Positions 1-64,000 of a DNA stretch of 64,000 nt are shown one piece after another; within the stretch, counting starts at the first letter, position 1; each line of letters begins with the position of its first letter. Position numbers and translations under genes: made by a program. Origin of the DNA: Streptomyces sp. NBC_00670 (GTDB lineage Bacteria > Actinomycetota > Actinomycetes > Streptomycetales > Streptomycetaceae); the NCBI RefSeq assembly GCF_036226765.1, contig NZ_CP109017.1, positions 6,945,001 through 7,009,000 of the forward strand, written 5' to 3'. The notes under the pieces were generated by a model. It made no database searches, was not told where the DNA came from, and saw only the letters and a program-made list of their open reading frames with translations.

Positions 1-80
1 CTGCGGTACGTGCGGGTCGCCTCGTCATAGGCGCCGCCGTAGTACCGGCAGATCCCGTCGAGAACCTGCTGGATTGCCAC
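1..80 (-). CDS. Phage head-tail gene, N-terminal fragment
   Basis: Only the first 26 codons are inside the window; the gene runs off the left edge. It starts at a GTG at position 80, five bases after the stop of the connector gene, and reads M-A-I-Q-Q-V-L-D-G-I-C-R-Y-Y and onward. Its place directly after the connector gene suggests a head-closure or head-tail joining protein, but the fragment is too short to recognise a family. Another in-frame-free start four bases upstream of the stop gives a less natural product and was not chosen. Confidence 0.5.
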   Translation of the reverse strand, partial: MAIQQVLDGICRYYGGAYDEATRTYR

Positions 81-84
81 CGTC

Positions 85-975
85 TCACCGGACCCTTCGG
101 TAGCTGGCGAGGGTGCGGCGGGCCTCTTGCAGCAGTCCCATGCCCCGGGTGCGGGAGTCGTCGGAGCGGGTCGACGACGTGGCGTTGTCGGGGTATTCGT
201 CCTCGGCTGTGGAGTCCGGCCGCAGCAGCTGGCTGATCGTGTGCTGCACGACGGCCAGCCGCAGGTCCGCCGGCATCCCCGAGACGTCGTGCCCCGCCGC
301 GTGACCGGAGCGCAGCGGCTGCGCCAGGTCGACGACCGCCGGAGCCGGGGTGCTGCTCGGGGCGGGGGCGGTCCAGGCGGGGTCGACGACGATGGATTCC
401 TCGGCCCCGGGCTCCCAGATGCGATAGGTGCCGCCGGGCTCGATCCCCGTCGGGTCCCGCACCGTGATGCTGGTGCCGGCCTGGTCGGCGGCGGCGTCCA
501 GGACCGTGGCGACGCGGCCGGCGACGTAGGCAACCTGCGCATACACGTCCCCGCCGACCGCGGGCGAGCCGAACTGGAGACTCCCGGACCAGGCCATCGT
601 CCCGGCGTTGGCGAGCGAGACGACGATGTTGGTGTCCTGCTCCACCCACACCGTCGGACTGTCCAGGGTGGTCAGCGCGCCCGGGGTGTAGCCGTAGCCC
701 ACCGAGAGGACCCGGACGATGGGTCCGTGGTCCGCGTGGACCGTCAGCATTCCGTCCCGGCCGCAGAACACGCGCTCCCGCTGCGTGAACAGGTGCGCGG
801 ACAGCGGCTGGTCGCATTCGTTGTCGGCCCACTCGGACGCGGCCAGCAGCCGGTTCGTCAGCTCCGCAGTCTGCGCGGCGGGGTCACCGGTGCCCGGCAG
901 GCTGAGGCCGTCGGTGTCGAGGTAGGTCGGGTGCGCGCGGAACGCGGCCGCTGACACATACGGAACGCCGGCCAC
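85..975 (-). CDS. Head-tail connector (adaptor) protein
   Basis: Predicted 296-residue virion protein that probably sits under the portal and joins head to tail. The N-terminal half has the short helical, acidic pattern of gp6-like connector proteins (residues 1-60, with repeated TAELTNRLL-type helices). The middle carries an extra beta-rich stretch and a proline/alanine linker around residue 205, longer than a minimal connector. The GTG start is preceded by a strong GGAGGTGAGG site. It follows the capsid gene and two small genes, the usual place for a connector. The family is inferred mainly from position and architecture. Confidence 0.6.
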   Translation of the reverse strand: MAGVPYVSAAAFRAHPTYLDTDGLSLPGTGDPAAQTAELTNRLLAASEWADNECDQPLSAHLFTQRERVFCGRDGMLTVHADHGPIVRVLSVGYGYTPGALTTLDSPTVWVEQDTNIVVSLANAGTMAWSGSLQFGSPAVGGDVYAQVAYVAGRVATVLDAAADQAGTSITVRDPTGIEPGGTYRIWEPGAEESIVVDPAWTAPAPSSTPAPAVVDLAQPLRSGHAAGHDVSGMPADLRLAVVQHTISQLLRPDSTAEDEYPDNATSSTRSDDSRTRGMGLLQEARRTLASYRRVR

Positions 976-1023
976 GCCTCACCTCCCATCAGTCAGGGGT
1001 CGGCGGCCGTGACCGGGCCGGGA

Positions 1024-1407
1024 TCAGGAAGCTGCGGTGGGGGCGCGCTTGTAGCTGCCGTGCTCACAGCCCACGGCGGTCACGTCGGACCCCAGACGCT
1101 CCCAGCCCGGGAAACAGACGCGGCAGATCTCCGCCTCCGGCCCGCTGGGAGCGTCAGGGAGGTCGGGCATCGGATCGGCACTCCCGGCGTCGTCCGGAGG
1201 CGTCCCCTCCTCGTCCGCGCTGCCGTCGCCCTCCTGGCCCCCCGCGGCACCCCCGGGGGACTCCTCCTGGGTGGCCGGGGCGCTGCCGTCGTCCGCAGCG
1301 CCGTTGCCGTCGGCGACCCCTTGGTCCGCGGCCTCCTCGGCCACCGGCGGGGTGCTGTCGTCGGCGTCCTTCGCGGCCTTGGACGCCGTGGTCTTCCTCG
1401 CAGCCAC
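1024..1407 (-). CDS. Acidic virion-region protein with C-terminal Cys/His cluster
   Basis: A 127-residue protein lying between the capsid and connector genes. Residues 1-85 are low-complexity and rich in Ala, Asp, Glu and Gly after a basic Lys-rich start, while residues 93-118 contain C-R-V-C and C-E-H, a possible metal site. The GTG start has a GGAGAGC ribosome site. It may be a minor capsid or decoration component by position, but no family is recognised and the function is unknown. Confidence 0.5.
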   Translation of the reverse strand: MAARKTTASKAAKDADDSTPPVAEEAADQGVADGNGAADDGSAPATQEESPGGAAGGQEGDGSADEEGTPPDDAGSADPMPDLPDAPSGPEAEICRVCFPGWERLGSDVTAVGCEHGSYKRAPTAAS

Positions 1408-1408
1408 G

Positions 1409-1681
1409 TCAGCTCTCCTTCTCGCAGGTGCCCCCGCAGCGGGAGCACGTCTTGATGTAGGCGGCGAACCCGCAGACGCCGCAGCGGTACCCGCCCCGTG
1501 TGCTGCGGCCGCCGAGGTTGGCGGGGAACGCGCCGTACTGGCGCAGGGCGCGCTCGTGCTGGGGGTTGTCGACGGTGACGGTGCCGTCGCGGCCGGCGGT
1601 GTACGAGGTGACGGTGCCGGTTTGTGCGCCCTGGATGTCGATGCCGCGTACGGCGCCGTCGGGCAGGCAGAGTCGGGCCAT
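1409..1681 (-). CDS. Small zinc-ribbon protein downstream of capsid
   Basis: A 90-residue protein directly downstream of the major capsid gene. The first 60 residues are a beta-rich segment; residues 68-87 hold C-G-V-C and C-S-R-C-x-x-x-C, a clear zinc-ribbon pattern. The ATG has an AGGAGCC site seven bases upstream. Small Cys-rich proteins next to capsid genes are common in actinophages, but their role is not known. It ends two bases before the start of the acidic protein, so the pair is probably co-translated. Confidence 0.6.
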   Translation of the reverse strand: MARLCLPDGAVRGIDIQGAQTGTVTSYTAGRDGTVTVDNPQHERALRQYGAFPANLGGRSTRGGYRCGVCGFAAYIKTCSRCGGTCEKES

Positions 1682-1759
1682 GACGGGCTCCTGAACAGGT
1701 GAGGGTGAGCGGGGCCGGGGTGGGGCGCGGACGTGCTTCCCGCGCCCCGCCCCAGTGGG

Positions 1760-3478
1760 TCAGACCTTCTGGATGCCGGTGAGCGCGGCGTTCCAGGCCG
1801 GGGCGTAGCAGACGAGCGTGCCGAACCAGTAGCTCGAGGACTCGAAGGCGAACTGGTTGACGGGCCAGTCGACGCCCATCATGTCCTGCACGTTGTAGAC
1901 GGCCCAGACGTCCGAGACCTCGGAGTCGGGCAGCGGCAGCGTGTCGGAGATGATCGGGGCGTTGCCCTGGGGCAGCCAGGGGTGGACCTCGACGGAGACG
2001 CCCTTGCCCGTGACCTCGTTGATGATCGTGTTGACGACGTCGCCGAGGGTCACACCGGTGAGTTGGTCCTGCGTGATCGTCATCCGGTAGTTGCTGCTGG
2101 ACGACGTCTTCAGGGAGTCCGAGAGCTGCTTGCGGTCGGAGCCGTTCAGCAGCGTTCGGTCGGGGTCCGCCTTCACGTTGTCGTACAGCGCGGCGAACGC
2201 GGCCTGCCACTCCGAGCCCGGATTGCTGGTGGACAGGGCGGCGTTGAGGCGCTTGACGTACCCGGAGTCGGCGCCGGTGCAGATCGGCAGGATGCCGTCG
2301 TACCCGGCCGTGTACGCCGTGGTGTCCGCGGTCACCGCCGACGCCGCGGTGCCGGACGTCGGGAGCGTGCCCTGGAGCGTGAAGGTGTTGGTGCCGGAGC
2401 GGCCGGCGTACCAGCGGGCGGAGTCGCCGGGGTCGGACGAGCCGGTGGAGACGTACACCCGCATACCGGTCGCGCCGGCCGGCAGTGTGACGGTGACGTC
2501 GACGACCTGGCTGGAGGGTGCCACGTTCGCGGCGCTGGAGAGCACCGACTGCCCGAAGTCACCCGCATCGCTGGTGACCTTGACGTAGATGTTCGTCGAG
2601 ACACCGGACAGCGCTGTCTCACCGGTAACGGGGGACCGGGCGGTGAGCGTGACGCCCGTCGGCGCCGTGAGAGCGCCGAGGAACCCGCGGGCCGACGTGC
2701 CACGGCCGAGGAGCAGCATGCGCTCCTCCAGCAGCATGCTCGAGTAGAGCAGGCTGGTGCGGGACAGCTGCCGGATGTCCTGGTAGCCCTGGCCGGCGTA
2801 CTGCGCGGACCAGGTGACCTGGTCCGACACGCTGAACTGGCTGTAGGGGACGGTCTTGTCGTAGCCCGCGTACGTGATCTTCGGGCCGCGCGCGTAGTAC
2901 AGGTTGTTGCTCGCGCCGGAGGGGGCGAAGTTTGTCTGCGTGGTGTCGACGATGCCCGGGTGCAGGTTCGCGACGCCGCCGGTCGCCGTACCCGTGAACC
3001 CGCTGATCACCTTGAACTGGTGCGCCAGGCCGATGCCCTTCCGGCGCGGGAGCCGGTTGCGGATCGGCGTCGGGCGCGGCGTGAGCATCTTGGCCGGAGC
3101 CTCGAGGTCGTACGCCACCAGACCGGTACCAAGCGGCGAGGTCGTGGTGATGTCCTTCACCAGGTCCGGCTGCTGGGCCTTCAGCGCCTCCAGCGCGGAG
3201 GTCACCGACGCCAGCGCGTCCGGACTGATCGCCTTCCCGATGTCCCCCTCCAGGGACTTCGTGAGCGCCTCGTACGCCGTGGTCGGCGCGGTGGCGTGGA
3301 AGTCGAGGCCGCGGCCCTCACCGAACGCGCGGGCGACGTCGCCCTGGTGGAGCGTGCGGGTCGGCGCGGTATCGACGGCCTTCATCAGCTCGTCGAACCG
3401 GCGGGACACTTCGGTGCTGGAGAGCGCGGGCGCCTCCGGGGAGTCCCCGAAGAGCACCTGGGCCTTGGGCAGAGGCAT
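1760..3478 (-). CDS. Major capsid protein, HK97 fold
   Basis: A 572-residue protein that should form the icosahedral shell. It follows the prohead protease gene, as in HK97-type modules. The N-terminal 110 residues are helical and charged, like a scaffold-type delta region, and the C-terminal 150 residues (T-L-G-D-V-V-N-T-I-I through the final strand) look like the P and A domains. Residues about 270-400 are Thr/Ser/Gly-rich beta sequence resembling an Ig- or fibronectin-like domain inserted in the fold, which makes the protein longer than a plain HK97 capsid (about 300-400 residues). The ATG has GAGGAGC upstream. The assignment rests on gene order and shape rather than a single diagnostic motif. 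Confidence 0.8.
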   Translation of the reverse strand: MPLPKAQVLFGDSPEAPALSSTEVSRRFDELMKAVDTAPTRTLHQGDVARAFGEGRGLDFHATAPTTAYEALTKSLEGDIGKAISPDALASVTSALEALKAQQPDLVKDITTTSPLGTGLVAYDLEAPAKMLTPRPTPIRNRLPRRKGIGLAHQFKVISGFTGTATGGVANLHPGIVDTTQTNFAPSGASNNLYYARGPKITYAGYDKTVPYSQFSVSDQVTWSAQYAGQGYQDIRQLSRTSLLYSSMLLEERMLLLGRGTSARGFLGALTAPTGVTLTARSPVTGETALSGVSTNIYVKVTSDAGDFGQSVLSSAANVAPSSQVVDVTVTLPAGATGMRVYVSTGSSDPGDSARWYAGRSGTNTFTLQGTLPTSGTAASAVTADTTAYTAGYDGILPICTGADSGYVKRLNAALSTSNPGSEWQAAFAALYDNVKADPDRTLLNGSDRKQLSDSLKTSSSSNYRMTITQDQLTGVTLGDVVNTIINEVTGKGVSVEVHPWLPQGNAPIISDTLPLPDSEVSDVWAVYNVQDMMGVDWPVNQFAFESSSYWFGTLVCYAPAWNAALTGIQKV

Positions 3479-3549
3479 GCTCTGCTCCTCTCATGCGAAC
3501 GCCCCCAACAGGGGGCGGGTAGGAACGTAAGGGGGGTGCTGCGCAGGGG

Positions 3550-5376
3550 TCAGGCGTCGGCCTTCGCGAGGAGCTCGCGGCGCCGCTCGAGGTAGCCCTC
3601 CCGCAGCTCGCGGTCGGAGCAGGCGTCGGCCTTCGCGAGGAGCTCGTCCGCCTCGGACCGCAGCAGGATGGCGTCGCTGTCGCGCGCCGACTGCGCCTGC
3701 GCCGCGGTACGGGTCAGCGCGGGGCCGCCCGGCAACGGCATCGCCTGCAGCTCGCCGATCGTCTTCATCGCCTTCGCCAGCTCGCCCGTGAGCGACTCGA
3801 TGCGCTCCTCGTGGGCGGTGTTGGCCTCTGCGACGGCGGTCTTCACGAGCTCGGCCACGTCGGCCTTCGTGAGAGCCTCGGCGGCACCCTGCTCCGTGGG
3901 AGCGGTGTCCGCCGGCGTGGGCGCCACCGGCGCCGCCTCCCCGCCCTCGCCGGCGGCAGAGGCGGGGGCGTCGGCCTTGGCGGTGGTGGCCTGGTCGGCA
4001 CGGTCCATGGCGTGAGCGTCCTTCTCGCACTGCTCCCGCTCGTTGAACCACTTCAGGGAGCGGACGGCGTCCAGGAGGAGGCTGATGTCCATCGCCTCGT
4101 GCAGGTTGCCCTCGGCGAGGGACTCCGCCTCGCTGATGATCAGCTTGGCGATGCACGCGATGGCCTCGGTGGCGGTGGCGATCGCCGCGTCCTCGTCCCC
4201 GCCCTCCCCACCGTCGCCTTCCCCGCTGCCCTCACCGTCGGTGGCGGTGTCGTCGGCCTTCGCGAGATCCGGGACCAGGCCGCGGACCTCCCGCAGGATC
4301 TCCTCCGCCTTGGCGACCCGCACTGCCTGCTCCGCAGTCTCCTGCCCGGCGCCGTCGGCCTTCGCCGCACCGCCCTTCTCCGAGCCGTCGGCGTTCCAGT
4401 TCTGGGGCACCATGCCCTCCAATCCGAGGGCCTTGGCCCGCTTGATGATGTGCTTGCGGATCGCGTCGTGGTCGGCGTTGCCGCGCCCCACCGCCTTGAT
4501 GGCCTTGCGCAGGTCCGCCTTGCTCGTGATCGGATACGAGCCGTCCGGCATCGCCGCACCCGCACTCGCCGCGCGGCGCCGGCCTGCGGCGGTGAGGTCG
4601 GCCTTGCCGAGCTCGGCGAGACGCTCGTCGACCAGGCCCCGGATGAGCTCCTCCGAGACAGGGCCCCCGTCGACCTTGATCAGGAACGACGGAGACGAGA
4701 CCACCACCGGCGACCGGGTGCCGGCGTCGGTCTTGGCGGCCTCGGCGACGACTGCTGCGCCGGCGTCGGCCAGGCTCGTCAGCGCCGTGCGTACCGCGTC
4801 GGGCAGCTGCTCGTAGACGTCCTCGGGGATCCCGAAGGCAGCTGCGTCCGTCTTCTCCACCAGGAGGGCGCCCTCGACCGCCTCGAGCGTGCCGTCGGCG
4901 CCGTCGGCCTTCGCGATCTCGAACGTGGTCGTCGGGTTGCAGGGCCGGTCGACGACGGATACCTCGACGATGTCCCCTCCGACGACCTCACCGCCCGGAG
5001 CGTCCGCCTTCCCGACCTTGATCCTGGGGTTCTTGATCCCGACGCTGAACCCCTTGAGGACCTTGTGCTTCACCTTCAGACACGCCACCGGATCGACGAT
5101 GTGCGCGGCCAGGAGGTGACCGGTGTCGCCGTCGCCCTTCGTGAGGCCGACGCCGACACCGACCGCCCGTTTCGCATCGTGCTGCTCACGGACGTTCGCC
5201 CCCTCGCTGAACCAGGCCGGCATCGCCTTGTCCAGCCAGTCCGCGTTCAGGCGCTGCCTGTCGCGGTCGAGGTGGGAGGACGCGGCGGGCCCGTAGACCA
5301 TGAACGTGCCGTCGTCCTGCTCCTCCGACTTGGTGATCGGCGCCCACGCGAAGGTGAGCCCCTGGTTCGGGTCCAT
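3550..5376 (-). CDS. Prohead maturation protease with scaffold-like tail
   Basis: A 608-residue protein that combines a serine prohead protease with a scaffold. The protease is residues 1-150: His66 in NVREQHDAKR and Ser111 in KGFSVGI match the catalytic pair of the herpes/HK97 assemblin family. Residues about 275-340 carry the MPDGSYPI...KHIIKRAKALG module often found next to actinophage proteases. Residues 385-440 are helical and acidic, and 515-560 form a coiled coil, as expected of a scaffold. The tripeptide KAD recurs about ten times along the chain, often as A/G-K-A-D-A/G. It lies between portal and capsid genes, the standard position. Confidence 0.85.
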   Translation of the reverse strand: MDPNQGLTFAWAPITKSEEQDDGTFMVYGPAASSHLDRDRQRLNADWLDKAMPAWFSEGANVREQHDAKRAVGVGVGLTKGDGDTGHLLAAHIVDPVACLKVKHKVLKGFSVGIKNPRIKVGKADAPGGEVVGGDIVEVSVVDRPCNPTTTFEIAKADGADGTLEAVEGALLVEKTDAAAFGIPEDVYEQLPDAVRTALTSLADAGAAVVAEAAKTDAGTRSPVVVSSPSFLIKVDGGPVSEELIRGLVDERLAELGKADLTAAGRRRAASAGAAMPDGSYPITSKADLRKAIKAVGRGNADHDAIRKHIIKRAKALGLEGMVPQNWNADGSEKGGAAKADGAGQETAEQAVRVAKAEEILREVRGLVPDLAKADDTATDGEGSGEGDGGEGGDEDAAIATATEAIACIAKLIISEAESLAEGNLHEAMDISLLLDAVRSLKWFNEREQCEKDAHAMDRADQATTAKADAPASAAGEGGEAAPVAPTPADTAPTEQGAAEALTKADVAELVKTAVAEANTAHEERIESLTGELAKAMKTIGELQAMPLPGGPALTRTAAQAQSARDSDAILLRSEADELLAKADACSDRELREGYLERRRELLAKADA

Positions 5377-5422
5377 CGGTCGTCCTTTCGTGCACGCGCC
5401 CGCCGCGCGGGCCGGCCGGGGG

Positions 5423-8134
5423 TCAGGTGCCGAAGAGGCCCTCGGGCAGGAGCGCGCACCGGCATGAGGGGTGCCCTGGGGGCATCTGGTGGCCGCTGGG
5501 GAACGGCGCGTTGATGCCGATGGCGCCGGCGGCCTCGTTGGTGGTGCAAGCCGGGCAGACCCGCTGGTCGACGGCGGTCAGCCACGACTTCTGCCGGATG
5601 CCGTTGGCCCGGTAGGTGAACAGGGTGGCGGCGGACACAGCGCGGGCGATCTCGGTGACGGCGACGCGCTCGGCCCAGGCCGGGTCCCGCATGAGGTGGG
5701 TGATGGACACGGCGAGGGTGTCCGCGCTGTCGCCGCGCGCCAGGGAGTCGGAGAGGATCTTCGCGAACCGGTTCATGCGGGTTGCGGCGACGTTGCGGAT
5801 GACGAGGCCTGCGTCGTCGAGGAGGGTCTGCAGCCCGTTGGTGGCGCCGTTGTTGGCGACGAGGCGGGCGGCGTCCTTGTCGCCGGGCCGCCACCCGGAC
5901 CAGTCGACGGTGGACTGCCCGGCCAGGACCGACGTGGCCGCGTTCTGGCCGATGATGTAGCCGTCGGTCTGGATCTCCCGGATGACCCACAGCGCGTCGA
6001 CGAGGTTGACGTCCTGGGCGTTGAGCCAGCCGATCGCATCGTCCCACGGCCTGGTGTGCCCGTTCGGAGTCGGCTCGGGGCCGCGCTGCACACCGCTGAG
6101 GTCGGGCTCGTCCGCCTTGACGGTGATGCCGCGCTGGGCGATCCACCGCTCGGCGATCAGCCGCGCGTCGACGGCGCCCGCCATGGCCCGGATCAGGTGC
6201 CGCTTCCAGTAGGCGGCCGCCTTGATGTCGGCCTCCCAGCCGGGCCAATCCCGGACACGGTCAATATCCGGGGAAGATGACGCTTTTGGGCCGGCACCAC
6301 CACCGTCGGCGGGGTCGGCGAAGAGGACGAACTCCTGATTGACGTCGGGAGCGTCGGCCTTGGTGACGACCGTGAACCGGAACCGACGCCGCGGGCGCGG
6401 GTTGCGGCGGGCCCAGCGCCGGTAGGCGGCGAGCTCCGCCTTCACCGCATCCGGCTCACCACCCTCGTCTTCCGCCTCCCTGTCGTCCTGCTCCTGGCCG
6501 TCCTCGTCGCCGGTGTCGTCTGCGGCGTCGGCGTCGTCGGGTGTTTCCCCGGGCGTGTTGGCTGGGCCGACCACGGTGCCCGCGGCGGCCTGTTCGGCGG
6601 CTCCCTCGAGGAAGACGACGCCCCGCGTGGTGACGAGCATGGGTTTGTCCGCCTCCGGGAAGTCGTACCGGGGCTTCCCCGCCCTGTCGCGGGTCTCGTT
6701 GAGGGTGAGCCGGCCCGATTTGAAGCGCTGTTCGTCGACTGCGTCGGCGGCGGCCTCGTCCTCCTCCTCCAGCCCGAGGAACACGAACTCCAGGTCCGGG
6801 CTCATCCCCGCGTGCAGGCGCAGGACGTCCGTGACGACTTCCTCGAGCCAGCGGGTCGTCGGCAGAGTCCCCTTGCGGCGCTGTACGGAAGCCTGGCCCT
6901 CGTGCCAGCCCGTCGACCCCAGCCCGCCCTGCTCCGTGAACCCCAGCTCCGCAATCGTGGTGTCGAAGTGCGCGGCCAGGAGCTTGATCAGGAACAGGTC
7001 GTACTCGGGCTTGTACCGCTCGGAGGCGTCGGACTGCTGTCCCAGGTCCATGCCCGGGGGCAGGATCCGCAGCCGGTGCCGGGCCCCGGCGGCGCCGTAG
7101 GCGTCGTTGAGGTAGGTCTCGTACTCCTTGATCTGCGCCGGAGTCCACCCGGAGGCACCGGAGTTGGTGACGAGGCCGGCGGGGACGGTGCCGTCGGTGT
7201 ACTCCGCCTTGATCCAGGAGCGCCGCTTGAGCCAGACGTCCAGGTCTTCCAGGCACTGCTCGACCGCGCTGTACCCGTACGGGGTGTGGGCGCGGACATT
7301 GCGGCGCCGGTAGACGAGCTGGTCTGCCGGATAGCCGTTGAGGACCTGGCCGTCGGAAGCGGTGTCGGCGACGAACTCGCCGCGCGGGAAACCCCACAGG
7401 AGCTGCTGGTAGGCGGGCTGCGGGGGGAGGGGCCGGCCGCCGCGGTAGTCCCGCAACGGCTTGATGGTGGAGCCGTCGAGGACCTCCAGCGCGTACAGGT
7501 CTCCGCCGAGGGTGCGGCGGGGGTAGATCGCGAGGGCGTCGAGGACGAAGTGCTCCTCAAGTAGCTTGCCGAGCCAGTCGGTGGTGGTCTCGCCCTGCCC
7601 GCGGTCGGGGCGCTCGAGGAACTCCATGCAGCGGGTGATGTCCGGAGAGTGCTGCTCGCGCAGCGCGGTGGCGACCTCGTGGTCGGGCTGCCCGGAGGCG
7701 TCCTGCGCGCGCTCGACCGCTTTCTCGGTGAGGCGGATCGTCCACCCCAGCGACGCGACTTCGGCTTTGCGGATCTCGATGCAGCGGCGGGGCAGGCCGC
7801 CGGAGTCGGCCGCGTCCCGCAACACCTTCCACGGCACGAGCCGGTCCGACATCCCCGGCAGGTTGGAGCTGACCGGGTATTCGTTGAAGCGCGGCTCCGG
7901 GCGCCCGCTGTCCGCGCGGGGAGGGTCGATCGCCGCCGGGAACAGCGGCACCCCCGGCCCGAACGCCACAGGCGGGTCAGTACGCGGCAGCGGCGGGAAG
8001 ACGCCGGTGGTCTGCCCGCCGAGCCGCTGCTGGTTGGCCAGGAGCGCCGCGACCTGGTCCGGGCTGAACGTCACAGCCCCCGCAGGGGCGGCGGCCTTGT
8101 TGAGCTGGCCCGGCCGGCGACGCTTCTTGCCCAC
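5423..8134 (-). CDS. Portal protein fused to MuF-like head morphogenesis domain
   Basis: A 903-residue protein. Residues 1-500 are the portal, the dodecameric ring through which DNA is packaged: the helical core, the P-Y-G-Y-S-A-V-E segment and the long C-terminal helices are visible. An acidic linker (about 500-555) leads to residues 650-903, which end in CPACTTNEAAG and GHPSCRC, the Cys/His signature of Mu gpF-like minor head proteins. Two K-A-D sites occur in the linker region. Portal and MuF are usually separate genes; here they are one. The chosen start is GTG at 8134 with GAGGGGGT upstream. Confidence 0.85.
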   Translation of the reverse strand: MGKKRRRPGQLNKAAAPAGAVTFSPDQVAALLANQQRLGGQTTGVFPPLPRTDPPVAFGPGVPLFPAAIDPPRADSGRPEPRFNEYPVSSNLPGMSDRLVPWKVLRDAADSGGLPRRCIEIRKAEVASLGWTIRLTEKAVERAQDASGQPDHEVATALREQHSPDITRCMEFLERPDRGQGETTTDWLGKLLEEHFVLDALAIYPRRTLGGDLYALEVLDGSTIKPLRDYRGGRPLPPQPAYQQLLWGFPRGEFVADTASDGQVLNGYPADQLVYRRRNVRAHTPYGYSAVEQCLEDLDVWLKRRSWIKAEYTDGTVPAGLVTNSGASGWTPAQIKEYETYLNDAYGAAGARHRLRILPPGMDLGQQSDASERYKPEYDLFLIKLLAAHFDTTIAELGFTEQGGLGSTGWHEGQASVQRRKGTLPTTRWLEEVVTDVLRLHAGMSPDLEFVFLGLEEEDEAAADAVDEQRFKSGRLTLNETRDRAGKPRYDFPEADKPMLVTTRGVVFLEGAAEQAAAGTVVGPANTPGETPDDADAADDTGDEDGQEQDDREAEDEGGEPDAVKAELAAYRRWARRNPRPRRRFRFTVVTKADAPDVNQEFVLFADPADGGGAGPKASSSPDIDRVRDWPGWEADIKAAAYWKRHLIRAMAGAVDARLIAERWIAQRGITVKADEPDLSGVQRGPEPTPNGHTRPWDDAIGWLNAQDVNLVDALWVIREIQTDGYIIGQNAATSVLAGQSTVDWSGWRPGDKDAARLVANNGATNGLQTLLDDAGLVIRNVAATRMNRFAKILSDSLARGDSADTLAVSITHLMRDPAWAERVAVTEIARAVSAATLFTYRANGIRQKSWLTAVDQRVCPACTTNEAAGAIGINAPFPSGHQMPPGHPSCRCALLPEGLFGT

Positions 8135-8166
8135 GAGCACCCCCTCGATCGGTGTCGGGCCCCGGG

Positions 8167-8400
8167 CTACATGCCGGCGGCGGTGTAGAGGCCGGTCGTG
8201 CACAGCGCCTCGTGCGCGGCGCGCTCGAGGTCGGCGGCGGCGTGGGCGGCGGGGCCGCGGGTGAACCAGCGCCGCCCGCACACCAGCGGCCCCGGGTGCG
8301 CCCGGCACAGCAGGACACGGAAGAGCGTGCCGGCTTGGTGGCAGGGGCAGCGTGGGGCGAGGCCGGGCGGTGGGCGCCGCAGGGCGGACCGGATGGTCAC
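8167..8400 (-). CDS. Small Cys-rich protein between terminase and portal
   Basis: A 77-residue basic protein encoded between the large terminase and portal genes. It contains C-P-C-H, L-C-R-A-H and V-C-G-R, enough Cys and His for one zinc site. The GTG start has AAGGGAG ten bases upstream. No family is recognised. A role in packaging is only suggested by location. Confidence 0.5.
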   Translation of the reverse strand: MTIRSALRRPPPGLAPRCPCHQAGTLFRVLLCRAHPGPLVCGRRWFTRGPAAHAAADLERAAHEALCTTGLYTAAGM

Positions 8401-8422
8401 GAGAGGGTGCTCCCTTGGAGGG

Positions 8423-9898
8423 TCAGGCGGCGGCGTACTCGCGGAGCCAGTCCATGGACTGCTCGGCGCCGCCGGGCGGGGTGTAGAACGCGAGGATGAG
8501 GGCGTCGGCGTCGTCCGGGGAGCGGCCGAGGCGTTTCTTCGTCTCGTCCTTGGGCTCGACGACGGTCCGGCCGGCCGCGTCGATGCTGTACTTCGGGGCG
8601 GTGAGCTGTGTGACGAGCTGCTCGCGGTGCTTCTCCTCCAGCTCGGACAGGTCCCAGGACCGGTCCTCCGACAACTGCCGGGCCACACGCCACCAGATCT
8701 CCGACCGCAGGCGCGGGAACTTCTCCGGCTCCGACGACTTCTCGGAGACGTTCACCGGGACGATGACGGCCTGGTGCTCGCCCCTGAGGCCCTTCTCCCG
8801 GAGGTTGCCGGCGATGCCCCAGCCGATCCCGATGGAGTCGATCTTCACGGCGGTCGGCTTGACCTGCTGAATGATCTCCAGGAGGCGCGCGGTCGCCTTG
8901 ACCGGGTCCTTCTCCCGGAACCCCCACCGGCGGCCGACGACCATCCCGCGGCGCTCCCAGACGACGGTCTCGTCGCCGCCCCCGCCCATGTCGATGCCGA
9001 GCTCGTGCGGCACCTGCTCCGCGGCCGGCCGCGTCTCCTCACGCTCGGCGTGGCAGGCGCGCAGGGCGGAGAGGCGGACGACGCCGTCCTCGGCCTCGTC
9101 CGGGAACTCACCCAGCACCTTGCTGATGTAGGTCGGGGAGGTCTCGCCGAACTCGTCGCGCATGTCGTCGACGTAGGCCTGGCTGACCAGACTCGGCCGC
9201 AGCTCGTCCGGCACGGGCTCGCCGGTGAAGTTGGGGGTGTCGAACGTGCTGATGTGGATGGTGTTCCAGCGCGAGCCCGGCTGGCACACGCGGGCGAAAT
9301 GGGAGCCCGGGTCGTCGGGGTTGCCGATCGCGAGGATCCGGCAGTGCTCGCCCGTCGCGATGGACATGGCGGCGGTCCAGAACTGCTTGTTCACCCCGCA
9401 CGCCTCGTCCAGGATCACGAGGACGAATTTGGCGTGGATGCCCTGGAAGGCGTGAGGGTTGTAGTCGGACGGCTTGCGGCCGAAGGCGATCAGCTGCTTG
9501 CCGTACTTCCAGTCGGTCTCGTTGACCCGGCCGATGAAGAGCTCGCCGCGCTGCTCGGCCTTCACCCAGGCGCCGTTGATCTCGGACCACAAGATCGCCT
9601 TGACCTGGTCCCCGGTCGGCGCCGTGGTGACCACGCGCGCCTGGCCGGGCGGGTGGGTGTCCAGCCACCAGCACACCAGCCGGCTCGCGCTGAAGCTCTT
9701 GCCGGAGCCGTGGCAGGAGTGGACGGCCGTGAACCGGTTCGTCCGCACGGACTCGGCGATCTCGAGCTGCTTGGACCACAGGTGCTCACCGAGCTTGTCG
9801 CGCGCCCACTCGCCCGGCTGCGCCGCGTACGTCTCGGCCTTCCGCTCCCGCTCCAGGTCTTCGTCGATCCGGTCCGCGGCGAGAGCGAGGAAGTCCAC
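8423..9898 (-). CDS. terL: Terminase large subunit
   Basis: A 491-residue DNA-packaging motor. The ATPase half has a Walker A loop at residues 61-68 (S-C-H-G-S-G-K-S) and a Walker B strand V-L-V-I-L-D-E-A near 158-165 with the catalytic Glu. The nuclease half has an RNase H-like strand G-I-D-M-G-G-G-G-D-E near 315 and the acidic C-terminal D-D-A-D-A-L-I-L pattern near 465. Length is normal for the family. It lies after the small subunit with 13 bases between them; the GTG start has GAGGT upstream. Confidence 0.93.
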   Translation of the reverse strand: MDFLALAADRIDEDLERERKAETYAAQPGEWARDKLGEHLWSKQLEIAESVRTNRFTAVHSCHGSGKSFSASRLVCWWLDTHPPGQARVVTTAPTGDQVKAILWSEINGAWVKAEQRGELFIGRVNETDWKYGKQLIAFGRKPSDYNPHAFQGIHAKFVLVILDEACGVNKQFWTAAMSIATGEHCRILAIGNPDDPGSHFARVCQPGSRWNTIHISTFDTPNFTGEPVPDELRPSLVSQAYVDDMRDEFGETSPTYISKVLGEFPDEAEDGVVRLSALRACHAEREETRPAAEQVPHELGIDMGGGGDETVVWERRGMVVGRRWGFREKDPVKATARLLEIIQQVKPTAVKIDSIGIGWGIAGNLREKGLRGEHQAVIVPVNVSEKSSEPEKFPRLRSEIWWRVARQLSEDRSWDLSELEEKHREQLVTQLTAPKYSIDAAGRTVVEPKDETKKRLGRSPDDADALILAFYTPPGGAEQSMDWLREYAAA

Positions 9899-9911
9899 GG
9901 CCAGACCTCGC

Positions 9912-10505
9912 CTACACCGCCCGCAGGTGCCGGGCCGCCACGGCCTTGGCCGCCGAGGCGGCTGGCCCCGTCACACCGGCATGAGCGAGCGCGGCCTCGA
10001 TCGCCCCGATCACGATGTTCGCCTGCTGCTCGCTGATCGCGGCGAGCCGCTCGTCGATCCGGAGCCGGCCGATCGTGCCCAGCACCGTGACACTGCGGTC
10101 CATCGCCCGCTCATACAGCGCGACCTCCGAACGCAGCTGCTCGGCGCCCTTCTCGTCGCTGTAGCGGATGTAGCGCAGCTCGTTGACCCGCTCGGCCAGG
10201 GCGTCCTTCCACGCGATGACCTGTCCGGCAAGCTCCGACAGGGCGGTGAGCGGGTTCTCGACCGCGGGGACGTCCAGGCGGGCCAGGGCCCGGCGGGTCT
10301 CCTCCTCCAGGCGCTGCTCGGTGACACGGCGTTCGCCGGCGGCGAGGTTCTGCGGGGCCGCGCCGCCGTGGACGCGGCAGACGGTCTGGCCCTTGAGGGC
10401 CCACGCCTTGCAGCGGGGCCCCTTCGAGCCGTCCTTGGTCTTCTTGTGCGCGGTGCAGCGCCGCTTCTCCGTCGGCGTCGCGAGGTTGTTCGTGTGGTTG
10501 GCCAT
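9912..10505 (-). CDS. Terminase small subunit-like protein
   Basis: A 197-residue protein. Residues 14-50 carry the pattern R-R-C-T-A-H-K, P-R-C-K-A-W-A, C-R-V-H-G-G-A-A-P, found at the start of many actinophage small terminase subunits, followed by a long helical region (55-190) suited to oligomerisation. It is immediately upstream of terL and its ATG overlaps the preceding stop by one base (TGATG). The small subunit recognises packaging sites on phage DNA, so the packaging start could be near this gene; no cos or pac site was identified. Confidence 0.7.
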   Translation of the reverse strand: MANHTNNLATPTEKRRCTAHKKTKDGSKGPRCKAWALKGQTVCRVHGGAAPQNLAAGERRVTEQRLEEETRRALARLDVPAVENPLTALSELAGQVIAWKDALAERVNELRYIRYSDEKGAEQLRSEVALYERAMDRSVTVLGTIGRLRIDERLAAISEQQANIVIGAIEAALAHAGVTGPAASAAKAVAARHLRAV

Positions 10506-10957
10506 CACTGGCCACCCGGCACCCAGTGCTCCGGCAGTTGCTGCGGCTGCTCGCCGGGGAGTTCCTCGATCGGCGGGAGTGGTTCGGGGGTGCAGTCGCA
10601 GCCGGGGAGGTCGGCCTCGTTGGGGGCGGTGCAGGAGGAGAGGTGGATGCGGGCGGCGGCGTCGAGGGTGATGGCGTGCGGTCCGCAGGCGTAGACCGTC
10701 TGCGTCAGCTCCTGCGACCCGGGCAGCGGTGGGGGCTCGGGGAGCGCGTGCTGGGGGTCGGCGAGGGCGCGTGCCCGGGCGTGCCGCTGCTGCAGGAGGT
10801 CGTGGTGGGCGGCGAGTTCGTCGTCGGTGGGGCGGCGCTGCCAGTGGACGACGGCTGCGGTCCCGCACAGGACGCAGGCGGGCCCGGAGGGAACCGGCAG
10901 CCCCGGGGCCGGGGTGGGGGTGGGCTGGTGGGGTTCGGGCGGGGTGAGGGTGACCAC
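10505..10957 (-). CDS. Hypothetical protein with CxxC and C-terminal CDC
   Basis: A 150-residue protein of unknown function just upstream of the small terminase gene. It is rich in Pro; residues about 27-32 hold C-V-L-C-G, and further Cys/His residues (Y-A-C-G-P-H, S-S-C, C-D-C) could bind zinc. The start is GTG at 10957, preceded by GGAGGCAGGC; an upstream ATG in the same frame lies inside the previous gene. It overlaps the next start by one base, so it is probably coupled to the terminase genes. Confidence 0.55.
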   Translation of the reverse strand: MVTLTPPEPHQPTPTPAPGLPVPSGPACVLCGTAAVVHWQRRPTDDELAAHHDLLQQRHARARALADPQHALPEPPPLPGSQELTQTVYACGPHAITLDAAARIHLSSCTAPNEADLPGCDCTPEPLPPIEELPGEQPQQLPEHWVPGGQ

Positions 10958-10974
10958 GCCTGCCTCCTCGGTTG

Positions 10975-11304
10975 CTAGGTGACGGTGAGTTGCCCGACGG
11001 GGATGACGGGCTGTTCCGGGTTGTCGGTGATGCGGATCCACACCGTGTAGCGGCCCCGGGTGAGGGTGGGGCCCGTGCTGCCGGGGCCGACGAGGAACTG
11101 GGCGCGGTAGGTGCCGGTGGTGCCGACGATGGGCTGGGTGCCGTCCCAGCCGCCCGGGTACCAGACGTCGGGGCGGGCGCCGATCTCGGTGACGGCGAAC
11201 TCGACGACGTCCGTGGTCGGGTCGTACGGCTGGCCCTGCACGGTGGCGGTGACCTCGGCCTGGACGTACTCCCGGGAGTCACGGTCGATGCTCTGCACAG
11301 CCAC
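10975..11304 (-). CDS. Small beta-rich virion-associated protein
   Basis: A 109-residue protein. The sequence alternates hydrophobic and polar residues (V-E-F-A-V-T-E-I, T-Y-R-A-Q-F-L-V, R-Y-T-V-W-I-R-I), typical of an immunoglobulin-like sandwich. It follows the large LamG-like protein by 12 bases and could be a partner or decoration protein. Start is GTG. No family is recognised. Confidence 0.55.
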   Translation of the reverse strand: MAVQSIDRDSREYVQAEVTATVQGQPYDPTTDVVEFAVTEIGARPDVWYPGGWDGTQPIVGTTGTYRAQFLVGPGSTGPTLTRGRYTVWIRITDNPEQPVIPVGQLTVT

Positions 11305-11316
11305 CCCGTCCTAGGG

Positions 11317-14300
11317 TCAGTTGTCGGCGTCCCAGCGACCCCCGGTGAGCCGGGACCGCCAGCGGCCCGGGCGGTCATCAGCGCGCCAGCGGGTGAACGG
11401 GCCGCGTACGGCGATGGCCAGGCGGCGGAGGTTGCCGCGCACCGCGGCCAGGGCGCCCGCGAGTTCGGCGACGGTCTGCAAAACGAGCGTGAAGTAGCGG
11501 CCCGAGCGGCTGTCGGCCACGGCGAGGACCACCGCCTGGTACGCGGCCAGGGAGGTGCGGCGGGCCCGGCCGGCCGCCGTCGTCACTCCAGCAGGGCACC
11601 ACAGCGCGATGCCACGGCCCACTGCGCCGCCGACCGTGACCGCCGCCTGGATGGCCAGGCGGGCCGCCCCCTCCACTACGGCACTGCCGGACAGGGATAC
11701 GGCAGCAGCGAAGGCGTGGCCGAACGCACGGGTGGCCCGCGCCACGGCGCCGGACGTCGTGGCCCGGGCGAGAGCACCCGCGCGCCGCGCGACGACGGTG
11801 GTGACGCTCGTCGCGACCCGCTGGAGCGCGACGGCACGGGCCAGCCTCACGGGGGTGGTGAGCGTGGCCATCAGGCCGACGGTGCCCCCGCGCTGCGCGG
11901 TGGCGTCGGCGTGGACGGACACGGACCGCAGCAAGCCGGTCGACCGCCGCAGCGCGCCTGCTGCCGCGACGGCGGCCGCCGCCCCCAGCCGTGCGCCCCG
12001 GCCAGCCCCGGCCGTCAGGAGTAGGACTGCGCGCCGTGTCAGAGCGGAGGCGCGTCGGGTCGCTCCCGTCGCTGCGGTGGTGGCCTGCTGGACGAGGAGC
12101 ACAGCCCGGCCCGCACCGCCGGCAGCGCCCGTCTCACCGGCCCGGGCGAGCCCGGTACGCCGGGCGGTCCCGGCGGCGAGAGCCGTGACGGCCCGGGCAG
12201 CGAGGTCTGTCAGCCGGCCGGCCGCCGTGCTGGTCACGGCGGTGGCCGTGGCACGCATGCCCGCTGCCCGCCGGACCACCCCTGCCGGAGCGAGGAGGGC
12301 CGCGGTGTAGAGGCGGCCGGCGCGGGCCGTGAGGGCGGCCGTGGCGACGTCGGCGGCCAGCATGACGCCGCGGGCGACCTGGCTGATCGTTGAGGCGGCG
12401 ACGGTCTGTACCTCGGCCGCCAGCTCACGGCTGTAGGAGGTGCCGCGTGACGCGGCCGCACTCAGGAGCGCGGTGGCGCGGTGCGCGCTCAGGGCGAGCG
12501 TCCGGCCGACTGCCCCGCTCGCGCCGGCGGCCGTGATCCGGGCCAGGCCGGTCGTGCGCTGCATGGCCTGGCCGGCGGTGACGAGAGCGGCCCGGGCGAC
12601 GGCGAGGATACGGGACGTGTGGCCGCTCACGGTGAGGGTGGCGGCCTCGGTCAGCCTGGTCCGGCGCAGAGGCCAACCGGCGCCGACGGTCACCTGCGCG
12701 GGGCGGGCCAGGGACGTCCTGCGGCTCTGCCCGGCGGCCGGCTGGAGAACGGCAGCGCGGACCAGTTGCCCGGCTCTGGCCGCGCTGCCGGCGGCCGCGA
12801 CCGCCACGGTCCGCACCAGACCCGTCCGCCTGGCAGCCAAGGCGTCACTGGCCACGGGCGATTGGCGCGCGACGCCGACCCCGCGCGCCAGACGGGACGC
12901 GGTGGCCAGGGCGGCCTGAACCGCGACGGTGATCCGGCGGCCGAAGTCCATGCCGGCCGCCGTGACAGCCGCCGCTGCCCGCTGTACCCGGCCGGTCCGT
13001 GCGACAGTGCCCTGCCCCGCGACGCCCGCCGCGTACGGCAGCGCCAGCCGCCGACCGGCGCCCGGCACCGCCCCCACGAGGGCCGGCAGCCCGGTGAGGG
13101 CACTGCTACGCCGGATCGCGGGCGCCATGGACGCCACGGCCACAAGGGTGCGTGCCGTCGACCGGCGCAGGGCACCGACGGTCTGGGCGAGCGCGGCAAG
13201 CACGGCGAGCGTCACGCTGCGCCTGGTCGACGCCGCGGTGGCGACGACACCGGCCCGGGGAATGGCCCCCGTCCGTCTCGCTGCCGGGCTGGGGGTGCAC
13301 GTCACGGCGCGCGGCATTCGGGCTTGCCGCCGGCCGGCTCCGACAGTGGACGTGGTGGAGGTTCTCGCCAGTGCCGCCGAGCGACCCGGGGCAGCAGTGA
13401 GCGCGGTGGTCGCACCGAGGCTGATCTGGGTGGTCTGGCTCGGGATGAACTCGACGAGCGCCCAGAGCGCGGTGACCCGGCGGGTACTGGACTGGGAGAC
13501 GTCCGTGCGGTAACCGATCTGGGCAGTACTCAGCAAGGACGTCGTCCACGCGCCGCCGGCCTGCGGGTCGGTGTACGAGGTGAGCTGGTACGGCCGGATG
13601 GCGTTGTTGGTGTGCGTGGCCCAGCCGTTGAGGTTGACGGTGACCGAGGTGCCTTCGAGTACGGTGCCGACGGTCTGGGACTTGATGCGGTAGACGACGG
13701 AGGCAGTGGTCGTCGCGCTCGAGCCGACACGGGCGCCGACCTGGACCAGGGAGATCGCGTCGGCGGCGCCGATTCCGGCGGTGGCCGGTGAGGAGACCGC
13801 GAAGTCGTCGATCGTCGCGGTGCCGGTCGCGGTGGTCTGGTTGTAGCTGGTCGAGTCGTTCGGCGGGACCTCGTTGACCCTCGTGTAGTTGTTCGCAGTG
13901 CCTGCGGTGCCGCCGACGGCTGTGGCCCACGCGTTGTTGTCGCCGGCCGCGGCCGGGACCATGTGCACGATGTTGCCCGCGCCCGGCAGGCCGTTCTGTG
14001 CCGAGCCGGTGTTGTCGTTGACGGCGACGTCGTCGATGTACAGGTCACAGCTGGTGGAGCCGGCGGGGGCGTCGGTGAAGGCGCCGAAGCGGATCACGCA
14101 GTTCTCGAAGCTGGTGAACCCCACGCCGGAGACGGCGCCGGAGAAGTCGGTGCCGTCGAGGTAGGCGTGCTGGATGTCGTTGGCGGAGTCGTACTCCAGC
14201 TCCACCCGGTACCACTGGCCTGTGCTCAGCGTCGCCGAGGACCCGCCCACGTAGGTGTGGGAGGACCCTGATCCCGTTGAGGTCTGGAGCTGTCCGTTCG

Positions 14301-14613
14301 TCTTGAGGAAGAGTCGCGGTGAGCGGCCCGCGCTGGTGCCGAGGTCGTCGCAGGAGGCCAGGATGATCGTGTCGACGGTCGGCATCGTCGCCACGTACAG
14401 GTAGATCCGGAAGTAGACGTGCCCGACGAACGAGGTGGCGGCGAACTGGTGGCTGGCGTACTGGACGGTGGCTGACGGGTTGAACCGCATCGACGCCGTA
14501 CCGGCCCGGTGCACCGTGGTCGAGAGCGTCGGCGCGCTCGCCGATACCTCTGAGACTTCGACCCCGCCGGTGGCCGATTGCAGCTCGAACCCGCACGTCC
14601 ACAACCTGGCCAC
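11317..14613 (-). CDS. LamG-like virion protein with long Ala/Arg repeat tail
   Basis: A 1,098-residue protein. Residues 1-200 look like a concanavalin A/LamG sandwich (W-T-C-G-F-E-L at the start, then G-Q-W-Y-R-V-E-L-E-Y-D and L-Y-I-D-D-V-A-V-N-D). Residues 200-390 are a second beta-rich module. From about 395 to 1060 the chain is a degenerate tandem repeat of roughly 18-20 residues with consensus x-R-R-T-x-x-L-x-R-x-A-x-V-x-x-x-A-G, more than 30 copies. LamG domains bind glycans, so a tail-fibre or host-binding role is plausible. The gene sits upstream of the terminases, away from the expected tail module, so a decoration protein is an alternative. GTG start with AGGGGGC upstream. Confidence 0.65.
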   Translation of the reverse strand: MARLWTCGFELQSATGGVEVSEVSASAPTLSTTVHRAGTASMRFNPSATVQYASHQFAATSFVGHVYFRIYLYVATMPTVDTIILASCDDLGTSAGRSPRLFLKTNGQLQTSTGSGSSHTYVGGSSATLSTGQWYRVELEYDSANDIQHAYLDGTDFSGAVSGVGFTSFENCVIRFGAFTDAPAGSTSCDLYIDDVAVNDNTGSAQNGLPGAGNIVHMVPAAAGDNNAWATAVGGTAGTANNYTRVNEVPPNDSTSYNQTTATGTATIDDFAVSSPATAGIGAADAISLVQVGARVGSSATTTASVVYRIKSQTVGTVLEGTSVTVNLNGWATHTNNAIRPYQLTSYTDPQAGGAWTTSLLSTAQIGYRTDVSQSSTRRVTALWALVEFIPSQTTQISLGATTALTAAPGRSAALARTSTTSTVGAGRRQARMPRAVTCTPSPAARRTGAIPRAGVVATAASTRRSVTLAVLAALAQTVGALRRSTARTLVAVASMAPAIRRSSALTGLPALVGAVPGAGRRLALPYAAGVAGQGTVARTGRVQRAAAAVTAAGMDFGRRITVAVQAALATASRLARGVGVARQSPVASDALAARRTGLVRTVAVAAAGSAARAGQLVRAAVLQPAAGQSRRTSLARPAQVTVGAGWPLRRTRLTEAATLTVSGHTSRILAVARAALVTAGQAMQRTTGLARITAAGASGAVGRTLALSAHRATALLSAAASRGTSYSRELAAEVQTVAASTISQVARGVMLAADVATAALTARAGRLYTAALLAPAGVVRRAAGMRATATAVTSTAAGRLTDLAARAVTALAAGTARRTGLARAGETGAAGGAGRAVLLVQQATTAATGATRRASALTRRAVLLLTAGAGRGARLGAAAAVAAAGALRRSTGLLRSVSVHADATAQRGGTVGLMATLTTPVRLARAVALQRVATSVTTVVARRAGALARATTSGAVARATRAFGHAFAAAVSLSGSAVVEGAARLAIQAAVTVGGAVGRGIALWCPAGVTTAAGRARRTSLAAYQAVVLAVADSRSGRYFTLVLQTVAELAGALAAVRGNLRRLAIAVRGPFTRWRADDRPGRWRSRLTGGRWDADN

Positions 14614-14645
14614 AGCTGCCCCCTGTCTGTGTGGCTAGCAGCTGG

Positions 14646-15290
14646 TCAGGAGAAGCGGATGCTGAGGGTGTAGGCGACCTGGTCGCCGGAGGCGAGGTTC
14701 TGGGCGCCGTGTTCGGCGTGGAAGGCCAGGCTGCCGTTGGTGACGTTGGAGACGCCGGGGATGTTGCCGCCGGTGACGACGTCGCCCGAGGCGATGGTGG
14801 AGATCGCCGTCGACCCGTTCTGCGCGCGCGTCACGGTCAGCGTGTTGGTGCTGATGCCCGTGATCTTCATGACCTCGGTGCGGATCTGGATGTACTGGTT
14901 CGTCGAGAAGTTCGCCCCGTTGGCCACGACGAGCGTGGTCGCCGAGGTGGAGCCGATCATGGCGGACCCGGCCTGCACGCTGTCGACCGCGGTCGGCTTG
15001 GACGCGGAGTCCGACAGCGCGACCTCCGCGATCGACTGCGAACTGCCCGACGTGAACGTGCCGGTGACCTGGTAGGTGTCGTTCGGGGTGGTCGTCGTGA
15101 CGATGGACGACGTCCCCGCCACCCGCGACTCCGACGCCTCCTTGAACAGCGCCACATCCTTGTCGCTCGCGGTGAGGCCGGCGGGGTTGTTCCCCCAGGC
15201 CAGGTTGAGCGGCTCGGCCTGCGAGGGCGTGGAGCCCTTCATACGGCTGGCGATGATCTCCCGCCCCTTGGCGGTGACGACGGCGCTCAT
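14646..15290 (-). CDS. Beta-rich phage structural protein, fibre- or decoration-like
   Basis: A 214-residue protein starting M-S-A-V-V-T-A-K-G-R-E-I-I-A, a pattern resembling the beginning of some tail-fibre-associated proteins. Most of the chain is Ser/Thr/Val-rich beta sequence, with a segment near residues 140-160 (E-V-M-K-I-T-G-I-S-T-N-T-L-T-V-T-R) shared with phage receptor-binding and tail-knob modules. The ATG overlaps the preceding gene by four bases (ATGA), and GGAGC lies upstream. It neighbours the LamG-like protein, and the two may form one appendage. Confidence 0.55.
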   Translation of the reverse strand: MSAVVTAKGREIIASRMKGSTPSQAEPLNLAWGNNPAGLTASDKDVALFKEASESRVAGTSSIVTTTTPNDTYQVTGTFTSGSSQSIAEVALSDSASKPTAVDSVQAGSAMIGSTSATTLVVANGANFSTNQYIQIRTEVMKITGISTNTLTVTRAQNGSTAISTIASGDVVTGGNIPGVSNVTNGSLAFHAEHGAQNLASGDQVAYTLSIRFS

Positions 15291-15490
15291 CTCATGCTCC
15301 TTCGGTTGCGGTTGGAACGGGCGATGCGTCGCCGGGCGCGGTGCCGGCCGACCAGTTGCCACCATGCCTGCCGCCAGCGGCTCGCGTACTGCGCGGCGAC
15401 GACCCCGTGGTCGACGACGGTGCCGTCGGCGCGCCGGATGACCATGCGCAGCTCACTGGAGTGCGGCACGTCCGCACGGGATCGGCTCAC
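15287..15490 (-). CDS. Small highly basic protein
   Basis: A 67-residue, Arg-rich protein (net positive; the last 25 residues are mostly Arg, Asn and Ser) with a Trp-rich centre (S-R-W-R-Q-A-W-W-Q). It overlaps both neighbours by four bases, with a GTGA start and an ATGA end, so it is part of a tightly coupled run. Nucleic-acid binding is possible from composition only. Confidence 0.5.
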   Translation of the reverse strand: MSRSRADVPHSSELRMVIRRADGTVVDHGVVAAQYASRWRQAWWQLVGRHRARRRIARSNRNRRSMR

Positions 15491-15771
15491 GGTTCACCGC
15501 CCTCACCGTTGCGCTGGGGCGGGGCGGCGCGTTCTGCTCTGATCTGGGCGAGGCACTCCCCGTAGGGGCGCCCGGTAGCGGCCTGCATCTGCCGGGCTGC
15601 TTCCTTCACGCTCCGATCGCCCTTCGGCGGGCCCTCCGGCGCGGGGGCGGTACGGGCGGCGCGCGCCCGGGCGGCGGCCTTGGCCTGCCCGCACACCGCC
15701 TCCCGCGGCGCCCCGTCCAAGAGGTACTTGACTGTCTGCCGGCGCTGCTGGCGCCGCCGGGCACGCCCCAT
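15487..15771 (-). CDS. Small basic hypothetical protein
   Basis: A 94-residue Arg/Ala-rich protein beginning M-G-R-A-R-R-R-Q-Q-R-R. The C-terminal third has a helix-like segment (K-E-A-A-R-Q-M-Q-A-A-T-G-R-P-Y-G-E-C). The ATG overlaps the upstream stop by one base. No function can be assigned. Confidence 0.5.
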   Translation of the reverse strand: MGRARRRQQRRQTVKYLLDGAPREAVCGQAKAAARARAARTAPAPEGPPKGDRSVKEAARQMQAATGRPYGECLAQIRAERAAPPQRNGEGGEP

Positions 15772-16079
15772 CAGACTCGCCTCCACCGCTCCGCCACGGT
15801 GCGGCGGTATGCGGCGGACAGCGCCCCACCGTCGTCCGGCGGCGGCTGGTGGACGTGCACCGTGATTGCGCCCGGAGAAGGTGCGGAGCCGGCCGCCTCG
15901 AGCGTGACCGACCGCGGCTTGGGCTGCGGGTGTGCCTGCTGCAGGTGCTCCCGGAGGGCATCGCCCTTGATGGTGAACTGCAGCGCGCCATCGACGATCC
16001 GCCCGGGGGCGACCTCGAGCCGGATGGGTTCCTCGCACACCGGGCACGGCAAGAGGACGGTGGAGCAGATGGAGGCCAT
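15771..16079 (-). CDS. Hypothetical protein with N-terminal zinc site
   Basis: A 102-residue protein. Residues 4-18 hold I-C-S-T and C-P-V-C-E-E-P-I, and H-x-x-x-x-H follows near residue 45, resembling a C2H2-like metal site that would suit nucleic-acid or protein binding. The gene is the third in a chain of overlapping small genes. Function unknown. Confidence 0.5.
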   Translation of the reverse strand: MASICSTVLLPCPVCEEPIRLEVAPGRIVDGALQFTIKGDALREHLQQAHPQPKPRSVTLEAAGSAPSPGAITVHVHQPPPDDGGALSAAYRRTVAERWRRV

Positions 16080-16080
16080 C

Positions 16081-16398
16081 TCAGACTCCCGGACTGGTCG
16101 GCCACGCCCAGCAGCCCGCCGTCTCACCGCAGACGGCCTGCTGCGCCCAGTACTGGTCCGGCCCGTCGAGGAACACCGAAAGGTTGCACGGGGCTTGGGG
16201 TCCGTCGCCGCTGACGCGGACGATGACCGCGGGCAGGACATCGTCCGTACGGACAGCGGCGGCGCGGATTCCGAGGGGCATGCGCTGCCGGGTGATGAGG
16301 CGGACGTCGGCGGCGCTGAGGCGGTAGAAGACGCGATGGCCGATCTGCGGTGCCGAGGGTGGCCAGAACACGGCGGGGCCGGGCGGCGGCTGGAGCAT
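16081..16398 (-). CDS. Hypothetical phage protein
   Basis: A 105-residue protein of mixed alpha/beta character with a hydrophobic strand near residues 52-65 (D-V-L-P-A-V-I-V-R-V-S-G-D-G) and three Cys. The ATG is preceded by a near-perfect GGAGGACC site. It ends one base before the next start. Proteins of this size and composition appear in Streptomyces phages as conserved hypotheticals; no motif gives a role. Confidence 0.5.
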   Translation of the reverse strand: MLQPPPGPAVFWPPSAPQIGHRVFYRLSAADVRLITRQRMPLGIRAAAVRTDDVLPAVIVRVSGDGPQAPCNLSVFLDGPDQYWAQQAVCGETAGCWAWPTSPGV

Positions 16399-16434
16399 GG
16401 AGGGTCCTCCAGGACATGCGGGCGGTGCTCCGGG

Positions 16435-16788
16435 TTACGGGAGCGGGGTGAGGGTGAGCAGCTCGGTCACGTGGAGCAGACCGGCGCGGGAGGGGTGGGG
16501 GTCGTGGGCCATGTGTCCGTCGGCCCAGACGACGGCGTGCCGTACGCCGCGCTCGGAGGGCCCCCAGGCCATGCCGTACGCGCAGTGCGTGTCGGGTGGC
16601 TGCATGCGCAGCCGGTGGCCGTGCGCGGTGACGAACTCCTGGAGAGCGGCGGTCCAGTCGGCGTGGAGCAGGAAGTGGGGGACGTCGTCGAGCGGCAAGT
16701 CCAGGAGGCTGGCGATGCAGGCTTGGAGGCAGTTCCCGGGGCGGCCGTCGGGATCGTCGTGGAAGATCGTCTGCACGACCGGTCTCAT
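16435..16788 (-). CDS. Papain-fold (C39-like) cysteine-peptidase-like protein
   Basis: A 117-residue protein. Residues 15-29 read G-N-C-L-Q-A-C-I-A-S-L-L-D-L-P, then D-D-V-P-H-F; near residue 85 comes R-H-A-V-V-W and then H-D-P-H-P. This Cys...His...Asp order is that of C39-type or NlpC-like papain folds in a short phage form. In related hypothetical proteins Cys18 and the His of R-H-A-V would be the catalytic pair; activity is not shown. The start overlaps the upstream gene by four bases (ATGA). Confidence 0.5.
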   Translation of the reverse strand: MRPVVQTIFHDDPDGRPGNCLQACIASLLDLPLDDVPHFLLHADWTAALQEFVTAHGHRLRMQPPDTHCAYGMAWGPSERGVRHAVVWADGHMAHDPHPSRAGLLHVTELLTLTPLP

Positions 16789-16931
16789 ACCGGGTCCGGT
16801 GGGCAGTGGGCGGACAGGCAGAGGGACTGGCTTTCGGCGACGTAGTGCACGTGCTCGCCCTGGTCGACGAGGAGCTGGGCGGCCTCGAGTGCGGACGCCG
16901 GCGCCCGCGGTGGGGTGAGTTGTTCGGGCAT
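16785..16931 (-). CDS. 48-residue micro-protein coupled to C39-like gene
   Basis: A short ORF reading M-P-E-Q-L-T-P-P-R-A and onward, with a helix (A-L-E-A-A-Q-L-L-V-D-Q-G) and two Cys near the end. It has GGAG seven bases upstream and overlaps the next gene by ATGA, which supports it as a real gene. Function unknown; it may be a partner of the following protein. Confidence 0.45.
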   Translation of the reverse strand: MPEQLTPPRAPASALEAAQLLVDQGEHVHYVAESQSLCLSAHCPPDPV

Positions 16932-16981
16932 GGGCGGTCTCCATCGGGTGGTTCGGGCGGACGATGAGGGCGCGCCACGGG

Positions 16982-17410
16982 CTACCAGGAGCTGATGCGG
17001 TCGCCGGGGCCGTCCCACATCGCCTCAACGGTCTGGCGGGTGCGGTGGGCATCGCACAGCGGCGCGTGGAAGACCAGCCCGGGCAGCACGGCATGCTTCG
17101 TCGTCGGGGTGTTGCAGATGCCGTCGCCCTCGGGTGCCTGGCAGCCAGACCAGCCGGCCATCTCCTTGGACAGGACAAGCCGGTCGAGGAGGACGGCCCG
17201 CATGTGCGCGTACGCCGCCTCGGGGGTGGGGTGGCCGATGTCCTGCCAGTCCGGACTGGCAGTCCGGCGTCCCACCGGGAGCGCCATCACTTTGCGTGCG
17301 GCGTCGGCGCAGCACTCGATGTACCGGCCGTCGCGGTCGCCGCCGCCGCTGTAGACCCAGGCTCCGGCGCGGGGTCCGGCGGCGAGCTGCTGCACCGTGT
17401 GCTCCTGCAT
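16982..17410 (-). CDS. Hypothetical protein with paired Cys
   Basis: A 142-residue protein with aromatic and Cys residues in pairs (Y-I-E-C-C-A-D-A-A, S-G-C-Q, I-C-N-T, L-C-D-A-H-R-T-R-Q). The last group resembles the C-x-x-H end of a zinc site. It is the first gene after the inverted-repeat region at 17411-17738, so its transcript probably starts or is processed there. No family recognised. Confidence 0.5.
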   Translation of the reverse strand: MQEHTVQQLAAGPRAGAWVYSGGGDRDGRYIECCADAARKVMALPVGRRTASPDWQDIGHPTPEAAYAHMRAVLLDRLVLSKEMAGWSGCQAPEGDGICNTPTTKHAVLPGLVFHAPLCDAHRTRQTVEAMWDGPGDRISSW

Positions 17411-17738
17411 CCCCGCTCACCCCGTCTTGTGCTGTGGGCTGGCTGGCCTCTCGCGGGCAGGGCCCGTGCACGCCTGGTCCGCGAGAGGAGTAGGTGTGGC
17501 CGGCTCGGCGCGTCCGCTCACGCCGAGCCGGTCCGCGGCCCCTGTCCCCGGTGGGCCGCGCTCGCCGGTCCAGGAGCCGGAAGCGGCCCCCGGGGGCGGG
17601 GGGCCTCGGCCTGGCGGCAAGAACAGGGGGGTGGACCGCCGCCGGGCGGCGACCCTCAGCGCCGCTGGCGGCGGTCCGTCCCACCTGGTGGCTGGCGCGC
17701 CACCGGGCGGGAGATCGTGGAGGGGACGGCGGTAGTGG
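17411..17738. repeat. Noncoding region dense in perfect inverted repeats
   Basis: No convincing gene lies here. At least three perfect inverted repeats are visible: CCTCTCGCGG at 17447-17456 with its complement at 17479-17488; CCGGCTCGGCG at 17500-17510 with its complement at 17521-17531 (10-base loop); and GGACCGCCGCC with GGCGGCGGTCC around 17633-17677. A shorter GGTGGC/GCCACC pair follows near 17690. The stems could be RNA structures or protein-binding sites. No T-run follows any of them on the minus strand. The excisionase-like gene lies next to it. Confidence 0.6.
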
Positions 17739-17996
17739 TCAGCGCGCGGCGGCTACGGGCATCCGGTAGGTACGGCGCGCCCGCTCGCGCGTGGCCTTCT
17801 CGGCGCGGATGACGTCGATCGCGCGGAACAGTGGCTGGCCCGCCGCGTTGCGCAGCAGGTTGCCGCGGGCGTTCCGCGCCTGCTTGAGGTGGCCTCGGTA
17901 CTTCCAGTTCCTGATGACGTTGGCCTCGACGCCGGCGGCTTCAGCGGCCTGGGCCGTGGTCCACAGCGTGGTCTGGAGGTCGCCGCTGAGATCCAT
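17739..17996 (-). CDS. Excisionase-like small HTH protein
   Basis: An 85-residue protein with a single winged-helix/MerR-like motif: T-T-A-Q-A-A-E-A-A-G-V near residues 13-23, then N-V-I-R-N-W-K-Y-R-G-H-L, the recognition helix and wing, then a basic C-terminus (A-R-R-T-Y-R). This matches excisionase or helix-turn-helix DNA-binding proteins of phages and Streptomyces plasmids. It could bind the adjacent inverted repeats. The ATG is preceded by GGAGGTG. No integrase is found in the window, so a regulatory role is as likely as excision. Confidence 0.65.
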   Translation of the reverse strand: MDLSGDLQTTLWTTAQAAEAAGVEANVIRNWKYRGHLKQARNARGNLLRNAAGQPLFRAIDVIRAEKATRERARRTYRMPVAAAR

Positions 17997-18039
17997 GAGG
18001 GGGCACCTCCGGTGCGCGCACGAAGAGGGGGGGCATGGC

Positions 18040-18066
18040 AAAGGCCCCGCACGCTGCGAGGCCTTC
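18040..18066 (-). terminator. Hairpin terminator candidate
   Basis: On the minus strand AAGGCCTCGC and GCGGGGCCTT pair around a five-base loop, followed by T. It lies downstream of the zinc-ribbon gene at 18119-18928 and could end that transcript. The T-tract is short. Confidence 0.5.
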
Positions 18067-18118
18067 TGGATGTGGACGCACTGATCCGCGCTCAGCATCA
18101 TGCGTGACGCGCAGCGCG

Positions 18119-18928
18119 TCAAGCTGCGATTTCTTCCGGCGCGTCGCACTCGCGCTGCTCCGCGGCGGCGTCGGCGGCGAGGCCGCGGACGTAGCGGCTG
18201 TACTCCTGGTGGGTCATCAGGAGTCCGCAGTCGGGATCCTGGCACTCGATGTAGGGCTGGTCGTCGACGAGGCGCAGGTCGCGGGACTCGGTGAGCCAGG
18301 GGCCGCCGCACCGTCGGCAGGGAGCGAACCGTCGCGTCTCGGGGGCCTGGTCGCGGCCGGTGAAGCGGGTGGCCTGGCGGTGCCACCCGGCGATCTGCGC
18401 GGCTGGGTTCCCCGACGGGGTGACGTCGCGGCCGGTACGCACCGGGTCATGGGATTCGGTGGCGAGCGGGTGTTCCTGCAGCAGCCAGTCGGCGTGGGCG
18501 TCCAGGAGGCGGACCGTGCTGCTGATCCACTGGCCCTCGCGTACGCCGGGCTCGTGGACGGGATGCTCGCCCAGGCCGCGTAGGCGGCGGGTGTCGGCGG
18601 CGATCTCGGCGAGGCCGCCGGCGATGTGGTCGACGAGGAGGCGGGCGGCCTGCCCGGGCCACGGCGTTGTCGCGGTCGGGGCACTGTTCAGCGTCGCGGT
18701 CGGTACGCCTCGCTGCCCGTAGAGCGGCTCGAGCTGGACGGCGACCAGGAGCTCGGTCAGCTCGGCGAGGTGACGGCGGGCGCGGGCGACGCACCCGGTG
18801 CAGTGCACGGGCTCTCCCCAGACGACCGGGATGCCGTGCGGGACGTCCTCGGTCCGAACCAGCTGCTCGCGCTCGGCGCGTCGCCATGCCGTGTTGCAGG
18901 GGCCGAGACACGGGGTCGGAGTCGGCAT
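18119..18928 (-). CDS. Hypothetical protein with two zinc-binding modules
   Basis: A 269-residue protein. The first 60 residues contain C-L-G-P-C-N and H-C-T-G-C, one zinc site; residues about 208-235 contain C-R-R-C-G-G-P-W and C-Q-D-P-D-C-G, a second ribbon. The middle is helical (L-A-E-L-T-E-L-L-V-A-V). Proteins with this N-terminal zinc knuckle and C-terminal ribbon are common in Streptomyces mobile elements, function unknown. The gene is flanked by hairpins on both sides, so it is probably its own transcription unit. Confidence 0.6.
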   Translation of the reverse strand: MPTPTPCLGPCNTAWRRAEREQLVRTEDVPHGIPVVWGEPVHCTGCVARARRHLAELTELLVAVQLEPLYGQRGVPTATLNSAPTATTPWPGQAARLLVDHIAGGLAEIAADTRRLRGLGEHPVHEPGVREGQWISSTVRLLDAHADWLLQEHPLATESHDPVRTGRDVTPSGNPAAQIAGWHRQATRFTGRDQAPETRRFAPCRRCGGPWLTESRDLRLVDDQPYIECQDPDCGLLMTHQEYSRYVRGLAADAAAEQRECDAPEEIAA

Positions 18929-18981
18929 GCGGGGCCTCCCCATGGAGTGGCGGGCGGGAAGGAAGTCGGCGGGTACGCGAA

Positions 18982-19008
18982 CGGCCCCGCCGCGTGGAGG
19001 CGAGGCCG
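18982..19008 (-). terminator. Hairpin terminator candidate
   Basis: On the minus strand CGGCCTCGCC pairs with GGCGGGGCCG around a seven-base loop, then TTCG. It follows the lipoprotein gene and resembles the hairpin at 18040-18066 in sequence, as if one terminator design was reused. Confidence 0.5.
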
Positions 19009-19107
19009 GTCACGGTGAAGCGCCGCGTCAAGGCGCTTCGATCTTGCCGCACCTGTCACGCATTGTGCAACAGACGGCGTGGAATGACACGCTCCGTCAG
19101 GAGCTGC

Positions 19108-19482
19108 TCAGATGCCGTGGGGACGGAGCATGAGCGTGATGGGCGTCGTCCGGCGTACCTGGGCACCGGCGCCCGGGTGGCTGGTCGTCATGGTCCACAA
19201 GTGGGCTTCGTCGGCCGGAGCGTTCATGACGTCGTGGCCGTCCGGAGCCAGGGCCTTGAGGTTGTCGAAGCAGCGCAACTGCTTACTCACCGGGTCGAAT
19301 GCCTGATTCGAGATGTTCGGCATGCGCTGGGGCCAGTGCTGTGCCCGGCAGCGTGCTTCGATGCTGCCGGGAGCGTACGTGGCTGCCTCCCCGCTGGCAG
19401 AGGTCGGCGATTCTGACGTGCACGCCGTGGCGGTTAGGAGCACAGCAGAACAGGTCAGAGCGACAGCGGTGTTGCGGCGCAT
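19108..19482 (-). CDS. Small lipoprotein with PASTA-like C-terminus
   Basis: A 124-residue exported protein. Residues 1-21 form a signal peptide with two Arg, a hydrophobic core and the lipobox-like A-T-A-C, so Cys21 is the likely lipidated residue. The C-terminal half (A-Q-V-R-R-T-T-P-I-T-L-M-L) resembles the last strand of a PASTA domain, a cell-wall binding fold, but the match is partial. A prophage lipoprotein of this type often acts at the host surface, for example in superinfection exclusion; that role is inferred. The ATG has GGGGGAT upstream and is bounded by a hairpin downstream. Confidence 0.6.
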   Translation of the reverse strand: MRRNTAVALTCSAVLLTATACTSESPTSASGEAATYAPGSIEARCRAQHWPQRMPNISNQAFDPVSKQLRCFDNLKALAPDGHDVMNAPADEAHLWTMTTSHPGAGAQVRRTTPITLMLRPHGI

Positions 19483-19939
19483 TGATCCCCCGGGGACGTG
19501 ATCGTGAGCGGACCGCAGCCTGCCGGTCGCGGACTCTCCTGGCCGCCAGTTCCCGGGATCTGCGGCGCAATGGATCCCAGATGCGGTAATGCCGGATGCC
19601 GGCCTGCCTACTGCGGGGGGGGATCGCAGGGCTGGCCGGCATCCGGTTGGGGCGGTTCCCCGGGGCGCGCCGCCTGCCGTGGCTCGGTCCCGGGGAACCT
19701 TCTGTGGTGGGGTGACAGAGACCGCTCTTGAGGCTTGCGGAGCCCGCCGGTCACGAGACTTGTAGGTCGGGACCGGACACCCTTCTCTTCGCGTCACCCG
19801 CTTCATGTGGGAGCTGCTCACCCTGCCGCTCGCGGAGAGGCTCCGTGCCGGATACCAGGCCGCCAGCGAGAAGGCTGACCTCAGCATGGCAGAACCGTTC
19901 CCGCATCATGAGCGGATCGCGCGCACTCACCCGTACGGG
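19483..19939. other. Intergenic region between lipoprotein and methyltransferase genes
   Basis: About 460 bases with no minus-strand gene. It should hold the promoter for the lipoprotein. A short plus-strand ORF with natural-looking codon use starts at 19805. No clear hairpin or promoter hexamers were found. Confidence 0.4.
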
Positions 19940-20005
19940 CTACGCGCCGGCATGCGGGGCGACCGCGGTCAACCGCTCACGCGCTGCGGCGGCGTTGGTG
20001 GCTGA
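19805..20005 (+). CDS. Possible 66-residue plus-strand ORF, maybe a gene remnant
   Basis: Reads M-W-E-L-L-T-L-P-L-A-E-R-L-R-A-G-Y-Q-A and continues as a plausible helical protein for about 45 residues with GC-rich third positions. It then runs antisense into the 3' end of the methyltransferase gene. There is no ribosome site before the ATG. It could be the end of an older gene cut by insertion of the methyltransferase, or chance. Confidence 0.25.
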   Translation: MWELLTLPLAERLRAGYQAASEKADLSMAEPFPHHERIARTHPYGLRAGMRGDRGQPLTRCGGVGG

Positions 20006-20680
20006 CTGCTCGACGCCGATGAAGGAGCGGTCCTCCAAGAGCGCGGCCACGCCCGTGGTGCCAGCCCCGGCGAACATGTCGAGGACGGTCCCACCGGGCG
20101 GCACGATCCGCACCAGCTGCTGCATGACCTCAATCGGCTTCTGGGTGATGTGGATCCGGTCGCGGCCTCGTGGCTGGCTGCCAGTGAAGTGGCCAGGCAG
20201 GTAGACGGGTTGGTTGCCGGGGATCATCGCGCCGTGGCTTCCCCAGACGATGAACTCGCAGTCCTGCTTGAGCCGGCCGGGCTGGGGGCGGGCGATCGGC
20301 TTGTGCCAGACGGCGATGCCCCGCCAGGTGTAGCCGGCGGCCTGCAGCGCGTCGGTCGTAGCGGGGAGTTGACGCCAGTCGGTGAAGACTAGCGCCGCCC
20401 CGCCGGGGCGGGTCAGGCGGTACCCGTGAGCGAGGACCATGGCCAGCCAGGCGGCGTAGGACCGCTGGTCTCGGTTCTCGCCGGTGAAGTCGCCCAGGTC
20501 GAAGCCATGCCGTCTGCCACCGTTGGTGAGGTACTTCTCGCGGGCGGTGCGGCTGGTCCGCTCCGTCATCGTGCGGCCGCCAGAGTTGTACGGCGGATCG
20601 CAGATGACCGCGTCAACTGGGGTGTCCAGGGTGGGGAGGACGGTGAGGGCATCGCCCTCATGCACAGTCCAGGTAGACAT
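19940..20680 (-). CDS. Site-specific DNA methyltransferase (DPPY class)
   Basis: A 246-residue enzyme that should transfer a methyl group from SAM to adenine N6 or cytosine N4 in DNA. Motif IV D-P-P-Y is at residues 28-31 and the SAM-binding motif F-A-G-A-G-T-T-G comes after it near residue 198. This order defines the beta class. The segment Q-K-P-I-E-V-M near 180 is typical just before motif I. No cognate endonuclease gene is next to it, so it is an orphan phage methylase that may protect phage DNA from host restriction or modify packaging or regulation. Confidence 0.88.
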   Translation of the reverse strand: MSTWTVHEGDALTVLPTLDTPVDAVICDPPYNSGGRTMTERTSRTAREKYLTNGGRRHGFDLGDFTGENRDQRSYAAWLAMVLAHGYRLTRPGGAALVFTDWRQLPATTDALQAAGYTWRGIAVWHKPIARPQPGRLKQDCEFIVWGSHGAMIPGNQPVYLPGHFTGSQPRGRDRIHITQKPIEVMQQLVRIVPPGGTVLDMFAGAGTTGVAALLEDRSFIGVEQSATNAAAARERLTAVAPHAGA

Positions 20681-20816
20681 CGGTGTGGCCTCTCGTGCAG
20701 TCGCATACACCCCCTGCAGGGTGAGCGAGTCGGTGCACAGCTCCTCAGTCCGAGGCGCTCGCTCGAGGCGTTCCCGATCTTGAAAGCGGTCAAGGTGCCC
20801 GTACGGACACTTCCGC

Positions 20817-21137
20817 TCACTGCATGTCGAACATGCCCGACGGGACGAACGGAGCGTACGGGTGGCCCGCGACGTGCTCGTACAGGCAACGGCGCGCCTC
20901 CGCGTACAGGTCGTCCTCCGACAGGTTCCCGCTGAGGGGCGATTCACGTACTCGGGCCAGGATGCTGTCCGCAGTCTCGGCATCGACCTGGAGCCACCGG
21001 ACGAGCGCCTCGTACCGGAGCGCCCGCTCCTCCCGCTTCGCGGCCTCGGCCGCCGCCTGGGCGTGCGGGTTGAGTCCTGCTACGAGGTGCACGGCGAGCG
21101 GCGTTGTCCCCGGTGTGCTGCTGGTGGTAAGGGTCAT
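20817..21137 (-). CDS. Hypothetical helical protein
   Basis: A 106-residue, mostly helical protein (A-Q-A-A-A-E-A-A-K-R-E-E-R-A-L-R-Y-E-A-L) with an acidic middle and a short C-terminal tail ending G-M-F-D-M-Q. It precedes the methyltransferase gene by about 137 bases. No family recognised. Confidence 0.5.
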   Translation of the reverse strand: MTLTTSSTPGTTPLAVHLVAGLNPHAQAAAEAAKREERALRYEALVRWLQVDAETADSILARVRESPLSGNLSEDDLYAEARRCLYEHVAGHPYAPFVPSGMFDMQ

Positions 21138-21153
21138 ATGGCATGGTGGCAGG

Positions 21154-21378
21154 TCACGTGCGTGTCCGGCGCCGCTGGCACCAGGCGAGTCCGCAGTCGA
21201 TGATCCGCGGGTTGGTGTACGTGGCGACGAAATCGTGTCCGCCGCCCGGCTGCTCACCCGGCGCGGGGGTGTCGATGCCGAGTTCTGCTTCCAGCCGGGC
21301 GACGGTGTGCGGGGACGCACGATCGTGGATCGGACATCGGCGTGCCAGGCGCCGCATCAGACGCGTCCAGGCGCTCAT
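21154..21378 (-). CDS. Small hypothetical protein, coupled
   Basis: A 74-residue protein with a basic N-terminus (R-L-M-R-R-L-A-R-R-C-P-I-H-D-R) and a C-terminal D-C-G-L-A-W-C-Q-R. The C-P-I-H and C-G-L-A-W-C groups could form one metal site. Its ATG overlaps the preceding gene by four bases, which supports translation. Confidence 0.5.
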   Translation of the reverse strand: MSAWTRLMRRLARRCPIHDRASPHTVARLEAELGIDTPAPGEQPGGGHDFVATYTNPRIIDCGLAWCQRRRTRT

Positions 21379-21611
21379 GGCTCGTACGGCCCGTAGAAGC
21401 CGTCCATCTGGACATTCAGCTCGGCCAGATCCGGATGCGCCGCTACCTCGTGTGCCTCGCTCGTGGTCATGGCGGCGGCCCAGGCGCGCATGGACTGCGT
21501 CGCGAGGACAGCGTTGGCGGCGACGTCGATCTGCGCGGCCAGGACACGGCCGGCGGCGGCCACGGCGCGCAGCATCCGTGCCTTGACCTCGTACGGGTCG
21601 GGGGTGGTCAC
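21375..21611 (-). CDS. Small helical hypothetical protein
   Basis: A 78-residue Ala-rich helical protein (V-A-A-A-G-R-V-L-A-A-Q-I-D-V-A-A-N-A-V-L). The GTG at 21611 has AAAGGACGA upstream, better than the ATG five codons further back. Ends in ATGA overlap with the next gene. Function unknown. Confidence 0.5.
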   Translation of the reverse strand: MTTPDPYEVKARMLRAVAAAGRVLAAQIDVAANAVLATQSMRAWAAAMTTSEAHEVAAHPDLAELNVQMDGFYGPYEP

Positions 21612-21683
21612 GTCTCGTCCTTTCATCCCTGCCGACGTCCCGGGCCGGTGCGCCACCGGCCCGGGAGGTTCGCCGGGCCGGGG

Positions 21684-22382
21684 TCAGGCGTCGGGGAGGG
21701 CGACGGGGTTCGGGCCGAGGTAGCCGAGCCGGGCATCCACGCGTGCCTCGGCCTCCCGCCGCCGCCCGGTGTGTGCCTGCTCGGCTGCCCAGCCCTTCGA
21801 GGTTTTGCACTGTTCGCCGGGCTGCGCCTCGCACCGGCCGCACTCGATGACGAGGACCTCGCGCTCCACCGCGGCGTTGCGTTCCCGGTTGCGGCGGGCC
21901 ATCGCCGTCTTGGACTCCCAGGCGATCAGGACCGACCGCGGTACGGCGGCCATCCCTTCCGGGTAGGTGGTGGCGCCGGTCTTCGGGGCGTCGCGGGCGA
22001 CGCGGATCAGCTGCCACTGGGTCGGGATGACGGCCGGACCGCCGTAGTCGTCACGGTCGGTGTCGACGGCCGCCGCGCCCCAGGGGTCGCCGCCGGGGAA
22101 GGTGGTCGCGAGGGGGACGTCCCCCTCGACGATGCGCGCCAGGAAGGCGAGGCGCTGCGCGTGCTCCTTGGCCTGGCCGGCCAGGGACCGCAGGCTGTCG
22201 ATGGTCGGCTCGAGCTCGACCGGGGTCGCGGGTGTTTCGGCGGCGCGGGCGAGCTGGCGCAGGAGGAGGTCGACCGAGGAGAGGTGGGCGGCGAGTTCGT
22301 CGAGGGTGATGGTCTTCCCCTCGTACAGGTGGTCGTGCTCGGCCTCGGCCGGCGTCTCGTGTTGGGTGGTCGTACTGGTCAC
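21684..22382 (-). CDS. Hypothetical protein with C-terminal actinobacterial zinc finger
   Basis: A 232-residue protein. The N-terminal 75 residues are helical and acidic. Near residues 182-200 lies C-G-R-C-E-A-Q-P-G-E-Q-C, the short finger seen repeatedly in this window and in other actinobacterial mobile elements. It ends with a basic helix and Pro-rich tail. GTG start with GGAG eight bases upstream. The finger suggests nucleic-acid contact; nothing more specific can be said. Confidence 0.55.
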   Translation of the reverse strand: MTSTTTQHETPAEAEHDHLYEGKTITLDELAAHLSSVDLLLRQLARAAETPATPVELEPTIDSLRSLAGQAKEHAQRLAFLARIVEGDVPLATTFPGGDPWGAAAVDTDRDDYGGPAVIPTQWQLIRVARDAPKTGATTYPEGMAAVPRSVLIAWESKTAMARRNRERNAAVEREVLVIECGRCEAQPGEQCKTSKGWAAEQAHTGRRREAEARVDARLGYLGPNPVALPDA

Positions 22383-22432
22383 GCGGTGCTCCAGGTGAGT
22401 GCTGAACGGGGTGCGGGGAGGGTGGGGCCGGG

Positions 22433-22987
22433 TCAGCGGCGGGCGCGGAACGGGTCCTTGACGTCGCCGCGGGCGATCCCGGCGACGAGGGCCGCGACCT
22501 CGCGCGCACCGTCGGCCGTGGCCGGGGCGTAGATCGTGAAGGACCTGGTGCGCATCTGGTTGACCATCAGTTCCCAGCCGCTGTCGGCGTACAGGGCGAC
22601 CGCGAGCCCGGTGTAGCATGCGATGCCCCAGCGGGGGCCGCCGTCGACGGGTTCGATGGCGATTCCCATGCGGACGACGCTGTGGGCGATGGTGAGGCCC
22701 TCGTCCCGGAACGCGCCGGTGAGTGCGTGTTGCAGCTCGACGAGCTCTCCGGAGGAGCGGTCGGTGGCGGGCCTGCCGTACTGGGCAGTGGCGGTCTCGG
22801 CGGCGGCCTGCGCCAGCCAGCCCGGGCCCTCCGCCCGCCGGTCGATGCCGCGTTCGTCGAGGACGCCGAGCCAGGCGTCGAGGAGACCGGCGGCCTCCGC
22901 GATGACGCTGGGCGCGTGAAGGGCGGCGAGGGGGTAGAGGTAGGTGCTGATGCGGTCGATCGATGTGCTGGTGGGCTGCGAAGCCAT
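22433..22987 (-). CDS. Hypothetical protein, alpha/beta
   Basis: A 184-residue protein with an N-terminal helical half and beta-rich segments later (W-G-I-A-C-Y-T-G-L-A-V-A-L-Y). It lacks Cys clusters and signal peptide. It precedes the zinc-finger protein by 50 bases and is probably transcribed with it. No family recognised. Confidence 0.55.
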   Translation of the reverse strand: MASQPTSTSIDRISTYLYPLAALHAPSVIAEAAGLLDAWLGVLDERGIDRRAEGPGWLAQAAAETATAQYGRPATDRSSGELVELQHALTGAFRDEGLTIAHSVVRMGIAIEPVDGGPRWGIACYTGLAVALYADSGWELMVNQMRTRSFTIYAPATADGAREVAALVAGIARGDVKDPFRARR

Positions 22988-23008
22988 GGAGCCTGTTCTT
23001 CCCGGGTG

Positions 23009-23242
23009 TTAGACGGCCTGAACGAGTAAGGCGACCAGGAGCAGCGCCACCACGAACGCCAGGGCACCGAGTTGGCCGGTGTCCGGGAGTTCGAGGCGTG
23101 TCTGCTCGACGTGTTCGCCGTAGGGGTGGCCGCCGTCGTGACGCCCGTCGCGGTGCTCGTCGCCCCACTCCTGTGCGCGGCCCTCGGCCCAGTAGGACGG
23201 GGAGGTGATGGCGCAGCGGGGGCAGTTGTAGCGGTACGGCAT
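23009..23242 (-). CDS. Small zinc-ribbon membrane protein
   Basis: A 77-residue protein: C-P-R-C near residues 7-10 and several His/Asp in the middle, then a single C-terminal transmembrane helix (L-G-A-L-A-F-V-V-A-L-L-L-V-A-L-L-V). It would sit in the cytoplasmic membrane with its metal-binding head inside the cell. First of a row of membrane protein genes running up to 28302. Confidence 0.6.
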   Translation of the reverse strand: MPYRYNCPRCAITSPSYWAEGRAQEWGDEHRDGRHDGGHPYGEHVEQTRLELPDTGQLGALAFVVALLLVALLVQAV

Positions 23243-23361
23243 CGCAGCCTGCTCTCTGAATGCTGGGCAGCAGGGGGTCCGGGTGTGACGGTAGACGGCC
23301 GGTAGATGGAGCGGTAGACGGTCGGTAGATGAGGCCGGTAGATGGCGTGTGAGCTGGGCGT

Positions 23362-24450
23362 CTACCCCCCTCCTGGCCTGGGCTGAGACGCGGCCGGGGA
23401 AGGGGTTGCATCGGGGGTGCGGGAGGGGCGCGCGGCCGGGCCGGTGAGCGCCCCGAGCAGGCGGGCGAGAAGGCCCCCGGACGGGGCCGGCTGGACCCCC
23501 TCCCCGGCCGGCCCGCCGGGACCCTCCGCAGCGGGTACTGCGGGGCCCTCCTCCGAGGCCCGCTCGGGGGCGGGGAGGGGGCTGTCGGGATGGACCGGGG
23601 CGTAGGCGAGGACGGCCTGCTCGAGGGGCATGCCGAGCGCCGCAGCGAGCTCGTCCGCCCGGACCCCGTACGTCGGCCCGGGCGCGCCCTTCAGCTTCAG
23701 GTTCCGGTTGACGGGGATCGCCAGCCGCTCGAGGTGCGCCTTGAGGGTGCCCACTCGCCACGTGGCGGGGATGCCGGGCTCCGTCAGCAGCGTGTTGAGG
23801 TGCACGCCCTTGAATCCTTGCCGTGCCGCCTTGAGGACTCGGGTGATGACGAGGTGGTGCAGCCACTGCTCCGCTGCTTGCACGGCCTCCCGCGTCGGCG
23901 CCCCGTCGGGCTGTCCGTCGGCCGGCGCCGGGTCGGCGGGAGCGGGCTGCTGCGCCTGGCGGTGCTTGTCGTGCTGCGCGGTGAGCCACGCGGCGACGCT
24001 CCACCACGCTGCGGCGAACGGAGCGAGGACGGCCATGTCCGGGGCCAGGGCGTGGAGACCGGCGGCGAGCGGCCGCCGCAGAAAGCACCAGGCGACCCAG
24101 GCACTGAGGCCGGCCAGCAGCCAGGTGTCCACGGCCCCGCTGCGCGCCCTGGCGGTCGCGGCTGCCCGGCGGCCCTTCCCTGCCTGCTTCGCGGGGGCCA
24201 TCACCGGTGGGGCGGACGCTGGCGCACCCTCACCACCCGTGCCGCCCTCAGCGCCTGGCGTGCGGTCGGAGGGCGCCGCCGCGGGCGGCGTGCGCGGTAC
24301 GGAGGGAGCGCCGGGGCGGCCGGTCGTGGCGAGTGTCCTGCATCGCCGGTAGCCGGCCGCGGCGAGTAGCGCGGCGCGGCGTGCGAGGAGGCGGCTGCCG
24401 ACGTCCAGATCGCGGGCCAGCGCGGTGAGGGTGTACCGGTCGCCGGACAT
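23362..24450 (-). CDS. Membrane protein with cytoplasmic winged-helix-like region
   Basis: A 362-residue protein. The first 35 residues look like a small HTH (Y-T-L-T-A-L-A-R-D-L-D-V-G-S-R-L-L). One or two transmembrane helices lie around residues 108-155 (W-L-L-A-G-L-S-A-W-V-A-W-C-F and A-A-A-W-W-S-V-A-A-W-L). The region 195-275 (H-H-L-V-I-T-R-V-L-K-A-A-R-Q-G, W-R-V-G-T-L-K-A-H-L) resembles a winged helix. The end is Pro-rich. Such layout occurs in Streptomyces plasmid proteins of unknown function. Start overlaps the upstream stop by one base. Confidence 0.55.
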   Translation of the reverse strand: MSGDRYTLTALARDLDVGSRLLARRAALLAAAGYRRCRTLATTGRPGAPSVPRTPPAAAPSDRTPGAEGGTGGEGAPASAPPVMAPAKQAGKGRRAAATARARSGAVDTWLLAGLSAWVAWCFLRRPLAAGLHALAPDMAVLAPFAAAWWSVAAWLTAQHDKHRQAQQPAPADPAPADGQPDGAPTREAVQAAEQWLHHLVITRVLKAARQGFKGVHLNTLLTEPGIPATWRVGTLKAHLERLAIPVNRNLKLKGAPGPTYGVRADELAAALGMPLEQAVLAYAPVHPDSPLPAPERASEEGPAVPAAEGPGGPAGEGVQPAPSGGLLARLLGALTGPAARPSRTPDATPSPAASQPRPGGG

Positions 24451-24905
24451 CACATGCTGCCCAGGTTGCCGAGCGTGGTGCGGGCCGCGTTGAGGAGGAC
24501 CGCGCCGATCCCGCCGGCCTTGATCCAGTACACCGACGCGGCCAGGCCGAACAGCATCGGCCAGATCATCCGCTTCCACTTCGGCCCCCACGCGGCGAGC
24601 GTGAGGAAGATGGCCTTCCCTGCCGCTCCCCAGTCACCGAACCCGGACTCGGCGTTGATGGACTCGGGGATGGAACCGATGCCGGTGATGACGTCGTTCC
24701 AGTTCCCGCCGGCGGCCTCCATCAGCGACCCCGTCAGCAGGGACCACAGGGTGACCTTCTGCTTCGTGTTGATCTTGATGGTGTCGGAGCCGCGTACGCC
24801 CAGGATCAGCAGGAGCAGCGCGCACGCCGCGAGCCCGCTCAGGGTGATCGACCCCAGGAGGGTGCCGTGCCCCAGCGAGGGAGCGGCGGCCATGGTCGTG
24901 TACAC
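24450..24905 (-). CDS. Small multi-pass membrane protein
   Basis: A 151-residue protein with hydrophobic helices near residues 15-35 (L-A-A-C-A-L-L-L-L-I-L-G-V), 97-110 and 115-130. The GTG at 24905 has AAAGGGCCCC upstream, whereas the ATG four codons later has no site, so GTG was chosen. The size and small-residue content recall pore or coupling proteins of conjugative elements, but this is only shape. Overlaps the next gene by one base. Confidence 0.55.
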   Translation of the reverse strand: MYTTMAAAPSLGHGTLLGSITLSGLAACALLLLILGVRGSDTIKINTKQKVTLWSLLTGSLMEAAGGNWNDVITGIGSIPESINAESGFGDWGAAGKAIFLTLAAWGPKWKRMIWPMLFGLAASVYWIKAGGIGAVLLNAARTTLGNLGSM

Positions 24906-24916
24906 GAGGGGCCCTT

Positions 24917-25879
24917 TCAGTGCGTGCCGGGAGCGTAGAGCGCGGCGGCGAGGAGAGCGGAGGCGAGGGGGACGCGGGCCAGCCACCGCACTGGCGCCCA
25001 GGCGTGGCGGAAGCGGCGGTCGACGAGCCAGTACAGGCCCCCGCACAGGACCCCGGCCGTCGCCAGCAGCGCGACCGCAGAGGGGTCCAGCCCGACGTAG
25101 CCGCCGTACTGGTTGAGGACGTCGACCACGCCCGGGGCCACGCCGGGAGCGACACCGGCGGCCACGACGCAGATGACGGCCCTGCTCACGAAGGCGGGCA
25201 CGGGCAGCACCAGTTCGAGCGACTGACGGATCGTCATGCCGGCGGTGAGCTGCCAGGCCGCCACGCAGCCACTCACGGAGAGGAGGGAGCCGAGCGTGGG
25301 TGAGGCGTGCTGGTCCGCAGCAGGGAGCGCGCTGCCCAGCAGGGAGACGAGGCCGACGCCGTACCCGAACAGCCCGGCGCTCGCCGAGAAGGCGATGGGC
25401 TTGAGGTGGCTGACCACCGGGCCCGACTTCCGGCCCTGCGCGCGCTTCCCCGCCGGGGCGTCCGGCTCCTGGCCGTCCTGCCTCCCCGGTGCGTACGGCG
25501 CCGGGGCTGCGCCCGGGGCGGGGGCATCCGGCTGCGGGGCGGGGACGTCGAGCTGCTCGTCGCAGAGCAGACACAGCAGAGCGAGGAGCTCCCCGGTCAC
25601 GAGGGAGTGGACGGGCTCCACCCGGCCGTGCGCGCAGTCCGGCCGCACGGGAGCGGTGCGGCGGCGCCTGCGCCCCCGCTCAGGCTGCCGCTGTCCGCCC
25701 AGCGTGGACAGGCCGGGTATCTCCCGCGTGGGCGGGACAGCCGGCTCGGGCGGCTGGGCTGACTCGGCCACTACGGGCGACGGCTCGGGGGCAGACGCGG
25801 GCTCGTACAGGCGGTTCCACCAGTCTTCGGGCGCCCCGTCGTCCCCGGCGGCCGGAGGCCCGGCAGCCTCGGTACTCAC
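24917..25879 (-). CDS. Multi-pass membrane protein with long cytoplasmic N-terminus
   Basis: A 320-residue protein. Residues 1-155 are Pro/Ala/Arg-rich and probably disordered in the cytoplasm, with C-L-L-C near 107. Residues 165-320 carry about five transmembrane helices (F-S-A-S-A-G-L-F-G-Y-G-V-G-L-V-S-L-L-G and others). GTG start with AAGGAGT upstream; it overlaps the 58-residue gene by GTGA. Architecture resembles Streptomyces plasmid spread (Spd-type) proteins, but no sequence signature proves this. Confidence 0.55.
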   Translation of the reverse strand: MSTEAAGPPAAGDDGAPEDWWNRLYEPASAPEPSPVVAESAQPPEPAVPPTREIPGLSTLGGQRQPERGRRRRRTAPVRPDCAHGRVEPVHSLVTGELLALLCLLCDEQLDVPAPQPDAPAPGAAPAPYAPGRQDGQEPDAPAGKRAQGRKSGPVVSHLKPIAFSASAGLFGYGVGLVSLLGSALPAADQHASPTLGSLLSVSGCVAAWQLTAGMTIRQSLELVLPVPAFVSRAVICVVAAGVAPGVAPGVVDVLNQYGGYVGLDPSAVALLATAGVLCGGLYWLVDRRFRHAWAPVRWLARVPLASALLAAALYAPGTH

Positions 25880-26052
25880 CGGGACTCCTTCGCGGGCGGC
25901 CGGCCACCGCGACGGGGACGGCGTGGGGGCATCGTCTGGGCGAGGCACCACACGGCGACGACCGCAGCGAGCAGCGGCAGCAGCTGGGGGCACGCGACGG
26001 AGACGACGGCGGCGACCCCGCCGACGAGGGCAACACGGACGAAATGGCGCAT
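25876..26052 (-). CDS. 58-residue single-pass membrane micro-protein
   Basis: Starts M-R-H-F-V-R-V-A-L-V-G-G-V-A and contains one or two hydrophobic helices (A-A-V-V-S-V-A-C-P-Q-L-L-P-L-L-A-A-V-V-A-V-W), ending in a strongly basic tail (P-P-R-R-P-R-R-G-G-R). GAGGA lies seven bases before the ATG. Its stop overlaps the next GTG (GTGA), which is strong evidence that it is translated. Orientation should put the basic tail in the cytoplasm. Function unknown. Confidence 0.6.
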   Translation of the reverse strand: MRHFVRVALVGGVAAVVSVACPQLLPLLAAVVAVWCLAQTMPPRRPRRGGRPPAKESR

Positions 26053-26128
26053 GCAGAAGTCCTCAGCGCAGAAGCGGGATACGGGGGGCTCGCAGCCGCG
26101 AGCGGGGAGAGGAGTACGGCGGCGGTGG

Positions 26129-26269
26129 TCACCACGACTGCGGGAAGAGCAGGCAGCACAGAGCGATGATGATCGCCGCGATCGTGGCGACTGCCCTCAG
26201 ATCTGTGTGGCGGGTACGGGTGGCGATGACCGCAGCGGCGATACCGCCTCCGAGAATCACGTAGAACAT
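26129..26269 (-). CDS. 46-residue two-helix membrane micro-protein
   Basis: Starts M-F-Y-V-I-L-G-G-G-I-A-A-A-V-I-A, has a short charged loop (T-R-T-R-H-T-D-L-R) and a second helix (I-A-A-I-I-I-A-L-C-C-L-L-F). The ATG overlaps the DUF2637 gene stop by one base (TGATG). The pairing of two micro membrane proteins beside larger membrane genes suggests a complex. A holin is a formal alternative by size and topology, but there is no lysis gene nearby. Confidence 0.55.
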   Translation of the reverse strand: MFYVILGGGIAAAVIATRTRHTDLRAVATIAAIIIALCCLLFPQSW

Positions 26270-28302
26270 CAGGCGCTCCCAGAGATGGTGGCAAGGGCGG
26301 GTTCGGACAGCGGCTGGTAGCCGGCGGCCAGGAGCTCGGCGGCTTCGCGGCGTCGCTCCGAGGCGGTGGACACGGACACGCTCAGGGCCTCCGCGATCGC
26401 GGACAGCTCGACGGCCTCGGGCCGGCCGTCGCCCTGGGCGAGGATCATCCGGGCGACCCTGCGCGCGTCCCGCTCCCGGGGGGTGAGGCGGGCGTAGTCC
26501 TCCGCTACGACCGCACGGGCCTCCGTTTCGGCCACACGCCGTCGCGTTTCGGCGGCAGCCCGCCGCGCCTCCTCGGCAGCCCGGGCCGCGGCGGCGGCGC
26601 GCTCCTCGGCGGCGCTGGCGGCGGCGTTCGTTTCGGCCGCACGCCGTCGCGTTTCGGCGGCACGCGCCTCCGCTTCGGCCGCGCGGGCGTCGGTTCCGGC
26701 GGCAGCGGCCCTCGTTTCGGCCGCGCTCCGTTCACGCTCGGCAGCCTCCTCCAGGCGCCGGCTGTTCTCGAGCGCCCGGGCGGCCGCGGCCCGCTGCTCT
26801 TCGGTGAGCTGCGCCTCCGTTTCGACCGCGCGGGCCTGCGTTTCGGCGGCGGCCCGTCGGGCTTCGGCCGCGCGCTGCTCGGCCTCCGCGGCGTCGGCAT
26901 CATGGCGCGCGATGGCTGCGGCGGCGGCGGCACTCTCCTCGTCGGCGACGGCGGCCTGGCGGCGGAGCTCGGCCGCCTGTGACTCCGCTGCGGCGGCTTC
27001 CTCGTCCGCGGTGGCGGCTGCGGCGCGGGCGCGGGCGGCCCGCTCGAGGGCCTCCGCGGCCTCCGCCGACTCAAGGGCCTCGGCCTCCTGGACGGCGACC
27101 CGCTCGTGGGCGTCGGCGACAGCGGCCGCTTTCGAGTACGCGGCACGGGCGTCCACGGCCGCGAGTTCCTTGCGGGATGCGGCGTGCTGGCGTGCCTCCT
27201 CGACTGCGGTCTGGGAGTCGAGTAGCCGGATCTCGTCCTGGTCGGCCTCCATCTGCTCGGCGATGCGGCGCTCCCGGGCCTTGCGGGCGTCGGCTGCAGC
27301 GCGGCGCTCGGCCTCCTCCGCGGCCTGCTCCGGGATGGCGAGCGCCTCTTCCACGCTCAGCCCGAACGGCGCCATGATCATCGGTAGGCGTTCATCTACG
27401 GGCGCGCCCCGCCAGCCGCGCCAGTTGCCCCTCCCCCGGGGGTAGCGGCGGGCGAGCATGGCGCGGTAGACGACCTGCTCACGGTGCCTGTCTACCGCCT
27501 CCGTGTAGGAGCGGAGGCCGTGGAGTTTCATCCGGCGGAACATCAGCCAGGAGCCGGCCGGGTCGAGGAGCCAGCGATGCGCGGGCACGCCGTCGCTCTC
27601 GGCGCCGGTGGGGGTCATCCGCACGATGACCTTGCGGGCTGCCTCGACGGAGATGACGAACATGACCGGGACGACGGCGTGCATGCCGGCCCCGATGAGG
27701 TCGTCCGTGAACGGGCCGTCGGAGGCGGCGGCGTTGAAGACGATCGTGGCCGCGGTGAAGGCGTGGGCGGTGAGCCGGACCAGGGGCCAGCGGATCTTGC
27801 GGTGGGTCAGGTACAGGTCGATCGCGTACAGGACGACGATCCCGACATCGACACCAACGGGAAAGACGCGCGCGAACTCGCCGAGGCCGTGCTGCTGCCC
27901 GAGGCGGACGAGGGAGCGGTAGCTGCCCGTGAAGCCGATCGCGGCGAGGACCAGGCCGCCGACGATCGCCAGGGCTTCCAGGGCGCGCCGCGTACCCGTC
28001 GCCCTTGCTCCCGGAACGGCCCGGCCCGTCCCTGGAACGGCGTCGCCTACTCCCGGAACGGAGGTCCGCGTCTTCGGAACGGCAGCCCGGGCCGGCGTCC
28101 GGGGGCGTCCGGCGGTGACGGGGACCCACGCCGCGGCGAGGGCGCCCCCGGAACCCGCCATGCCCGTGTCCGGAACACGGCCCGGCGTCCCCGGAACGCG
28201 GCCCGGTGCTCCCGGAACGCGCGGGCGCGTGCTCGGAACGCGCCCGCGCGCTGTCGGAACGGAGCGGTGTCGCCACGGCGTGAGGCGTGCGAGGAACGTC
28301 AT
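26269..28302 (-). CDS. DUF2637 membrane protein with coiled coil and C-terminal HTH
   Basis: A 677-residue protein. Residues 15-105 are seven-residue repeats of the form x-x-V-P-G-x-x. Residues 107-245 contain about four transmembrane helices with the DUF2637 pattern (A-L-E-A-L-A-I-V-G-G-L, G-V-D-V-G-I-V-V-L-Y-A-I-D). Residues 320-600 are an Ala/Glu/Arg coiled coil. Residues 610-665 end in an HTH (S-A-I-A-E-A-L-S-V-S-V-S-T-A-S-E-R). DUF2637 proteins are typical of Streptomyces plasmids and integrative elements, and some are linked to intermycelial spread. A membrane anchor with a DNA-binding end could tether the element's DNA; that is inferred. The array at 28013-28260 lies in its 5' end. Confidence 0.75.
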   Translation of the reverse strand: MTFLARLTPWRHRSVPTARGRVPSTRPRVPGAPGRVPGTPGRVPDTGMAGSGGALAAAWVPVTAGRPRTPARAAVPKTRTSVPGVGDAVPGTGRAVPGARATGTRRALEALAIVGGLVLAAIGFTGSYRSLVRLGQQHGLGEFARVFPVGVDVGIVVLYAIDLYLTHRKIRWPLVRLTAHAFTAATIVFNAAASDGPFTDDLIGAGMHAVVPVMFVISVEAARKVIVRMTPTGAESDGVPAHRWLLDPAGSWLMFRRMKLHGLRSYTEAVDRHREQVVYRAMLARRYPRGRGNWRGWRGAPVDERLPMIMAPFGLSVEEALAIPEQAAEEAERRAAADARKARERRIAEQMEADQDEIRLLDSQTAVEEARQHAASRKELAAVDARAAYSKAAAVADAHERVAVQEAEALESAEAAEALERAARARAAAATADEEAAAAESQAAELRRQAAVADEESAAAAAAIARHDADAAEAEQRAAEARRAAAETQARAVETEAQLTEEQRAAAARALENSRRLEEAAERERSAAETRAAAAGTDARAAEAEARAAETRRRAAETNAAASAAEERAAAAARAAEEARRAAAETRRRVAETEARAVVAEDYARLTPRERDARRVARMILAQGDGRPEAVELSAIAEALSVSVSTASERRREAAELLAAGYQPLSEPALATISGSA
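28013..28260. repeat. GGAAC array with exact 21-bp spacing
   Basis: On the plus strand GGAAC, mostly within CGGAAC, starts at 28013, 28034, 28055 and 28076, then at 28172, 28193, 28214, 28235 and 28256. Each step inside a group is 21 bases, two helical turns. The array encodes the V-P-G heptads of the DUF2637 protein (on the minus strand G-T-T-C-C gives V-P). The same pentamer fills the iteron array at 57,079-57,280. It may be a protein-binding array or only the trace of peptide repeats. Confidence 0.6.
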
Positions 28303-28349
28303 CAGGCTGCCTTCCGGGTGAGGGTGGACGCGGGCGGGCCGGTGCGCCG

Positions 28350-28808
28350 TCAGGCGCCGTCGGAATCGGGAGGCGCGGGCTCGGAACGACTGTTGGTACG
28401 CCCGCAGGTGTGCTCCTGGCCTCCCGTCAGGAAGCCTTCGGTGCAGCAGTCCCGCCCCTCGGCCGCGAGCTCGGCGAGCCGGACCTCGGTCTGGGCCCGG
28501 TGCTCGGTGACGCTGTCCAGGAACGCTGTGGCGGCCTCGGGCGACTTGTAGTGCGCGACGTGCGCCAGGAGCGATCCAACAAGGTCCGCCGCCACGCAAA
28601 GCGGGACGAGGACACGGCGCTCTTCCTGATGGTCGTCCGAGGCATGCGCTTGCGGACTGCGGTCGCCGGGCTGGTACTGCCAGCCGGTGAACTCGAGGTC
28701 GACGGCCGGATGGCCGTGCATGCAGGGGATCCTCGGTTGAAGGGCCAGGCTGGTGCCTTCCGCGATGAACGGTGGAGTACCGGGCCTGAAAGCGAAGCGA
28801 GGTGACAT
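28350..28808 (-). CDS. Hypothetical protein, Cys/His C-terminus
   Basis: A 152-residue protein. The middle is helical (D-L-V-G-S-L-L-A-H-V-A-H-Y, L-D-S-V-T-E-H-R-A-Q-T) and the end carries R-D-C-C-T-E and H-T-C-G-R. It lies between the glycosyltransferase and DUF2637 genes. No family recognised. Confidence 0.5.
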   Translation of the reverse strand: MSPRFAFRPGTPPFIAEGTSLALQPRIPCMHGHPAVDLEFTGWQYQPGDRSPQAHASDDHQEERRVLVPLCVAADLVGSLLAHVAHYKSPEAATAFLDSVTEHRAQTEVRLAELAAEGRDCCTEGFLTGGQEHTCGRTNSRSEPAPPDSDGA

Positions 28809-28832
28809 GGCGAATCTCCAGGCAGTGGGGGG

Positions 28833-30095
28833 TTAGCGGGTTGTGGGAGGGGCCGCAGGGCTGGTGTGGGAGGGGGCGGGCGCGCGCCGTCTGCCGGTAC
28901 CGCGAACCCGGACCAGGGACAGGGGGATGCACAGGGCCGCGGCGGCGCCGAGGCCCCACAAGGCGGTGCTGCCGAGGTACCCGCCGGCGAGCGAGGCGGC
29001 GGTGCCCGCGTAGACGCCGACCTGCGCGAGGGCGCGGCGGCGGCGTCGCGTCATCGGGGTGATGACGGTCTTGCGTCCGGAGCGTCCGGTCCAGGAGGCG
29101 TAGTGGCGGCCCAGGAACCACTCACGGCACATCGACTTGGTGTACAGCCACTTGTTGTAGAAGTTCAGGAGCGTGTACGGGGCGAAGCCGAGGGCGGCCT
29201 TCTTCCAGCCGACGACGCGGGAGACCAGGTACATGGTCAGCGCGGTGTGGCCGGCGAACCAGTAGCCCATGTACCGGAACATCGACAGGTGCTGCCAGGT
29301 GGCCAGGTTGTAGACCACGACGAGCGCCCACCACCACAGCGTGACGAGATCGAACATCGCCGTCCCCACCGTGAGGAGGGATCGCCAGTGCCACATCTGC
29401 CCGCGGTACCGGGCGACGTTCTGGAAGTAGCCGGCGGCCCACCGGGGCATCTGCGCCCGGTACTCGGCCCAGTTCTCCGGGTCGACGGTGAGGGTCAGCG
29501 CGGCCGGGGTGTACCAGGCCTTGTAGCCGTTCTCGTGGAGTTTCCAGGTGATGTCCATGTCGGCGCTGATGAGGCCGTTGGGGAAGCCGCCGACAGCCCG
29601 CACCACGTCCGTGCGGAAGGCGTAGGAGGCGCCGGTGAGGACCTGGAGGCGGCCGACGCGGCGCTGGCACAGGCGCCACCACTGGCTGCCCAGGCTGTAG
29701 GCGAAGCGCCGGGCTTCGATGAAGAACCCGGTTTCCTGCAGGGGCAGGATGCTGGAGCAGGTGGCGTCGTAGCCCTTGGCCAGGTCGGCCAGCATCAGGG
29801 TGATGCAGTCCCGGGTGGGGCGGGAGTCGCCGTCGAAGCCGACGATCACGTCGGCCGTGATGTAGGGCAGGGCGTCGTTCTGGTTCGCCGCCTTGTCGGC
29901 GTGCGAGGTCTCCAGGACGAGGCTCGCGCCGGCCTCGCGGGCCACCTGGGCGGTGCGATCGTTGCAGGAGTCCGCCACGACGATGAGCTGGGCGATGGGG
30001 TACGGCTGGTCCAGGCACGCCTGGACCAGCTCCCCGATCGTCGTCTCCTCGTTGTGCGCGGGGATGAGGACGGCGACCGTCAGCGGCTGGGTCAG
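28833..30095 (-). CDS. Processive family-2 glycosyltransferase (polysaccharide synthase)
   Basis: A 420-residue membrane enzyme that should polymerise a nucleotide sugar into a surface polysaccharide, like hyaluronan or cellulose synthases. The nucleotide-binding Asp42 (A-D-S-C-N-D), the D-G-D at residues 88-90, the acceptor A-D-M-D at 178-181 and Q-M-P-R-W at 215-219 make a complete processive GT2 set. About four to five transmembrane helices follow (245-300 and 360-400). No ATG or GTG lies at a suitable place; a CTG at 30095 overlaps the upstream TGA as CTGA and gives a natural N-terminus. The ATG at 30227 would swallow the 38-residue gene and has no ribosome site. The neighbour is a nucleotide-sugar dehydrogenase, the likely substrate supplier. 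Confidence 0.88.
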   Translation of the reverse strand: MTQPLTVAVLIPAHNEETTIGELVQACLDQPYPIAQLIVVADSCNDRTAQVAREAGASLVLETSHADKAANQNDALPYITADVIVGFDGDSRPTRDCITLMLADLAKGYDATCSSILPLQETGFFIEARRFAYSLGSQWWRLCQRRVGRLQVLTGASYAFRTDVVRAVGGFPNGLISADMDITWKLHENGYKAWYTPAALTLTVDPENWAEYRAQMPRWAAGYFQNVARYRGQMWHWRSLLTVGTAMFDLVTLWWWALVVVYNLATWQHLSMFRYMGYWFAGHTALTMYLVSRVVGWKKAALGFAPYTLLNFYNKWLYTKSMCREWFLGRHYASWTGRSGRKTVITPMTRRRRRALAQVGVYAGTAASLAGGYLGSTALWGLGAAAALCIPLSLVRVRGTGRRRAPAPSHTSPAAPPTTR

Positions 30096-30208
30096 CCCCG
30101 GCTCTGCCCCGTCACGAACTTCAGTGCGCCCCCGACCGCGCCCATCACGATCGCGACGAACGTCAGGAGCATCGCTCCGAAGCCGGTGTGCGCCAGGCCG
30201 TTGTACAT
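30092..30208 (-). CDS. 38-residue membrane peptide between dehydrogenase and synthase
   Basis: Reads M-Y-N-G-L-A-H-T-G-F-G-A-M-L-L and has one hydrophobic helix (M-L-L-T-F-V-A-I-V-M-G-A-V-G-G-A-L). AAGGGAG sits six bases before the ATG, and the stop overlaps the glycosyltransferase start. A micro subunit of a polysaccharide synthase is plausible given its place, but not proven. Confidence 0.6.
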   Translation of the reverse strand: MYNGLAHTGFGAMLLTFVAIVMGAVGGALKFVTGQSRG

Positions 30209-30232
30209 GTGTTCTCCCTTGGGTCATGGCTG

Positions 30233-31507
30233 TCACAGCCGTTCGATGTGCGGGGCGACGGGCATGACGCCCCGCGTGTCCAGCACGTAGGCCGCCTGGT
30301 CGGCGACCGCGGTGAGGTCGAATTCGTCGTGCGCGGTGAGGAGCACGACGGCGTCGTAGTGCCCGTACGGCATCGGAGGCGTGGGCCCGGCGAGAGCCGT
30401 CGGCGCAGTGGCGGGGCGGCAGGTGCGCTCGGCCGCGACGTGCGGGTCGAGGGTGTCGACGAAGGCGCCCTTGGCCTGGAGCTGGGCGACGACCTCGGCG
30501 GCCGGTGACTGCCGGGCGTCGCTGGTGCCCGGCTTGTACGCCAGGCCGAGCGCCAGGATCCGGGCGCCGTGCACGCCGCGGTGGAAGCGGACGTTGAGCG
30601 CGTCCTGAAGGCGCTGGACGACATAGGCGGGCTGGCCGTCGTTGATGTCCTGCGCGAGCTCCACGAGCCGGAACGCCTGCCCGTGCCGGGTACGGACGTG
30701 GTGGGTGAGGTAGACCGGGTCGACCGGCAGGCAGTGCCCGCCCACACCCGGACCCGGCAGGAACCTGGTGAACCCGAAGGGCTTGGTGCCGGCGAGCCGC
30801 AGGGCGCGCCACACGTCCACCCCGAGGGTGTGGGCCAGGCGGCTGAGCTCGTTGACGAGGGCGATGTTCACGTGGCGAAACGTGTTTTCGAAGACCTTTG
30901 CCAGCTCTGCCTCTTCCGGGGTGCCGGCGGGGACGAGGTACTGCGTGAGCCCGGCGTAGAAGTGCTCGACCCGGTCCAGGCACTCCGGCGTCAGCCCGGA
31001 GATGATTTTCGGGGTGTTGGTGAACCGCCACTGCTCGTTGCCCGGGTCGATGCGCTCCGGGCTGAACCCGAGATGGAAGTCCCGGCCCGCTTGCAGACCG
31101 GTGGCCTTCTCCAGGATGGGCATCAGTACGCCGCGCGTGGTGCCCGGGTGGGTGGTCGACTCCAGCACCACCAGGCCCCCATGCCTCAGGTGGGATCCGA
31201 CGGTCTGCGCGGCCTCCCGTACGGCGCTGAGATCGGGCTGGCGGTCCGTCAGCGGCGTGGGCACGGTGATGACGGCGACGTCGAACCCGGCGAGGAGTTC
31301 CTCGTGCCGGGTCGGCTGGTAGCGGCCGGTGGCCAGGGCCCGGCGGAGACTTTCGTCGGGGACGTCCTCGACGTACGAGCGGCCTACCTGGAGCTGTTCG
31401 CACCGCTGTGTGTCGGGTTCGAACCCGACGACGTGGTGGCCGTCCTCGATGGCGGCCATGGCGAGGGGCAGGCCGACGTAGCCCTGCCCCATCACGACGA
31501 TCTTCAC
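30233..31507 (-). CDS. Nucleotide-sugar (UDP-sugar) 6-dehydrogenase
   Basis: A 424-residue NAD-dependent enzyme that should oxidise the C6 hydroxyl of a UDP-hexose to a uronate, providing the building block of an acidic polysaccharide. The Rossmann motif G-Q-G-Y-V-G is at residues 7-12; E-S-T-T-H-P-G-T is at 116-123; S-P-E-R at 149-152; the catalytic Cys259 lies in G-G-H-C-L-P-V-D-P. The G-G-H-C form is typical of UDP-N-acetyl-hexosamine as well as UDP-glucose dehydrogenases, so the exact sugar is open. Length is full. GTG start. It precedes the 38-residue peptide and the synthase, forming a three-gene cassette. Confidence 0.9.
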   Translation of the reverse strand: MKIVVMGQGYVGLPLAMAAIEDGHHVVGFEPDTQRCEQLQVGRSYVEDVPDESLRRALATGRYQPTRHEELLAGFDVAVITVPTPLTDRQPDLSAVREAAQTVGSHLRHGGLVVLESTTHPGTTRGVLMPILEKATGLQAGRDFHLGFSPERIDPGNEQWRFTNTPKIISGLTPECLDRVEHFYAGLTQYLVPAGTPEEAELAKVFENTFRHVNIALVNELSRLAHTLGVDVWRALRLAGTKPFGFTRFLPGPGVGGHCLPVDPVYLTHHVRTRHGQAFRLVELAQDINDGQPAYVVQRLQDALNVRFHRGVHGARILALGLAYKPGTSDARQSPAAEVVAQLQAKGAFVDTLDPHVAAERTCRPATAPTALAGPTPPMPYGHYDAVVLLTAHDEFDLTAVADQAAYVLDTRGVMPVAPHIERL

Positions 31508-31597
31508 TACGGGATATCCCCTTCTGGGATCAGTTGGGAGGGTGGCCGGGGCGCCGCTCAAGAAGGGGCGCGGCACCCCGGCCGCTCAGGGGGCTGG

Positions 31598-31873
31598 TCA
31601 GCGCGGCACGGAGACCAGTCGCATCGCCTCCGCCCGGACGACCTCGATGTCCCCCTCGCGGGAGACACCGGCCGCACGCGACCGGAAGGCGTCGTGGAGC
31701 ACGGCCATCGCGTCGGCGAACACCTCGGCGCCGTCCGCCCCCGCCTGCGGGAACGGGGCGTCCGGGTCGTCCCACACCGCCAGCCGCACCGCGCTGTCCA
31801 GATCCAGGGCGGGCTCGATGACCATCGCGTCAGCGGCGAAGGCCAGGACCCGCGCGGTCGCCGGCCCGTTCAC
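31598..31873 (-). CDS. Small hypothetical protein
   Basis: A 91-residue protein, acidic in the middle (W-D-D-P-D-A-P-F), helical in the second half. The GTG start overlaps the upstream gene by GTGA. It lies about 90 bases before the dehydrogenase gene. Nothing points to a function. Confidence 0.5.
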   Translation of the reverse strand: MNGPATARVLAFAADAMVIEPALDLDSAVRLAVWDDPDAPFPQAGADGAEVFADAMAVLHDAFRSRAAGVSREGDIEVVRAEAMRLVSVPR

Positions 31874-32610
31874 GCGCCCTCACCTCCCGCCTGCTGCGCG
31901 TCGTGGGCGGCCACGAGCTCCAGGAGCGCCTCGCCGAGTGCCGCCGCGGCGTTGGCCATCGCACTGTGGGAGTGGACGTTCGCCGCCCGGTGCCGGGCCA
32001 GGGCACGCCGCCCCGCCTCCCACGCCTCCGGCAGCCCGGGCGAGGGCGCCCCGGTCTCCCGCTCCCACGGCAGCAGCGGCGAGTACGGGTGGACCGCGTT
32101 CTCCGGCAGCCCGTACGAGCGCGCGTAGTCCACCGCCCGTCCGTGCTCGGCGAAGACGGGCCACTCCTCCTCGTCCCGGCCGGTCTGCACCCGGAACACC
32201 AGCTCGCTCTTCGAGGGCGGTGCGGCTGCCTGCTCGAGCAGACCGGCCTGCCGGCCGTCCCCGAGGTACTCCCGCAGCACCCGCCGCAACCCGGTACGCA
32301 CCGCGACCAGCGCCTCACCGGCCAGCGCGTGGTCACTGCCCTGCACGTCCTCGAAGCGGGCGAGGACCTCCCGGGCCGTCGTCTCCGCCGGCGTCAGCCG
32401 CGCACCCTCCAGCCGCAGGGAGTCGCAGACCTGCTCCAGCACGTCACGGACCGCGCCCAGCGCCTCATCCACCGGCGCCGTACCGCCACCGCGCACCGGC
32501 CCGTACCGGGCGTGGACCTCGCGGGCGAGCTTCCACGCCTCCTGCAGCGGCATCACGACGTCGCGGTAGTACCGCCCGGCCGGACTCGGAGCCGGGTTCG
32601 GGCCGTTCAT
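31870..32610 (-). CDS. Hypothetical helical protein
   Basis: A 246-residue, largely helical protein with conserved-looking stretches R-Y-Y-R-D-V-V-M-P-L and L-V-F-R-V-Q-T-G-R-D-E-E-E-W-P-V-F. No Cys cluster or membrane helix. Its ATG overlaps the upstream gene by four bases. It belongs to the first operon read leftwards from the divergent region at 33100. Confidence 0.5.
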   Translation of the reverse strand: MNGPNPAPSPAGRYYRDVVMPLQEAWKLAREVHARYGPVRGGGTAPVDEALGAVRDVLEQVCDSLRLEGARLTPAETTAREVLARFEDVQGSDHALAGEALVAVRTGLRRVLREYLGDGRQAGLLEQAAAPPSKSELVFRVQTGRDEEEWPVFAEHGRAVDYARSYGLPENAVHPYSPLLPWERETGAPSPGLPEAWEAGRRALARHRAANVHSHSAMANAAAALGEALLELVAAHDAQQAGGEGA

Positions 32611-33041
32611 GCCGCGCACCCGGCGAGCGCACGCACCAGCGGCAGCTCGCTCCGGCCGGCGTCCCGCGCCCAGTCGCCGTCCCACTCGGTCACGAACTCC
32701 ACCGGGCGGGTGCCGTCGACGGGGACCGTCACCGTGATCTCCATGACCGGCTGGGCGCTGGGGGTGCCGGGCTGCGGGACGGGGCGGGCGGTGACGGTGC
32801 CCCCGTGCCGCTCGTAGACGTCGTTCAGCTCCCGCTGCGACCAGAGGAACCGGCGCGTCAGCGTCTCACCCAGCTCGGGCCGCGGCTCCCACAGGGGCGT
32901 CCCGAGCAGACGACGGATAGCGGCCACGGCCTTGCGGTCCGGGGCTGGCGCGGTAAGGGCGCGCTCCAGCCGGGCGGTCGCGGTGGTGGCGGCGGAGGGA
33001 TGGAGTTCGGTCGGGCACAGCGGGTCGGTAGTCTCGGGCAC
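32607..33041 (-). CDS. Hypothetical protein, first gene of leftward operon
   Basis: A 144-residue protein; N-terminal half helical, C-terminal half beta-rich (P-V-M-E-I-T-V-T-V-P-V-D-G-T). GTG start with AAAGGGC upstream. It is the first gene of the leftward block and faces the small HTH gene at 33201 across a 160-base divergent region. No family recognised. Confidence 0.5.
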   Translation of the reverse strand: MPETTDPLCPTELHPSAATTATARLERALTAPAPDRKAVAAIRRLLGTPLWEPRPELGETLTRRFLWSQRELNDVYERHGGTVTARPVPQPGTPSAQPVMEITVTVPVDGTRPVEFVTEWDGDWARDAGRSELPLVRALAGCAA

Positions 33042-33069
33042 TGCCTGCCCTTTCGCAGTCAGGGTGGGT

Positions 33070-33113
33070 GCCCCCGGCCCAATGGCGTACCAGCGCCGGG
33101 TCGGGGGCTTTTT
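33070..33113 (+). terminator. Intrinsic terminator, plus strand
   Basis: An 11-bp stem (GCCCCCGGCCC with GGGTCGGGGGC, one G-U pair), an inner 4-bp stem GGCG/CGCC, and then TTTTT. It reads rightwards, toward the HTH gene, and lies in the leader of the leftward operon, so it should stop antisense transcripts entering from the left. Confidence 0.65.
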
Positions 33114-33134
33114 CTTATCGAGCAGCGGGTAGCC

Positions 33135-33170
33135 GCCTGATCAGCATGTATACCATGACATACGCGTGCT
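33135..33170. promoter_or_regulatory. Divergent promoter/operator candidate
   Basis: The most AT-rich part of the divergent region, with GCATGTAT and an imperfect complement ATACGCGTGC around ACCATGAC, and TATACAT-like hexamers on both strands. It could hold the -10 boxes of both operons and an operator for the HTH protein. Confidence 0.35.
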
Positions 33171-33200
33171 GGCTGGCGGTCTGCCGAGAAAGGGACAGGC

Positions 33201-33527
33201 GTGGCCAGAGAGGTCTCCAAGGAGGCGCAAAGAGTGTTCGACGCGTTGTCGCAGGTGGAGGCCATTGAGGATCCAGAGGAACGCGCGGTGGCGATCAGTG
33301 AGGTGCTCGCCGACCAGGCGAAGAGAGAGGCGCGTCTGAAGGCGCTGCGGCGCGAGGTCGTCCTGCAACTACGCGCTCAGAGGGTGCCGTACCGGGCGAT
33401 CGCGGCACGGTTGAAGGTCTCCCTGGGGACGGTCCAGAACATCGAGCGCGGTCACTCCGGAGCCTGGGGGACCAAGCCCCGCACCAAGCCCGAAGCCGCT
33501 GAAGAAGCCGGGCCGGCCGACAGATGA
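33201..33527 (+). CDS. Small HTH regulator
   Basis: A 108-residue protein. Residues 1-60 are helical and acidic; residues 62-85 hold an HTH (Y-R-A-I-A-A-R-L-K-V-S-L-G-T-V-Q-N-I-E-R) like sigma region 4 or resolvase-type motifs. GTG start with AAAGGGAC upstream. It is the first rightward gene and probably controls the divergent promoters. It is not a typical phage repressor in length, so its exact role is unclear. Confidence 0.65.
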   Translation: MAREVSKEAQRVFDALSQVEAIEDPEERAVAISEVLADQAKREARLKALRREVVLQLRAQRVPYRAIAARLKVSLGTVQNIERGHSGAWGTKPRTKPEAAEEAGPADR

Positions 33528-33666
33528 ACCAGACCAGCGGCCCCCGTCCGGAAGCGCTCCGGGTGGGGGCCGCATCGCACCCGTGCGACAGGCGTTATCG
33601 AACTGTGCACCGCCGGGGCGCGAGAGCAAGGTAAGACTCAAGTCCGTACGCCACTTGGGGGGCAAT

Positions 33667-34344
33667 ATGACCGATCGGCCACAGAGACCACCCCGTCCCG
33701 ACGAGGACGAGGACCTGCTGCGGTTCCACAACGGGGACACCCTCGACAACATCCCCGTCGTCCGCCTGCCACCCGATCCGCCGCAAGGCGCCACGACACA
33801 GAGGGTGCCCGTGTGGAGGCTGGCCGCGGGGGCGGTCGCTGTCGCGGGGGTGTCCGCGCTGGCGGTGATCGGCGCGCTGCAGCTCGCCCGCGGGGACGGC
33901 GGCGCGCCGCAGGCGGCCGCTGCGCCCGAGCGGTCTTCGGGCGCGGCGCCGGCCTCGACGCCGGATCGTTCGGTGTCGGCCGCGCCGGCGCCGTCGGAGT
34001 CGGTGTGGGAGGCGCCTGCTGCGTCGGCGACGCCTGCCGTGGGCGGCCTGGAGCGTGTGCGGGTGGTGCAGGCGCCGGAGACGGGCGGGGATCCGGGGGT
34101 GACGTACTGCCTGGTCTACACGGGTTCGTCGTCCGGGGATGTGCGCGACGCGATCCTGCTGATGAACCGTCCGGCGGCCGAGTGCACGGACCTGTTGCAG
34201 TACGACCCCGTCGCCGGCGCGTTCTCGGACTCGGAGCTGGAGTGCGCGGCGCCGTCGCGGCCGGTGCTGCTCACGTTCGACGAGGCGTCGGCGTGGGCGG
34301 GGTCTGTGCTGTACAGCTGCCTGACGCGGCATCACGGCGCGTAG
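33667..34344 (+). CDS. Membrane-anchored exported protein
   Basis: A 225-residue protein with a 49-residue cytoplasmic N-terminus, one transmembrane helix (residues about 50-70, A-A-G-A-V-A-V-A-G-V-S-A-L-A-V-I-G-A-L), a Ser/Ala/Pro linker and an external domain with four Cys (Y-C-L-V-Y, E-C-T-D, E-C-A, S-C-L). The Cys could form two disulfides. A GGGGGG run precedes the ATG. No family recognised; a surface function is inferred. Confidence 0.6.
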   Translation: MTDRPQRPPRPDEDEDLLRFHNGDTLDNIPVVRLPPDPPQGATTQRVPVWRLAAGAVAVAGVSALAVIGALQLARGDGGAPQAAAAPERSSGAAPASTPDRSVSAAPAPSESVWEAPAASATPAVGGLERVRVVQAPETGGDPGVTYCLVYTGSSSGDVRDAILLMNRPAAECTDLLQYDPVAGAFSDSELECAAPSRPVLLTFDEASAWAGSVLYSCLTRHHGA

Positions 34345-34576
34345 ACCCGGGGGCGCGCCGCGGGGTTCTCGTGGTCGTACGGCCGATAGGTCGACTGGTG
34401 TCCAGCGCGGCCGGTGTGGTCCGAGCGCGCCAGCCGGGATTGAAGACTGTCAGCCGGCCCTGCGTGGGCGGCAGGGGCGCACGTCGGCGGAACTGCTGAG
34501 CCGCGTGGCGTCGATGGCCGGAATCGTGGCGTGGCGAACCTGACTTCTCCGAGGAGGAGCAGCTTGGTTCGCCTCG

Positions 34577-35620
34577 CTACTTCTCCTGTCCCGGGCTTCG
34601 GGCGAGCCTCTGCGCAGTGGCGATGAACAGGTGGCGTCCCTGGGCAGGGACAAGGACGATCAGGGCGCCCAGAGCCGCTGCTCCGTAGGAGTAGGGCGCG
34701 GCCCACCCAAGGTGGGTAAGCAACCAAGGGAGACCGACGAAGACGGCGGCAGCTGCGAGGAGTTGTCCTGTCGTGCCGACCATTCGCCCGATCTCGGGAT
34801 GGTCCCTCACTGGTTGCATGTCCTTGATCTCTTCCTCTGGCAGTAGTGCTGCGAGGTGCCCGAGGAGATAACTGTCGGAGATCTGCATGACGAGCGTGAC
34901 TAGCTCACGCAGAGCGTCCTCACGGTTCGTGTCGAGTCCAGCCTCCGTGCTCCGCAGCCTAGCCACGACTCGCCGCGCGTGATTCACGGCCGTCCGATGG
35001 CGCGTTCGTGCGTGCGAGGGGATGGTTCCCGCTTGGACATGACTCGTGATCACTGATTTGCCGAATGCATGAAGTCGTGTCGACAGCGCATGGAGCGCGG
35101 CGGCGTCTGTGTCGCGATCCGCAGCTTTGCCCGCATAGATGACTACTAGAGCCGCGTGCTCGATTAGGCGATATCGGTGGCCGGCGTCCACAAAACCACG
35201 CCAGATCGCGAATCCGATCAGGAAGCAGTACAGGACTACTCCGAGAGCGCCGGGCAGGCGCCAGACTTCCGGGATCCGAACTGCGAGCGAATGAGGAAAG
35301 TGCACTTTAAGGATGAGTGGGTCGTAACTCGGCCAAACCATGACCACAATCATGCATAGCATGAAGCCGATAAAGGCGAGCCCGAGCCACGAGTTGAGGT
35401 ACAGATCTACACGTGTCCGAGCCAGACGTCGCGCCCACAACGCGCGGCGGAACCGTTTCGGAACTCGCCCCAAGGATGCGATGGCGAGACCTTGCTTCAG
35501 GGCAGGAACGATGGTGACGACCTGATGGCGCGCTCGCCGCGCCGCGTCTCGCTTGGTGATCATCGGCCACACACTTTGGCATTGAAACTCAAGCGGCAGT
35601 TCACTTGCGCGATGTTCCAT
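34577..35620 (-). CDS. Membrane protein of lower G+C content
   Basis: A 347-residue protein with two transmembrane helices near residues 67-90 (L-A-F-I-G-F-M-L-C-M-I-V-V-M-V-W) and 115-135, a long cytoplasmic helical region, and two more near 290-335. The coding sequence is visibly lower in G+C than its neighbours, with more A and T in third positions, a sign of separate transfer. It is the only leftward gene in this rightward island. The ATG at 35620 after a GGGGGG run was chosen; an ATG 19 codons later is possible. Function unknown. Confidence 0.6.
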   Translation of the reverse strand: MEHRASELPLEFQCQSVWPMITKRDAARRARHQVVTIVPALKQGLAIASLGRVPKRFRRALWARRLARTRVDLYLNSWLGLAFIGFMLCMIVVMVWPSYDPLILKVHFPHSLAVRIPEVWRLPGALGVVLYCFLIGFAIWRGFVDAGHRYRLIEHAALVVIYAGKAADRDTDAAALHALSTRLHAFGKSVITSHVQAGTIPSHARTRHRTAVNHARRVVARLRSTEAGLDTNREDALRELVTLVMQISDSYLLGHLAALLPEEEIKDMQPVRDHPEIGRMVGTTGQLLAAAAVFVGLPWLLTHLGWAAPYSYGAAALGALIVLVPAQGRHLFIATAQRLARSPGQEK

Positions 35621-36050
35621 GACGCCCCCCGGATCATTGTCACAGTACTGCCCGTAGATTCTCAATGGCCGAGACTTCCCGTCTGGCGTTTACCCGCATT
35701 GTCTTCAGTGACTGCGGCTGGTCCACCTTGTCGACGGGAGACCGGGGGGCTGCCGCTTCTTCGCAGCACGGCAGAGGCGGCGGCCCTGTCCGCGGCTACG
35801 AGGGTGGGTGCGGGAAGGGACCGTGCGCCTCCGTGTCTACGGCAGAGGGCGTACAGGGGCTCAAGCACGTTGTCCGGCCCCCTTTGTCTTGCGTACGTGG
35901 GCCGGCGGGGTAGCGCGGTCGGGGCGCGTGGGGGCGCGGCCGTGCGGGTTTCGCGCCGGGGTGGTGCGCCTTGTCCGGTGGGGGGCCGGTGGACAACGGT
36001 GTTGGACGGCAGGCCGTGGGGGTCTGCTTCAGCTGAGCGAGGAGTGACTC
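35621..36050. promoter_or_regulatory. Upstream region of the peptide-TfuA-YcaO operon
   Basis: About 430 bases with no convincing gene. TTGTCCGG occurs at 35870 and 35971, and the complement CCGGTGGACAA ends at 35996, so TTGTCC (35971-35976) and GGACAA (35991-35996) form an inverted pair 55 bases before the peptide start, a possible operator. Clear promoter hexamers were not identified. Confidence 0.4.
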
Positions 36051-36158
36051 GTGGATCAGTCGAAGTCGGAGACGGTGGACGTCGAACTGCCGGTGGACGG
36101 TCGGGTCTGGTCGTCCGCGCCGGTGCGGATCGAGGACGTCGAGGACGAGGGCCCCTGA
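36051..36158 (+). CDS. 35-residue acidic peptide, candidate TfuA-YcaO substrate
   Basis: Short ORF starting GTG, preceded by GAGGAG seven bases upstream. The peptide is acidic (M-D-Q-S-K-S-E-T-V-D-V-E-L-P and later I-E-D-V-E-D-E-G-P) with the less acidic core G-R-V-W-S-S-A-P-V-R. It lies 126 bases before tfuA in the same direction, with a stable hairpin between them, the layout often seen for a RiPP precursor expressed more strongly than its enzymes. It has no Cys. Whether it is the substrate is unproven; it may instead be a leader-like regulator of the operon or a non-functional ORF. Confidence 0.45.
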   Translation: MDQSKSETVDVELPVDGRVWSSAPVRIEDVEDEGP

Positions 36159-36225
36159 ACCCTGACTCCAGCCGGGGCGCGTTGCCTCCCCGGGTGTACG
36201 TCTGACCAGTTCGTGCTGTTCGTGT

Positions 36226-36257
36226 GGTGCCCCGATGCCTGCGGGTGTCGGGGCACC
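36226..36257 (+). terminator. Hairpin between peptide gene and tfuA
   Basis: Perfect 10-bp stem GGTGCCCCGA/TCGGGGCACC with a 12-base loop and no T-tract. It could act as a partial terminator or mRNA-stabilising structure that separates peptide and enzyme levels. Confidence 0.5.
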
Positions 36258-36284
36258 GCCTTGTCCAGGAGAAGGGGGTTCGGG

Positions 36285-37559
36285 GTGATTCACGTTTTCA
36301 CGGGGCCGACGCTGCCCGCGGACGACGACGTGCTGAAAGGCGGGCGGGTGCGGGTGCGTCCTCCGGTGCGGCATGGGGATCTGTTCGGTCTGGCGATCGC
36401 CGGCGGGGACGCGGTGGTGCTGGTCGACGGGGTGTACCACCAGCATGCGGCGGTGCGGCACAAGGAGATCCTCGCCCTGCTGGCGCGGGGTGTGCGGGTG
36501 ATCGGGGCGGCGAGTATCGGTGCGTTGCGGGCGGTGGAGCTCGAGGTGTTCGGTATGGAGCCGGTCGGCCGGGTGGCGGAAGGGTTCAGGTCCGGGCGGC
36601 TGGTCGGGGACGACGAGGTCGCGGTCGGACAGGACCCGCAGGACGCCACGGCGGTGACGTGGCCGTTGGTGAACGTGCGGGAGGTCCTGGCGTCCGGTGT
36701 GGCCGCCGGGGTCCTGGAGCGCCGGGCGGCCGACGAGGTGCTCGAGGCGTTGCGGGCGGTGTTCTACCCGCAGCGGACGTGGGCGGCCGTGAGGGCGGTG
36801 TGCCGGCAGCGCGCGGGTGCGGAGTTCGTGGAGTGGCTCGCCGGGCAGCGGGAGCGGTATCCGCGGTTCGGGGACGTGAAGTACGCGGATGCCCGGGCCG
36901 CTGTGCTCCTGGCGCTCGTCGGCGACGGCCAGGAGTACCAGTGCGTGGGGGCCGGCGGCGGGGTCCGGGCGGGGGCGGTCTGCTGGGACTCGGGGTACTT
37001 CCGGCGCTGGCGCAACGATCTTGCTGTGGAGGAGGCCGGCGGGCGGCGTCTGCCGACCCGCCTGCGTCTCGCGTACCAGCAGGTTTTCGATCCGTTGTTC
37101 CCGGTGGTGTGGTGGCGGTTCCTCGAGGAGTTGTCGCTGCGGCCGGGGGACGGCAGTGCGGGGATGCCGCTGACGGAGCGGATGGCCCCCTATCCGGGGC
37201 TGCCGGTGCACGCCGTGTTCCGCGTGGAGCCGGACCTGTCGGACCCGCGCGTCGTGGAGCTGCTGCTGGGACGCGAGACGAGGGCGGACCGGGCGGCCGT
37301 GGCCCGGTACGCGGAGGCGGACGCCCGGGCGCGGCGGACGGTTGTGGGGTACGTGGCGGAGGCTGTGCGGGATGAGGTGGCGGTGGGGGTGCTGACGTCG
37401 GTGTGGGGCTGCGGTGAGGACGGGCTGGACGAGGCTGCGGCAGTGCGTGGGCTGCGCAGCGGGGGCCGGGCGGTGGAGGTGGTGAAGCCGTTCGTGATGG
37501 GGCTGTACGGCGACCGGCGGCGCGGGGCTGTGGCGGCGGGTGCGGGGAGGGCGCTGTGA
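36285..37559 (+). CDS. tfuA: TfuA-like protein (thioamidation partner of YcaO)
   Basis: A 424-residue protein with a TfuA-like core at residues 1-200: V-F-T-G-P-T-L near the start, V-L-V-D-G-V-Y at 45-51, G-A-A-S-I-G-A-L-R-A-V-E-L at 74-86, G-M-E-P-V-G at 90-95 and D-D-E-V-A-V at 109-114. In characterised pairs TfuA works with YcaO to place sulfur in a peptide backbone (thioamide), probably by handling the sulfur donor. Residues 200-424 form a helical C-terminal region present in the longer TfuA proteins. GTG start with GGAGAAGGGGG upstream; it overlaps ycaO by four bases. Confidence 0.85.
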   Translation: MIHVFTGPTLPADDDVLKGGRVRVRPPVRHGDLFGLAIAGGDAVVLVDGVYHQHAAVRHKEILALLARGVRVIGAASIGALRAVELEVFGMEPVGRVAEGFRSGRLVGDDEVAVGQDPQDATAVTWPLVNVREVLASGVAAGVLERRAADEVLEALRAVFYPQRTWAAVRAVCRQRAGAEFVEWLAGQRERYPRFGDVKYADARAAVLLALVGDGQEYQCVGAGGGVRAGAVCWDSGYFRRWRNDLAVEEAGGRRLPTRLRLAYQQVFDPLFPVVWWRFLEELSLRPGDGSAGMPLTERMAPYPGLPVHAVFRVEPDLSDPRVVELLLGRETRADRAAVARYAEADARARRTVVGYVAEAVRDEVAVGVLTSVWGCGEDGLDEAAAVRGLRSGGRAVEVVKPFVMGLYGDRRRGAVAAGAGRAL

Positions 37560-38674
37560 TGCGGGGGACGGTGCGGGCGCGTACGGCGGAGGAGACGTGG
37601 GCGGTGCTGGAGCCTCAGTTGGGCCGGTACGGGATCACGCGGGTGGCGGACCTGACGGGGCTGGACTGTCTGGGGATTCCGGTATGGACGGCGATCCGGC
37701 CGGGGGCGGTCACGCTGTCGGCGTCGCAGGGCAAGGGGGCGACGGGCCGGCTGGCGGCGGTCTCGGCGGTGATGGAGGCGCTGGAGCTGTGGCATGTTGA
37801 GCAGCCGCTGCGGGCGAGCTGGCTGGGTACGGCGGGCGAGGTGGGGGCGCCGTGGCCGTTGACGGAGCTGTCGTGCCGGGTGAGGCACGGCGGGCTCGAG
37901 GCGGTGACGCTGCCGTGGGCGGCCGGCACGGGGTTGATCGATGGTGGGGCGGTGCCGGTGCCGGTGGGGCTGGTGGAGCGGCGCCGCCCGCGGCTGTGGG
38001 AGCCGGCGTTGTTCAGGGCGACGAGCACGGGGGTGGCGTGCGGGAACACGTGGGCGGAGGCGGTGCTGCACGGCCTGTACGAGGTGGTGGAGCGGCACAC
38101 CCTGCACGCGGATGAGCAGCTCGGAGGGACGGCGCGGCGGTGGTTCGATCCGGGCACCGTCGTGGACTCCTACGCCGGGTCGCTGATCGGGCGGATCACG
38201 GGGGCGGGGGCAGTGCTGGAGACGGCGTGGGTGGTGAGCCCGTACGGGCTGCCGGTGTGCCTGGCCTATCTGTGGTCGGAGGACTATCCGCTGTGGTTCG
38301 CCGGGTCGGGCTGCCACCACGATCCGCACGTGGCGCTCGCCCGGGCGGTGACGGAGGCCGCCCAGTCCCGGCTGACGTGTATCGCGGGCACGCGGGACGA
38401 TCTGCCCTCGCGGGAGGACGTCTTCGACGCGGTGGCGGTACGACCGCGCCCCAAGCGGGCGGCCGCGCGGTGGGACGACGTTCTCGTCGAGTACACGCCC
38501 GGGCCGGGCGGGACGTTCGAGGAGCAGGCCGGGCATGTCGCTGAGGTGGTGCGCGGGGTGACGGGCTGGGAGCCGGTCGCGGTCGACCTGGCCCGGCCGG
38601 ACACCGCGTTCGCCGTGGTGAAGGTGATCGCGCCGGGGGCGACCTCGAGGACCAGGAGGTCGATCCCCCGATGA
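37556..38674 (+). CDS. ycaO: YcaO-family ATP-dependent cyclodehydratase/thioamidase
   Basis: A 372-residue ATP-using enzyme that activates a peptide amide oxygen by phosphorylation. Signature residues are present: S-Q-G-K-G at 57-61, S70-x3-E74-x2-E77, E176-V-V-E179-R, and E-A-A-Q270-S-R272. The usual Arg after E77 is Leu here. With an adjacent TfuA the expected reaction is backbone thioamidation rather than azoline formation. The C-terminus ends in R-S-I-P-R and lacks the P-x-P-x-P tail of azoline enzymes; the last codons read differently in the other frame (see findings). Start is GTG or the ATG one codon later, coupled to tfuA by overlap. No leader-binding RRE domain is visible. Confidence 0.9.
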   Translation: MMRGTVRARTAEETWAVLEPQLGRYGITRVADLTGLDCLGIPVWTAIRPGAVTLSASQGKGATGRLAAVSAVMEALELWHVEQPLRASWLGTAGEVGAPWPLTELSCRVRHGGLEAVTLPWAAGTGLIDGGAVPVPVGLVERRRPRLWEPALFRATSTGVACGNTWAEAVLHGLYEVVERHTLHADEQLGGTARRWFDPGTVVDSYAGSLIGRITGAGAVLETAWVVSPYGLPVCLAYLWSEDYPLWFAGSGCHHDPHVALARAVTEAAQSRLTCIAGTRDDLPSREDVFDAVAVRPRPKRAAARWDDVLVEYTPGPGGTFEEQAGHVAEVVRGVTGWEPVAVDLARPDTAFAVVKVIAPGATSRTRRSIPR

Positions 38675-39432
38675 CGGACACCCGTGAGGAGGTGCTGGCG
38701 GAGCACTTCGACGCGTTCCACACCGCGCGGGCCGCGCACGGCCTGGTGGACCGCCTGTATGCGGAGGCGATGGGCGACGCCTACCCGCACGACGTCGCCC
38801 CCTACAGCTCCTGCGACCTGGTCCTCCTGGGCCAGCTGGTGGGACGGCTCCGGCTGCGGCCCGGCCAGGTGTTGGGGGACGCGGGGTGCGGGACGGGCGG
38901 GGTGGGGCTGTGGCTGGCCCGGGCGCTGGGCGTGCGGCTGGTCGGCTGGGACGTCTCTCTGGCGGCCGTACGGCTCGCGACCGGGCGCGCCGCGCGGTTC
39001 GCGATGGCGGGGCGTGCCGAGTTCCGGGTGGGGACGCTCGAGGCGAGCCGGCTCCCGGAGGAGAGTCTGGACGGGCTGGTGTGCGTGGACGCGTTCGCCA
39101 ACGCCGATGCCGGGCGGGCGCTGGGCGAGATGCGGCGGGTGATCCGGGCGGGCGGCCGGCTGGTCGTGACGCGGGCCGGAACCGGCGACGTCCAGGGCAG
39201 GGCGGTGACGCAGGCCGCCGAGGCGGGTCTGGTCGTGGAGGAGATCGTGGTGCGGGCGGGTGAGCCGGCGATGTGGGAGCGGCTGTACGGGCTGTGGCAG
39301 GAGCGGGAGGCGGAGTTGCGGCGGGCGGTCGGCGACGAGCAGGCCGGGCGGATGCTGCGTGAGGCCGAGCGGATGGTCCCGCGGCTGGCTGCCCGTACGG
39401 CGCTCCTCGTGACCATGCGGGTGCCCGGATAG
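38671..39432 (+). CDS. Class I SAM-dependent methyltransferase
   Basis: A 253-residue enzyme with motif [12 protein letters not shown] at residues 67-77, the acidic ribose-binding W-D at the end of the next strand near 90, and a D-G-L-V-C-V-D-A-F segment near 130 typical of small-molecule or peptide methyltransferases. It overlaps ycaO by ATGA, so it is probably part of the same pathway and may methylate the TfuA-YcaO product. The substrate cannot be told from sequence. Confidence 0.82.
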
Positions 39433-39475
39433 GGTCGCCGGGTCAGCGTCAGGCATCAGGCAAGGGGACAGGTGG

Positions 39476-40486
39476 ATGGTGCGGGTTGCGGTGCTCTCCG
39501 CGGGATCGTGGGGTACGACCATGGCCAAGGTGTTCGCGGACGCGGGCAACCGCGTGACGGTGCACGCGCGCCGGCCCGAACTCGCCGCCGCGATCAACCG
39601 CGAGCACGTCAACCCGGACTATCTGCCGGGGATCGTCCTGCCCGGGCTGCTGCGCGCGACGAGCGACGTCGGTGAGGCGCTGGCGGGGGCCGAGTATGTG
39701 GTGCTGTCGATCCCGGCGCAGTCTCTGCGGTCCAATCTGGCCGGCTGGGCGCCGCTGATTGAGCCGGACGCGGTCCTCGTCAGCCTGATGAAGGGCATCG
39801 AGACGGACAGCGGGCTGCGGATGAGTCAGGTCATCCAGCACGTCACCGGGGTGCCGGAGGAGCGGGTGGCGGTGCTGTCGGGGCCGAACCTGGCCAGGGA
39901 GATCGCCGCCGGGCACCCCGCCGCCTCCGTCATCGCCTGCCCCGACGAGAACTCGGCCCGCTACCTGCAAGAGGCGTCGCACACCCCGTACTTCCGCCCC
40001 TACACAGCGACCGACGTGGTGGGGTGTGAGCTCGGCGGGGCGGTGAAGAACGTGATCGCGCTCGCGGTCGGGCTCGCCGGCGGGCTCGGCCTGGGCGACA
40101 ACGCGCGCGCCCTCCTCATCACCCGCGGCCTTGCGGAGACAGCCCGGCTCGGGGCGGCGATGGGCGCGGACCCGTTGACGTTCTCCGGGCTCGCCGGGGC
40201 CGGCGACCTCATCGCGACCTGCTCCTCACCGCTGTCGCGGAACCGGACGTTCGGCGAGCACCTCGGCCGAGGCCTCAGCGTCGAGGAAGCTACCGCGGCG
40301 ACCAGGCAGACCGCGGAAGGCGTGAAGTCCTGCCGCGCGGTGCTCGGGCTGGCCCGGGCGCACGGGGTGGAGATGCCGATCACCGAGGTTGTCGCCGCGG
40401 TCGTCGACGGCACCGCGACCGTGAGGGACGCCGCCGACGTTCTCCTCGCCCGCACCCCGAAGCCGGAACGCTACAGCGCCGCCTGA
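39476..40486 (+). CDS. gpsA: NAD(P)-dependent glycerol-3-phosphate dehydrogenase
   Basis: A 336-residue enzyme that interconverts dihydroxyacetone phosphate and sn-glycerol 3-phosphate, normally feeding phospholipid or teichoic-acid synthesis. The Rossmann motif (A-G-S-W-G-T-T near residues 9-15), the G-A-V-K-N catalytic Lys segment near 190, and [11 protein letters not shown] near 237 are all present, and the length is that of the family. It follows the methyltransferase by 43 bases with AAGGGGAC upstream and is probably the last gene of the operon. A housekeeping gene copy in a mobile peptide-modification operon is unusual. Confidence 0.9.
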
Positions 40487-40502
40487 CCGGCCCCGGCCGG
40501 TC
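40485..40502 (+). terminator. Hairpin after gpsA
   Basis: GACCGGCC followed almost at once by GGCCGGTC, starting at the last bases of the gpsA stop. It has no T-run. It may end or stabilise the operon transcript. Confidence 0.4.
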
Positions 40503-40632
40503 AAGGGACGGAGGACGGCTGCGCAAGGAGCGGGGTTAATCGCAACAGCAGGTAACAGAACAATCACTGCGTATGTGTGGGTGTCGTGAACGCCTGTAGC
40601 TTCAACCCCCACAACGACCTCAGGGGGGACCT

Positions 40633-41145
40633 TTGAGCTATTACCCGCCCCAACAGCCATACCAGCCGCAGCCGCCCACCCGCCCGGCGCCGAAGTGGGC
40701 ACGGAAACGGTTCGTGCTGCCCGCCATGGGGCTGGCGTTGTTCGTCGGTGTCGGAATCGGGGCCAGCGGCCAGGACACCAACGTCCAGGCCGCGGCCGAC
40801 GCCAAGGCCCGGCCCGCGACCACGGTGACGGCGACCGCGACGGAGACCGCGAAGCCGGAGCCGGCCCCGACCGTCACCAAGACGAAGAAGGTCACGGTGA
40901 AGGCGACCGTGACCGTCACCGCGCGCGCCGCGTCAGGCTCGGGCGGTTCGTCGAGCGGGGGAAGTTCCAGCGGCGGATCGTCCGGCGGGAGCACCAGCTC
41001 CTCGGGCGGCTCCAGCTCGTCCGGGGGCGGGAGCGTCGCCGGAGGCGGGGCGACCGCCAAGTGCAACGACGGCACCTACTCGTACGCCGCCCACCACCAG
41101 GGCGCCTGCTCCCACCACGGCGGCGTAGCGGTCTTCTACAAGTAG
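40633..41145 (+). CDS. Membrane-anchored DUF3761 protein
   Basis: A 170-residue protein. A Pro/Gln-rich N-terminus precedes one transmembrane helix (residues 30-47), a Thr/Val/Lys stretch and a long Gly/Ser linker. The C-terminal 30 residues contain C-N-D-G-T-Y-S, H-H-Q-G-A-C-S-H-H-G-G-V-A, the DUF3761 signature with two Cys and several His, located outside the cell. Start is TTG with GGGGGGAC upstream. Host-surface function is inferred; DUF3761 proteins have no known activity. Confidence 0.75.
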   Translation: MSYYPPQQPYQPQPPTRPAPKWARKRFVLPAMGLALFVGVGIGASGQDTNVQAAADAKARPATTVTATATETAKPEPAPTVTKTKKVTVKATVTVTARAASGSGGSSSGGSSSGGSSGGSTSSSGGSSSSGGGSVAGGGATAKCNDGTYSYAAHHQGACSHHGGVAVFYK

Positions 41146-41154
41146 CCGGTCACG

Positions 41155-41191
41155 GAGTGCCCGCCCCCTATGTCTCAGGGGGCGGGCACTC
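41155..41191 (+). terminator. Strong hairpin terminator
   Basis: Perfect 15-bp stem GAGTGCCCGCCCCCT/AGGGGGCGGGCACTC with a seven-base loop just after the DUF3761 gene. It lacks a T-tract, as many Streptomyces terminators do. Confidence 0.65.
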
Positions 41192-41281
41192 GGCGCGTCG
41201 GGTGGGCGGTGGTCTCGTCATGCCGCCTGTGCGGGCTAGCCCGGCATGCGGTCGCGCGCGGGCCGCTCCACGCTGGAAGGT

Positions 41282-41503
41282 ATGACGTCCGCGACGCCCG
41301 TGATCGTGTACCCGCCCGGCGAAGGCGGCGGCCGGCGCGTCCGGGTCGACGGGACGATTCTCGGACTGGCGTACAGCGTCCGCGACGTCGCCGCGTTCCT
41401 CCAGGAAGCCGGGCTGCAGAACTGGGACGAGATGGACGTCGTCCGGTCCGCCCTGATCGACTGGCGGGGCGGCGGCCCGGACATCTGGGAACCATCTGTG
41501 TAG
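41282..41503 (+). CDS. Small conserved-type hypothetical protein
   Basis: A 73-residue protein (V-I-V-Y-P-P-G-E-G-G-G-R-R-V-R-V-D-G near the start, F-L-Q-E-A-G-L later), of a type common in Streptomyces genomes. The ATG at 41282 has GGAAGG upstream. Last rightward gene of the island. Function unknown. Confidence 0.6.
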   Translation: MTSATPVIVYPPGEGGGRRVRVDGTILGLAYSVRDVAAFLQEAGLQNWDEMDVVRSALIDWRGGGPDIWEPSV

Positions 41504-41652
41504 TCCGAACGGCGCAGCCAGCCCTGGCTAGCCTGTCAGTGGCGGGGGCGCTGCGGGCGGCCGAAACCATTCGGGGAGAGAGTGAAATCACCATTCGTGA
41601 TTGACTTGCAATGGGCGATCAAGAATTCCGCAGGGTAGGGTACAAAGCAGAG

Positions 41653-41754
41653 ACGGAGCCTCTTGGTGGGCTGCCGGGATCAGGTCGGAACCAGGCAACT
41701 GGATCCTCCACCGCATGGTGGCAGTGGCCCCCGGAGCCCTCCAAGAGGCTCCGT
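41653..41754. ncRNA. Long inverted repeat, structured RNA or site candidate
   Basis: ACGGAGCCTCTTGG (41653-41666) and its exact complement (41741-41754) form a 14-bp stem around 74 bases, which include a small hairpin CCACC/GGTGG. It starts five bases past the stop of the DUF3800 gene. It could be a terminator shared by the converging genes, a small RNA, or a transposition/attachment remnant. The sequence before it is AT-rich with a TTGACT hexamer at 41601-41606. Confidence 0.4.
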
Positions 41755-41758
41755 TGCG

Positions 41759-42571
41759 TTACGGAATGGCCCACTTCTTCCACCAGCAGCGCGTGGTCAC
41801 GAACGACGTACCACCCATCACCTTCACGCCGTAACCGAGCAGCATGCCAGACGGCGACCTGTACAGCTGGTGCTTGCACAGCAGCAGGTTCTCCGCGCAG
41901 TCCTCATCGTTCGCCGGGCCTGTGAGCGCGCAGTTGAGGAGGCCGGCATGGATGTCGGCCAGCTGCACGCCGTCCCAGTCCGTTCCGGTCCACGTGGGAG
42001 GCCACTTGATGTGCTCCCATGGCACGCCCCAGGTCTGGACGTGTCCCTGACGGACCCAGTCGAGATAGTTGGCCGTCTCCGCGTGGTCCATCCCTCTTAC
42101 AGCGCCGAGCCTGACGACGGCCAGGCGCGGGCCGCCCTCCCATCGCGCAGCGGCATGAGCCACGCGCTCGAGGAGGTAACGGGTGGTGTAGTTGTAGAAG
42201 CGGACGCCGTCCTGCATTCCGTCCCACGCGCGTACTTCGTCTTTCGGGACGATGACGTGGATGACCTTCGCGGAGGGCATGCTGGCGAGGGTCCTGGCTG
42301 CGGCGACGCGGCGCTCCGGGCGCTTGCGCTTGAAGTGGTCGACCCAGTGGAGCGGAGTCGTGCTCTCGGGTCGGCTGGAGTGGATGAGGGCCCGCAGGCC
42401 GCCGGCAGCGACCTTGACGCTCCAGTGGTCCTCGGCGGGGACCATGAGGGCGCACATGGCGAAGAACGGCGAGCTGGAGGTGCTGAAGCCGCGGTCGCCG
42501 GTCTCGTCAACGTACACGTTGAGCTTGGGGAGCGAGCCGGCCTCGGAGAGGCTCAGCCGCTTGCGGGTCAC
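41759..42571 (-). CDS. DUF3800 family protein
   Basis: A 270-residue protein with V-Y-V-D-E-T-G-D-R-G-F near residues 19-29, the start signature of DUF3800, which has an RNase H-like fold, and a later D-W-D-G-V-Q-L-A-D-I-H-A that could supply further acidic residues. Such proteins are scattered through mobile elements and defence regions, activity unknown. GTG start. The gene lies at the island border, next to a long inverted repeat. Confidence 0.72.
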   Translation of the reverse strand: MTRKRLSLSEAGSLPKLNVYVDETGDRGFSTSSSPFFAMCALMVPAEDHWSVKVAAGGLRALIHSSRPESTTPLHWVDHFKRKRPERRVAAARTLASMPSAKVIHVIVPKDEVRAWDGMQDGVRFYNYTTRYLLERVAHAAARWEGGPRLAVVRLGAVRGMDHAETANYLDWVRQGHVQTWGVPWEHIKWPPTWTGTDWDGVQLADIHAGLLNCALTGPANDEDCAENLLLCKHQLYRSPSGMLLGYGVKVMGGTSFVTTRCWWKKWAIP

Positions 42572-43007
42572 CGGGGGCGTCCGCTGCTGGGAGCGCGCCT
42601 GGGCACGCTACGGTTGTGTTCCACCACGGGAGGGTCGTCTCCTCTGGTCCTGCTCTCGGCGGACTACGCAACCGCCGGGAGCATTTCTCTTCCCTTCGCG
42701 GACCGATGGTTCGCCCCCAGAACGAACACGATCTGCTGTCCGCACGCTACACCGAAGAGCGGACTTGTCGGGTAGCTCCTTTGTGGCACCAAGCCTTGAC
42801 CTGCGCCTTTGCGTCGCCGGGTGTCACCGATACAGCTAGGCGACTGATGGAGCGCCAGCTTTCGACCCTCGGGGCTCGACAAAATGTACGGTGACACGCT
42901 CGATGTGTTCGGGCGGGTTGGCGTGCATCTCCGCGTCACTGGTGTGGCGGCCGCAGCGCTGCGCCTCGTCAGTGGCCGGTGCGTGCTCGTCAGCCGGACG
43001 TGCTCGG
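42572..43007. other. Intergenic region before DUF3800
   Basis: About 435 bases of somewhat lower G+C with no confident gene. A plus-strand ORF at 42616-42894 and a minus-strand frame at 42664 onward both exist, but neither has a ribosome site or family. It should contain the DUF3800 promoter. Confidence 0.4.
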
Positions 43008-43478
43008 TCAGCGGGGGGCCGGTGCTGCGGCGGCCACTGCGGCGGCGAGGGCGATCCAGCCTTTGTGCCATGCCTGGTCCAGAAGAGGGCCGGCCTGCAG
43101 ATCGCGGGTGAGCCATCCGGAGTGTCCGGTGCTGTGGGCGAAGCGGACAAGGAGCGGGGCATCGTCGCCCTCCTCACGCCAGTGACTGGCGCAGCGGTCG
43201 GCGACGTAGTGGGTGGCGGCGGACAGCGCGAGCCCTGCTGCTGCGCGGCGCCAGGACATTCGAAGACCGAAGGCGCCGTTCGCCGCGGCGATCGCGAGGG
43301 CTTGGGTGGTGGTGTATCCGGCGACGTGGCGGAGGCAGGCGGCGACGCCCTCGCGACCGGGCTTGCCCTTGTCGACGGCGTCGATGTCCCGCTGCGCCCA
43401 GTAGTCGCCGACCTCGTGAGCTGCGGTCAGGACTGCGTACAGGACAGCGAAGCGGACGGCCGGGGTGGTTGCAGGCAT
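43008..43478 (-). CDS. DUF3307-like membrane protein
   Basis: A 156-residue protein with H-E-V-G-D-Y-W-A-Q-R-D near residues 21-31 and K-G-K-P-G-R-E-G next, like the start of DUF3307 proteins, plus hydrophobic helices (L-A-I-A-A-A-N-G-A-F, I-A-L-A-A-A-V-A-A-A-A). It likely spans the membrane. Its His/Asp pattern may bind metal. Role unknown. Confidence 0.55.
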   Translation of the reverse strand: MPATTPAVRFAVLYAVLTAAHEVGDYWAQRDIDAVDKGKPGREGVAACLRHVAGYTTTQALAIAAANGAFGLRMSWRRAAAGLALSAATHYVADRCASHWREEGDDAPLLVRFAHSTGHSGWLTRDLQAGPLLDQAWHKGWIALAAAVAAAAPAPR

Positions 43479-43601
43479 GGGTGGGTTGCTCCTCTTTTCG
43501 GGTGGGCGGTGTGCCCCAGAATGCTGGGACAGCGGAGGCTGGTCTGGGCCTCAGGACCAGACCAGCCGTGTCATGAGCCACAGGGAGCCCTGCGGTGTTG
43601 G

Positions 43602-43817
43602 TCATGTCGTTGTGCAGCATTCGGCGCGCCATCCCGCCGGTATGTGGAGGCGGATCCGGATGCCGGCAGGAAAGGGTTCGCCGCAGACGGCGCAGCCACC
43701 TGCGTAGAGAGCGGTGAACCACGGCCGGTCATGGGGCGTCTCGAGCGGCGCGGCGGCCGGTGGGCGGCAGTGCGCGCACATGGCCTCCTCGAGATCGGTG
43801 AACTCGCAGCGACTCAC
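43602..43817 (-). CDS. Small Cys-rich protein
   Basis: A 71-residue protein with R-C-E-F, M-C-A-H-C, G-C-A-V-C-G-E-P-F and E-C-C, a zinc-ribbon type. The GTG start at 43817 overlaps the upstream gene by GTGA; an internal ATG at 43781 has GAGGAG too close for a good site. Probably a nucleic-acid or protein binding phage accessory protein. Confidence 0.5.
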   Translation of the reverse strand: MSRCEFTDLEEAMCAHCRPPAAAPLETPHDRPWFTALYAGGCAVCGEPFPAGIRIRLHIPAGWRAECCTTT

Positions 43818-44122
43818 CGGTGCGCTCTTCTGCCGGGGCCGCCGGGCGCCACGGTGAGGCGCTGCGCCATGTCTGCAGCTTCGATCGGGCATGGGGTGTC
43901 CCGGGGACACGGCTCGTCGCGGGCCTGCATGCATAGTTCGAGGCTGCGTCGGCCAGAGGTGAAGCTGGGGTCGGCCCAGTCCTCGTCCGGAGAGCGGGCG
44001 ACGACCCAATCGGGGCCGACGGCTTCGATGATGACGCAGTGGTAGTGGTCGCGACCGAAGGCGCCGTAGGCGAAGCCGTGGACGACGTCGTCTACCGCGA
44101 GAGGGCGGCGCAGCTCAGGCAC
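43814..44122 (-). CDS. Small hypothetical protein
   Basis: A 102-residue protein, beta-rich in the first half (D-H-Y-H-C-V-I-I-E-A-V-G-P-D-W-V-V-A) with Cys residues spaced in the second half. GTG start with GGAGGCTCC directly upstream. It overlaps its neighbour by eight bases. No family recognised. Confidence 0.5.
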   Translation of the reverse strand: MPELRRPLAVDDVVHGFAYGAFGRDHYHCVIIEAVGPDWVVARSPDEDWADPSFTSGRRSLELCMQARDEPCPRDTPCPIEAADMAQRLTVAPGGPGRRAHR

Positions 44123-44330
44123 TGGAGCCTCCGACAGGCGTGGGAACGGGGCTGTGGTCGGTGCTCGTCTCCGGGCGCGCGGTGAGGAAGGCGTACGCCG
44201 CGGCGAGGTCCCTGAGCGCGGCTGCGCCCTCCCGGGGAGTCTGCGTCTTGGCTCCGGTGATGTGGTAGCGGATCGCGGCGAGCAGTTCGTCGCGCACCTG
44301 GTCCTCGGCGGGCTGAGTGGGCATGGACAT
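44115..44330 (-). CDS. Small helical hypothetical protein
   Basis: A 71-residue protein, helical in the middle (D-E-L-L-A-A-I-R-Y-H-I-T-G-A-K). AGGAAACG precedes the ATG. Function unknown. Confidence 0.45.
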   Translation of the reverse strand: MSMPTQPAEDQVRDELLAAIRYHITGAKTQTPREGAAALRDLAAAYAFLTARPETSTDHSPVPTPVGGSSA

Positions 44331-44354
44331 TCGTTTCCTCCGGGGTGGGGTCGG

Positions 44355-44720
44355 TTAGCGGCGCTTGGGCGGTCCGTACGGGGACTGCCACGCGGGTCGG
44401 TCCTGGCGGCGGACCGGCATTCCTTCCTGGTTCACGAGCCCGAGTTGATCGAGTGCTTCCGCGGCGTGCCGCGCGGTCCGGCTCAGCGCTCGCATCTGGG
44501 GCATGAGGACTCGCCGGATGTCGGTGATGAGCTGTCCCGTGCGCTGGGCGGCTTCCTGGGCGGCGAGTCGCGCCTCCTCGAGGACGAGGGGCGTGTACTG
44601 GTCAGGGGTCAGTCCGAGTGCTACGCGTCGCACCGCGAGGTGGGCCTTGATCGGGGGGATGCCGACCCGGATCGCGACGCGGGTGACGAGGAGGTCGTGT
44701 ACTCGGGGTGACTCGAGCAT
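44355..44720 (-). CDS. Helical hypothetical protein
   Basis: A 121-residue protein made of helices (A-Q-E-A-A-Q-R-T-G-Q-L-I-T-D-I-R-R-V-L) with a basic tail. It lies two bases after the zinc protein gene at 44723 and is probably coupled to it. No motif recognised. Confidence 0.5.
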   Translation of the reverse strand: MLESPRVHDLLVTRVAIRVGIPPIKAHLAVRRVALGLTPDQYTPLVLEEARLAAQEAAQRTGQLITDIRRVLMPQMRALSRTARHAAEALDQLGLVNQEGMPVRRQDRPAWQSPYGPPKRR

Positions 44721-44722
44721 GG

Positions 44723-45202
44723 TCAGCCGTTCTTCTCGGTGGGGTCGTTGAGCGCGGCGTCGAGGGGGATGAGCTGCTTGTCCAACCAACGGGCGACGCT
44801 GGTCCCGAGTGGTGGCCCGCCAGCGGCCTTGAGGTCGGCGAGGGCCTGGCGTGCCCGCTCGAGCGTCGCGGCGGCTGACCCGTCTGTGGGGATGGCGCGG
44901 ACGGCGTATCCGGGGAGGCCGAGTCCGAAGTCGGGGTCGGCGGATGCCGGGCGGAGTGGGGCGGACATGACTGTCTCGTCGATGTTGCACGTGGGGTGGG
45001 CGGGTGAGAGGCCGGCGGGGAGGCCGGTCCAGCGGAACGGCTCGTCGCAGTCGCGGCAGTTGACGCGGATGTCTGCGGAGTAGCCGCGGACGGTGGGGTC
45101 GTCGTCGGAGACGGTGAGCCGGTTGACCGCGACGTAGGCGTCGAAGTTCTCGTGCGGGCAGGCGCGGTCGGGATCGGCGCTGATGTGTGGTTGTTCGGTC
45201 AT
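44723..45202 (-). CDS. Hypothetical protein with C-x-x-C ribbon
   Basis: A 159-residue protein. Residues 15-55 form a His/Cys ribbon (A-C-P-H-E-N-F, then N-C-R-D-C-D-E-P-F-R-W-T-G-L-P), a module shared by many phage proteins of unknown role, followed by a helical C-terminal half. GTGA-type coupling continues into the next gene. Function unknown. Confidence 0.55.
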   Translation of the reverse strand: MTEQPHISADPDRACPHENFDAYVAVNRLTVSDDDPTVRGYSADIRVNCRDCDEPFRWTGLPAGLSPAHPTCNIDETVMSAPLRPASADPDFGLGLPGYAVRAIPTDGSAAATLERARQALADLKAAGGPPLGTSVARWLDKQLIPLDAALNDPTEKNG

Positions 45203-45381
45203 GAGGGGTCCTTGGGCTGGAGGGCGGTGCGGATCTCGTGGGCGAAGTCGCGCAGGGGCTGTTGGCGGCGGTGGTCGACGACGGGTGCGTTGAGGACGTC
45301 GTCGACCAGGCGCAGGGCGTGGTCGATGGCCTTGCCGCGGTCGGCGTAGGCGTCGAGGAGTGCGTCGGTGCGGTGGCTCAC
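45199..45381 (-). CDS. Small helical protein
   Basis: A 60-residue helical protein (D-A-L-L-D-A-Y-A-D-R-G-K-A-I-D-H-A-L-R). Start GTG overlaps the upstream exonuclease stop (GTGA), and its stop overlaps the next ATG, so it is embedded in a coupled run. Role unknown. Confidence 0.5.
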   Translation of the reverse strand: MSHRTDALLDAYADRGKAIDHALRLVDDVLNAPVVDHRRQQPLRDFAHEIRTALQPKDPS

Positions 45382-45971
45382 AGTGCTAGCCCTTGGTGGG
45401 CGAGGTCGTCGAGGAAGCGGGCCCGGGTGAGGTTGTGGCGGGCGTCGGCGAGGGCGTTGTGTTCGCCGTCCGGCTGTTCCGGCATGCGCGGGTTGCCCAG
45501 TCGCTGGCATTCCTGGCGCAGGTCGTTGGTCCACATCGGGATGCCGTCGGGCAGGCTGATCATCCGGCCGAAGAGCTGCGCGAGGGCGACGTGGTCGTAG
45601 GCGCCGTACCAGGCCCACAGCTCCACGTCCGGCCCGGCGGCCGCGATGAAGTCGCGGACGGCGTTGCGGATCATCCGTCGGGGCATGACGACGTTGCTCG
45701 TCATGTCGAGGTTGAAGAAGCCCCGGTAGGCCCCGGTGTCCGACAGCCGGCCGTGTCCCTTCCTCCCGCCCGTGGTGTGCAGGGGGAGGTGGGGGACGAC
45801 GTTCTCCATCAGCCACTGGTGGTTGCAGATCCGGCCGTTGAGTGGGTCCGCGCTGATCTCCTCGTTGACGGCGTACAGCTCGCGGCCGTCCTCGGTGACC
45901 ATGCCGATGCTGATCAGGTCGATGGTGCGGCCGTCCTCAAGGAACTCGGTGTCGTAGAAAATGCGGGTCAT
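45378..45971 (-). CDS. 3'-5' exonuclease, DnaQ/RNase H-like fold
   Basis: A 197-residue enzyme that should remove nucleotides from 3' ends using two metal ions. Acidic residues fit the DEDDh family: Asp7 and Glu9 in F-Y-D-T-E-F, a middle Asp in W-Y-G-A-Y-D-H-V near residue 120, and H-N-A-L-A-D-A-R-H near 175. It resembles the Rv2179c-like exoribonuclease group common in actinophages. Substrate (RNA or DNA) is not certain. It overlaps both neighbours. Confidence 0.8.
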   Translation of the reverse strand: MTRIFYDTEFLEDGRTIDLISIGMVTEDGRELYAVNEEISADPLNGRICNHQWLMENVVPHLPLHTTGGRKGHGRLSDTGAYRGFFNLDMTSNVVMPRRMIRNAVRDFIAAAGPDVELWAWYGAYDHVALAQLFGRMISLPDGIPMWTNDLRQECQRLGNPRMPEQPDGEHNALADARHNLTRARFLDDLAHQGLAL

Positions 45972-47473
45972 GTCTGCTCCTGGAGCTTTTTCTGCTTGTG
46001 GCACGGGCAGAGGCACAGCGCGGCGCAGACCTTGCAGCACGCGGGGGCCTTGGTGCCGGCGTTGCCGGTCGGGCTGGCGCAGTATTCGTGGCCGGTGCGG
46101 CCGTCGGGCAGGATCGTGTCGCCGTGGAGGCAGCCGGTGGAGAGGTAGACGTGTCCGGCCGGGCGTTCCTGGTGGGCGAGGGCCTCGCGGAGGCGGGCTG
46201 CCCACCGGCGGGCTGCGGGGTCGGTTTCCATCTCGGTGATGACGTTGCGGAGCAGGTGGACGATGGCCTCGGCGTCGCTCTCGCAGCAGTGTTCGGGCCC
46301 CTCCCACATGCGCCTGCAGCTCTTGCACCACGCGTGCTCGTCGCCGAGCTCGAGGCGTTCCTGCAGCACGTTCAGGACGGTGGCCGCCATGTGGCTGTCC
46401 CAGTCCTCACCGTCGCTGCCCAGTGGTCCGGGCTCGCGCCAGGTCCCGCAGACGCAGGGCGCGTTGCCGTCGGCGTCCGCCTCGGCGCGGTCGGCGCTGA
46501 GGTGATGGGCGCGCGTTGCCTCCGCGAACTGCTCGAGAAGCCGCGCTGCTGAGGGGAGGAGGGCGCGGTTCTGCTTGGCGGTGTCTGCGGCGAGTTGCCG
46601 GGCGCAGCGGGCGCCCTTCAGCCACTCCCGCACGTCGCCGGTCGTGACCGGACGCTGCTCCCGGTCGGCGATGTCACAGCACTCTCCGACATACTCCAGT
46701 GCGTCCTGGGCGCGGTAGAGGTCGAGGCCGAGCTCGTCGACGAGGGCACGGGCCTCGTCACCGGTGAGTTCGGCCGGGTCGGTCGCTTGGGTCGCTGCGG
46801 GGAGGAGCGTGGCCCAGCTGCGGACTGTGTCCGCCAGGCGTTCGGCGACCGGGGCGTTGTCCTTCTGGGTTTCGGCGTAGAGGGCGAGTCTGTCGGCGAC
46901 TTCCTCGTAGACGTCCGGGCGGGTGGGTGGGGCGGTGGGGTGGCCGGCGAGGTCGTCGGCGGCGCACATGGCGATGTAGGCGTCCGCGCGGTAGGCGGTC
47001 CGGTCGTCCGGGTGCGCGTCGGTCCAGCGGCAGCCCGGGTTCCAGTATTCGTAGATGCGTGCGGCGAACGCGTCACGCCGCTCCGCGAACGCGCGGTCGC
47101 GGAGTTGCTGGGTGGTGAGCCAGTCGGTCAGGGCCGCCCGGAGAGAGGCGGCCTGGGGGACGTTGAGGATCGTGTCCGGGTTGCTGGTGGAGAGGCGGAG
47201 CCAGGGCCAGGGGCGGTCGTCGCAGGGGCCGTCGTCGCGGGCGTCGCGGGTGATGTGGGAGGGGACGAGGGCGAGTTGGACGTCGCCGCCGCGCGGGTCA
47301 GTGGGAGCGGGGACGATGTGGGAGCCGCGGTAGAGGTAGGGGAGGGTGGGCTGGCCGCAGTTGCAGGGCTGGTTGGGGTCGTGGACGCGGAGGGTGGGGG
47401 TGAGGTCGCGCCAGATGGTGCAGGTCTGGGTGTGCTCGCCGTCCAGGACGAGGATGGTGGCCCACACGCTCAT
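45968..47473 (-). CDS. Large multi-zinc-site hypothetical protein
   Basis: A 501-residue protein. It begins with a short beta module containing C-T-I-W and C-N-C-G, has a long helical centre (residues 110-330), and ends with several Cys/His groups (C-V-C-G-T-W, W-C-K-S-C-R-R-M-W, A-C-C-K-V-C-A-A-L-C-L-C-P-C-H). It may be a fusion of several small phage proteins. Starts at ATG with AAAGG upstream and overlaps the exonuclease gene by four bases. No function can be given. Confidence 0.55.
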   Translation of the reverse strand: MSVWATILVLDGEHTQTCTIWRDLTPTLRVHDPNQPCNCGQPTLPYLYRGSHIVPAPTDPRGGDVQLALVPSHITRDARDDGPCDDRPWPWLRLSTSNPDTILNVPQAASLRAALTDWLTTQQLRDRAFAERRDAFAARIYEYWNPGCRWTDAHPDDRTAYRADAYIAMCAADDLAGHPTAPPTRPDVYEEVADRLALYAETQKDNAPVAERLADTVRSWATLLPAATQATDPAELTGDEARALVDELGLDLYRAQDALEYVGECCDIADREQRPVTTGDVREWLKGARCARQLAADTAKQNRALLPSAARLLEQFAEATRAHHLSADRAEADADGNAPCVCGTWREPGPLGSDGEDWDSHMAATVLNVLQERLELGDEHAWCKSCRRMWEGPEHCCESDAEAIVHLLRNVITEMETDPAARRWAARLREALAHQERPAGHVYLSTGCLHGDTILPDGRTGHEYCASPTGNAGTKAPACCKVCAALCLCPCHKQKKLQEQT

Positions 47474-47916
47474 GAGTGGCCTTTCGGTTCGCGGTAGTCC
47501 TCGGTCAGGGCGAGGCGGCCGGTTTTCAGAGCCCACCAGCCGGCGCAGATGAGCTCGCCGAGCGGGTAGGACTTGCTCGCGCCGGCGGGCTGGAAGGTGC
47601 CCAGCGGCTCGTAGCTGCCGCCGTAGCCCTTGGTCATGCCGTGGTGGCACCAGAACGGCGCGTCGACGGGGAGTTGGGCGCCGTTGGCCTCGAGCTCCGG
47701 TGAGCCGGCCCGGAACGCGCAGTCGCCGCAGGCGCGGCGCATGACGCCGGGCGGGACCGGGGCAGGGGTGAGCTCCGCCTCGTCCCAGCCACCGACGTCG
47801 TTGGTGAGGCCGACGCCGTTGCAGTGCAGACACCGGCCCTGTGTCTCACCCATGTCACCGTCCGTGCAGTACGGGCACCGCCAGCGGTAGACGACGACCT
47901 GGTCCTGCCCGCTCAC
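47470..47916 (-). CDS. Double zinc-ribbon hypothetical protein
   Basis: A 148-residue protein with C-P-Y-C and C-L-H-C-N-G-V-G near residues 15-36 (rubredoxin-like or DnaJ-type pair) and C-G-D-C further on. C-terminal half has conserved aromatic residues (K-G-Y-G-G-S-Y). GTG start coupled to its neighbour. Unknown role. Confidence 0.5.
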   Translation of the reverse strand: MSGQDQVVVYRWRCPYCTDGDMGETQGRCLHCNGVGLTNDVGGWDEAELTPAPVPPGVMRRACGDCAFRAGSPELEANGAQLPVDAPFWCHHGMTKGYGGSYEPLGTFQPAGASKSYPLGELICAGWWALKTGRLALTEDYREPKGHS

Positions 47917-48194
47917 CGCGCACCACGCCTTCCCGGGCGGGGGTGGCAGAGGGCGTCGTGGAGGAGCGCCGTGTCCCGGTGGTGGCGTGCGCGGGCGGCG
48001 TACCAGCGTGCTGCCTGGCGCAGGTCGACGAGTTCGCCCTGCTCGACGATCGCGGCGAGCGGGACCAGGGAACTCGCCCCGTAGGCGAGGGCAGCCCACA
48101 GGGGGCCGTTGAGGGCTTCGAGGACGGTGGTCCAGGTGAGCCAGAGGCTGGTCAGGATGTAGAGGCAGCACAAGGCCCGGTCGTGCCATCTCAC
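47913..48194 (-). CDS. Small membrane protein
   Basis: A 93-residue protein with two hydrophobic helices (residues 8-27 and 32-48) and a basic C-terminus. It starts with GTG overlapping the upstream stop (GTGA). Could modulate the host membrane; no family recognised. Confidence 0.5.
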   Translation of the reverse strand: MRWHDRALCCLYILTSLWLTWTTVLEALNGPLWAALAYGASSLVPLAAIVEQGELVDLRQAARWYAARARHHRDTALLHDALCHPRPGRRGAR

Positions 48195-48469
48195 GGTCGC
48201 TCCCGGGGGTGGTTGAGTGCGCGGGCGACCTCGAGGGCGGCGGACAGGTCGCAGATCTCGGGGCTGCACCAGCTGTTGCACTCCTCGTGCGCCGGCGCGG
48301 CCTCCTGGTTGCTGGCGATGACGGCGTCCAGCAGCGTGGCGAGGGGCTCGCGGGCGCGGAGAAGCGCTGCGACGGCCGGTGCCGCAGTCAGGGTGGCGCC
48401 GACGGGGCGTACCGCGCGCAGTGCCTCGGCCGCGCGGCTGATCTCTTCGAAGGGGGTCAACGGGGTCAC
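48191..48469 (-). CDS. Helical hypothetical protein, paralogue of the 48918 gene
   Basis: A 92-residue helical protein. The pattern L-L-R-A-R-E-P-L-A-T-L-L-D-A matches L-L-R-I-R-E-P-V-A-T-W-L-E-A in the gene at 48918-49268, so the two are probably paralogues. Two Cys near the end. GTG start overlaps the LuxR-like gene. Function unknown. Confidence 0.5.
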   Translation of the reverse strand: MTPLTPFEEISRAAEALRAVRPVGATLTAAPAVAALLRAREPLATLLDAVIASNQEAAPAHEECNSWCSPEICDLSAALEVARALNHPRERP

Positions 48470-48921
48470 CTGGGGCTGTGGGGGGTGAGGAGTCGGTGCT
48501 GCCAGGCCAGGGCGACGGCATGGGCTGGGCTGGCGGCGCCGAGGAGACGCATCGCACGGAGCCGGTAGTCGACGGACTCGGCCTGGCCGATGCCGAGGTG
48601 GTGCGCGGCCTGGTCGTGAGACATGCCGGCGGCGAGGCACTCCAGCGCGCGGACGAGTTCCCTGGGCATCTGCAGAGATCGGCTGGCCGTGACCGCGAGG
48701 TCGGGGAACTCCTGCTCGTCGAAGTGGCCGAGGAGGTATGCCTGGTGGACGAGCGCGGGGTACGGGTGCGCTGTGGCCGGGAGACGTCGGGCGGCGCGGG
48801 CGGCGTACTGGCGAACGCACCGGGAGCTGACCTCGAGGATGAGCCCGATCCGGCGGCTGTTGAGACCGCGGGCGAGCCCGGCGATGACCCGGACCTGTGC
48901 CGGGGAGAACACGGGGTTCAC
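48466..48921 (-). CDS. Double-HTH (LuxR-type) DNA-binding protein
   Basis: A 151-residue protein with two GerE/LuxR-like HTH units: residues 5-45 (F-S-P-A-Q-V-R-V-I-A-G-L-A-R-G-L) and 85-130 (E-C-L-A-A-G-M-S-H-D-Q-A-A-H-H-L-G). Two complete units in one short chain, without a receiver domain, is unusual. It would bind DNA as a pseudo-dimer. GTG start coupled by GTGA. Target unknown. Confidence 0.7.
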   Translation of the reverse strand: MNPVFSPAQVRVIAGLARGLNSRRIGLILEVSSRCVRQYAARAARRLPATAHPYPALVHQAYLLGHFDEQEFPDLAVTASRSLQMPRELVRALECLAAGMSHDQAAHHLGIGQAESVDYRLRAMRLLGAASPAHAVALAWQHRLLTPHSPR

Positions 48922-49268
48922 GGGTACGTCACTCCCATCGCCTGGGCGAGGGCCGCGCGGGCGTTGTCGATGACCGGGCCGGGCTCGGCGGGCCCCGGGC
49001 GCTCCTGGGGCTTGGTGGTGAGGACTGCGCGCGCCACGGCGAGAGCGCGTCGGCCGACGACCTCGTGCCAGCCCGGGGCCGTGGGGGTTTCCAGGCGGGC
49101 GATCTCGGCCTCGAGCCACGTGGCGACGGGTTCACGGATGCGGAGCAGGACGGCGACCAGGGCCAGGAGTTCCTGGTTGTTGCTGTCGAGGCGGCCTCTG
49201 GCGGCGCCAGTGGTGTCGCGCAGGACAGCGACAGCGGCGCGGAGCTCCTCGAGTGGGCTGACGGACAT
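48918..49268 (-). CDS. Helical hypothetical protein, paralogue of 48191 gene
   Basis: A 116-residue helical protein with L-R-I-R-E-P-V-A-T-W-L-E-A-E-I-A. The gene brackets the double-HTH gene together with its paralogue. ATG start. Function unknown; the arrangement suggests a small regulatory unit. Confidence 0.5.
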   Translation of the reverse strand: MSVSPLEELRAAVAVLRDTTGAARGRLDSNNQELLALVAVLLRIREPVATWLEAEIARLETPTAPGWHEVVGRRALAVARAVLTTKPQERPGPAEPGPVIDNARAALAQAMGVTYP

Positions 49269-49271
49269 GGG

Positions 49272-49580
49272 CTACTCCGGTGCGGGGGTGGGGGAAGGGG
49301 CGGTCGGTGCGATGGCGCAGTGGCTCGGTCCGCTGCCGGTGAACCAGGCGGTGCCCGGCATGTCGCACATGATCGTTGCGGGGTGCCGGTCGACGAAGTC
49401 GTAGACGTCGGTGACCTGGTCCATGTGGCTGTCGCATACCAGCGAGAAGTGGCCGCGCGGCGCGAGCAGCCACGCGATGTGCCAGGCGGCCTGTTCCTCG
49501 CAGGAGAGGCTCGGCGGGGTGCTGGCCTGGCAGCGCAGCTCGCCGCTGCGAGGGGTGGGATTCCTCGGTGGTGTCCTCAC
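49272..49580 (-). CDS. Hypothetical protein
   Basis: A 102-residue protein with hydrophobic and aromatic residues in the middle (A-W-H-I-A-W-L-L-A-P-R-G-H-F) and scattered Cys. It ends three bases before the paralogue gene start. GTG start with AAGGGGG upstream. No family recognised. Confidence 0.45.
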   Translation of the reverse strand: MRTPPRNPTPRSGELRCQASTPPSLSCEEQAAWHIAWLLAPRGHFSLVCDSHMDQVTDVYDFVDRHPATIMCDMPGTAWFTGSGPSHCAIAPTAPSPTPAPE

Positions 49581-49674
49581 GAAAGCGGGCCCCCTTCTTG
49601 GCAGTTGGTGGTTTCCGGGCCGGCCCCGGCTCGCCCCCGTGTTGAGGGCGGGCCGGGCACCCGCGAGGGACGGG

Positions 49675-50094
49675 TCAGGGCTGCGCGTCCACGGGGGCGG
49701 GCGCGGGGTCGGTGGTGAGGGAGGCGAGGACGCTGCGGGCCGAGGCGAGGTACTGCTGCTGCTCGGCGGCGGGCAGCTGGGCGTACGGAGCGCTCTGGCG
49801 GCCGAGGAGACGGTCGTGGGCGGCCAGGACCCGGGCGGCGTCCTCCACGGCCACGGTGGCGGGCCGGTCGGTCTCGTAGCTGATGACGATCTCGGTCTCA
49901 CCCGGCCAGAACGCGATCGCGTTGTCGGCCAGGGCACCGTTCTCGGGCATGCCGGCCGTCTCCCGGTAGGCACGCTCGGCCGCCCGCCAGGCCTTGCCGA
50001 CGGCCGCGTGGAGCGCGCCGTACGCGGGGTCGACCGGGACCGCGTACTCGCGGCGCGTGACGGTAATGACACGTTCGGTGAAGGGCTGGGGCAT
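49675..50094 (-). CDS. Hypothetical alpha/beta protein
   Basis: A 139-residue protein with strands at the start (R-V-I-T-V-T-R-R-E-Y-A-V) and helices later. It has no Cys and no membrane segment. Possibly related to small phage proteins of unknown function. ATG start. Confidence 0.5.
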   Translation of the reverse strand: MPQPFTERVITVTRREYAVPVDPAYGALHAAVGKAWRAAERAYRETAGMPENGALADNAIAFWPGETEIVISYETDRPATVAVEDAARVLAAHDRLLGRQSAPYAQLPAAEQQQYLASARSVLASLTTDPAPAPVDAQP

Positions 50095-50155
50095 CAGTGA
50101 ATCTCCGTGGTTGACGAGGGTTGAAGGCGGTCGGGTGACCGGGTGTCGGCTGGTC

Positions 50156-50380
50156 CTAGTCGCCGTGGGGTGCGGTGTCGGGCGTGGGCGCGGTGCGGAG
50201 CACGGTGCGGTAGGCCCACCACTGGGCTATCAGTCCGCTGGCGCACGCGGTGCCGGCGAACCCGAGGAACAGGCCGGCCTGGTCGGCGGCACCGGCGACC
50301 AGGCCGGCAGCGCCGAGGACGATGCTCACGTTGCTGAACGCGCGGACCACGCCAACGTTCCGCGTGCGGTCAGTGCTCAC
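50156..50380 (-). CDS. Small membrane protein
   Basis: A 74-residue protein with two hydrophobic helices (V-S-I-V-L-G-A-A-G-L-V-A-G and L-F-L-G-F-A-G-T-A-C-A-S-G-L). GTG start overlaps the next membrane gene by 11 bases. Role unknown. Confidence 0.5.
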   Translation of the reverse strand: MSTDRTRNVGVVRAFSNVSIVLGAAGLVAGAADQAGLFLGFAGTACASGLIAQWWAYRTVLRTAPTPDTAPHGD

Positions 50381-50573
50381 CGGCGCTCCCCGCTGGCTCG
50401 TCCCCGGCGTCCCGGCTCGAGGCGCCCCGGCGGCGGCGCAGGAGAGCGCGGAGCGCGATGTACAGCAGCAGGCACGTCCCGGCCACGACCGCCAGGACGA
50501 CGCCGGCGAGCACGCCGACGTACACGCAGGCGAGCAGGACGACAAGCATGAACGCGGTGATGGGGTCCGTCAT
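50370..50573 (-). CDS. Small single-pass membrane protein
   Basis: A 67-residue protein with hydrophobic residues 6-45 (A-F-M-L-V-V-L-L-A-C-V-Y-V-G-V-L and A-V-V-A-G-T-C-L-L-L-Y-I), probably two helices, then a basic tail (L-L-R-R-R-R-G). GGGGAGC upstream of ATG. A holin-like topology, but no lysis gene adjoins it. Confidence 0.5.
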   Translation of the reverse strand: MTDPITAFMLVVLLACVYVGVLAGVVLAVVAGTCLLLYIALRALLRRRRGASSRDAGDEPAGSAGEH

Positions 50574-51874
50574 GCCTCGAGCTCCCCGTCCGCAGCCGAC
50601 GGCGTCCCGGCGGTGAGAGCCGCCAGCGATTCCGTGCCGTGAGCCGTGACGTGCCCGCACGGCCACGGGTCCCAGCGGTGACCCGGCGGGGCGGGCTGCG
50701 GGTCCGCCTCGTACCCGGCGCTCGTGATGCGTTCCACGGCCGCGTCCCGGTGGGCGGCGCAGGCGTAGATCGTGCCGTGATGGGTGCCCAGCGCTCCCGG
50801 GCCCGGAGTGCTGGCTGCTACGAGGAGAGAGGCGCCCGCGTCGCACTGCCAACCGGTGTGTCCGTCCGCCGCCGCCTGTCCCGGCGTGAGGCGCAACTTC
50901 TCGGCGTAGCGGCGGGTGGAGACCTTCACGGTCCAGGCGCCGGCCGGCTGCGTCTCCTTCGCGGGCGTGTGTACCGGGCACTCGGGGTGCGGAAGGGTCC
51001 CGCCGCATTCGCAGGTCTGGAGCTGCGCCTCCTTCGCGCGCGCGGCCGGACCAGCGGGCCCGTCGGGGTTCGCCTGCTGCACTACCCGGGCCTGCCGCAG
51101 GATGCCCAGCGTCCATTCCCGGTCCCCCCACGCGCGCTGCTGCGTCTGCGCCCGCCTGATCTGGCTGTCGATCGCTTCGATGCTGGCGTGCTCGAAGAAC
51201 TCGGGGCGCAGGCGGTCGATGCGCGCCGGGTCTTCGGTCGGGGTGGTGGGCTGTTCGTCGGCCATCAGCGCGGAGAGGATCAGCCCTCGGTACTCCAGGG
51301 CGGTGCGCCCGGCGACGGCTTCGGTCTCCAGCACGGTGCGCACGCGAGCGAGGGCGTCCGGGGTGGGCTGTTCGTCAGCCAGCCGTCGCAGCCCGGCCAC
51401 CACGTCGCGGACCGTTTCGTGCCGAATGCGGGCGTCTTCATTCAGCTCGCCGTTCGCCCGGTCGTAGGCCTCGTTCTGGTCCGTGAGTTGGGCGTACTGG
51501 TCGGCGGCTTCCCGGAGTGCGGCGGCGCGCACGACGGCCCGGTCGCCGGTCTCACCAGCCTCCTCAGCCTCGGCGCGCTGCTCGGCGAACGTGGCGGCGG
51601 GGTCGGGCCCGTTGCAGCCGAACTGCTCGCGGATCGGGCCCGTGTGGCGGGGGTCGGTGCACAGCCGCGCGGACGGAAGGCTGGCGTCCTCGGGCGCGGC
51701 GGCGGCCTTGGCTTCAGCGTGCTGTAGGGCCAGGCTCCGGGTGCGGTGCACGTCGTGGCGACGCACGCGGGTGCCGCTGTGTGAGGTGCACAGGCTGCCG
51801 GGTTGGGCGCCGCAGGTGTCGCATGCGACGGCGAGCGCGGGCAGGGTCTGGGCGGGTGTGGGTTGCTCGGTCAT
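50570..51874 (-). CDS. Large helical protein with zinc finger and Cys cluster
   Basis: A 434-residue protein. Residues 18-48 hold C-D-T-C-G-A-Q-P-G-S-L-C-T and H-D-V-H-R-T-R, the common actinobacterial finger. Middle is helical and Glu/Ala-rich. Near residue 270 C-E-C-G-G-T-L-P-H-P-E-C-P-V-H forms a second site. The end holds further Cys/His. Probably interacts with nucleic acid; function unknown. ATG start. Confidence 0.55.
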   Translation of the reverse strand: MTEQPTPAQTLPALAVACDTCGAQPGSLCTSHSGTRVRRHDVHRTRSLALQHAEAKAAAAPEDASLPSARLCTDPRHTGPIREQFGCNGPDPAATFAEQRAEAEEAGETGDRAVVRAAALREAADQYAQLTDQNEAYDRANGELNEDARIRHETVRDVVAGLRRLADEQPTPDALARVRTVLETEAVAGRTALEYRGLILSALMADEQPTTPTEDPARIDRLRPEFFEHASIEAIDSQIRRAQTQQRAWGDREWTLGILRQARVVQQANPDGPAGPAARAKEAQLQTCECGGTLPHPECPVHTPAKETQPAGAWTVKVSTRRYAEKLRLTPGQAAADGHTGWQCDAGASLLVAASTPGPGALGTHHGTIYACAAHRDAAVERITSAGYEADPQPAPPGHRWDPWPCGHVTAHGTESLAALTAGTPSAADGELEA

Positions 51875-51895
51875 GGTCGTGGCCTTTCGGTTGAC

Positions 51896-52576
51896 TCAGG
51901 CGGTGGGCTGGTCGTTGCGGGTGGGCCACCACTGCTCGTGCTTGTCCTGGCGGCACAGCGCGCACAGGTCGCCGTGCCACGTTGCCGAGCCGCACTCCCC
52001 GCACAGCGAGCTCGGGCGTTCCGGCGGGGCGCCGCCCTGCATCACCGCCGCACAGTCCGGGCAGACGCCGACGGGCAGCGGGGCACCGGGGCGGGTCTCG
52101 ATGAGGTCGTTGGGGACGACGGCCATCAGGTCGCAGGCGGTCGGGGCGAGGACACCGGGCTCCGGGCGGGGGAAGACGGCCGGCACGGGGAGGATGTGCC
52201 GGTAGTCCGGGCTGGCGCTGGCGTAGGGACTGTGAGGGTTCGGCGAGAGCCGGGGTTCCTCGCCCGGGGCCTGCGGGTCCGGGCCGACCGGCATCGGCAG
52301 GGCGCCCAGCTCGCGGACTGCGGTCGGCACGTCGGTGATCGGGTGGGCCGCCCGGTACTCGCTCTCGGGGATCACGTCGACGTGGGCGAGCGCGATGCAG
52401 GCGGGGTGTCCGTCGACCCAGACGACGTCGGAGTGCCCTCCCAGACCCTGCGCCTTGCTGCGGGTGCGGGTCACGAGGCGCTCGCAGTCGGGGTCGTCCT
52501 CGGGGCGGGCGCCGGGGTAGGCGACGACGGGGGTCCCGACCGGGTAGCGGGCGTTCCACTCGGCGATGGTGGTCAT
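51896..52576 (-). CDS. Hypothetical protein with C-terminal double ribbon
   Basis: A 226-residue protein. The N-terminal 70 residues resemble a small beta barrel (V-G-T-P-V-V-A-Y-P-G, V-V-W-V-D-G). The C-terminal 55 residues have C-P-D-C-A-A, C-G-E-C-G-S and C-A-L-C-R, two zinc ribbons. It overlaps the methyltransferase gene by one base. Unknown role. Confidence 0.5.
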   Translation of the reverse strand: MTTIAEWNARYPVGTPVVAYPGARPEDDPDCERLVTRTRSKAQGLGGHSDVVWVDGHPACIALAHVDVIPESEYRAAHPITDVPTAVRELGALPMPVGPDPQAPGEEPRLSPNPHSPYASASPDYRHILPVPAVFPRPEPGVLAPTACDLMAVVPNDLIETRPGAPLPVGVCPDCAAVMQGGAPPERPSSLCGECGSATWHGDLCALCRQDKHEQWWPTRNDQPTA

Positions 52577-53826
52577 CAGGGAGTACTCCTCGGAGAAGGG
52601 TGGGTGGGCGCTTGGCGCGGTGTCAGTAGCTGTCTGAACTGGTGAAATTTCTCGTCTCGTGTGCCGTGGACGTCGGCGTAGCGGACGGTCGCGGCGGTCT
52701 GCGGGGCCGGGCCTGCGCGTCGGGAGAAGACAGCCGCGCAGACGGGGAGGGTGACGCAGGGGAAGATGCGGGTGCGGCCCGGAGGTGCCTTGCCTTCCGG
52801 CGTCAGGTCGACGATGAAGCCGCGGTCCGCTGCCGCGCGCAGAGCAGCCCGCATGCCCTCGAACGCGCTCCCCTTCAGCCACGCGTTAGGGGTGACGTAG
52901 GCGATCGCGGCCGGGCCCATCCTGGCCTCGAAGGCGGCCCAGACCGCCCACCGCCAGAAGTACAGGTAGAGGTTGGCCAGGACGTACTCGCGTCGTCCCT
53001 GGCCCGGAGTCCGGAACTCGTCCATCGACGGCCGCCACAGTTCGTCGGCAGCCCGTTCCTGCCCGGGCCGAGGCCGGCGCGCCTCGAGCCACGGCGCGGC
53101 GCCCGCAGCCTGGGCGCGGTAGGGCGGGTTGCCCACGACGGCCAGTGGGCCGGTGCGGTCGGTGAGAGCGGGAGGCCGGGTGCCGGTGAGGGCGTCGCCG
53201 ACAATGATGTTCCGGTCGAGCCAGGTGATCGGCACCATGCCGCTGGTCTCCAGCCAGCAGGCGCTGCGGGCGACGTCGACGGCGACGGGGTCGGTGTCGA
53301 TGCCGTGCACGCAGCAGGCCATGACGTCTGCCATGACCGTCCGGACCGTGAGCGGCGCCGGTTCCTGTGTTCCGTAGAGCAGTCCGGCGTACGCCGTGGC
53401 GAGCACCCGGGCTGCGGCGACGAGGAACACGCCGCCACCGCATGCCGGGTCCAGGACGGTGACGGCCAGGACGTCGCGGGGGTCGTCGTCGAGCGCGAGA
53501 TCCGTGATCTCGCTCAGGGCGGCCTGCGTGAGCGGGTGGGCGATCTCGGCCGGGGTGTACCAGGCGCCGGCCGCGCTGCGGTCCGCACCTGCGAGGAGTT
53601 CCTCGCGGAGCGTGCCGAGCTCCACCGCTCCCCATGTGGCCAGGTCGCCGGCGTCGTTGAGGATTTTCGTCGCACGGTCGGCGGCGTCGCGGGGCAGCGT
53701 GATCGGCCAGGGGGCGGCCATGTTGCGGGCGCGGGCGGCCGCGTTGACGGCCAGGCGGAGGATCTGCCGGTGTCCGTCCGCGCCGGGCGCCTCGTCGGCA
53801 AGGGCCTGCAGGTGGGTTGTCTTCAT
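52576..53826 (-). CDS. Adenine-specific DNA methyltransferase (Eco57I/type I-like)
   Basis: A 416-residue N6-adenine methylase. The SAM motif V-L-D-P-A-C-G-G-G-V-F-L lies near residues 122-133 and the catalytic N-P-P-Y near 209-212, the gamma-class order. The N-terminal helical domain resembles HsdM/Eco57I enzymes. There is no adjacent specificity or nuclease subunit, so it is an orphan methylase that may protect phage DNA. ATG start. It overlaps the preceding sigma-like gene by four bases. Confidence 0.85.
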   Translation of the reverse strand: MKTTHLQALADEAPGADGHRQILRLAVNAAARARNMAAPWPITLPRDAADRATKILNDAGDLATWGAVELGTLREELLAGADRSAAGAWYTPAEIAHPLTQAALSEITDLALDDDPRDVLAVTVLDPACGGGVFLVAAARVLATAYAGLLYGTQEPAPLTVRTVMADVMACCVHGIDTDPVAVDVARSACWLETSGMVPITWLDRNIIVGDALTGTRPPALTDRTGPLAVVGNPPYRAQAAGAAPWLEARRPRPGQERAADELWRPSMDEFRTPGQGRREYVLANLYLYFWRWAVWAAFEARMGPAAIAYVTPNAWLKGSAFEGMRAALRAAADRGFIVDLTPEGKAPPGRTRIFPCVTLPVCAAVFSRRAGPAPQTAATVRYADVHGTRDEKFHQFRQLLTPRQAPTHPSPRSTP

Positions 53827-54749
53827 ACGGGCTCCTGGTCCGGGACGGGGAGCCGCTTGCCGGACAGCAGTCGGGAGATGTAGGAGTCGGAGACCGCGAA
53901 GTCGGCGGCGATCGCGGTGATCGTCGTGCCGTCGGCTCGGCGGGTGCGGATGTCGGCGAGTTGGGAGACGGTGATCCGGCGGCGCGGTACCGCCCCGTTG
54001 GCCCGGTCGCGTTCCCGTGTGTCGTCGGTGGCCGCCTGCGTGCACGGCGGGCACCGGCAGGCGTGGTTGGTGTAGGTGGAGGCGCGGCCGTGCACGAGCT
54101 CGGGCACGGGGCGGCCGCCGGTGCGGCGTCGTACGGCTTGCGTGGCCGGCCGCCGCCTGCTTGCCGAGGGGACGGTGGCGGACCGGTTGCCGAATCGGCG
54201 GTCGACGCCCCACGGACGCGATGCCGTTTCTCCCTCGTGCCACCACCGCAGGAACCGGCGGCGCGCTTGGAAGATCAGCACGCGGAACGTGCTCGGTGTC
54301 ACACCGAGGCGTACGGCCGCCTCGCGGTAGTCGCCGACGGTGGCGAGCATGGTGAGCGCGTCCTGCTGGCGCGGCGTCAGTCGCGGCCAGATCTGGGCGA
54401 CGGCCAGGCGCTCCACGACACCTGGTTCGGGCGACTGGGGGTTGGTGACCGTCCAGTAGGCGTGGAACCGCGGCATTGGTGCGCCGTAGACGTGGGTGGA
54501 ACGCCCGTGGGTGCGCATCTCGGCGCTGACGCGGGCGTCGTTCGCGCGGCGGCCTGCGGTGAACAGTTCCTGCCGGGTGGGTGGCTGGTCGGCGCTGAGC
54601 AGGTACTCGGTGATCCCGAACCACACCGCGTCGTACCGCTCCTCGATGTCGGCCGCTGTGTGCCAGCGGTCGGTTCGCAGCACGTACCGGGCCATGCGCT
54701 GCAGGTCCCGCATGGTGTAGCCGTGCGCGACCGGGGTGTCGGCGGTCAT
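53823..54749 (-). CDS. Sigma-region-4-like HTH protein with second C-terminal HTH
   Basis: A 308-residue protein. Residues 125-170 form a sigma-70 region 4 type HTH (L-T-P-R-Q-Q-D-A-L-T-M-L-A and later V-T-P-S-T-F-R-V-L). Near 235 lies C-R-C-P-P-C-T-Q-A, a zinc knuckle, and residues 260-300 hold another HTH (I-A-A-D-F-A-V-S-D-S-Y-I-S-R-L-L). Probably a phage regulator of middle or late genes. ATG start; overlaps next gene by four bases. Confidence 0.65.
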   Translation of the reverse strand: MTADTPVAHGYTMRDLQRMARYVLRTDRWHTAADIEERYDAVWFGITEYLLSADQPPTRQELFTAGRRANDARVSAEMRTHGRSTHVYGAPMPRFHAYWTVTNPQSPEPGVVERLAVAQIWPRLTPRQQDALTMLATVGDYREAAVRLGVTPSTFRVLIFQARRRFLRWWHEGETASRPWGVDRRFGNRSATVPSASRRRPATQAVRRRTGGRPVPELVHGRASTYTNHACRCPPCTQAATDDTRERDRANGAVPRRRITVSQLADIRTRRADGTTITAIAADFAVSDSYISRLLSGKRLPVPDQEPV

Positions 54750-54955
54750 GGCGCCTCCGGTCGGTATGCGGGCATCGGGAGGTACTCCTCGGGGATGGCG
54801 AGTTGGTGGGGGCTGATGGGGATGGGGCGGCGCCTGCGGGATCGCTGTGTGCTGCCGCGCAGGCGCCGGCGCCGTTTGCGTCGGCAGCCCGCGCCCAGGC
54901 CGTCCGGGCTCGGCCGGCGCAGTGGCGTGTCGCAGTCGCGGCAGCGGGCGGTCAT
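54746..54955 (-). CDS. Small zinc-binding protein (DUF6011-like)
   Basis: A 69-residue protein starting M-T-A-R-C-R-D-C-D-T-P-L-R and G-L-G-A-G-C-R-R-K, a single CxxC...C zinc site followed by a very basic segment (R-R-R-R-L-R-G-S). Typical of nucleic-acid binding phage accessory proteins. ATG overlaps the preceding stop by four bases. Confidence 0.55.
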   Translation of the reverse strand: MTARCRDCDTPLRRPSPDGLGAGCRRKRRRRLRGSTQRSRRRRPIPISPHQLAIPEEYLPMPAYRPEAP

Positions 54956-55488
54956 GCCGCAGGTCCCCCTGCCATCGGCGGCGGGACCGCGAGACCGACG
55001 GCCGTCGGCGCTGCGGTCGTGGGGCCGAAGAGGGTGTGGAGGACGGCGCCGAGGCAGACGCGTTCCGACTCGTCCAGGAGGTGGTCGTGGGCGATGCAGG
55101 CGGGGTGCTCGCAGCCGTCGACGACGCGGCCGGCGGGCTCGCGGCCGTGGCCGAGGGTGTAGGAGAGGCGCCGGGCGAGGTGATACCGGCCGTCGTGCAG
55201 GAAGATCGGCTGGCGGTAGGAGTCGAGATCGCCGAGCCACTGGGCGTGCCCGTCGGCCAGGTGCCGCACCTGCCCCCACAGCGCCTCCTCCAGGCTGCAC
55301 AGGACGCGGTCCTTCCTGGCGGTGCGGGGGCGAATCCCGGTCTGCCGGCGGACCGCGGCGACGTCCTGCGGCGCGACGCCCAGCATGTGGGTGATCTCGT
55401 CGTCCCACCGGCCGACGCGGATGTGCGCGGCGATGTCTGCCCGGGTGCGGACGGCGAGCCGATCCACCTCGTGGAACTGGTGGTTCAC
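54952..55488 (-). CDS. HNH-like protein with HTH N-terminus
   Basis: A 178-residue protein. The N-terminal half is helical with an HTH-like segment (D-D-E-I-T-H-M-L-G-V-A). The C-terminal part reads G-R-V-V-D-G-C-E-H-P-A-C-I-A-H-D-H-L, which looks like a zinc-supported HNH-type site with a possible catalytic His, similar to the gene at 58442. It may be a homing-endonuclease-derived DNA-binding protein. GTG start with GTGA overlap. Confidence 0.5.
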   Translation of the reverse strand: MNHQFHEVDRLAVRTRADIAAHIRVGRWDDEITHMLGVAPQDVAAVRRQTGIRPRTARKDRVLCSLEEALWGQVRHLADGHAQWLGDLDSYRQPIFLHDGRYHLARRLSYTLGHGREPAGRVVDGCEHPACIAHDHLLDESERVCLGAVLHTLFGPTTAAPTAVGLAVPPPMAGGPAA

Positions 55489-55742
55489 GCGCGTCCCCGT
55501 TCGTCGACGAGCTGCTCGGCGAGGCGCCGGAGAGCGCCGTCGCTGCTGGCCAGGTCGCGGCGGGCTGTCGCGAGGGCGGTGATGACGCGGGTGAGCCGGT
55601 GCCGGAGGTTGTCGGTCGTGCGGGCGGCGGCCCGCTCGAGGCGGCGGCGGTCGAGTTCGGCCGTGGTGCAGGCGTCGTTGTAGCGCTGCTGCCAGCGGGC
55701 CTCGACGGCGCGGAGGTGTCTGGTGGTGGTCAACCCGAACAT
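55485..55742 (-). CDS. Basic coiled-coil protein
   Basis: An 85-residue helical protein with regular Arg/Ala/Leu spacing (L-R-A-V-E-A-R-W-Q-Q-R-Y), probably a coiled coil. AAAGGGAGCC precedes the ATG. No function assigned. Confidence 0.5.
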   Translation of the reverse strand: MFGLTTTRHLRAVEARWQQRYNDACTTAELDRRRLERAAARTTDNLRHRLTRVITALATARRDLASSDGALRRLAEQLVDERGRA

Positions 55743-55756
55743 GTGCGGGCTCCCTT

Positions 55757-56086
55757 TCAGCGTGGTGGGGTGCGGCGGTTGCGGCGCCGGTCGTCGAGCC
55801 GGATGACTCCCGCCGGGAGGGCGAGGGGCAGCTGCTCCTGGCGGCCGGCGGCGCAGGCGGCCGGATGGGGCATGTGGAGGCGTTCCAGGCCCCACCGCGG
55901 GCGTTCGGCGGTGACCGTGCGGGAGAGGTAGGCGCCGGTGCCGTCGCGGTGCACCGCGGTGTTCCCCGCGGGGTCCGGGTCCGGGCTGACGGCCAGGGTG
56001 CGGCCGCCCGGGGTGGTCGAGCCGGGCTGGGTCCGTGTCCACAGCACCCGCTGGCGGCAGCGGGGGCAGCGGCCGTATCCGTTCAC
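55757..56086 (-). CDS. Small zinc-ribbon protein
   Basis: A 109-residue protein beginning M-N-G-Y-G-R-C-P-R-C-R-Q-R-V-L-W, a half zinc ribbon, with C and H later (H-P-A-A-C-A-A). GTG start coupled to the upstream gene by GTGA. Basic C-terminus. Role unknown. Confidence 0.5.
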   Translation of the reverse strand: MNGYGRCPRCRQRVLWTRTQPGSTTPGGRTLAVSPDPDPAGNTAVHRDGTGAYLSRTVTAERPRWGLERLHMPHPAACAAGRQEQLPLALPAGVIRLDDRRRNRRTPPR

Positions 56087-56397
56087 GGCCGGCCTCCCGG
56101 GATGTCGCGGGAGGCGGCCTCGAGAGCCTCGGCGTGGGCGGTGTGGGCGGCCTGGACCCGGTCGGGGTCGGCACCCGGCACCATCCGGCCCACGGAGTCC
56201 GGGATCGCGCACGGAGTCCCGGCGGGGGCGTGGCAGGCGGGGCAGTCGGTGGAGGCGACCACCCACACCTCGACACGGCCCGGATGGGAGGTGGGTCGCG
56301 GTCTGCGGAGGGTGGTGCAGGGCTCGTCGGCCTGGGCGTGGCACCAGGCGCATGCGTGCTCGAGCTCGGGCTGTCTGCGGTAGGCACGTGAGGTCAT
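56083..56397 (-). CDS. Double zinc-finger protein
   Basis: A 104-residue protein with two fingers of the same kind as in the initiator-like protein: C-A-W-C-H-A-Q-A-D-E-P-C and C-P-A-C-H-A-P-A-G-T-P-C, each followed by a His. It lies downstream of the initiator gene, which has the same finger twice, so the two may share an ancestor or bind together. Confidence 0.55.
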   Translation of the reverse strand: MTSRAYRRQPELEHACAWCHAQADEPCTTLRRPRPTSHPGRVEVWVVASTDCPACHAPAGTPCAIPDSVGRMVPGADPDRVQAAHTAHAEALEAASRDIPGGRP

Positions 56398-56412
56398 GGG
56401 TCATCACCGTCG

Positions 56413-57714
56413 TCAGGTTCCGGTGCTGGTGGTCGGGGGCTGGTGGGCGTGGTCGTGGGCGGCGCGGGCGGCGTCGATGCGCCGGGGGTGGGCGTCGCGC
56501 CAGGGGCGGCCGTCGCCGCGCAGGCACGGGGAGCCGGCCGGTGCGCCGCAGTCCGGGCATGCGGTACGGGTGACGGACCAGGCCATGGCGCGGACGGGGT
56601 GGACGTCGTCACGGGCGCCGGGACGGACGTCGCAGGCCGCGCCGGGGCGGGCTTTGCACTGCGGGCAGGCGGCGGCGACCTCCGGCCGATCCCGTTCGGC
56701 GGGTGCGGGCTGCCCGGGGTGGCCGCCCGGGGCGGCGTCGAGAGCGGCGAGCTCCGGCCCGACGAGCGCGATGCCGAACAGCTCGAGCGCCCTCACGCGG
56801 CCCTGGTGCTGCAGGACCCAGCGGATGTCCTCCGGGGTGGCGGTGGCGCGGATCGTCTCGAGGTCCAGGCCGGGCACCGCCAGGAGCAGCGGCGGCTGAC
56901 TCGCCCCCTGCACCGGAGGCGTGCTGCGGGAGCGGGTGCCGCGCGGGGCCGGGACGACGTGGAGCGCGGGCTGCGGCAGCGTGCCGCTGCCGTCGCCGGG
57001 GGCGTTCGCGCGCGCGTCCTGTGGTTGCTCACCGGCGCCCGTTGGATCTTTGTCGAGGCGTTTGTCCCCCCGCAGGGGGGAACTACTTTGTTCCCCCCCG
57101 GCGGGAACGGGTTCCGGAACCCGTTCCGCGTCGGGTTCCGCACCCGTTCCGGAACGGGTTCCGGCCTTTCCGGAACCCCCGGCGGGAACGGGTTCCGGAA
57201 CCCCGGCAGGGAACGGGTTCCGGCCCTCCTGGTCCCCGTTCCGCGTCGGGGTCCGGAACCCGTTCCGCACCGGGTTCCCCTCCACGGGCACCCGCTCCTC
57301 CTCGACAGCGGCGAGCATCTCCTTGATCTCCTTCTCCTTGATCGCCGCCTTCCGCCGCGCCTGCCGCGTGTCCGTGTACAGGTGCATGTGCGCGTCCCAG
57401 TCCAGACGCCCGCCCAGCGGCACGATCAGCTGGTACGCGGAGGACGTGTTCGGCCGGCGCCTGCGGCGCAGGAGCCCGACGGCCATGAGGACCCGCACCG
57501 CGCGGGTGACGGTCTCCTCGCTGCACCCGGCGACCCGGGCGATCGTCGGCGCCGCCGGAGTCGAGTTCGTGCCGTCGGAGTCCGCGTAGACCGCGATGAC
57601 CCAGCCGATGTGCACGATTCTCGACACGTCGATCCGGCCGATGCGCTTGGCCTCGTCACGCGTCAGGTTCAGCCACGCGGTACGAATCGCCTGGGTCGGC
57701 TTCTCCTCGCTCAC
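56413..57714 (-). CDS. Winged-helix replication-initiator-like protein
   Basis: A 433-residue protein. Residues 1-100 include a winged helix (A-P-T-I-A-R-V-A-G-C-S-E-E-T-V-T-R-A-V at 55-73, then L-L-R-R-R-R-R and a hydrophobic strand). Residues 145-212 are a low-complexity linker encoded by the GGAAC/GTTCC array. Residues 280-325 are helical (D-I-R-W-V-L-Q-H-Q-G). The end has two fingers, C-P-Q-C-K-A-R-P-G-A-A-C and C-P-D-C-G-A-P-A-G-S-P-C. An N-terminal DNA-binding domain with iterons inside its own gene recalls lambda O and some Streptomyces plasmid Rep genes. This replication role is inferred, not shown by a family match. GTG start; the upstream GGGAATCCC is a weak site. Confidence 0.6.
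   Translation of the reverse strand: MSEEKPTQAIRTAWLNLTRDEAKRIGRIDVSRIVHIGWVIAVYADSDGTNSTPAAPTIARVAGCSEETVTRAVRVLMAVGLLRRRRRPNTSSAYQLIVPLGGRLDWDAHMHLYTDTRQARRKAAIKEKEIKEMLAAVEEERVPVEGNPVRNGFRTPTRNGDQEGRNPFPAGVPEPVPAGGSGKAGTRSGTGAEPDAERVPEPVPAGGEQSSSPLRGDKRLDKDPTGAGEQPQDARANAPGDGSGTLPQPALHVVPAPRGTRSRSTPPVQGASQPPLLLAVPGLDLETIRATATPEDIRWVLQHQGRVRALELFGIALVGPELAALDAAPGGHPGQPAPAERDRPEVAAACPQCKARPGAACDVRPGARDDVHPVRAMAWSVTRTACPDCGAPAGSPCLRGDGRPWRDAHPRRIDAARAAHDHAHQPPTTSTGT
57041..57280. repeat. Intragenic iteron array, candidate replication origin
   Basis: Between 57079 and 57278 GGAAC or its complement GTTCC occurs about 20 times, often back to back as GGAACGGGTTCC. A 28-base segment is repeated exactly (57095-57122 and 57176-57203), and CCCGTTCCGCGTCGGG occurs at 57120-57135 and 57235-57250. 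A perfect 24-bp palindrome spans 57104-57127. The left flank (57041-57093) is AT-richer for this genome and includes AACTACTTTGTT between C6/G6 arms that can pair, a possible unwinding site. The array lies in residues about 145-212 of the initiator-like gene. Confidence 0.6.
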
Positions 57715-57809
57715 GTCAGGGATTCCCGGGGTGCGGATGCGGATGCGGTCACGGGGGTGGCTCCGATCTCCGAAGGGACAGAACAGGTGAAGACGACGGG
57801 CAGCGGGCG

Positions 57810-58127
57810 CTAGCGGTGGCGGTCCCGCTCGGCGGCCTGCGCCGCCCGGTAGACGGCCGGGCTGGAGCGGCGCTTGCCGGAGGCGACCGCCCGCTCGTCG
57901 GCGAGCGAGGACGCGGCCTGCGGGGAGGGCGTCGACCAGGCGCCGGCCGGGAGCCCGGGCCCGGGCGGCGACTCCGGCCGCCCGGCCAGCGCCGCCGGGG
58001 TATGCAGCGGACACCGCAGCCCCTGCTGATACGGCCGCACGCCCTCAGCGGCGCGGCAGTACCGGTCCTCCGCGCCGATCCAGTGCCCGCACTCCGGCCG
58101 CCCGCCGCCACGCCCGAGGCCGCTCAT
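57810..58127 (-). CDS. Hypothetical protein with Cys/His N-terminal motif
   Basis: A 105-residue protein beginning with C-G-H-W-I-G near residues 13-18 and R-Y-C-R-A-A-E-G-V-R-P-Y-Q-Q-G-L-R-C-P-L-H-T-P, a family of short Streptomyces zinc-site proteins. The C-terminal half is Pro-rich and basic. ATG coupled to the WhiB gene by a four-base overlap. Confidence 0.55.
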   Translation of the reverse strand: MSGLGRGGGRPECGHWIGAEDRYCRAAEGVRPYQQGLRCPLHTPAALAGRPESPPGPGLPAGAWSTPSPQAASSLADERAVASGKRRSSPAVYRAAQAAERDRHR

Positions 58128-58441
58128 TCGGGCACCTCGTGCGCGGGCTCGTCGGTCGCGGCCTCCAGGCGGCGCTGGTGGACGAGCAGGCGGCGCTGGT
58201 GGACGAGCGCGGTCCGCTCCCGCCGGTCCAGGCCACCGGCGACACCCCACCGGTCCCCGACCCGGTCCTCGTAGCGCAGGATGTCCTCGAGGCACTGCTC
58301 CCGCACCGTGCACAGCACGTTGCAGACCCGCTTCGCCTCCGTCTCCTCGGCGCCCTTCGTGAAGAAGAGGTCCGGGTCACTGGAGGTGCAGGCCGCGTCC
58401 ATCACCCACCCGCGCCCGAGCGGGCTGTCGCTGCCCGGCAT
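58124..58441 (-). CDS. WhiB-family iron-sulfur transcriptional regulator
   Basis: A 105-residue WhiB-like protein, found only in actinobacteria and their phages, that binds an oxygen-sensitive [4Fe-4S] cluster and controls transcription, often via the principal sigma factor. Ligand Cys are 18, 40, 44 and 50 (A-C-T, C-N-V-L-C-T-V-R-E-Q-C), and G-V-A-G-G at 66-70 is the signature turn. The C-terminal helix contains a 7-residue repeat (L-V-H-Q-R-R-L twice) from a 21-base tandem duplication. Phage WhiB proteins can change host regulation. ATG start. Confidence 0.9.
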   Translation of the reverse strand: MPGSDSPLGRGWVMDAACTSSDPDLFFTKGAEETEAKRVCNVLCTVREQCLEDILRYEDRVGDRWGVAGGLDRRERTALVHQRRLLVHQRRLEAATDEPAHEVPE

Positions 58442-58894
58442 TCAGTTCGCCCCCAAGGAGGCCGCCGCAGCGTCCAGTTGAGCAGCAATATCGACGGTGC
58501 TGCAGCGGTCCAGGCCGTCAGCCAGATGCCCCCCGGCCACGCACCACCGGTACACACACGTCGACAGCACCAGCCCGACAGCCAGGTGACCCCGCTCGAG
58601 GCTGTACGCCACACGGCGGGCGGTCAGGTTCTTCCCCCGGTGAGAGAGCACCGGCGTCAGGTCCTGCGTCCGAGGGCCCCGCCACAGCAGATGCCCACCG
58701 GGCACGGACACGGTCTGCCGGGCGAACCGCCGGCCGAGCGTCTCACCCCGCTCCCGCGGCTGCGCCAGCTCCAGCGCCTCGCGGATCGTGGTGACAGTCC
58801 GACGCCTCATGCCCAGCCGGACAGCAATCTGACTGTCCGTCAGGTCCGCTTTCACCAGCGGGCGGACGTCCGCCGGACCGAACACTTCGGCCAT
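58442..58894 (-). CDS. HTH/HNH-like protein
   Basis: A 150-residue protein. Residues 10-45 hold an HTH (L-T-D-S-Q-I-A-V-R-L-G-M-R-R-R-T-V); the C-terminal half has V-A-Y-S-L-E-R-G-H and C-V-Y-R-W-C-V-A-G-G-H-L-A-D, similar to the gene at 54952. A strong GGAGGTGAGC precedes the ATG. It may bind DNA near the regulatory region. The HNH-like part lacks a clear full catalytic set, so nuclease activity is uncertain. Confidence 0.55.
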   Translation of the reverse strand: MAEVFGPADVRPLVKADLTDSQIAVRLGMRRRTVTTIREALELAQPRERGETLGRRFARQTVSVPGGHLLWRGPRTQDLTPVLSHRGKNLTARRVAYSLERGHLAVGLVLSTCVYRWCVAGGHLADGLDRCSTVDIAAQLDAAAASLGAN

Positions 58895-58896
58895 GC

Positions 58897-59148
58897 TCAC
58901 CTCCGGTGCTCGCCACGGGACTGCCGTGGCACGAACGGACGAGGGTGGGGGGCCTGCCCCCGGCCGAAGCCGGGGGCAGGCAGCGGGCGACGGGCCCGGC
59001 CGGCGGGGTGACGGGCGAGCGCCGCACCCAGGTCGCGCTCGTCGTCGACCACCTCGGTGTAGGGGTTCAGACGCGAGACGGAGCAGGCGATGAGCACGGC
59101 TACTGCGCCGGTCCAGAGCAGGCCAAGGACCACCCATGCCCAGATCAC
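58897..59148 (-). CDS. Small membrane protein
   Basis: An 83-residue protein with an N-terminal transmembrane helix (I-W-A-W-V-V-L-G-L-L-W-T-G-A-V-A-V-L-I-A) and a basic, Pro-rich cytoplasmic tail. GTG start with GAGGAGGG upstream. No family recognised. Confidence 0.5.
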   Translation of the reverse strand: MIWAWVVLGLLWTGAVAVLIACSVSRLNPYTEVVDDERDLGAALARHPAGRARRPLPAPGFGRGQAPHPRPFVPRQSRGEHRR

Positions 59149-59429
59149 GAGCCCTCCTCTTCCGTCCGGGCACCCGCCTGCCGGAGGTCGGCGCGGGCCC
59201 GGGCAATCGCCGCGCAGCGGCCCGGGCAGTACCAGTGCGCCGGCGCACCGTCACGGCCGCCGCGCACCCGGACCATCCCGGGCACCGGCGCCCGCCCGGC
59301 GGGCTTACCGCAGGCATCCACCGCGCACTCCTCGACGACCGCGCCCTGCGCGGCCGGGATCGCCGTGGTGCGGCGGCGGCCGGTGAATCCGCCGCCGTTC
59401 CAGTCCTTCGACGCCTTCGAGACGGCCAT
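59145..59429 (-). CDS. Small Cys-rich protein
   Basis: A 94-residue protein: basic N-terminus (K-A-S-K-D-W-N), C-A-V-D-A-C-G-K-P and Y-C-P-G-R-C. It overlaps both neighbours (TGATG upstream, GTGA downstream). Zinc-site protein of unknown role. Confidence 0.5.
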   Translation of the reverse strand: MAVSKASKDWNGGGFTGRRRTTAIPAAQGAVVEECAVDACGKPAGRAPVPGMVRVRGGRDGAPAHWYCPGRCAAIARARADLRQAGARTEEEGS

Positions 59430-60043
59430 CAGCTGCCACCGCCCTCAGCCTCGAGCTGGGCGGCGATCCACTTGGCGGCCGCCGCGACCGTACGCAGGGG
59501 CTTGTCCCCGCTGGCACGCGTCCAGTTCAGGCGGGCGTACTTGCCGGGGGCGGGCAGGGCCCCGGCCTCCCACATGGTGCCGCCGCGCTTGCCTCGGCGC
59601 TGCGTGATGATGCCGACGACGTCGGCCTCGGTCACCTGCTTCACACCGGTACGGGTGACGACGTAGTCGTACGGCTCGTCGCTGCTGAGGCGGCCGAAGC
59701 TCAGCCAGGGCTCGCCCGGCCACAGCAGCAGCCCGGCCATGGCGCGGGGCTTCTGTCCGTAGCCCCAGGTGGTGTTGGCCGTCATGCCCTCGCCCACCGA
59801 TACGTCCTCACCGCGGACGAGGATGGCGGCCTGGCAGGAGCGGCAGACGATCCGCACCGTGGTGCGCTCGTACCGGTTGCCGTGACCGCACTCCTCGTTC
59901 GGGCAGGTGTGCGGCTCGCCGCTGTACCTCTTGCGGAGCTCATCGCGGTCGGTCCGAACGTCGACCGACCAGGCGGGCCGCTCGCACCCGGCGAGGTGCT
60001 TGAGGTCCTCCCAGCCCAGGTACGTCTCCAGGGCGGTCGTCAC
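59429..60043 (-). CDS. Zinc-ribbon protein, paralogue of 61064 gene
   Basis: A 204-residue protein. Residues 45-75 contain H-T-C-P-N-E-E-C-G-H, then C-R-S-C-Q-A-A-I, a zinc ribbon. It is followed by W-G-Y-G-Q-K-P-R-A-M-A and a region with W-P-G-E-P-W-L. The gene at 61064-61675 shares the same layout (Y-L-G-W start, W-L-W-P-G-E-Q), so the pair arose by duplication. Function unknown; a DNA-binding accessory is possible. GTG start. Confidence 0.55.
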   Translation of the reverse strand: MTTALETYLGWEDLKHLAGCERPAWSVDVRTDRDELRKRYSGEPHTCPNEECGHGNRYERTTVRIVCRSCQAAILVRGEDVSVGEGMTANTTWGYGQKPRAMAGLLLWPGEPWLSFGRLSSDEPYDYVVTRTGVKQVTEADVVGIITQRRGKRGGTMWEAGALPAPGKYARLNWTRASGDKPLRTVAAAAKWIAAQLEAEGGGS

Positions 60044-60651
60044 TGGCCACCGCCGATGTGGACGGGGCGGCCGTCGCGGACGATCGTCAGCCGGTGTGGG
60101 CCGGCCTCCATCCACACCTCGGCGAGCGGGTCGGCGCTTTCCTCGGTGGCGTACCAGGCGCCGGTCACCTCGGCCCCGTCGCCGGAGGCCTCCGGCAGGG
60201 TGTGGGCGAGGAGCTGCATGCTCAGCATCCCGTGCTCCGCCGGGCCGACGATGTACGTCTCGCCGTACGCGGCGCGGCCGGTGCGGCCCTCGTAGTGGAT
60301 GTGGACCAGGTCGCCGGGGCGGGCCGGGTACCAGGAGGCCGAGGTCAGCGTGTGGTGCCCCGACCTGAGCGCGCTCAGCTCACCGCCAAGGTCCCGGGCC
60401 CGTTTGGCGTCCTCGGCCGTCTGCAGCGGGCTCTGCGGGGGCAGCTCGTCACCGCGCCCGTACAGTGCCTTCGCGATCCGCTCGGCGACACCGACCGGGC
60501 TGCCGGTCCACGTGTCCTCCAAGGGCGGAGCGCCGACCCTGCGGGTCGTGTGGGTCACGGTGACGGTGGTGGCGGCCTGCACGGCGCCCGGCACGAGGGC
60601 GGTCAGGGTTTCCGCGATGGTGCGGACGGACCAGTGGCGTCGTCGTGTCAT
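60040..60651 (-). CDS. Hypothetical protein, partner of the paralogue pair
   Basis: A 203-residue protein with beta strands in the second half (D-L-V-H-I-H-Y-E-G-R-T-G-R-A-A-Y). Its final section resembles the end of the gene at 61672 (W-V-H-L-G-Q-Y-Q-D-N), suggesting duplication of a two-gene unit. ATG overlaps its neighbour by four bases. Confidence 0.5.
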   Translation of the reverse strand: MTRRRHWSVRTIAETLTALVPGAVQAATTVTVTHTTRRVGAPPLEDTWTGSPVGVAERIAKALYGRGDELPPQSPLQTAEDAKRARDLGGELSALRSGHHTLTSASWYPARPGDLVHIHYEGRTGRAAYGETYIVGPAEHGMLSMQLLAHTLPEASGDGAEVTGAWYATEESADPLAEVWMEAGPHRLTIVRDGRPVHIGGGQ

Positions 60652-61067
60652 CGGGCGTCACCGCTCTCGAGCACCGCGTCGTCCTGCACGGGCGGGGCGG
60701 CCAGGAGGCGTCCGAGGTCGACGAGGCTGGCCACCGGGCTGATCCGGGCCTGCCCGCAGGCGGTGCAGGGCTGTACCAGCTCGAGCGCGCCGTCCAGCTC
60801 GCTGACGTCGTACCGGTAGCGCAGGTACTCGGGGCGGTCGGGCGCGAGGTGCGCGGTGGCCTGCTCGATGGACTCCGGCAGGCCCTCGGGGCCGCTGTAC
60901 TCCCACTCCAGTCCGGCGGCGTCGGCGGGTGCGAGGGTGACGTCCGCGAGTTTGCCGACGTACTCGAGGAACTCGGTGCGGGACTGGGCGAACTCCTCGG
61001 CCTGCATGGCCTCGTGGGTCAGCCCGTGCTCGCGGTAGTGGTGCAGGGCCTGGTCGATGAGGGTCAT
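60648..61067 (-). CDS. Hypothetical protein with CxxC
   Basis: A 139-residue acidic protein with a helical N-terminus and P-C-T-A-C-G-Q-A-R-I near residue 100. GAGGTGACC precedes the ATG. It lies between the two members of the duplicated unit. Confidence 0.5.
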   Translation of the reverse strand: MTLIDQALHHYREHGLTHEAMQAEEFAQSRTEFLEYVGKLADVTLAPADAAGLEWEYSGPEGLPESIEQATAHLAPDRPEYLRYRYDVSELDGALELVQPCTACGQARISPVASLVDLGRLLAAPPVQDDAVLESGDAR

Positions 61068-61675
61068 ACGGTCACCTCGACGGTCTGGGGCTGGTACTGG
61101 GCGGCGATCCATGCGGCAGCGGCGGGGATGGTGCGCAGGTCGCTGGTGCGGCGGGCCCAGCGGAGCTGGTCGTCGCCGTGGGGGCCGGTGGGGTCGGCGA
61201 CGGCGCTGGCCTGCCAGCGCGGGTGTCCGCCGGCGGTGCGGTGGCGGCTGATCGTCCCGGCGACGTCCTCCGCCTCGGTGGGGCGCAGCGGGGTGCGGGT
61301 GACCAGCCAGTCGCGGGGCTCGTCGTCGTGCCCGGGGAGGGTCTGCTCGCCGGGCCACAGCCACACGCCCTCGGTCTCCAGGGGCTGCTGGCCGTAGCCG
61401 AGGAGCGTGGTGGTGGTGCGGCCGACGCCGACGTCCTCGCCGCTGACCGTGTGGACCACGCCGCACCCGGTGCACACCAGCCGCACCGTGAACCGGCGGA
61501 AGGCCGCGTCGTGTCCGCAGTCGGGGGCGGGGCAGGCGTGGGGCTCGTCGCCGACCAGGAGGCGGCCACGCCGCCCCCGGTCGATCTTCAGCTGGGGTTC
61601 CCAGCCGGGCTGGGTGCAGCCCGGCTCGTGGGCGAAACCGGCCCAGCCGAGGTAGAGGTCGCGGACGATGTTCAC
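61064..61675 (-). CDS. Zinc-ribbon protein, paralogue of 59429 gene
   Basis: A 203-residue protein with the same plan as the gene at 59429: Y-L-G-W-A-G-F near the start, H-A-C-P-A-P-D-C-G-H, L-V-C-T-G-C-G-V-V-H, W-L-W-P-G-E-Q and W-A-R-R-T-S-D-L. Sequence divergence is large, so the duplication is old. Start is GTG overlapping the next gene. Function unknown. Confidence 0.55.
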   Translation of the reverse strand: MNIVRDLYLGWAGFAHEPGCTQPGWEPQLKIDRGRRGRLLVGDEPHACPAPDCGHDAAFRRFTVRLVCTGCGVVHTVSGEDVGVGRTTTTLLGYGQQPLETEGVWLWPGEQTLPGHDDEPRDWLVTRTPLRPTEAEDVAGTISRHRTAGGHPRWQASAVADPTGPHGDDQLRWARRTSDLRTIPAAAAWIAAQYQPQTVEVTV

Positions 61676-62778
61676 GCCTGCCCCCCGGTCGCGGCCTGGG
61701 CCGGGGTGTTCGAGGGCAGGGCGATCGGGCGCAGCGGGCCGTAGGTCATGACGACGGCGTTGAGGGGATACAGCGGGCCCTCGCTGCCACGGGCGACGAG
61801 CATCGGCATGCCGCTGTTGTCCTGGTACTGGCCGAGGTGGACCCACACGCGGCCGGTGCGGTCGATCTGGCCCCGGCCGAGGTCGTAGATCCGGCCCCAC
61901 AGGTAGTGCGGGGCGGTCGCGGCCGCCTGCGCCTCCTGCAGCAGCCGGGGCACCTCGTAGGCGGTGAGGCGGGCCTGCACACCGTCGACGTGGCCGGTGG
62001 CCACCTGGGTGTCCCGCACGGTGCGCGTCGCGACGGCACCGGCCCCGCCGATCACGGACAGCCAGTGCTCCCAGTCGTCCAGGCACGCGGCGCGGATGAC
62101 GATGGCGACGTGCTCGCTGTCCCAGGTGAGGGAGCGCAGCTCGAGCCGGTCGCGGCTCGTGTCACGCAGCTGCCTGCACACCATGGACGTTCGTGGGGGC
62201 ACCGGCTGCGCACCCGGCGACGGTTCGGCGTCCGCCGACAGCCGGGCGGCGGCCGGGCGCGGACTGGGCACCCGTCCGGTCACCTGCTCGATGCCCATCG
62301 GCGGCGTCGGGGCGGGCTCCACGGCCTCGGCGCGGGCAGCATGGCGGACGGGGACCACGACGGCGCCCCGCAGGACCCGCACCGGCGGCGCCGGAACCTC
62401 AGCAGGCGCCTCCTCCTTCACGGGTTCCCGCTCGGCGGCGGTCTCGACGCGCTCCGCCTCGATGGGCACGGGCGCGGCGTCGGCGCGGATCAGGCCGTTG
62501 CGGTGCAGGGCCGTCGCGACCCGTACCGCGACCTCGCTCGGGTACCCGCACTCGCCGGTGATCGTCTCGACCGTGGCCCGGTATGCGGCGGGCAGATCAC
62601 GGCGGGTCTCGACCTGGGCGCGGAGCCGCTCGAGGACGCCGGCGTCGCCGGGGCCGACGAGGCGCCCCTGCTGCTCCAGGTCGGCGACGAACCCGGCCGC
62701 CAGCAGACGCAGGCGCTCGGTGAGCTGGTGCTCGATGTCGCTCTCGGCCGTGGGGATGGAGTCAGGCGTGATCGTCAT
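61672..62778 (-). CDS. Hypothetical two-part protein
   Basis: A 368-residue protein. The first 110 residues are helical with possible HTH (E-C-G-Y-P-S-E-V-A-V-R-V-A-T-A-L), the middle is a Pro/Ala/Val linker, and residues 210-368 form an alpha/beta domain ending W-V-H-L-G-Q-Y-Q-D-N-S-G-M-P. It shares its end with the gene at 60040. ATG overlaps the sigma gene. Confidence 0.55.
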   Translation of the reverse strand: MTITPDSIPTAESDIEHQLTERLRLLAAGFVADLEQQGRLVGPGDAGVLERLRAQVETRRDLPAAYRATVETITGECGYPSEVAVRVATALHRNGLIRADAAPVPIEAERVETAAEREPVKEEAPAEVPAPPVRVLRGAVVVPVRHAARAEAVEPAPTPPMGIEQVTGRVPSPRPAAARLSADAEPSPGAQPVPPRTSMVCRQLRDTSRDRLELRSLTWDSEHVAIVIRAACLDDWEHWLSVIGGAGAVATRTVRDTQVATGHVDGVQARLTAYEVPRLLQEAQAAATAPHYLWGRIYDLGRGQIDRTGRVWVHLGQYQDNSGMPMLVARGSEGPLYPLNAVVMTYGPLRPIALPSNTPAQAATGGQA

Positions 62779-63377
62779 GCCGCCTCCCCCGCTTCCGCGA
62801 ACTGGTGGCGCAGGATCGTCATGGCGCGCAAGGTGCGCGCCTTGACGCCGCCCACGGTGGTCCCGGCGAACTCCGCGGTCTCCTTCAGCGACATGCCGAG
62901 GAAGAAACGGCAGACGAGGACCAGGCGCTGGTTCTCGCACAGCTGCGCGACGGCCACGCGCAGTGCCTGCTCGGTCAGGGTGGCCATCACGCTGTCCTCG
63001 GCGGCCAGCGCGGAGATGTCGGCGGTGTCGGCGACGTCGGTGATCTCCGCGACCGCTGTGGTGCGGGACGTGGAGCACACCTTGTAGTGGTCGGCGATGC
63101 GGTGGCGGGCGATGGTGCACAGCCACGTCCGCAGCGGCTTCCCGGTCCAGCTGAACAAGCTGATCTTGCTCAGTGCGCGGAGGAAGACGTCCGCGGTGAG
63201 GTCCTCGGCGAGCTGGCGGTCCCGGCCCACACGCTGCAGGACGTAGCTGAGGACGAACGGGTGGTAGTGCCTGTAGAGGGCGGCGAATGCCTGGGTGTCG
63301 CCCTGCTGCGCGCGGACGATGAGGGCCCGCTCGCTCGTGTCGTCCCCCGGGGGTACGGCGTTAGCCTCTGTGATCAA
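62775..63377 (-). CDS. ECF-type RNA polymerase sigma factor
   Basis: A 200-residue sigma factor. Region 2 is at residues 32-100 (R-H-Y-H-P-F-V-L-S-Y-V-L, E-D-L-T-A-D-V-F-L-R-A-L) and region 4 at 148-190 (R-L-V-L-V-C-R-F-F, L-K-E-T-A-E-F-A-G-T-T-V-G-G-V). It would direct host RNA polymerase to a set of promoters, perhaps in this element. No anti-sigma gene is adjacent. Start is TTG with GGAGACGG upstream. Confidence 0.88.
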   Translation of the reverse strand: MITEANAVPPGDDTSERALIVRAQQGDTQAFAALYRHYHPFVLSYVLQRVGRDRQLAEDLTADVFLRALSKISLFSWTGKPLRTWLCTIARHRIADHYKVCSTSRTTAVAEITDVADTADISALAAEDSVMATLTEQALRVAVAQLCENQRLVLVCRFFLGMSLKETAEFAGTTVGGVKARTLRAMTILRHQFAEAGEAA

Positions 63378-63475
63378 GGCCGTCTCCGTTCATGAGTGGA
63401 TGAACTGTGGTGGTCTGGTGATTGCGTGGGGTCGCCTCGGCCACTGGTCCTGGCTCGGGGTGGCCCCGCGTACGG

Positions 63476-63808
63476 TCAGCCCGTGGGCCGACGTCGGCGG
63501 CCGGCGGAGGGCCGGATGCTCGTCAGCGTCAGGACGGACGTCCCGGCCGACGGCGGCCCCTGCTCGGCGGGCGCCTGGGTGTCGAGCGGCGACACCTGGT
63601 GCATCTCCTTGATCCGGCGCACCTGCGCCGCGTCGAAGGACACCGCGCGGCCGAACTTGTGGTGCGGCAGGCGGGAGACGTTGTCCTCGATGAACCTCTT
63701 CTTGATGCCGAGGAGCTCGGCGAGCTCGGCGACGGAGTAGCACTTCAGGCTGCTGTCGACGAGGTAGGCGACGAGCGCGTCGACCGACTCGATCTGCGGG
63801 CCGCTCAC
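63476..63808 (-). CDS. Excisionase-like HTH protein
   Basis: A 110-residue protein with a MerR/excisionase HTH (C-Y-S-V-A-E-L-A-E-L-L-G-I-K-K-R-F-I at residues 23-40) and K-F-G-R-A-V-S-F after it, then a basic tail. GTG start overlaps the next gene. It may be a regulator controlling lysogeny or recombination. Confidence 0.65.
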   Translation of the reverse strand: MSGPQIESVDALVAYLVDSSLKCYSVAELAELLGIKKRFIEDNVSRLPHHKFGRAVSFDAAQVRRIKEMHQVSPLDTQAPAEQGPPSAGTSVLTLTSIRPSAGRRRRPTG

Positions 63809-64000
63809 GACGGTCCCGCCGTGGTGTCCTCGTGTACGAGGCTGTCGAGCCGGCCTCCGTACGCCCCGCGGAAGGCCCAGAGCGTCGGCAGGCTGGGCTC
63901 GATGGTCCCGGCGATGAGCCGGTAGACCGTGGACTCGCTGACACCCGCGCGCTTCGCGATGGCGGGGACCCCCTCGTCGCCGGCCGCCTTGGCCCGCTTG
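63805..64000 (-). CDS. Cro/C1-type HTH regulator, C-terminal fragment
   Basis: The last 64 codons of a gene that begins beyond the right edge. It reads A-I-A-K-R-A-G-V-S-E-S-T-V-Y-R-L-I-A-G and continues to a short tail, a typical XRE-family HTH. It overlaps the excisionase-like gene by four bases, so the two regulators are co-expressed. Missing part is unknown. Confidence 0.7.
   Translation of the reverse strand, partial: KRAKAAGDEGVPAIAKRAGVSESTVYRLIAGTIEPSLPTLWAFRGAYGGRLDSLVHEDTTAGPS

Follow-up and report, generated by a model that had tools for sequence, protein, structure and literature searches.

A prophage in the genome of Streptomyces sp. NBC_00670 carries a complete and apparently functional operon for what is probably a thioamidated RiPP, and we give a probability of roughly 0.57 to the reading that the product inhibits the glycerol-3-phosphate dehydrogenase GpsA and that the GpsA encoded by the operon itself is a tolerant copy conferring immunity. 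The operon lies on the + strand of the window (the whole 64,000-nucleotide stretch of DNA analysed) and by ORF calling consists of a 35-residue ORF followed by tfuA, ycaO, a SAM methyltransferase gene and gpsA. The product would very probably be a sulfur-modified peptide.

Organization of the operon

The first gene (36051..36158, +) has a GTG start and encodes the 35-aa peptide MDQSKSETVDVELPVDGRVWSSAPVRIEDVEDEGP, a member of a conserved family, and it is separated from tfuA by a stem-loop of 16 bp with a 4-nt loop (36224..36259, +). TfuA, the predicted sulfur-transfer partner of YcaO, has 424 aa (36285..37559, +; PF07812, E 2e-38) and probably starts with the GTG at 36285, which has AGGAG upstream and corrects the first reading of this gene. 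YcaO has 372 aa (37556..38674, +; PF02624, E 1e-53) and is a predicted ATP-dependent peptide backbone thioamidation enzyme; it is followed by a class I SAM-dependent methyltransferase of 253 aa (38671..39432, +; PF13649, Methyltransf_25, E 6e-14), a probable tailoring enzyme. The sequence-only reading had described a complete tfuA-ycaO pair with coupled genes, and ORFs and Pfam matches bear this out, the YcaO start overlapping the TfuA stop in GTGA at 37556 and the methyltransferase start overlapping the YcaO stop in ATGA at 38671. After a gap of 44 nt from the methyltransferase stop comes the start of gpsA (39476..40486, +), the proposed self-resistance copy, which encodes a GpsA-type NAD(P)H-dependent glycerol-3-phosphate dehydrogenase of 336 aa with both NAD_Gly3P_dh domains in Pfam (N, E 5e-49; C, E 4e-53) and a subfamily match to PRK00094 of 456 bits, where the cut-off is 257. 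Family-profile searches gave no separate RRE match among the operon proteins, and the window operon has no transporter or peptidase gene, as had been noted earlier.

All four enzyme genes are open reading frames with dN/dS values of 0.21–0.42 against the locus L031, and of the columns that are invariant in other operons the four enzymes keep 57/59, 66/68, 42/43 and 90/90. This argues against a neutral passenger, that is, a decaying plasmid fragment acquired by the prophage, which we regard as most improbable even though the branch of the window YcaO is long (0.6) in a quick tree, made without five duplicates, L050, L161 and distant sequences below 41.5% identity, and though decayed copies occur elsewhere (L050, L205, L206 and L219).

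Prophage setting and occurrence on mobile elements

The phage-like element that had been suspected around the operon is a prophage of about 80 kb with structural and integration genes. It encodes a head maturation protease (3550–5376), the terminase large subunit (8423..9898, -; phrog_2, E 5e-40), an excisionase (63476..63808, -; phrog_1840, E 2e-13) and, just outside the window at 65445–66725 in window coordinates, a phage integrase (PF00589, E 5e-21), with a minor-tail/tape-measure protein to the left of the window; an HNH endonuclease, a WhiB protein and a sigma factor are also present. By rough gene calls the phage genes occupy the - strand between about 66.7 kb and about -13.5 kb in window coordinates, the + strand exceptions being two genes at 64.3–65.3 kb and a block at about 33.2–41.5 kb with the operon inside. 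The operon is thus prophage cargo. A search for exact and near-exact repeats gave no convincing att sites, and the two flanking genes were never found side by side, as an empty site would have them, in the relatives searched.

The operon is also found on many Streptomyces plasmids, both linear and circular. Its presence here places a thioamide RiPP operon in a prophage, although 50,697 phage records hold no match to the window YcaO or TfuA at E 1e-5; viral contigs gave only two distant pairs, with 31% identity. Phage records yield 25 gpsA-like matches, none of which reaches 60% identity or bears the name of a Streptomyces phage (9 are called only 'Bacteriophage'). A role of gpsA as a phage auxiliary metabolic gene was considered and rejected, its origin with the operon being the better explanation.

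The precursor peptide family and the stem-loop

Loci were divided into related ones, with a YcaO of at least 50% identity (n=49), and more distant ones below 50% (n=75). The relatives from genome contigs were found with an alignment as query and are the best 80 of 545, and the 75 distant loci are a part of the distant relatives; an earlier scan of genome contigs with the single YcaO as query gave no match. An ORF of 34–49 aa with the common ends M..SKS and ..EDVEDE.. stands upstream of tfuA in 44/49 of the related loci listed, with 39 distinct sequences among the 44. Among the five loci that lack it, L043 and L070 have no recognisable peptide, L070 having all four enzyme genes, and the other three are decayed, cut, or have no match at the start of tfuA. 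Since tfuA stands behind ycaO in 56/72 distant loci, a scan of whole loci was added, in which the peptide signature was found in 43/49 related and 0/75 distant loci listed, the latter comprising 1.1 Mb; the fixed signature misses L066, whose peptide starts with MQFESTS, which accounts for the difference from 44. The check upstream of tfuA left out L116, L121, L133 and L139 of the distant loci, and the whole-locus scan covers all 75. Presence does not always mean an intact gene, as TfuA is split in two in L042, L146 has its tfuA start out of frame, and the YcaO match in L161 spans just 78%.

No Pfam family matches the peptide. Across 20 relatives, variation over the final ten codons is 0.01, 0.00 and 0.165 at codon positions 1, 2 and 3 respectively, a protein-like pattern, and the sequences show the peptide to be a member of a genuine precursor family. 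It would be the precursor of the product, with the conserved C-terminal block (..VRIEDVEDE..) as the part that is likely to be modified. The sequence-only reading had described the TfuA-YcaO operon as mobile and the peptide as its candidate substrate, falling back on a protein of phage or host, and had counted homologous pairs that lack the peptide, or stand beside a different precursor, as a refutation; the first proposal is supported by the family conservation in 44/49 loci, and the fallback is not, as the small ORF is conserved. An incidental ORF next to a pair that modifies a phage or host protein is accordingly very improbable, in spite of the archaeal TfuA-YcaO pairs that modify McrA and of the backbone thioamidation of ribosomal protein uL16 reported for Pseudomonadota: the ORF is common to nearly all related loci, its signature is confined to them among the loci listed, and its codon variation is that of a protein gene.

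A stem of at least 9 bp between the peptide gene and tfuA is present in 36/38 loci, where dinucleotide shuffles predict 7.3. The 38 are those of the 44 peptide-bearing loci that remain without L039 and L067 (duplicates on the same contig or record), L153, L158 and L150 (identical peptide), and L146 (tfuA start unmatched). The structure is a probable attenuator or processing hairpin, and by its place 3' of the precursor gene it could hold the precursor mRNA above that of the enzymes.

TfuA, YcaO and the methyltransferase

The N-terminal part of the TfuA model superimposes on the TfuA structure 6xp8 (Z 24.3, rmsd 2.4, 211 residues); a structure is predicted for the C-terminal half as well, which is hardly covered by the fold search. 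S77 and K60 are invariant in 35 operon sequences and 21 aligned TfuAs, and 6xp8 has R at the position of K60. TfuA acts through a Ser-Lys pair according to PMC13185837, and the modelled window TfuA has the catalytic fold and candidate Ser and Lys residues. It may release sulfide from a ThiS-type thiocarboxylate of the host, the genome of which has four ThiS-family matches.

The best NCBIfam match of YcaO is the general YcaO domain (187 bits), the model for the McrA-thioglycine YcaO giving 146 bits with a cut-off of 365, and the closest solved relative is MJ1094 (6pe3). In the operon-clade loci L060–L071, tfuA precedes the adjacent ycaO as it does here. YcaO would use ATP to convert one or more backbone amides of the peptide to thioamides, and the methyltransferase might then add a methyl group to the peptide.

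The methyltransferase and GpsA occur together in 43/49 related loci and in 0/75 of the listed loci with a YcaO below 50%. The six related loci that lack one or the other are L046, L067, L060 and L064 (contig end), L050 (decayed) and L043 (both missing). Many relatives have an extra gene pair downstream of the operon that is absent from the window; in the DEE-type operons it encodes a small protein and then an HTTM-like membrane protein (weak PF05090), and the pair has no NCBIfam match.

GpsA and its retention without the pathway

Outside the operon the host genome carries a further gpsA, the housekeeping copy at 5,349,872, which is 65% identical to the operon copy; gpsA is assumed to be essential in Streptomyces. 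Seven catalytic residues are conserved throughout 39 operon and 30 housekeeping GpsAs, in a comparison and tree from which five duplicates (L039, L067, L153, L158 and L150) were dropped. Two independent recruitments of GpsA, as seen in a rooted tree, are not claimed, because a single clade is not rejected (AU p 0.205).

In 392 genomes there are 17 loci in which an operon-type gpsA has been kept and tfuA and ycaO have been lost, and none of the 17 orphan genomes has a YcaO of at least 50% identity over its length. Eleven of the 17 are flanked by remnants of the methyltransferase or the downstream pair, and L199, L203, L207, L210, L213 and L217 stand without operon remnants. The orphan genes show dN/dS values of 0.12–0.46 to their nearest relatives; the ORF of L210 starts short, L212 has S for T248, and L204 lies at a contig edge. 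L208 has lost tfuA and ycaO and retains an open precursor gene, a full gpsA and a methyltransferase gene truncated at its 5' end. In the tree several orphans group next to different members of the operon family, so the operon was lost repeatedly. The reverse case was seen once, in L043, which has TfuA and YcaO without GpsA, methyltransferase or recognisable peptide. In these scans scoring was confined, after a first look, to about five candidates per genome, so that copies may be missed; two or more strong GpsA matches occur in 32 genomes, of which the 17 with orphan loci (for G254 one copy of two) and 12 with all four genes were examined, G131 and G191 being left out and G028 being cut by contig ends.

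On plasmids, all 27 listed records with a YcaO of at least 50% identity contain a GpsA match (22 of the regions were opened, 21 of them within the 49 related loci). GpsA outside such regions was examined in six Streptomyces records without a listed YcaO of at least 50% and as a second copy in a YcaO record (L255), and all seven of these further Streptomyces loci (L249–L255) have a full gpsA beside operon remnants; no tfuA lies closer than 4.5 kb, and ycaO is missing or broken. The GpsA of a Micromonospora plasmid (L256) is not of the operon family, and this sample excludes NZ_CP108988, NZ_CP109481, NZ_CP109439 and other non-Streptomyces records. Altogether 24 loci, from genome and plasmid samples that may overlap, have a near full-length gpsA without tfuA, and all but L212 keep the seven catalytic residues checked.

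Since gpsA outlasts the loss of the biosynthetic genes, a resistance role is more likely than that of a mere add-on, as which gpsA had first been taken, and the operon GpsA looks like a self-resistance gene, which is new here. Some points count against resistance. Because gpsA is the last gene of the core operon, it would tend to escape deletions that enter from the 5' end, an objection that is partly answered; the genes further downstream are broken in L216 and L253 and open in L252 and L255. An extra gpsA could also merely raise the supply of glycerol-3-phosphate.

The same RiPP operon might instead use GpsA for tailoring, by reducing a carbonyl intermediate of the peptide, or for supplying glycerol-3-phosphate to be attached to the product. 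In plasmid annotations gpsA is indeed conserved together with the methyltransferase gene, often overlapping it. We consider such a use unlikely, as gpsA outlives tfuA in the 24 loci (with the short start in L210 and T248S in L212), as a tailoring GpsA without its pathway would be expected to decay like the methyltransferase did, and as its catalytic residues do not differ from the ordinary enzyme's.

A modified peptide and a tolerant GpsA could also act inside the cell, as a toxin with its antidote by which plasmids and prophages are stabilised, the peptide not being a secreted antibiotic. Carriage by so many plasmids and here by a prophage agrees with such an addiction module, as does the lack of a transporter or peptidase gene, and one plasmid record (NBC_00455) has YcaO and methyltransferase at one site and, at a second one, a further gpsA together with the downstream pair. 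The lack of a YcaO of at least 50% identity in the 17 orphan genomes fits protection from a product met outside the cell, and transport genes are missing in known thioamidated RiPP clusters too, as stated in PMC8120280, making an addiction module improbable.

Under the favoured reading, the operon GpsA would be a tolerant copy of the target of the product and not a tailoring enzyme: the mature peptide would inhibit the competitors' own glycerol-3-phosphate dehydrogenase, and thereby phospholipid synthesis, and the operon copy would protect the lysogen. A wider proposal, to which we give slightly less than even odds, is that a thioamidated peptide inhibiting bacterial GpsA spreads on plasmids and prophages with a tolerant GpsA, and that the orphan gpsA genes of Streptomyces are traces of widespread exposure to it. 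We know of no natural antibiotic against the GpsA step of phospholipid synthesis. Literature searches found no report joining TfuA with glycerol-3-phosphate dehydrogenase, or joining gpsA, self-resistance and a biosynthetic gene cluster, and among papers retrieved on GpsA inhibitors the titles and the opening parts of the abstracts contained nothing on the subject.

Comparison with known systems

Network 2 of the RiPPER study (Santos-Aberturas et al. 2019, PMC6511847) comprises, in the passage describing it, 25 related and mostly unannotated short peptides of Streptomyces that start a conserved TfuA-associated operon and are called a strong candidate RiPP family. The present peptides probably belong to this network, the description of which names no GpsA, resistance role, or plasmid or prophage carriage. 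With these data an uncharacterised peptide family becomes a system whose substrate is named, whose minimal operon is defined and whose target is predicted, and if GpsA is that target, a peptide scaffold aimed at a little-used step of bacterial lipid synthesis would become available together with a ready resistance marker.

The thiovarsolins are, like the product expected here, Streptomyces TfuA-YcaO RiPPs with a small precursor, but the precursor is of the repeat type and the accessory genes encode heme oxygenase-like, amidinotransferase and MFS proteins, the relevant passages of the same paper (PMC6511847) not naming a methyltransferase-GpsA pair. The archaeal McrA thioglycine system (TfuA 6xp8, YcaO 6pe3) has homologous TfuA and YcaO but a large enzyme as substrate, and the window proteins score far below its equivalog cut-offs (NF033432, 160 of 235 bits; TIGR03266, 146 of 365 bits). 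Self-resistance by target duplication is known from antibiotic clusters, for example FabF with platensimycin, which like the window operon have a second copy of an essential enzyme beside the biosynthetic genes; a literature search found no example with GpsA. The downstream pair of the DEE-type operons can be likened to SdpA/SdpB of the Bacillus SDP toxin system, although the pair is absent from the window and has no NCBIfam counterpart. Sublancin, a RiPP encoded with its immunity on the Bacillus prophage SPbeta, resembles the present operon in being prophage-borne together with immunity, and differs from it in chemistry, type of immunity and host.

The operon and its prophage

The host genome is a single contig of 7.58 Mb, with the window at positions 6,945,001-7,009,000, and the operon lies entirely on the plus strand. 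It begins with a precursor peptide gene (36051-36158, by ORF reading), followed by the genes for TfuA (36285-37559), YcaO (37556-38674) and a methyltransferase (38671-39432), all three placed by Pfam and NCBIfam, and ends with the gene for GpsA (39476-40486), which falls in the ordinary PRK00094 subfamily with 456 bits against a cut-off of 257. The tfuA, ycaO and methyltransferase genes are joined by a GTGA and then an ATGA overlap; both the genes and the overlaps of the sequence-only reading are real, and the Pfam and NCBIfam placement is firm. The operon looks functional, since its four enzymes retain 57 of 59, 66 of 68, 42 of 43 and 90 of 90 of the columns conserved without exception elsewhere in the operon family, with dN/dS values of 0.21-0.42 against locus L031. 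Immediately downstream lies a gene for a DUF3761 protein (40633-41145), and a DUF3800 protein is encoded on the opposite strand (41759-42571).

Residues 1-217 of TfuA superpose on TfuA of Methanosarcina acetivorans (Z 24.3, rmsd 2.4 over 211 residues). According to PMC13185837, TfuA hydrolyses ThiS-COSH via a Ser-Lys pair and YcaO then makes the thioamide. S77 and K60 of TfuA are invariant among the compared sequences, and ThiS-family proteins are present in the host.

The element carrying the operon, earlier described as phage-like, is a prophage: PHROGs matches in the window include the terminase large subunit, a head maturation protease, an HNH endonuclease, WhiB, a sigma factor and an excisionase, and outside it are a phage integrase (65445-66725 in window coordinates, beyond the window end) and, to the left, a minor-tail/tape-measure protein. 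Rough gene calling puts the phage genes on the minus strand across about 80 kb; the exceptions are two genes between 64.3 and 65.3 kb and the block of plus-strand genes, at about 33.2-41.5 kb, that contains the operon. No attachment sites were found around the prophage and no empty site in relatives. The prophage also contains a family 2 glycosyltransferase gene (28833-29978, minus strand) close to one for UDP-glucose dehydrogenase (30233-31507, minus strand), perhaps polysaccharide cargo, and the phage region includes an N6/N4 DNA methylase gene (19940-20680, minus strand). DNA at about 45407-45623 (minus strand) shares 82-84% identity with genes for DnaQ-like exonucleases in several Gordonia phages, with almost no phage-record match at that level in the rest of 25000-49900.

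Distribution of the operon

Neither the window YcaO nor TfuA has a match among 50,697 phage records. Plasmid records matching YcaO number 284, and among the best 30 of these, 27 have a YcaO of at least 50% identity (25 named Streptomyces, one Embleya and one [Kitasatospora] papulosa, the last filed under Streptomyces), each with a GpsA match. Within the genus, 14 of 392 genomes encode a YcaO at least 50% identical over its length. With further loci from an 84,980-species collection (best 80 of 545 relatives), the comparison set came to 124 rows, 49 with YcaO identity of at least 50% and 75 below. Of the 49, 43 contain both methyltransferase and GpsA sequence, against none of the 75; the six exceptions are four loci at a contig end, L050, which is decayed, and L043, which has neither. 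A quick tree groups the YcaOs of the operon in a single, clearly separate clade (support 100).

Loci L051, L052 and L073 hold a neighbouring TfuA-YcaO family lacking methyltransferase and GpsA, adjoined in L051 and L052 by a different acidic small peptide (..EDFEGLFAD..ITDSEVRD). Homologues of the operon methyltransferase are found near a different TfuA-YcaO pair in L097 and, on the opposite strand, in L218. Other phages may carry systems of this type, since two viral contigs from IMG/VR (L140, L141) have distant YcaO-TfuA pairs with about 31% YcaO identity. Many plasmid operons have near their start a gene of about 1.2-1.35 kb (L148:3023-4357, L034:1997-3265, L154:2004-3299, L033:994-2247 and others), whose annotation reads XRE/HTH regulator, "Tat pathway signal protein" or hypothetical protein; two of four scanned gave weak HTH matches, one also TPR, and no counterpart was seen next to the prophage copy.

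Precursor peptide and stem-loop

An ORF of one family, 34-49 residues long, lies upstream of tfuA in 44 of the 49 rows (39 distinct sequences). Almost all begin with M(x)0-3 followed by SKS, SKA, AKS or PKS, L066 being the exception, and almost all end in ..V..EDVEDEGP (window), ..VVVAVDVEDEE, ..VVRSEDVEQEECYTF, ..AEDVENDDPFVPA or a close variant, the type of end broadly tracking the YcaO tree. Between the two ends both length and sequence are variable. Five rows lack the ORF: L043, the decayed L050, L064, where the contig starts 205 nt upstream, L069, where the tfuA start is unmatched, and L070, where no peptide was found. As a control, a fixed precursor signature applied to each whole locus in six frames was found in 43 of 49 rows against 0 of 75 (1.1 Mb). 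Over the last ten codons of 20 DEE-type precursor genes, so grouped by their C-terminal end, 1%, 0% and 16.5% of bases vary at codon positions 1, 2 and 3, as expected for a protein under selection.

The gap between peptide and tfuA in the window contains a hairpin with 16 bp in the stem and 4 nt in the loop, and a predicted stem of at least 9 bp occurs in this gap in 36 of 38 loci (all but L037 and L046) against 7.3 from dinucleotide shuffles. This fits a putative attenuator that would hold the precursor above the enzymes.

Downstream of the DEE-type operons (L154:9065-10262 and equivalents) is a conserved gene pair for products of about 118 residues (no family) and about 285 residues (weak HTTM/MauE), which the window operon lacks. 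The pair is ordered like SdpA-SdpB and may have a role in export or immunity.

Retention of gpsA

Housekeeping gpsA lies elsewhere in the host genome, its product 65% identical to the operon GpsA. Residues K106, K191, N192, D244, T248, R255 and N256, which have catalytic roles in the human enzyme, show no variation across 39 operon and 30 housekeeping GpsA sequences. GpsA, methyltransferase and YcaO were searched in the 392 genomes, with about five candidates scored per genome; more than one strong GpsA match is present in 32, and 12 of these have the four operon genes together. A further 17 loci, one per genome, have an operon-type gpsA with neither tfuA nor ycaO. Sixteen of these orphans have an open frame, 327-343 codons long (L210 has a short start, and L204 lies at a contig edge), all 17 keep the catalytic residues except for T248S in L212, and dN/dS lies between 0.12 and 0.46 against the nearest relative. 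In 11 of the 17, remnants of the methyltransferase or the downstream pair adjoin the gene. The clearest case is L208, where the precursor gene is open, the methyltransferase has lost its 5' end and gpsA is full, tfuA and ycaO both being absent. Seven of seven further Streptomyces plasmid loci examined also have a full gpsA adjoining operon debris; none has a tfuA within 4.5 kb, and ycaO is either broken or gone. Beside orphan gpsA genes the downstream pair is open in L252 and L255 and broken in L216 and L253. The reverse, TfuA-YcaO retained without GpsA, was seen once (L043), and a near full-length methyltransferase of at least 50% identity without GpsA only beside another TfuA-YcaO pair (L218); the copy in L219 is broken. 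Two inverted gpsA copies on Micromonospora terminaliae plasmid pLB1 (L256), with lysophospholipid acyltransferase and cystathionine gamma-lyase, do not belong to the operon family.

Since orphan gpsA genes branch beside different operon members in the tree, the biosynthetic genes were lost several separate times. Repeated biosynthetic loss with gpsA retained under purifying selection is the behaviour of an immunity gene, unlike that of a tailoring enzyme. A positional bias towards retention remains because gpsA terminates the core operon, and the downstream genes answer it only in part. Because the operon carries an additional copy of a central enzyme, its active site intact, the most economical proposal is that the product would inhibit GpsA.

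Comparison with known systems

Our searches of the open literature found no paper linking TfuA to glycerol-3-phosphate dehydrogenase, or gpsA to self-resistance together with gene clusters. TfuA-YcaO RiPPs are already known, and the window precursor family probably corresponds to Network 2 of PMC6511847, a group of 25 Streptomyces peptides encoded at the head of a conserved operon. Within reach of our literature searches, what is new is the signature of the precursor, the conservation of the stem-loop, the carriage by both plasmids and a prophage, and the evidence pointing to GpsA as a resistance gene, which makes GpsA the probable target of the product.
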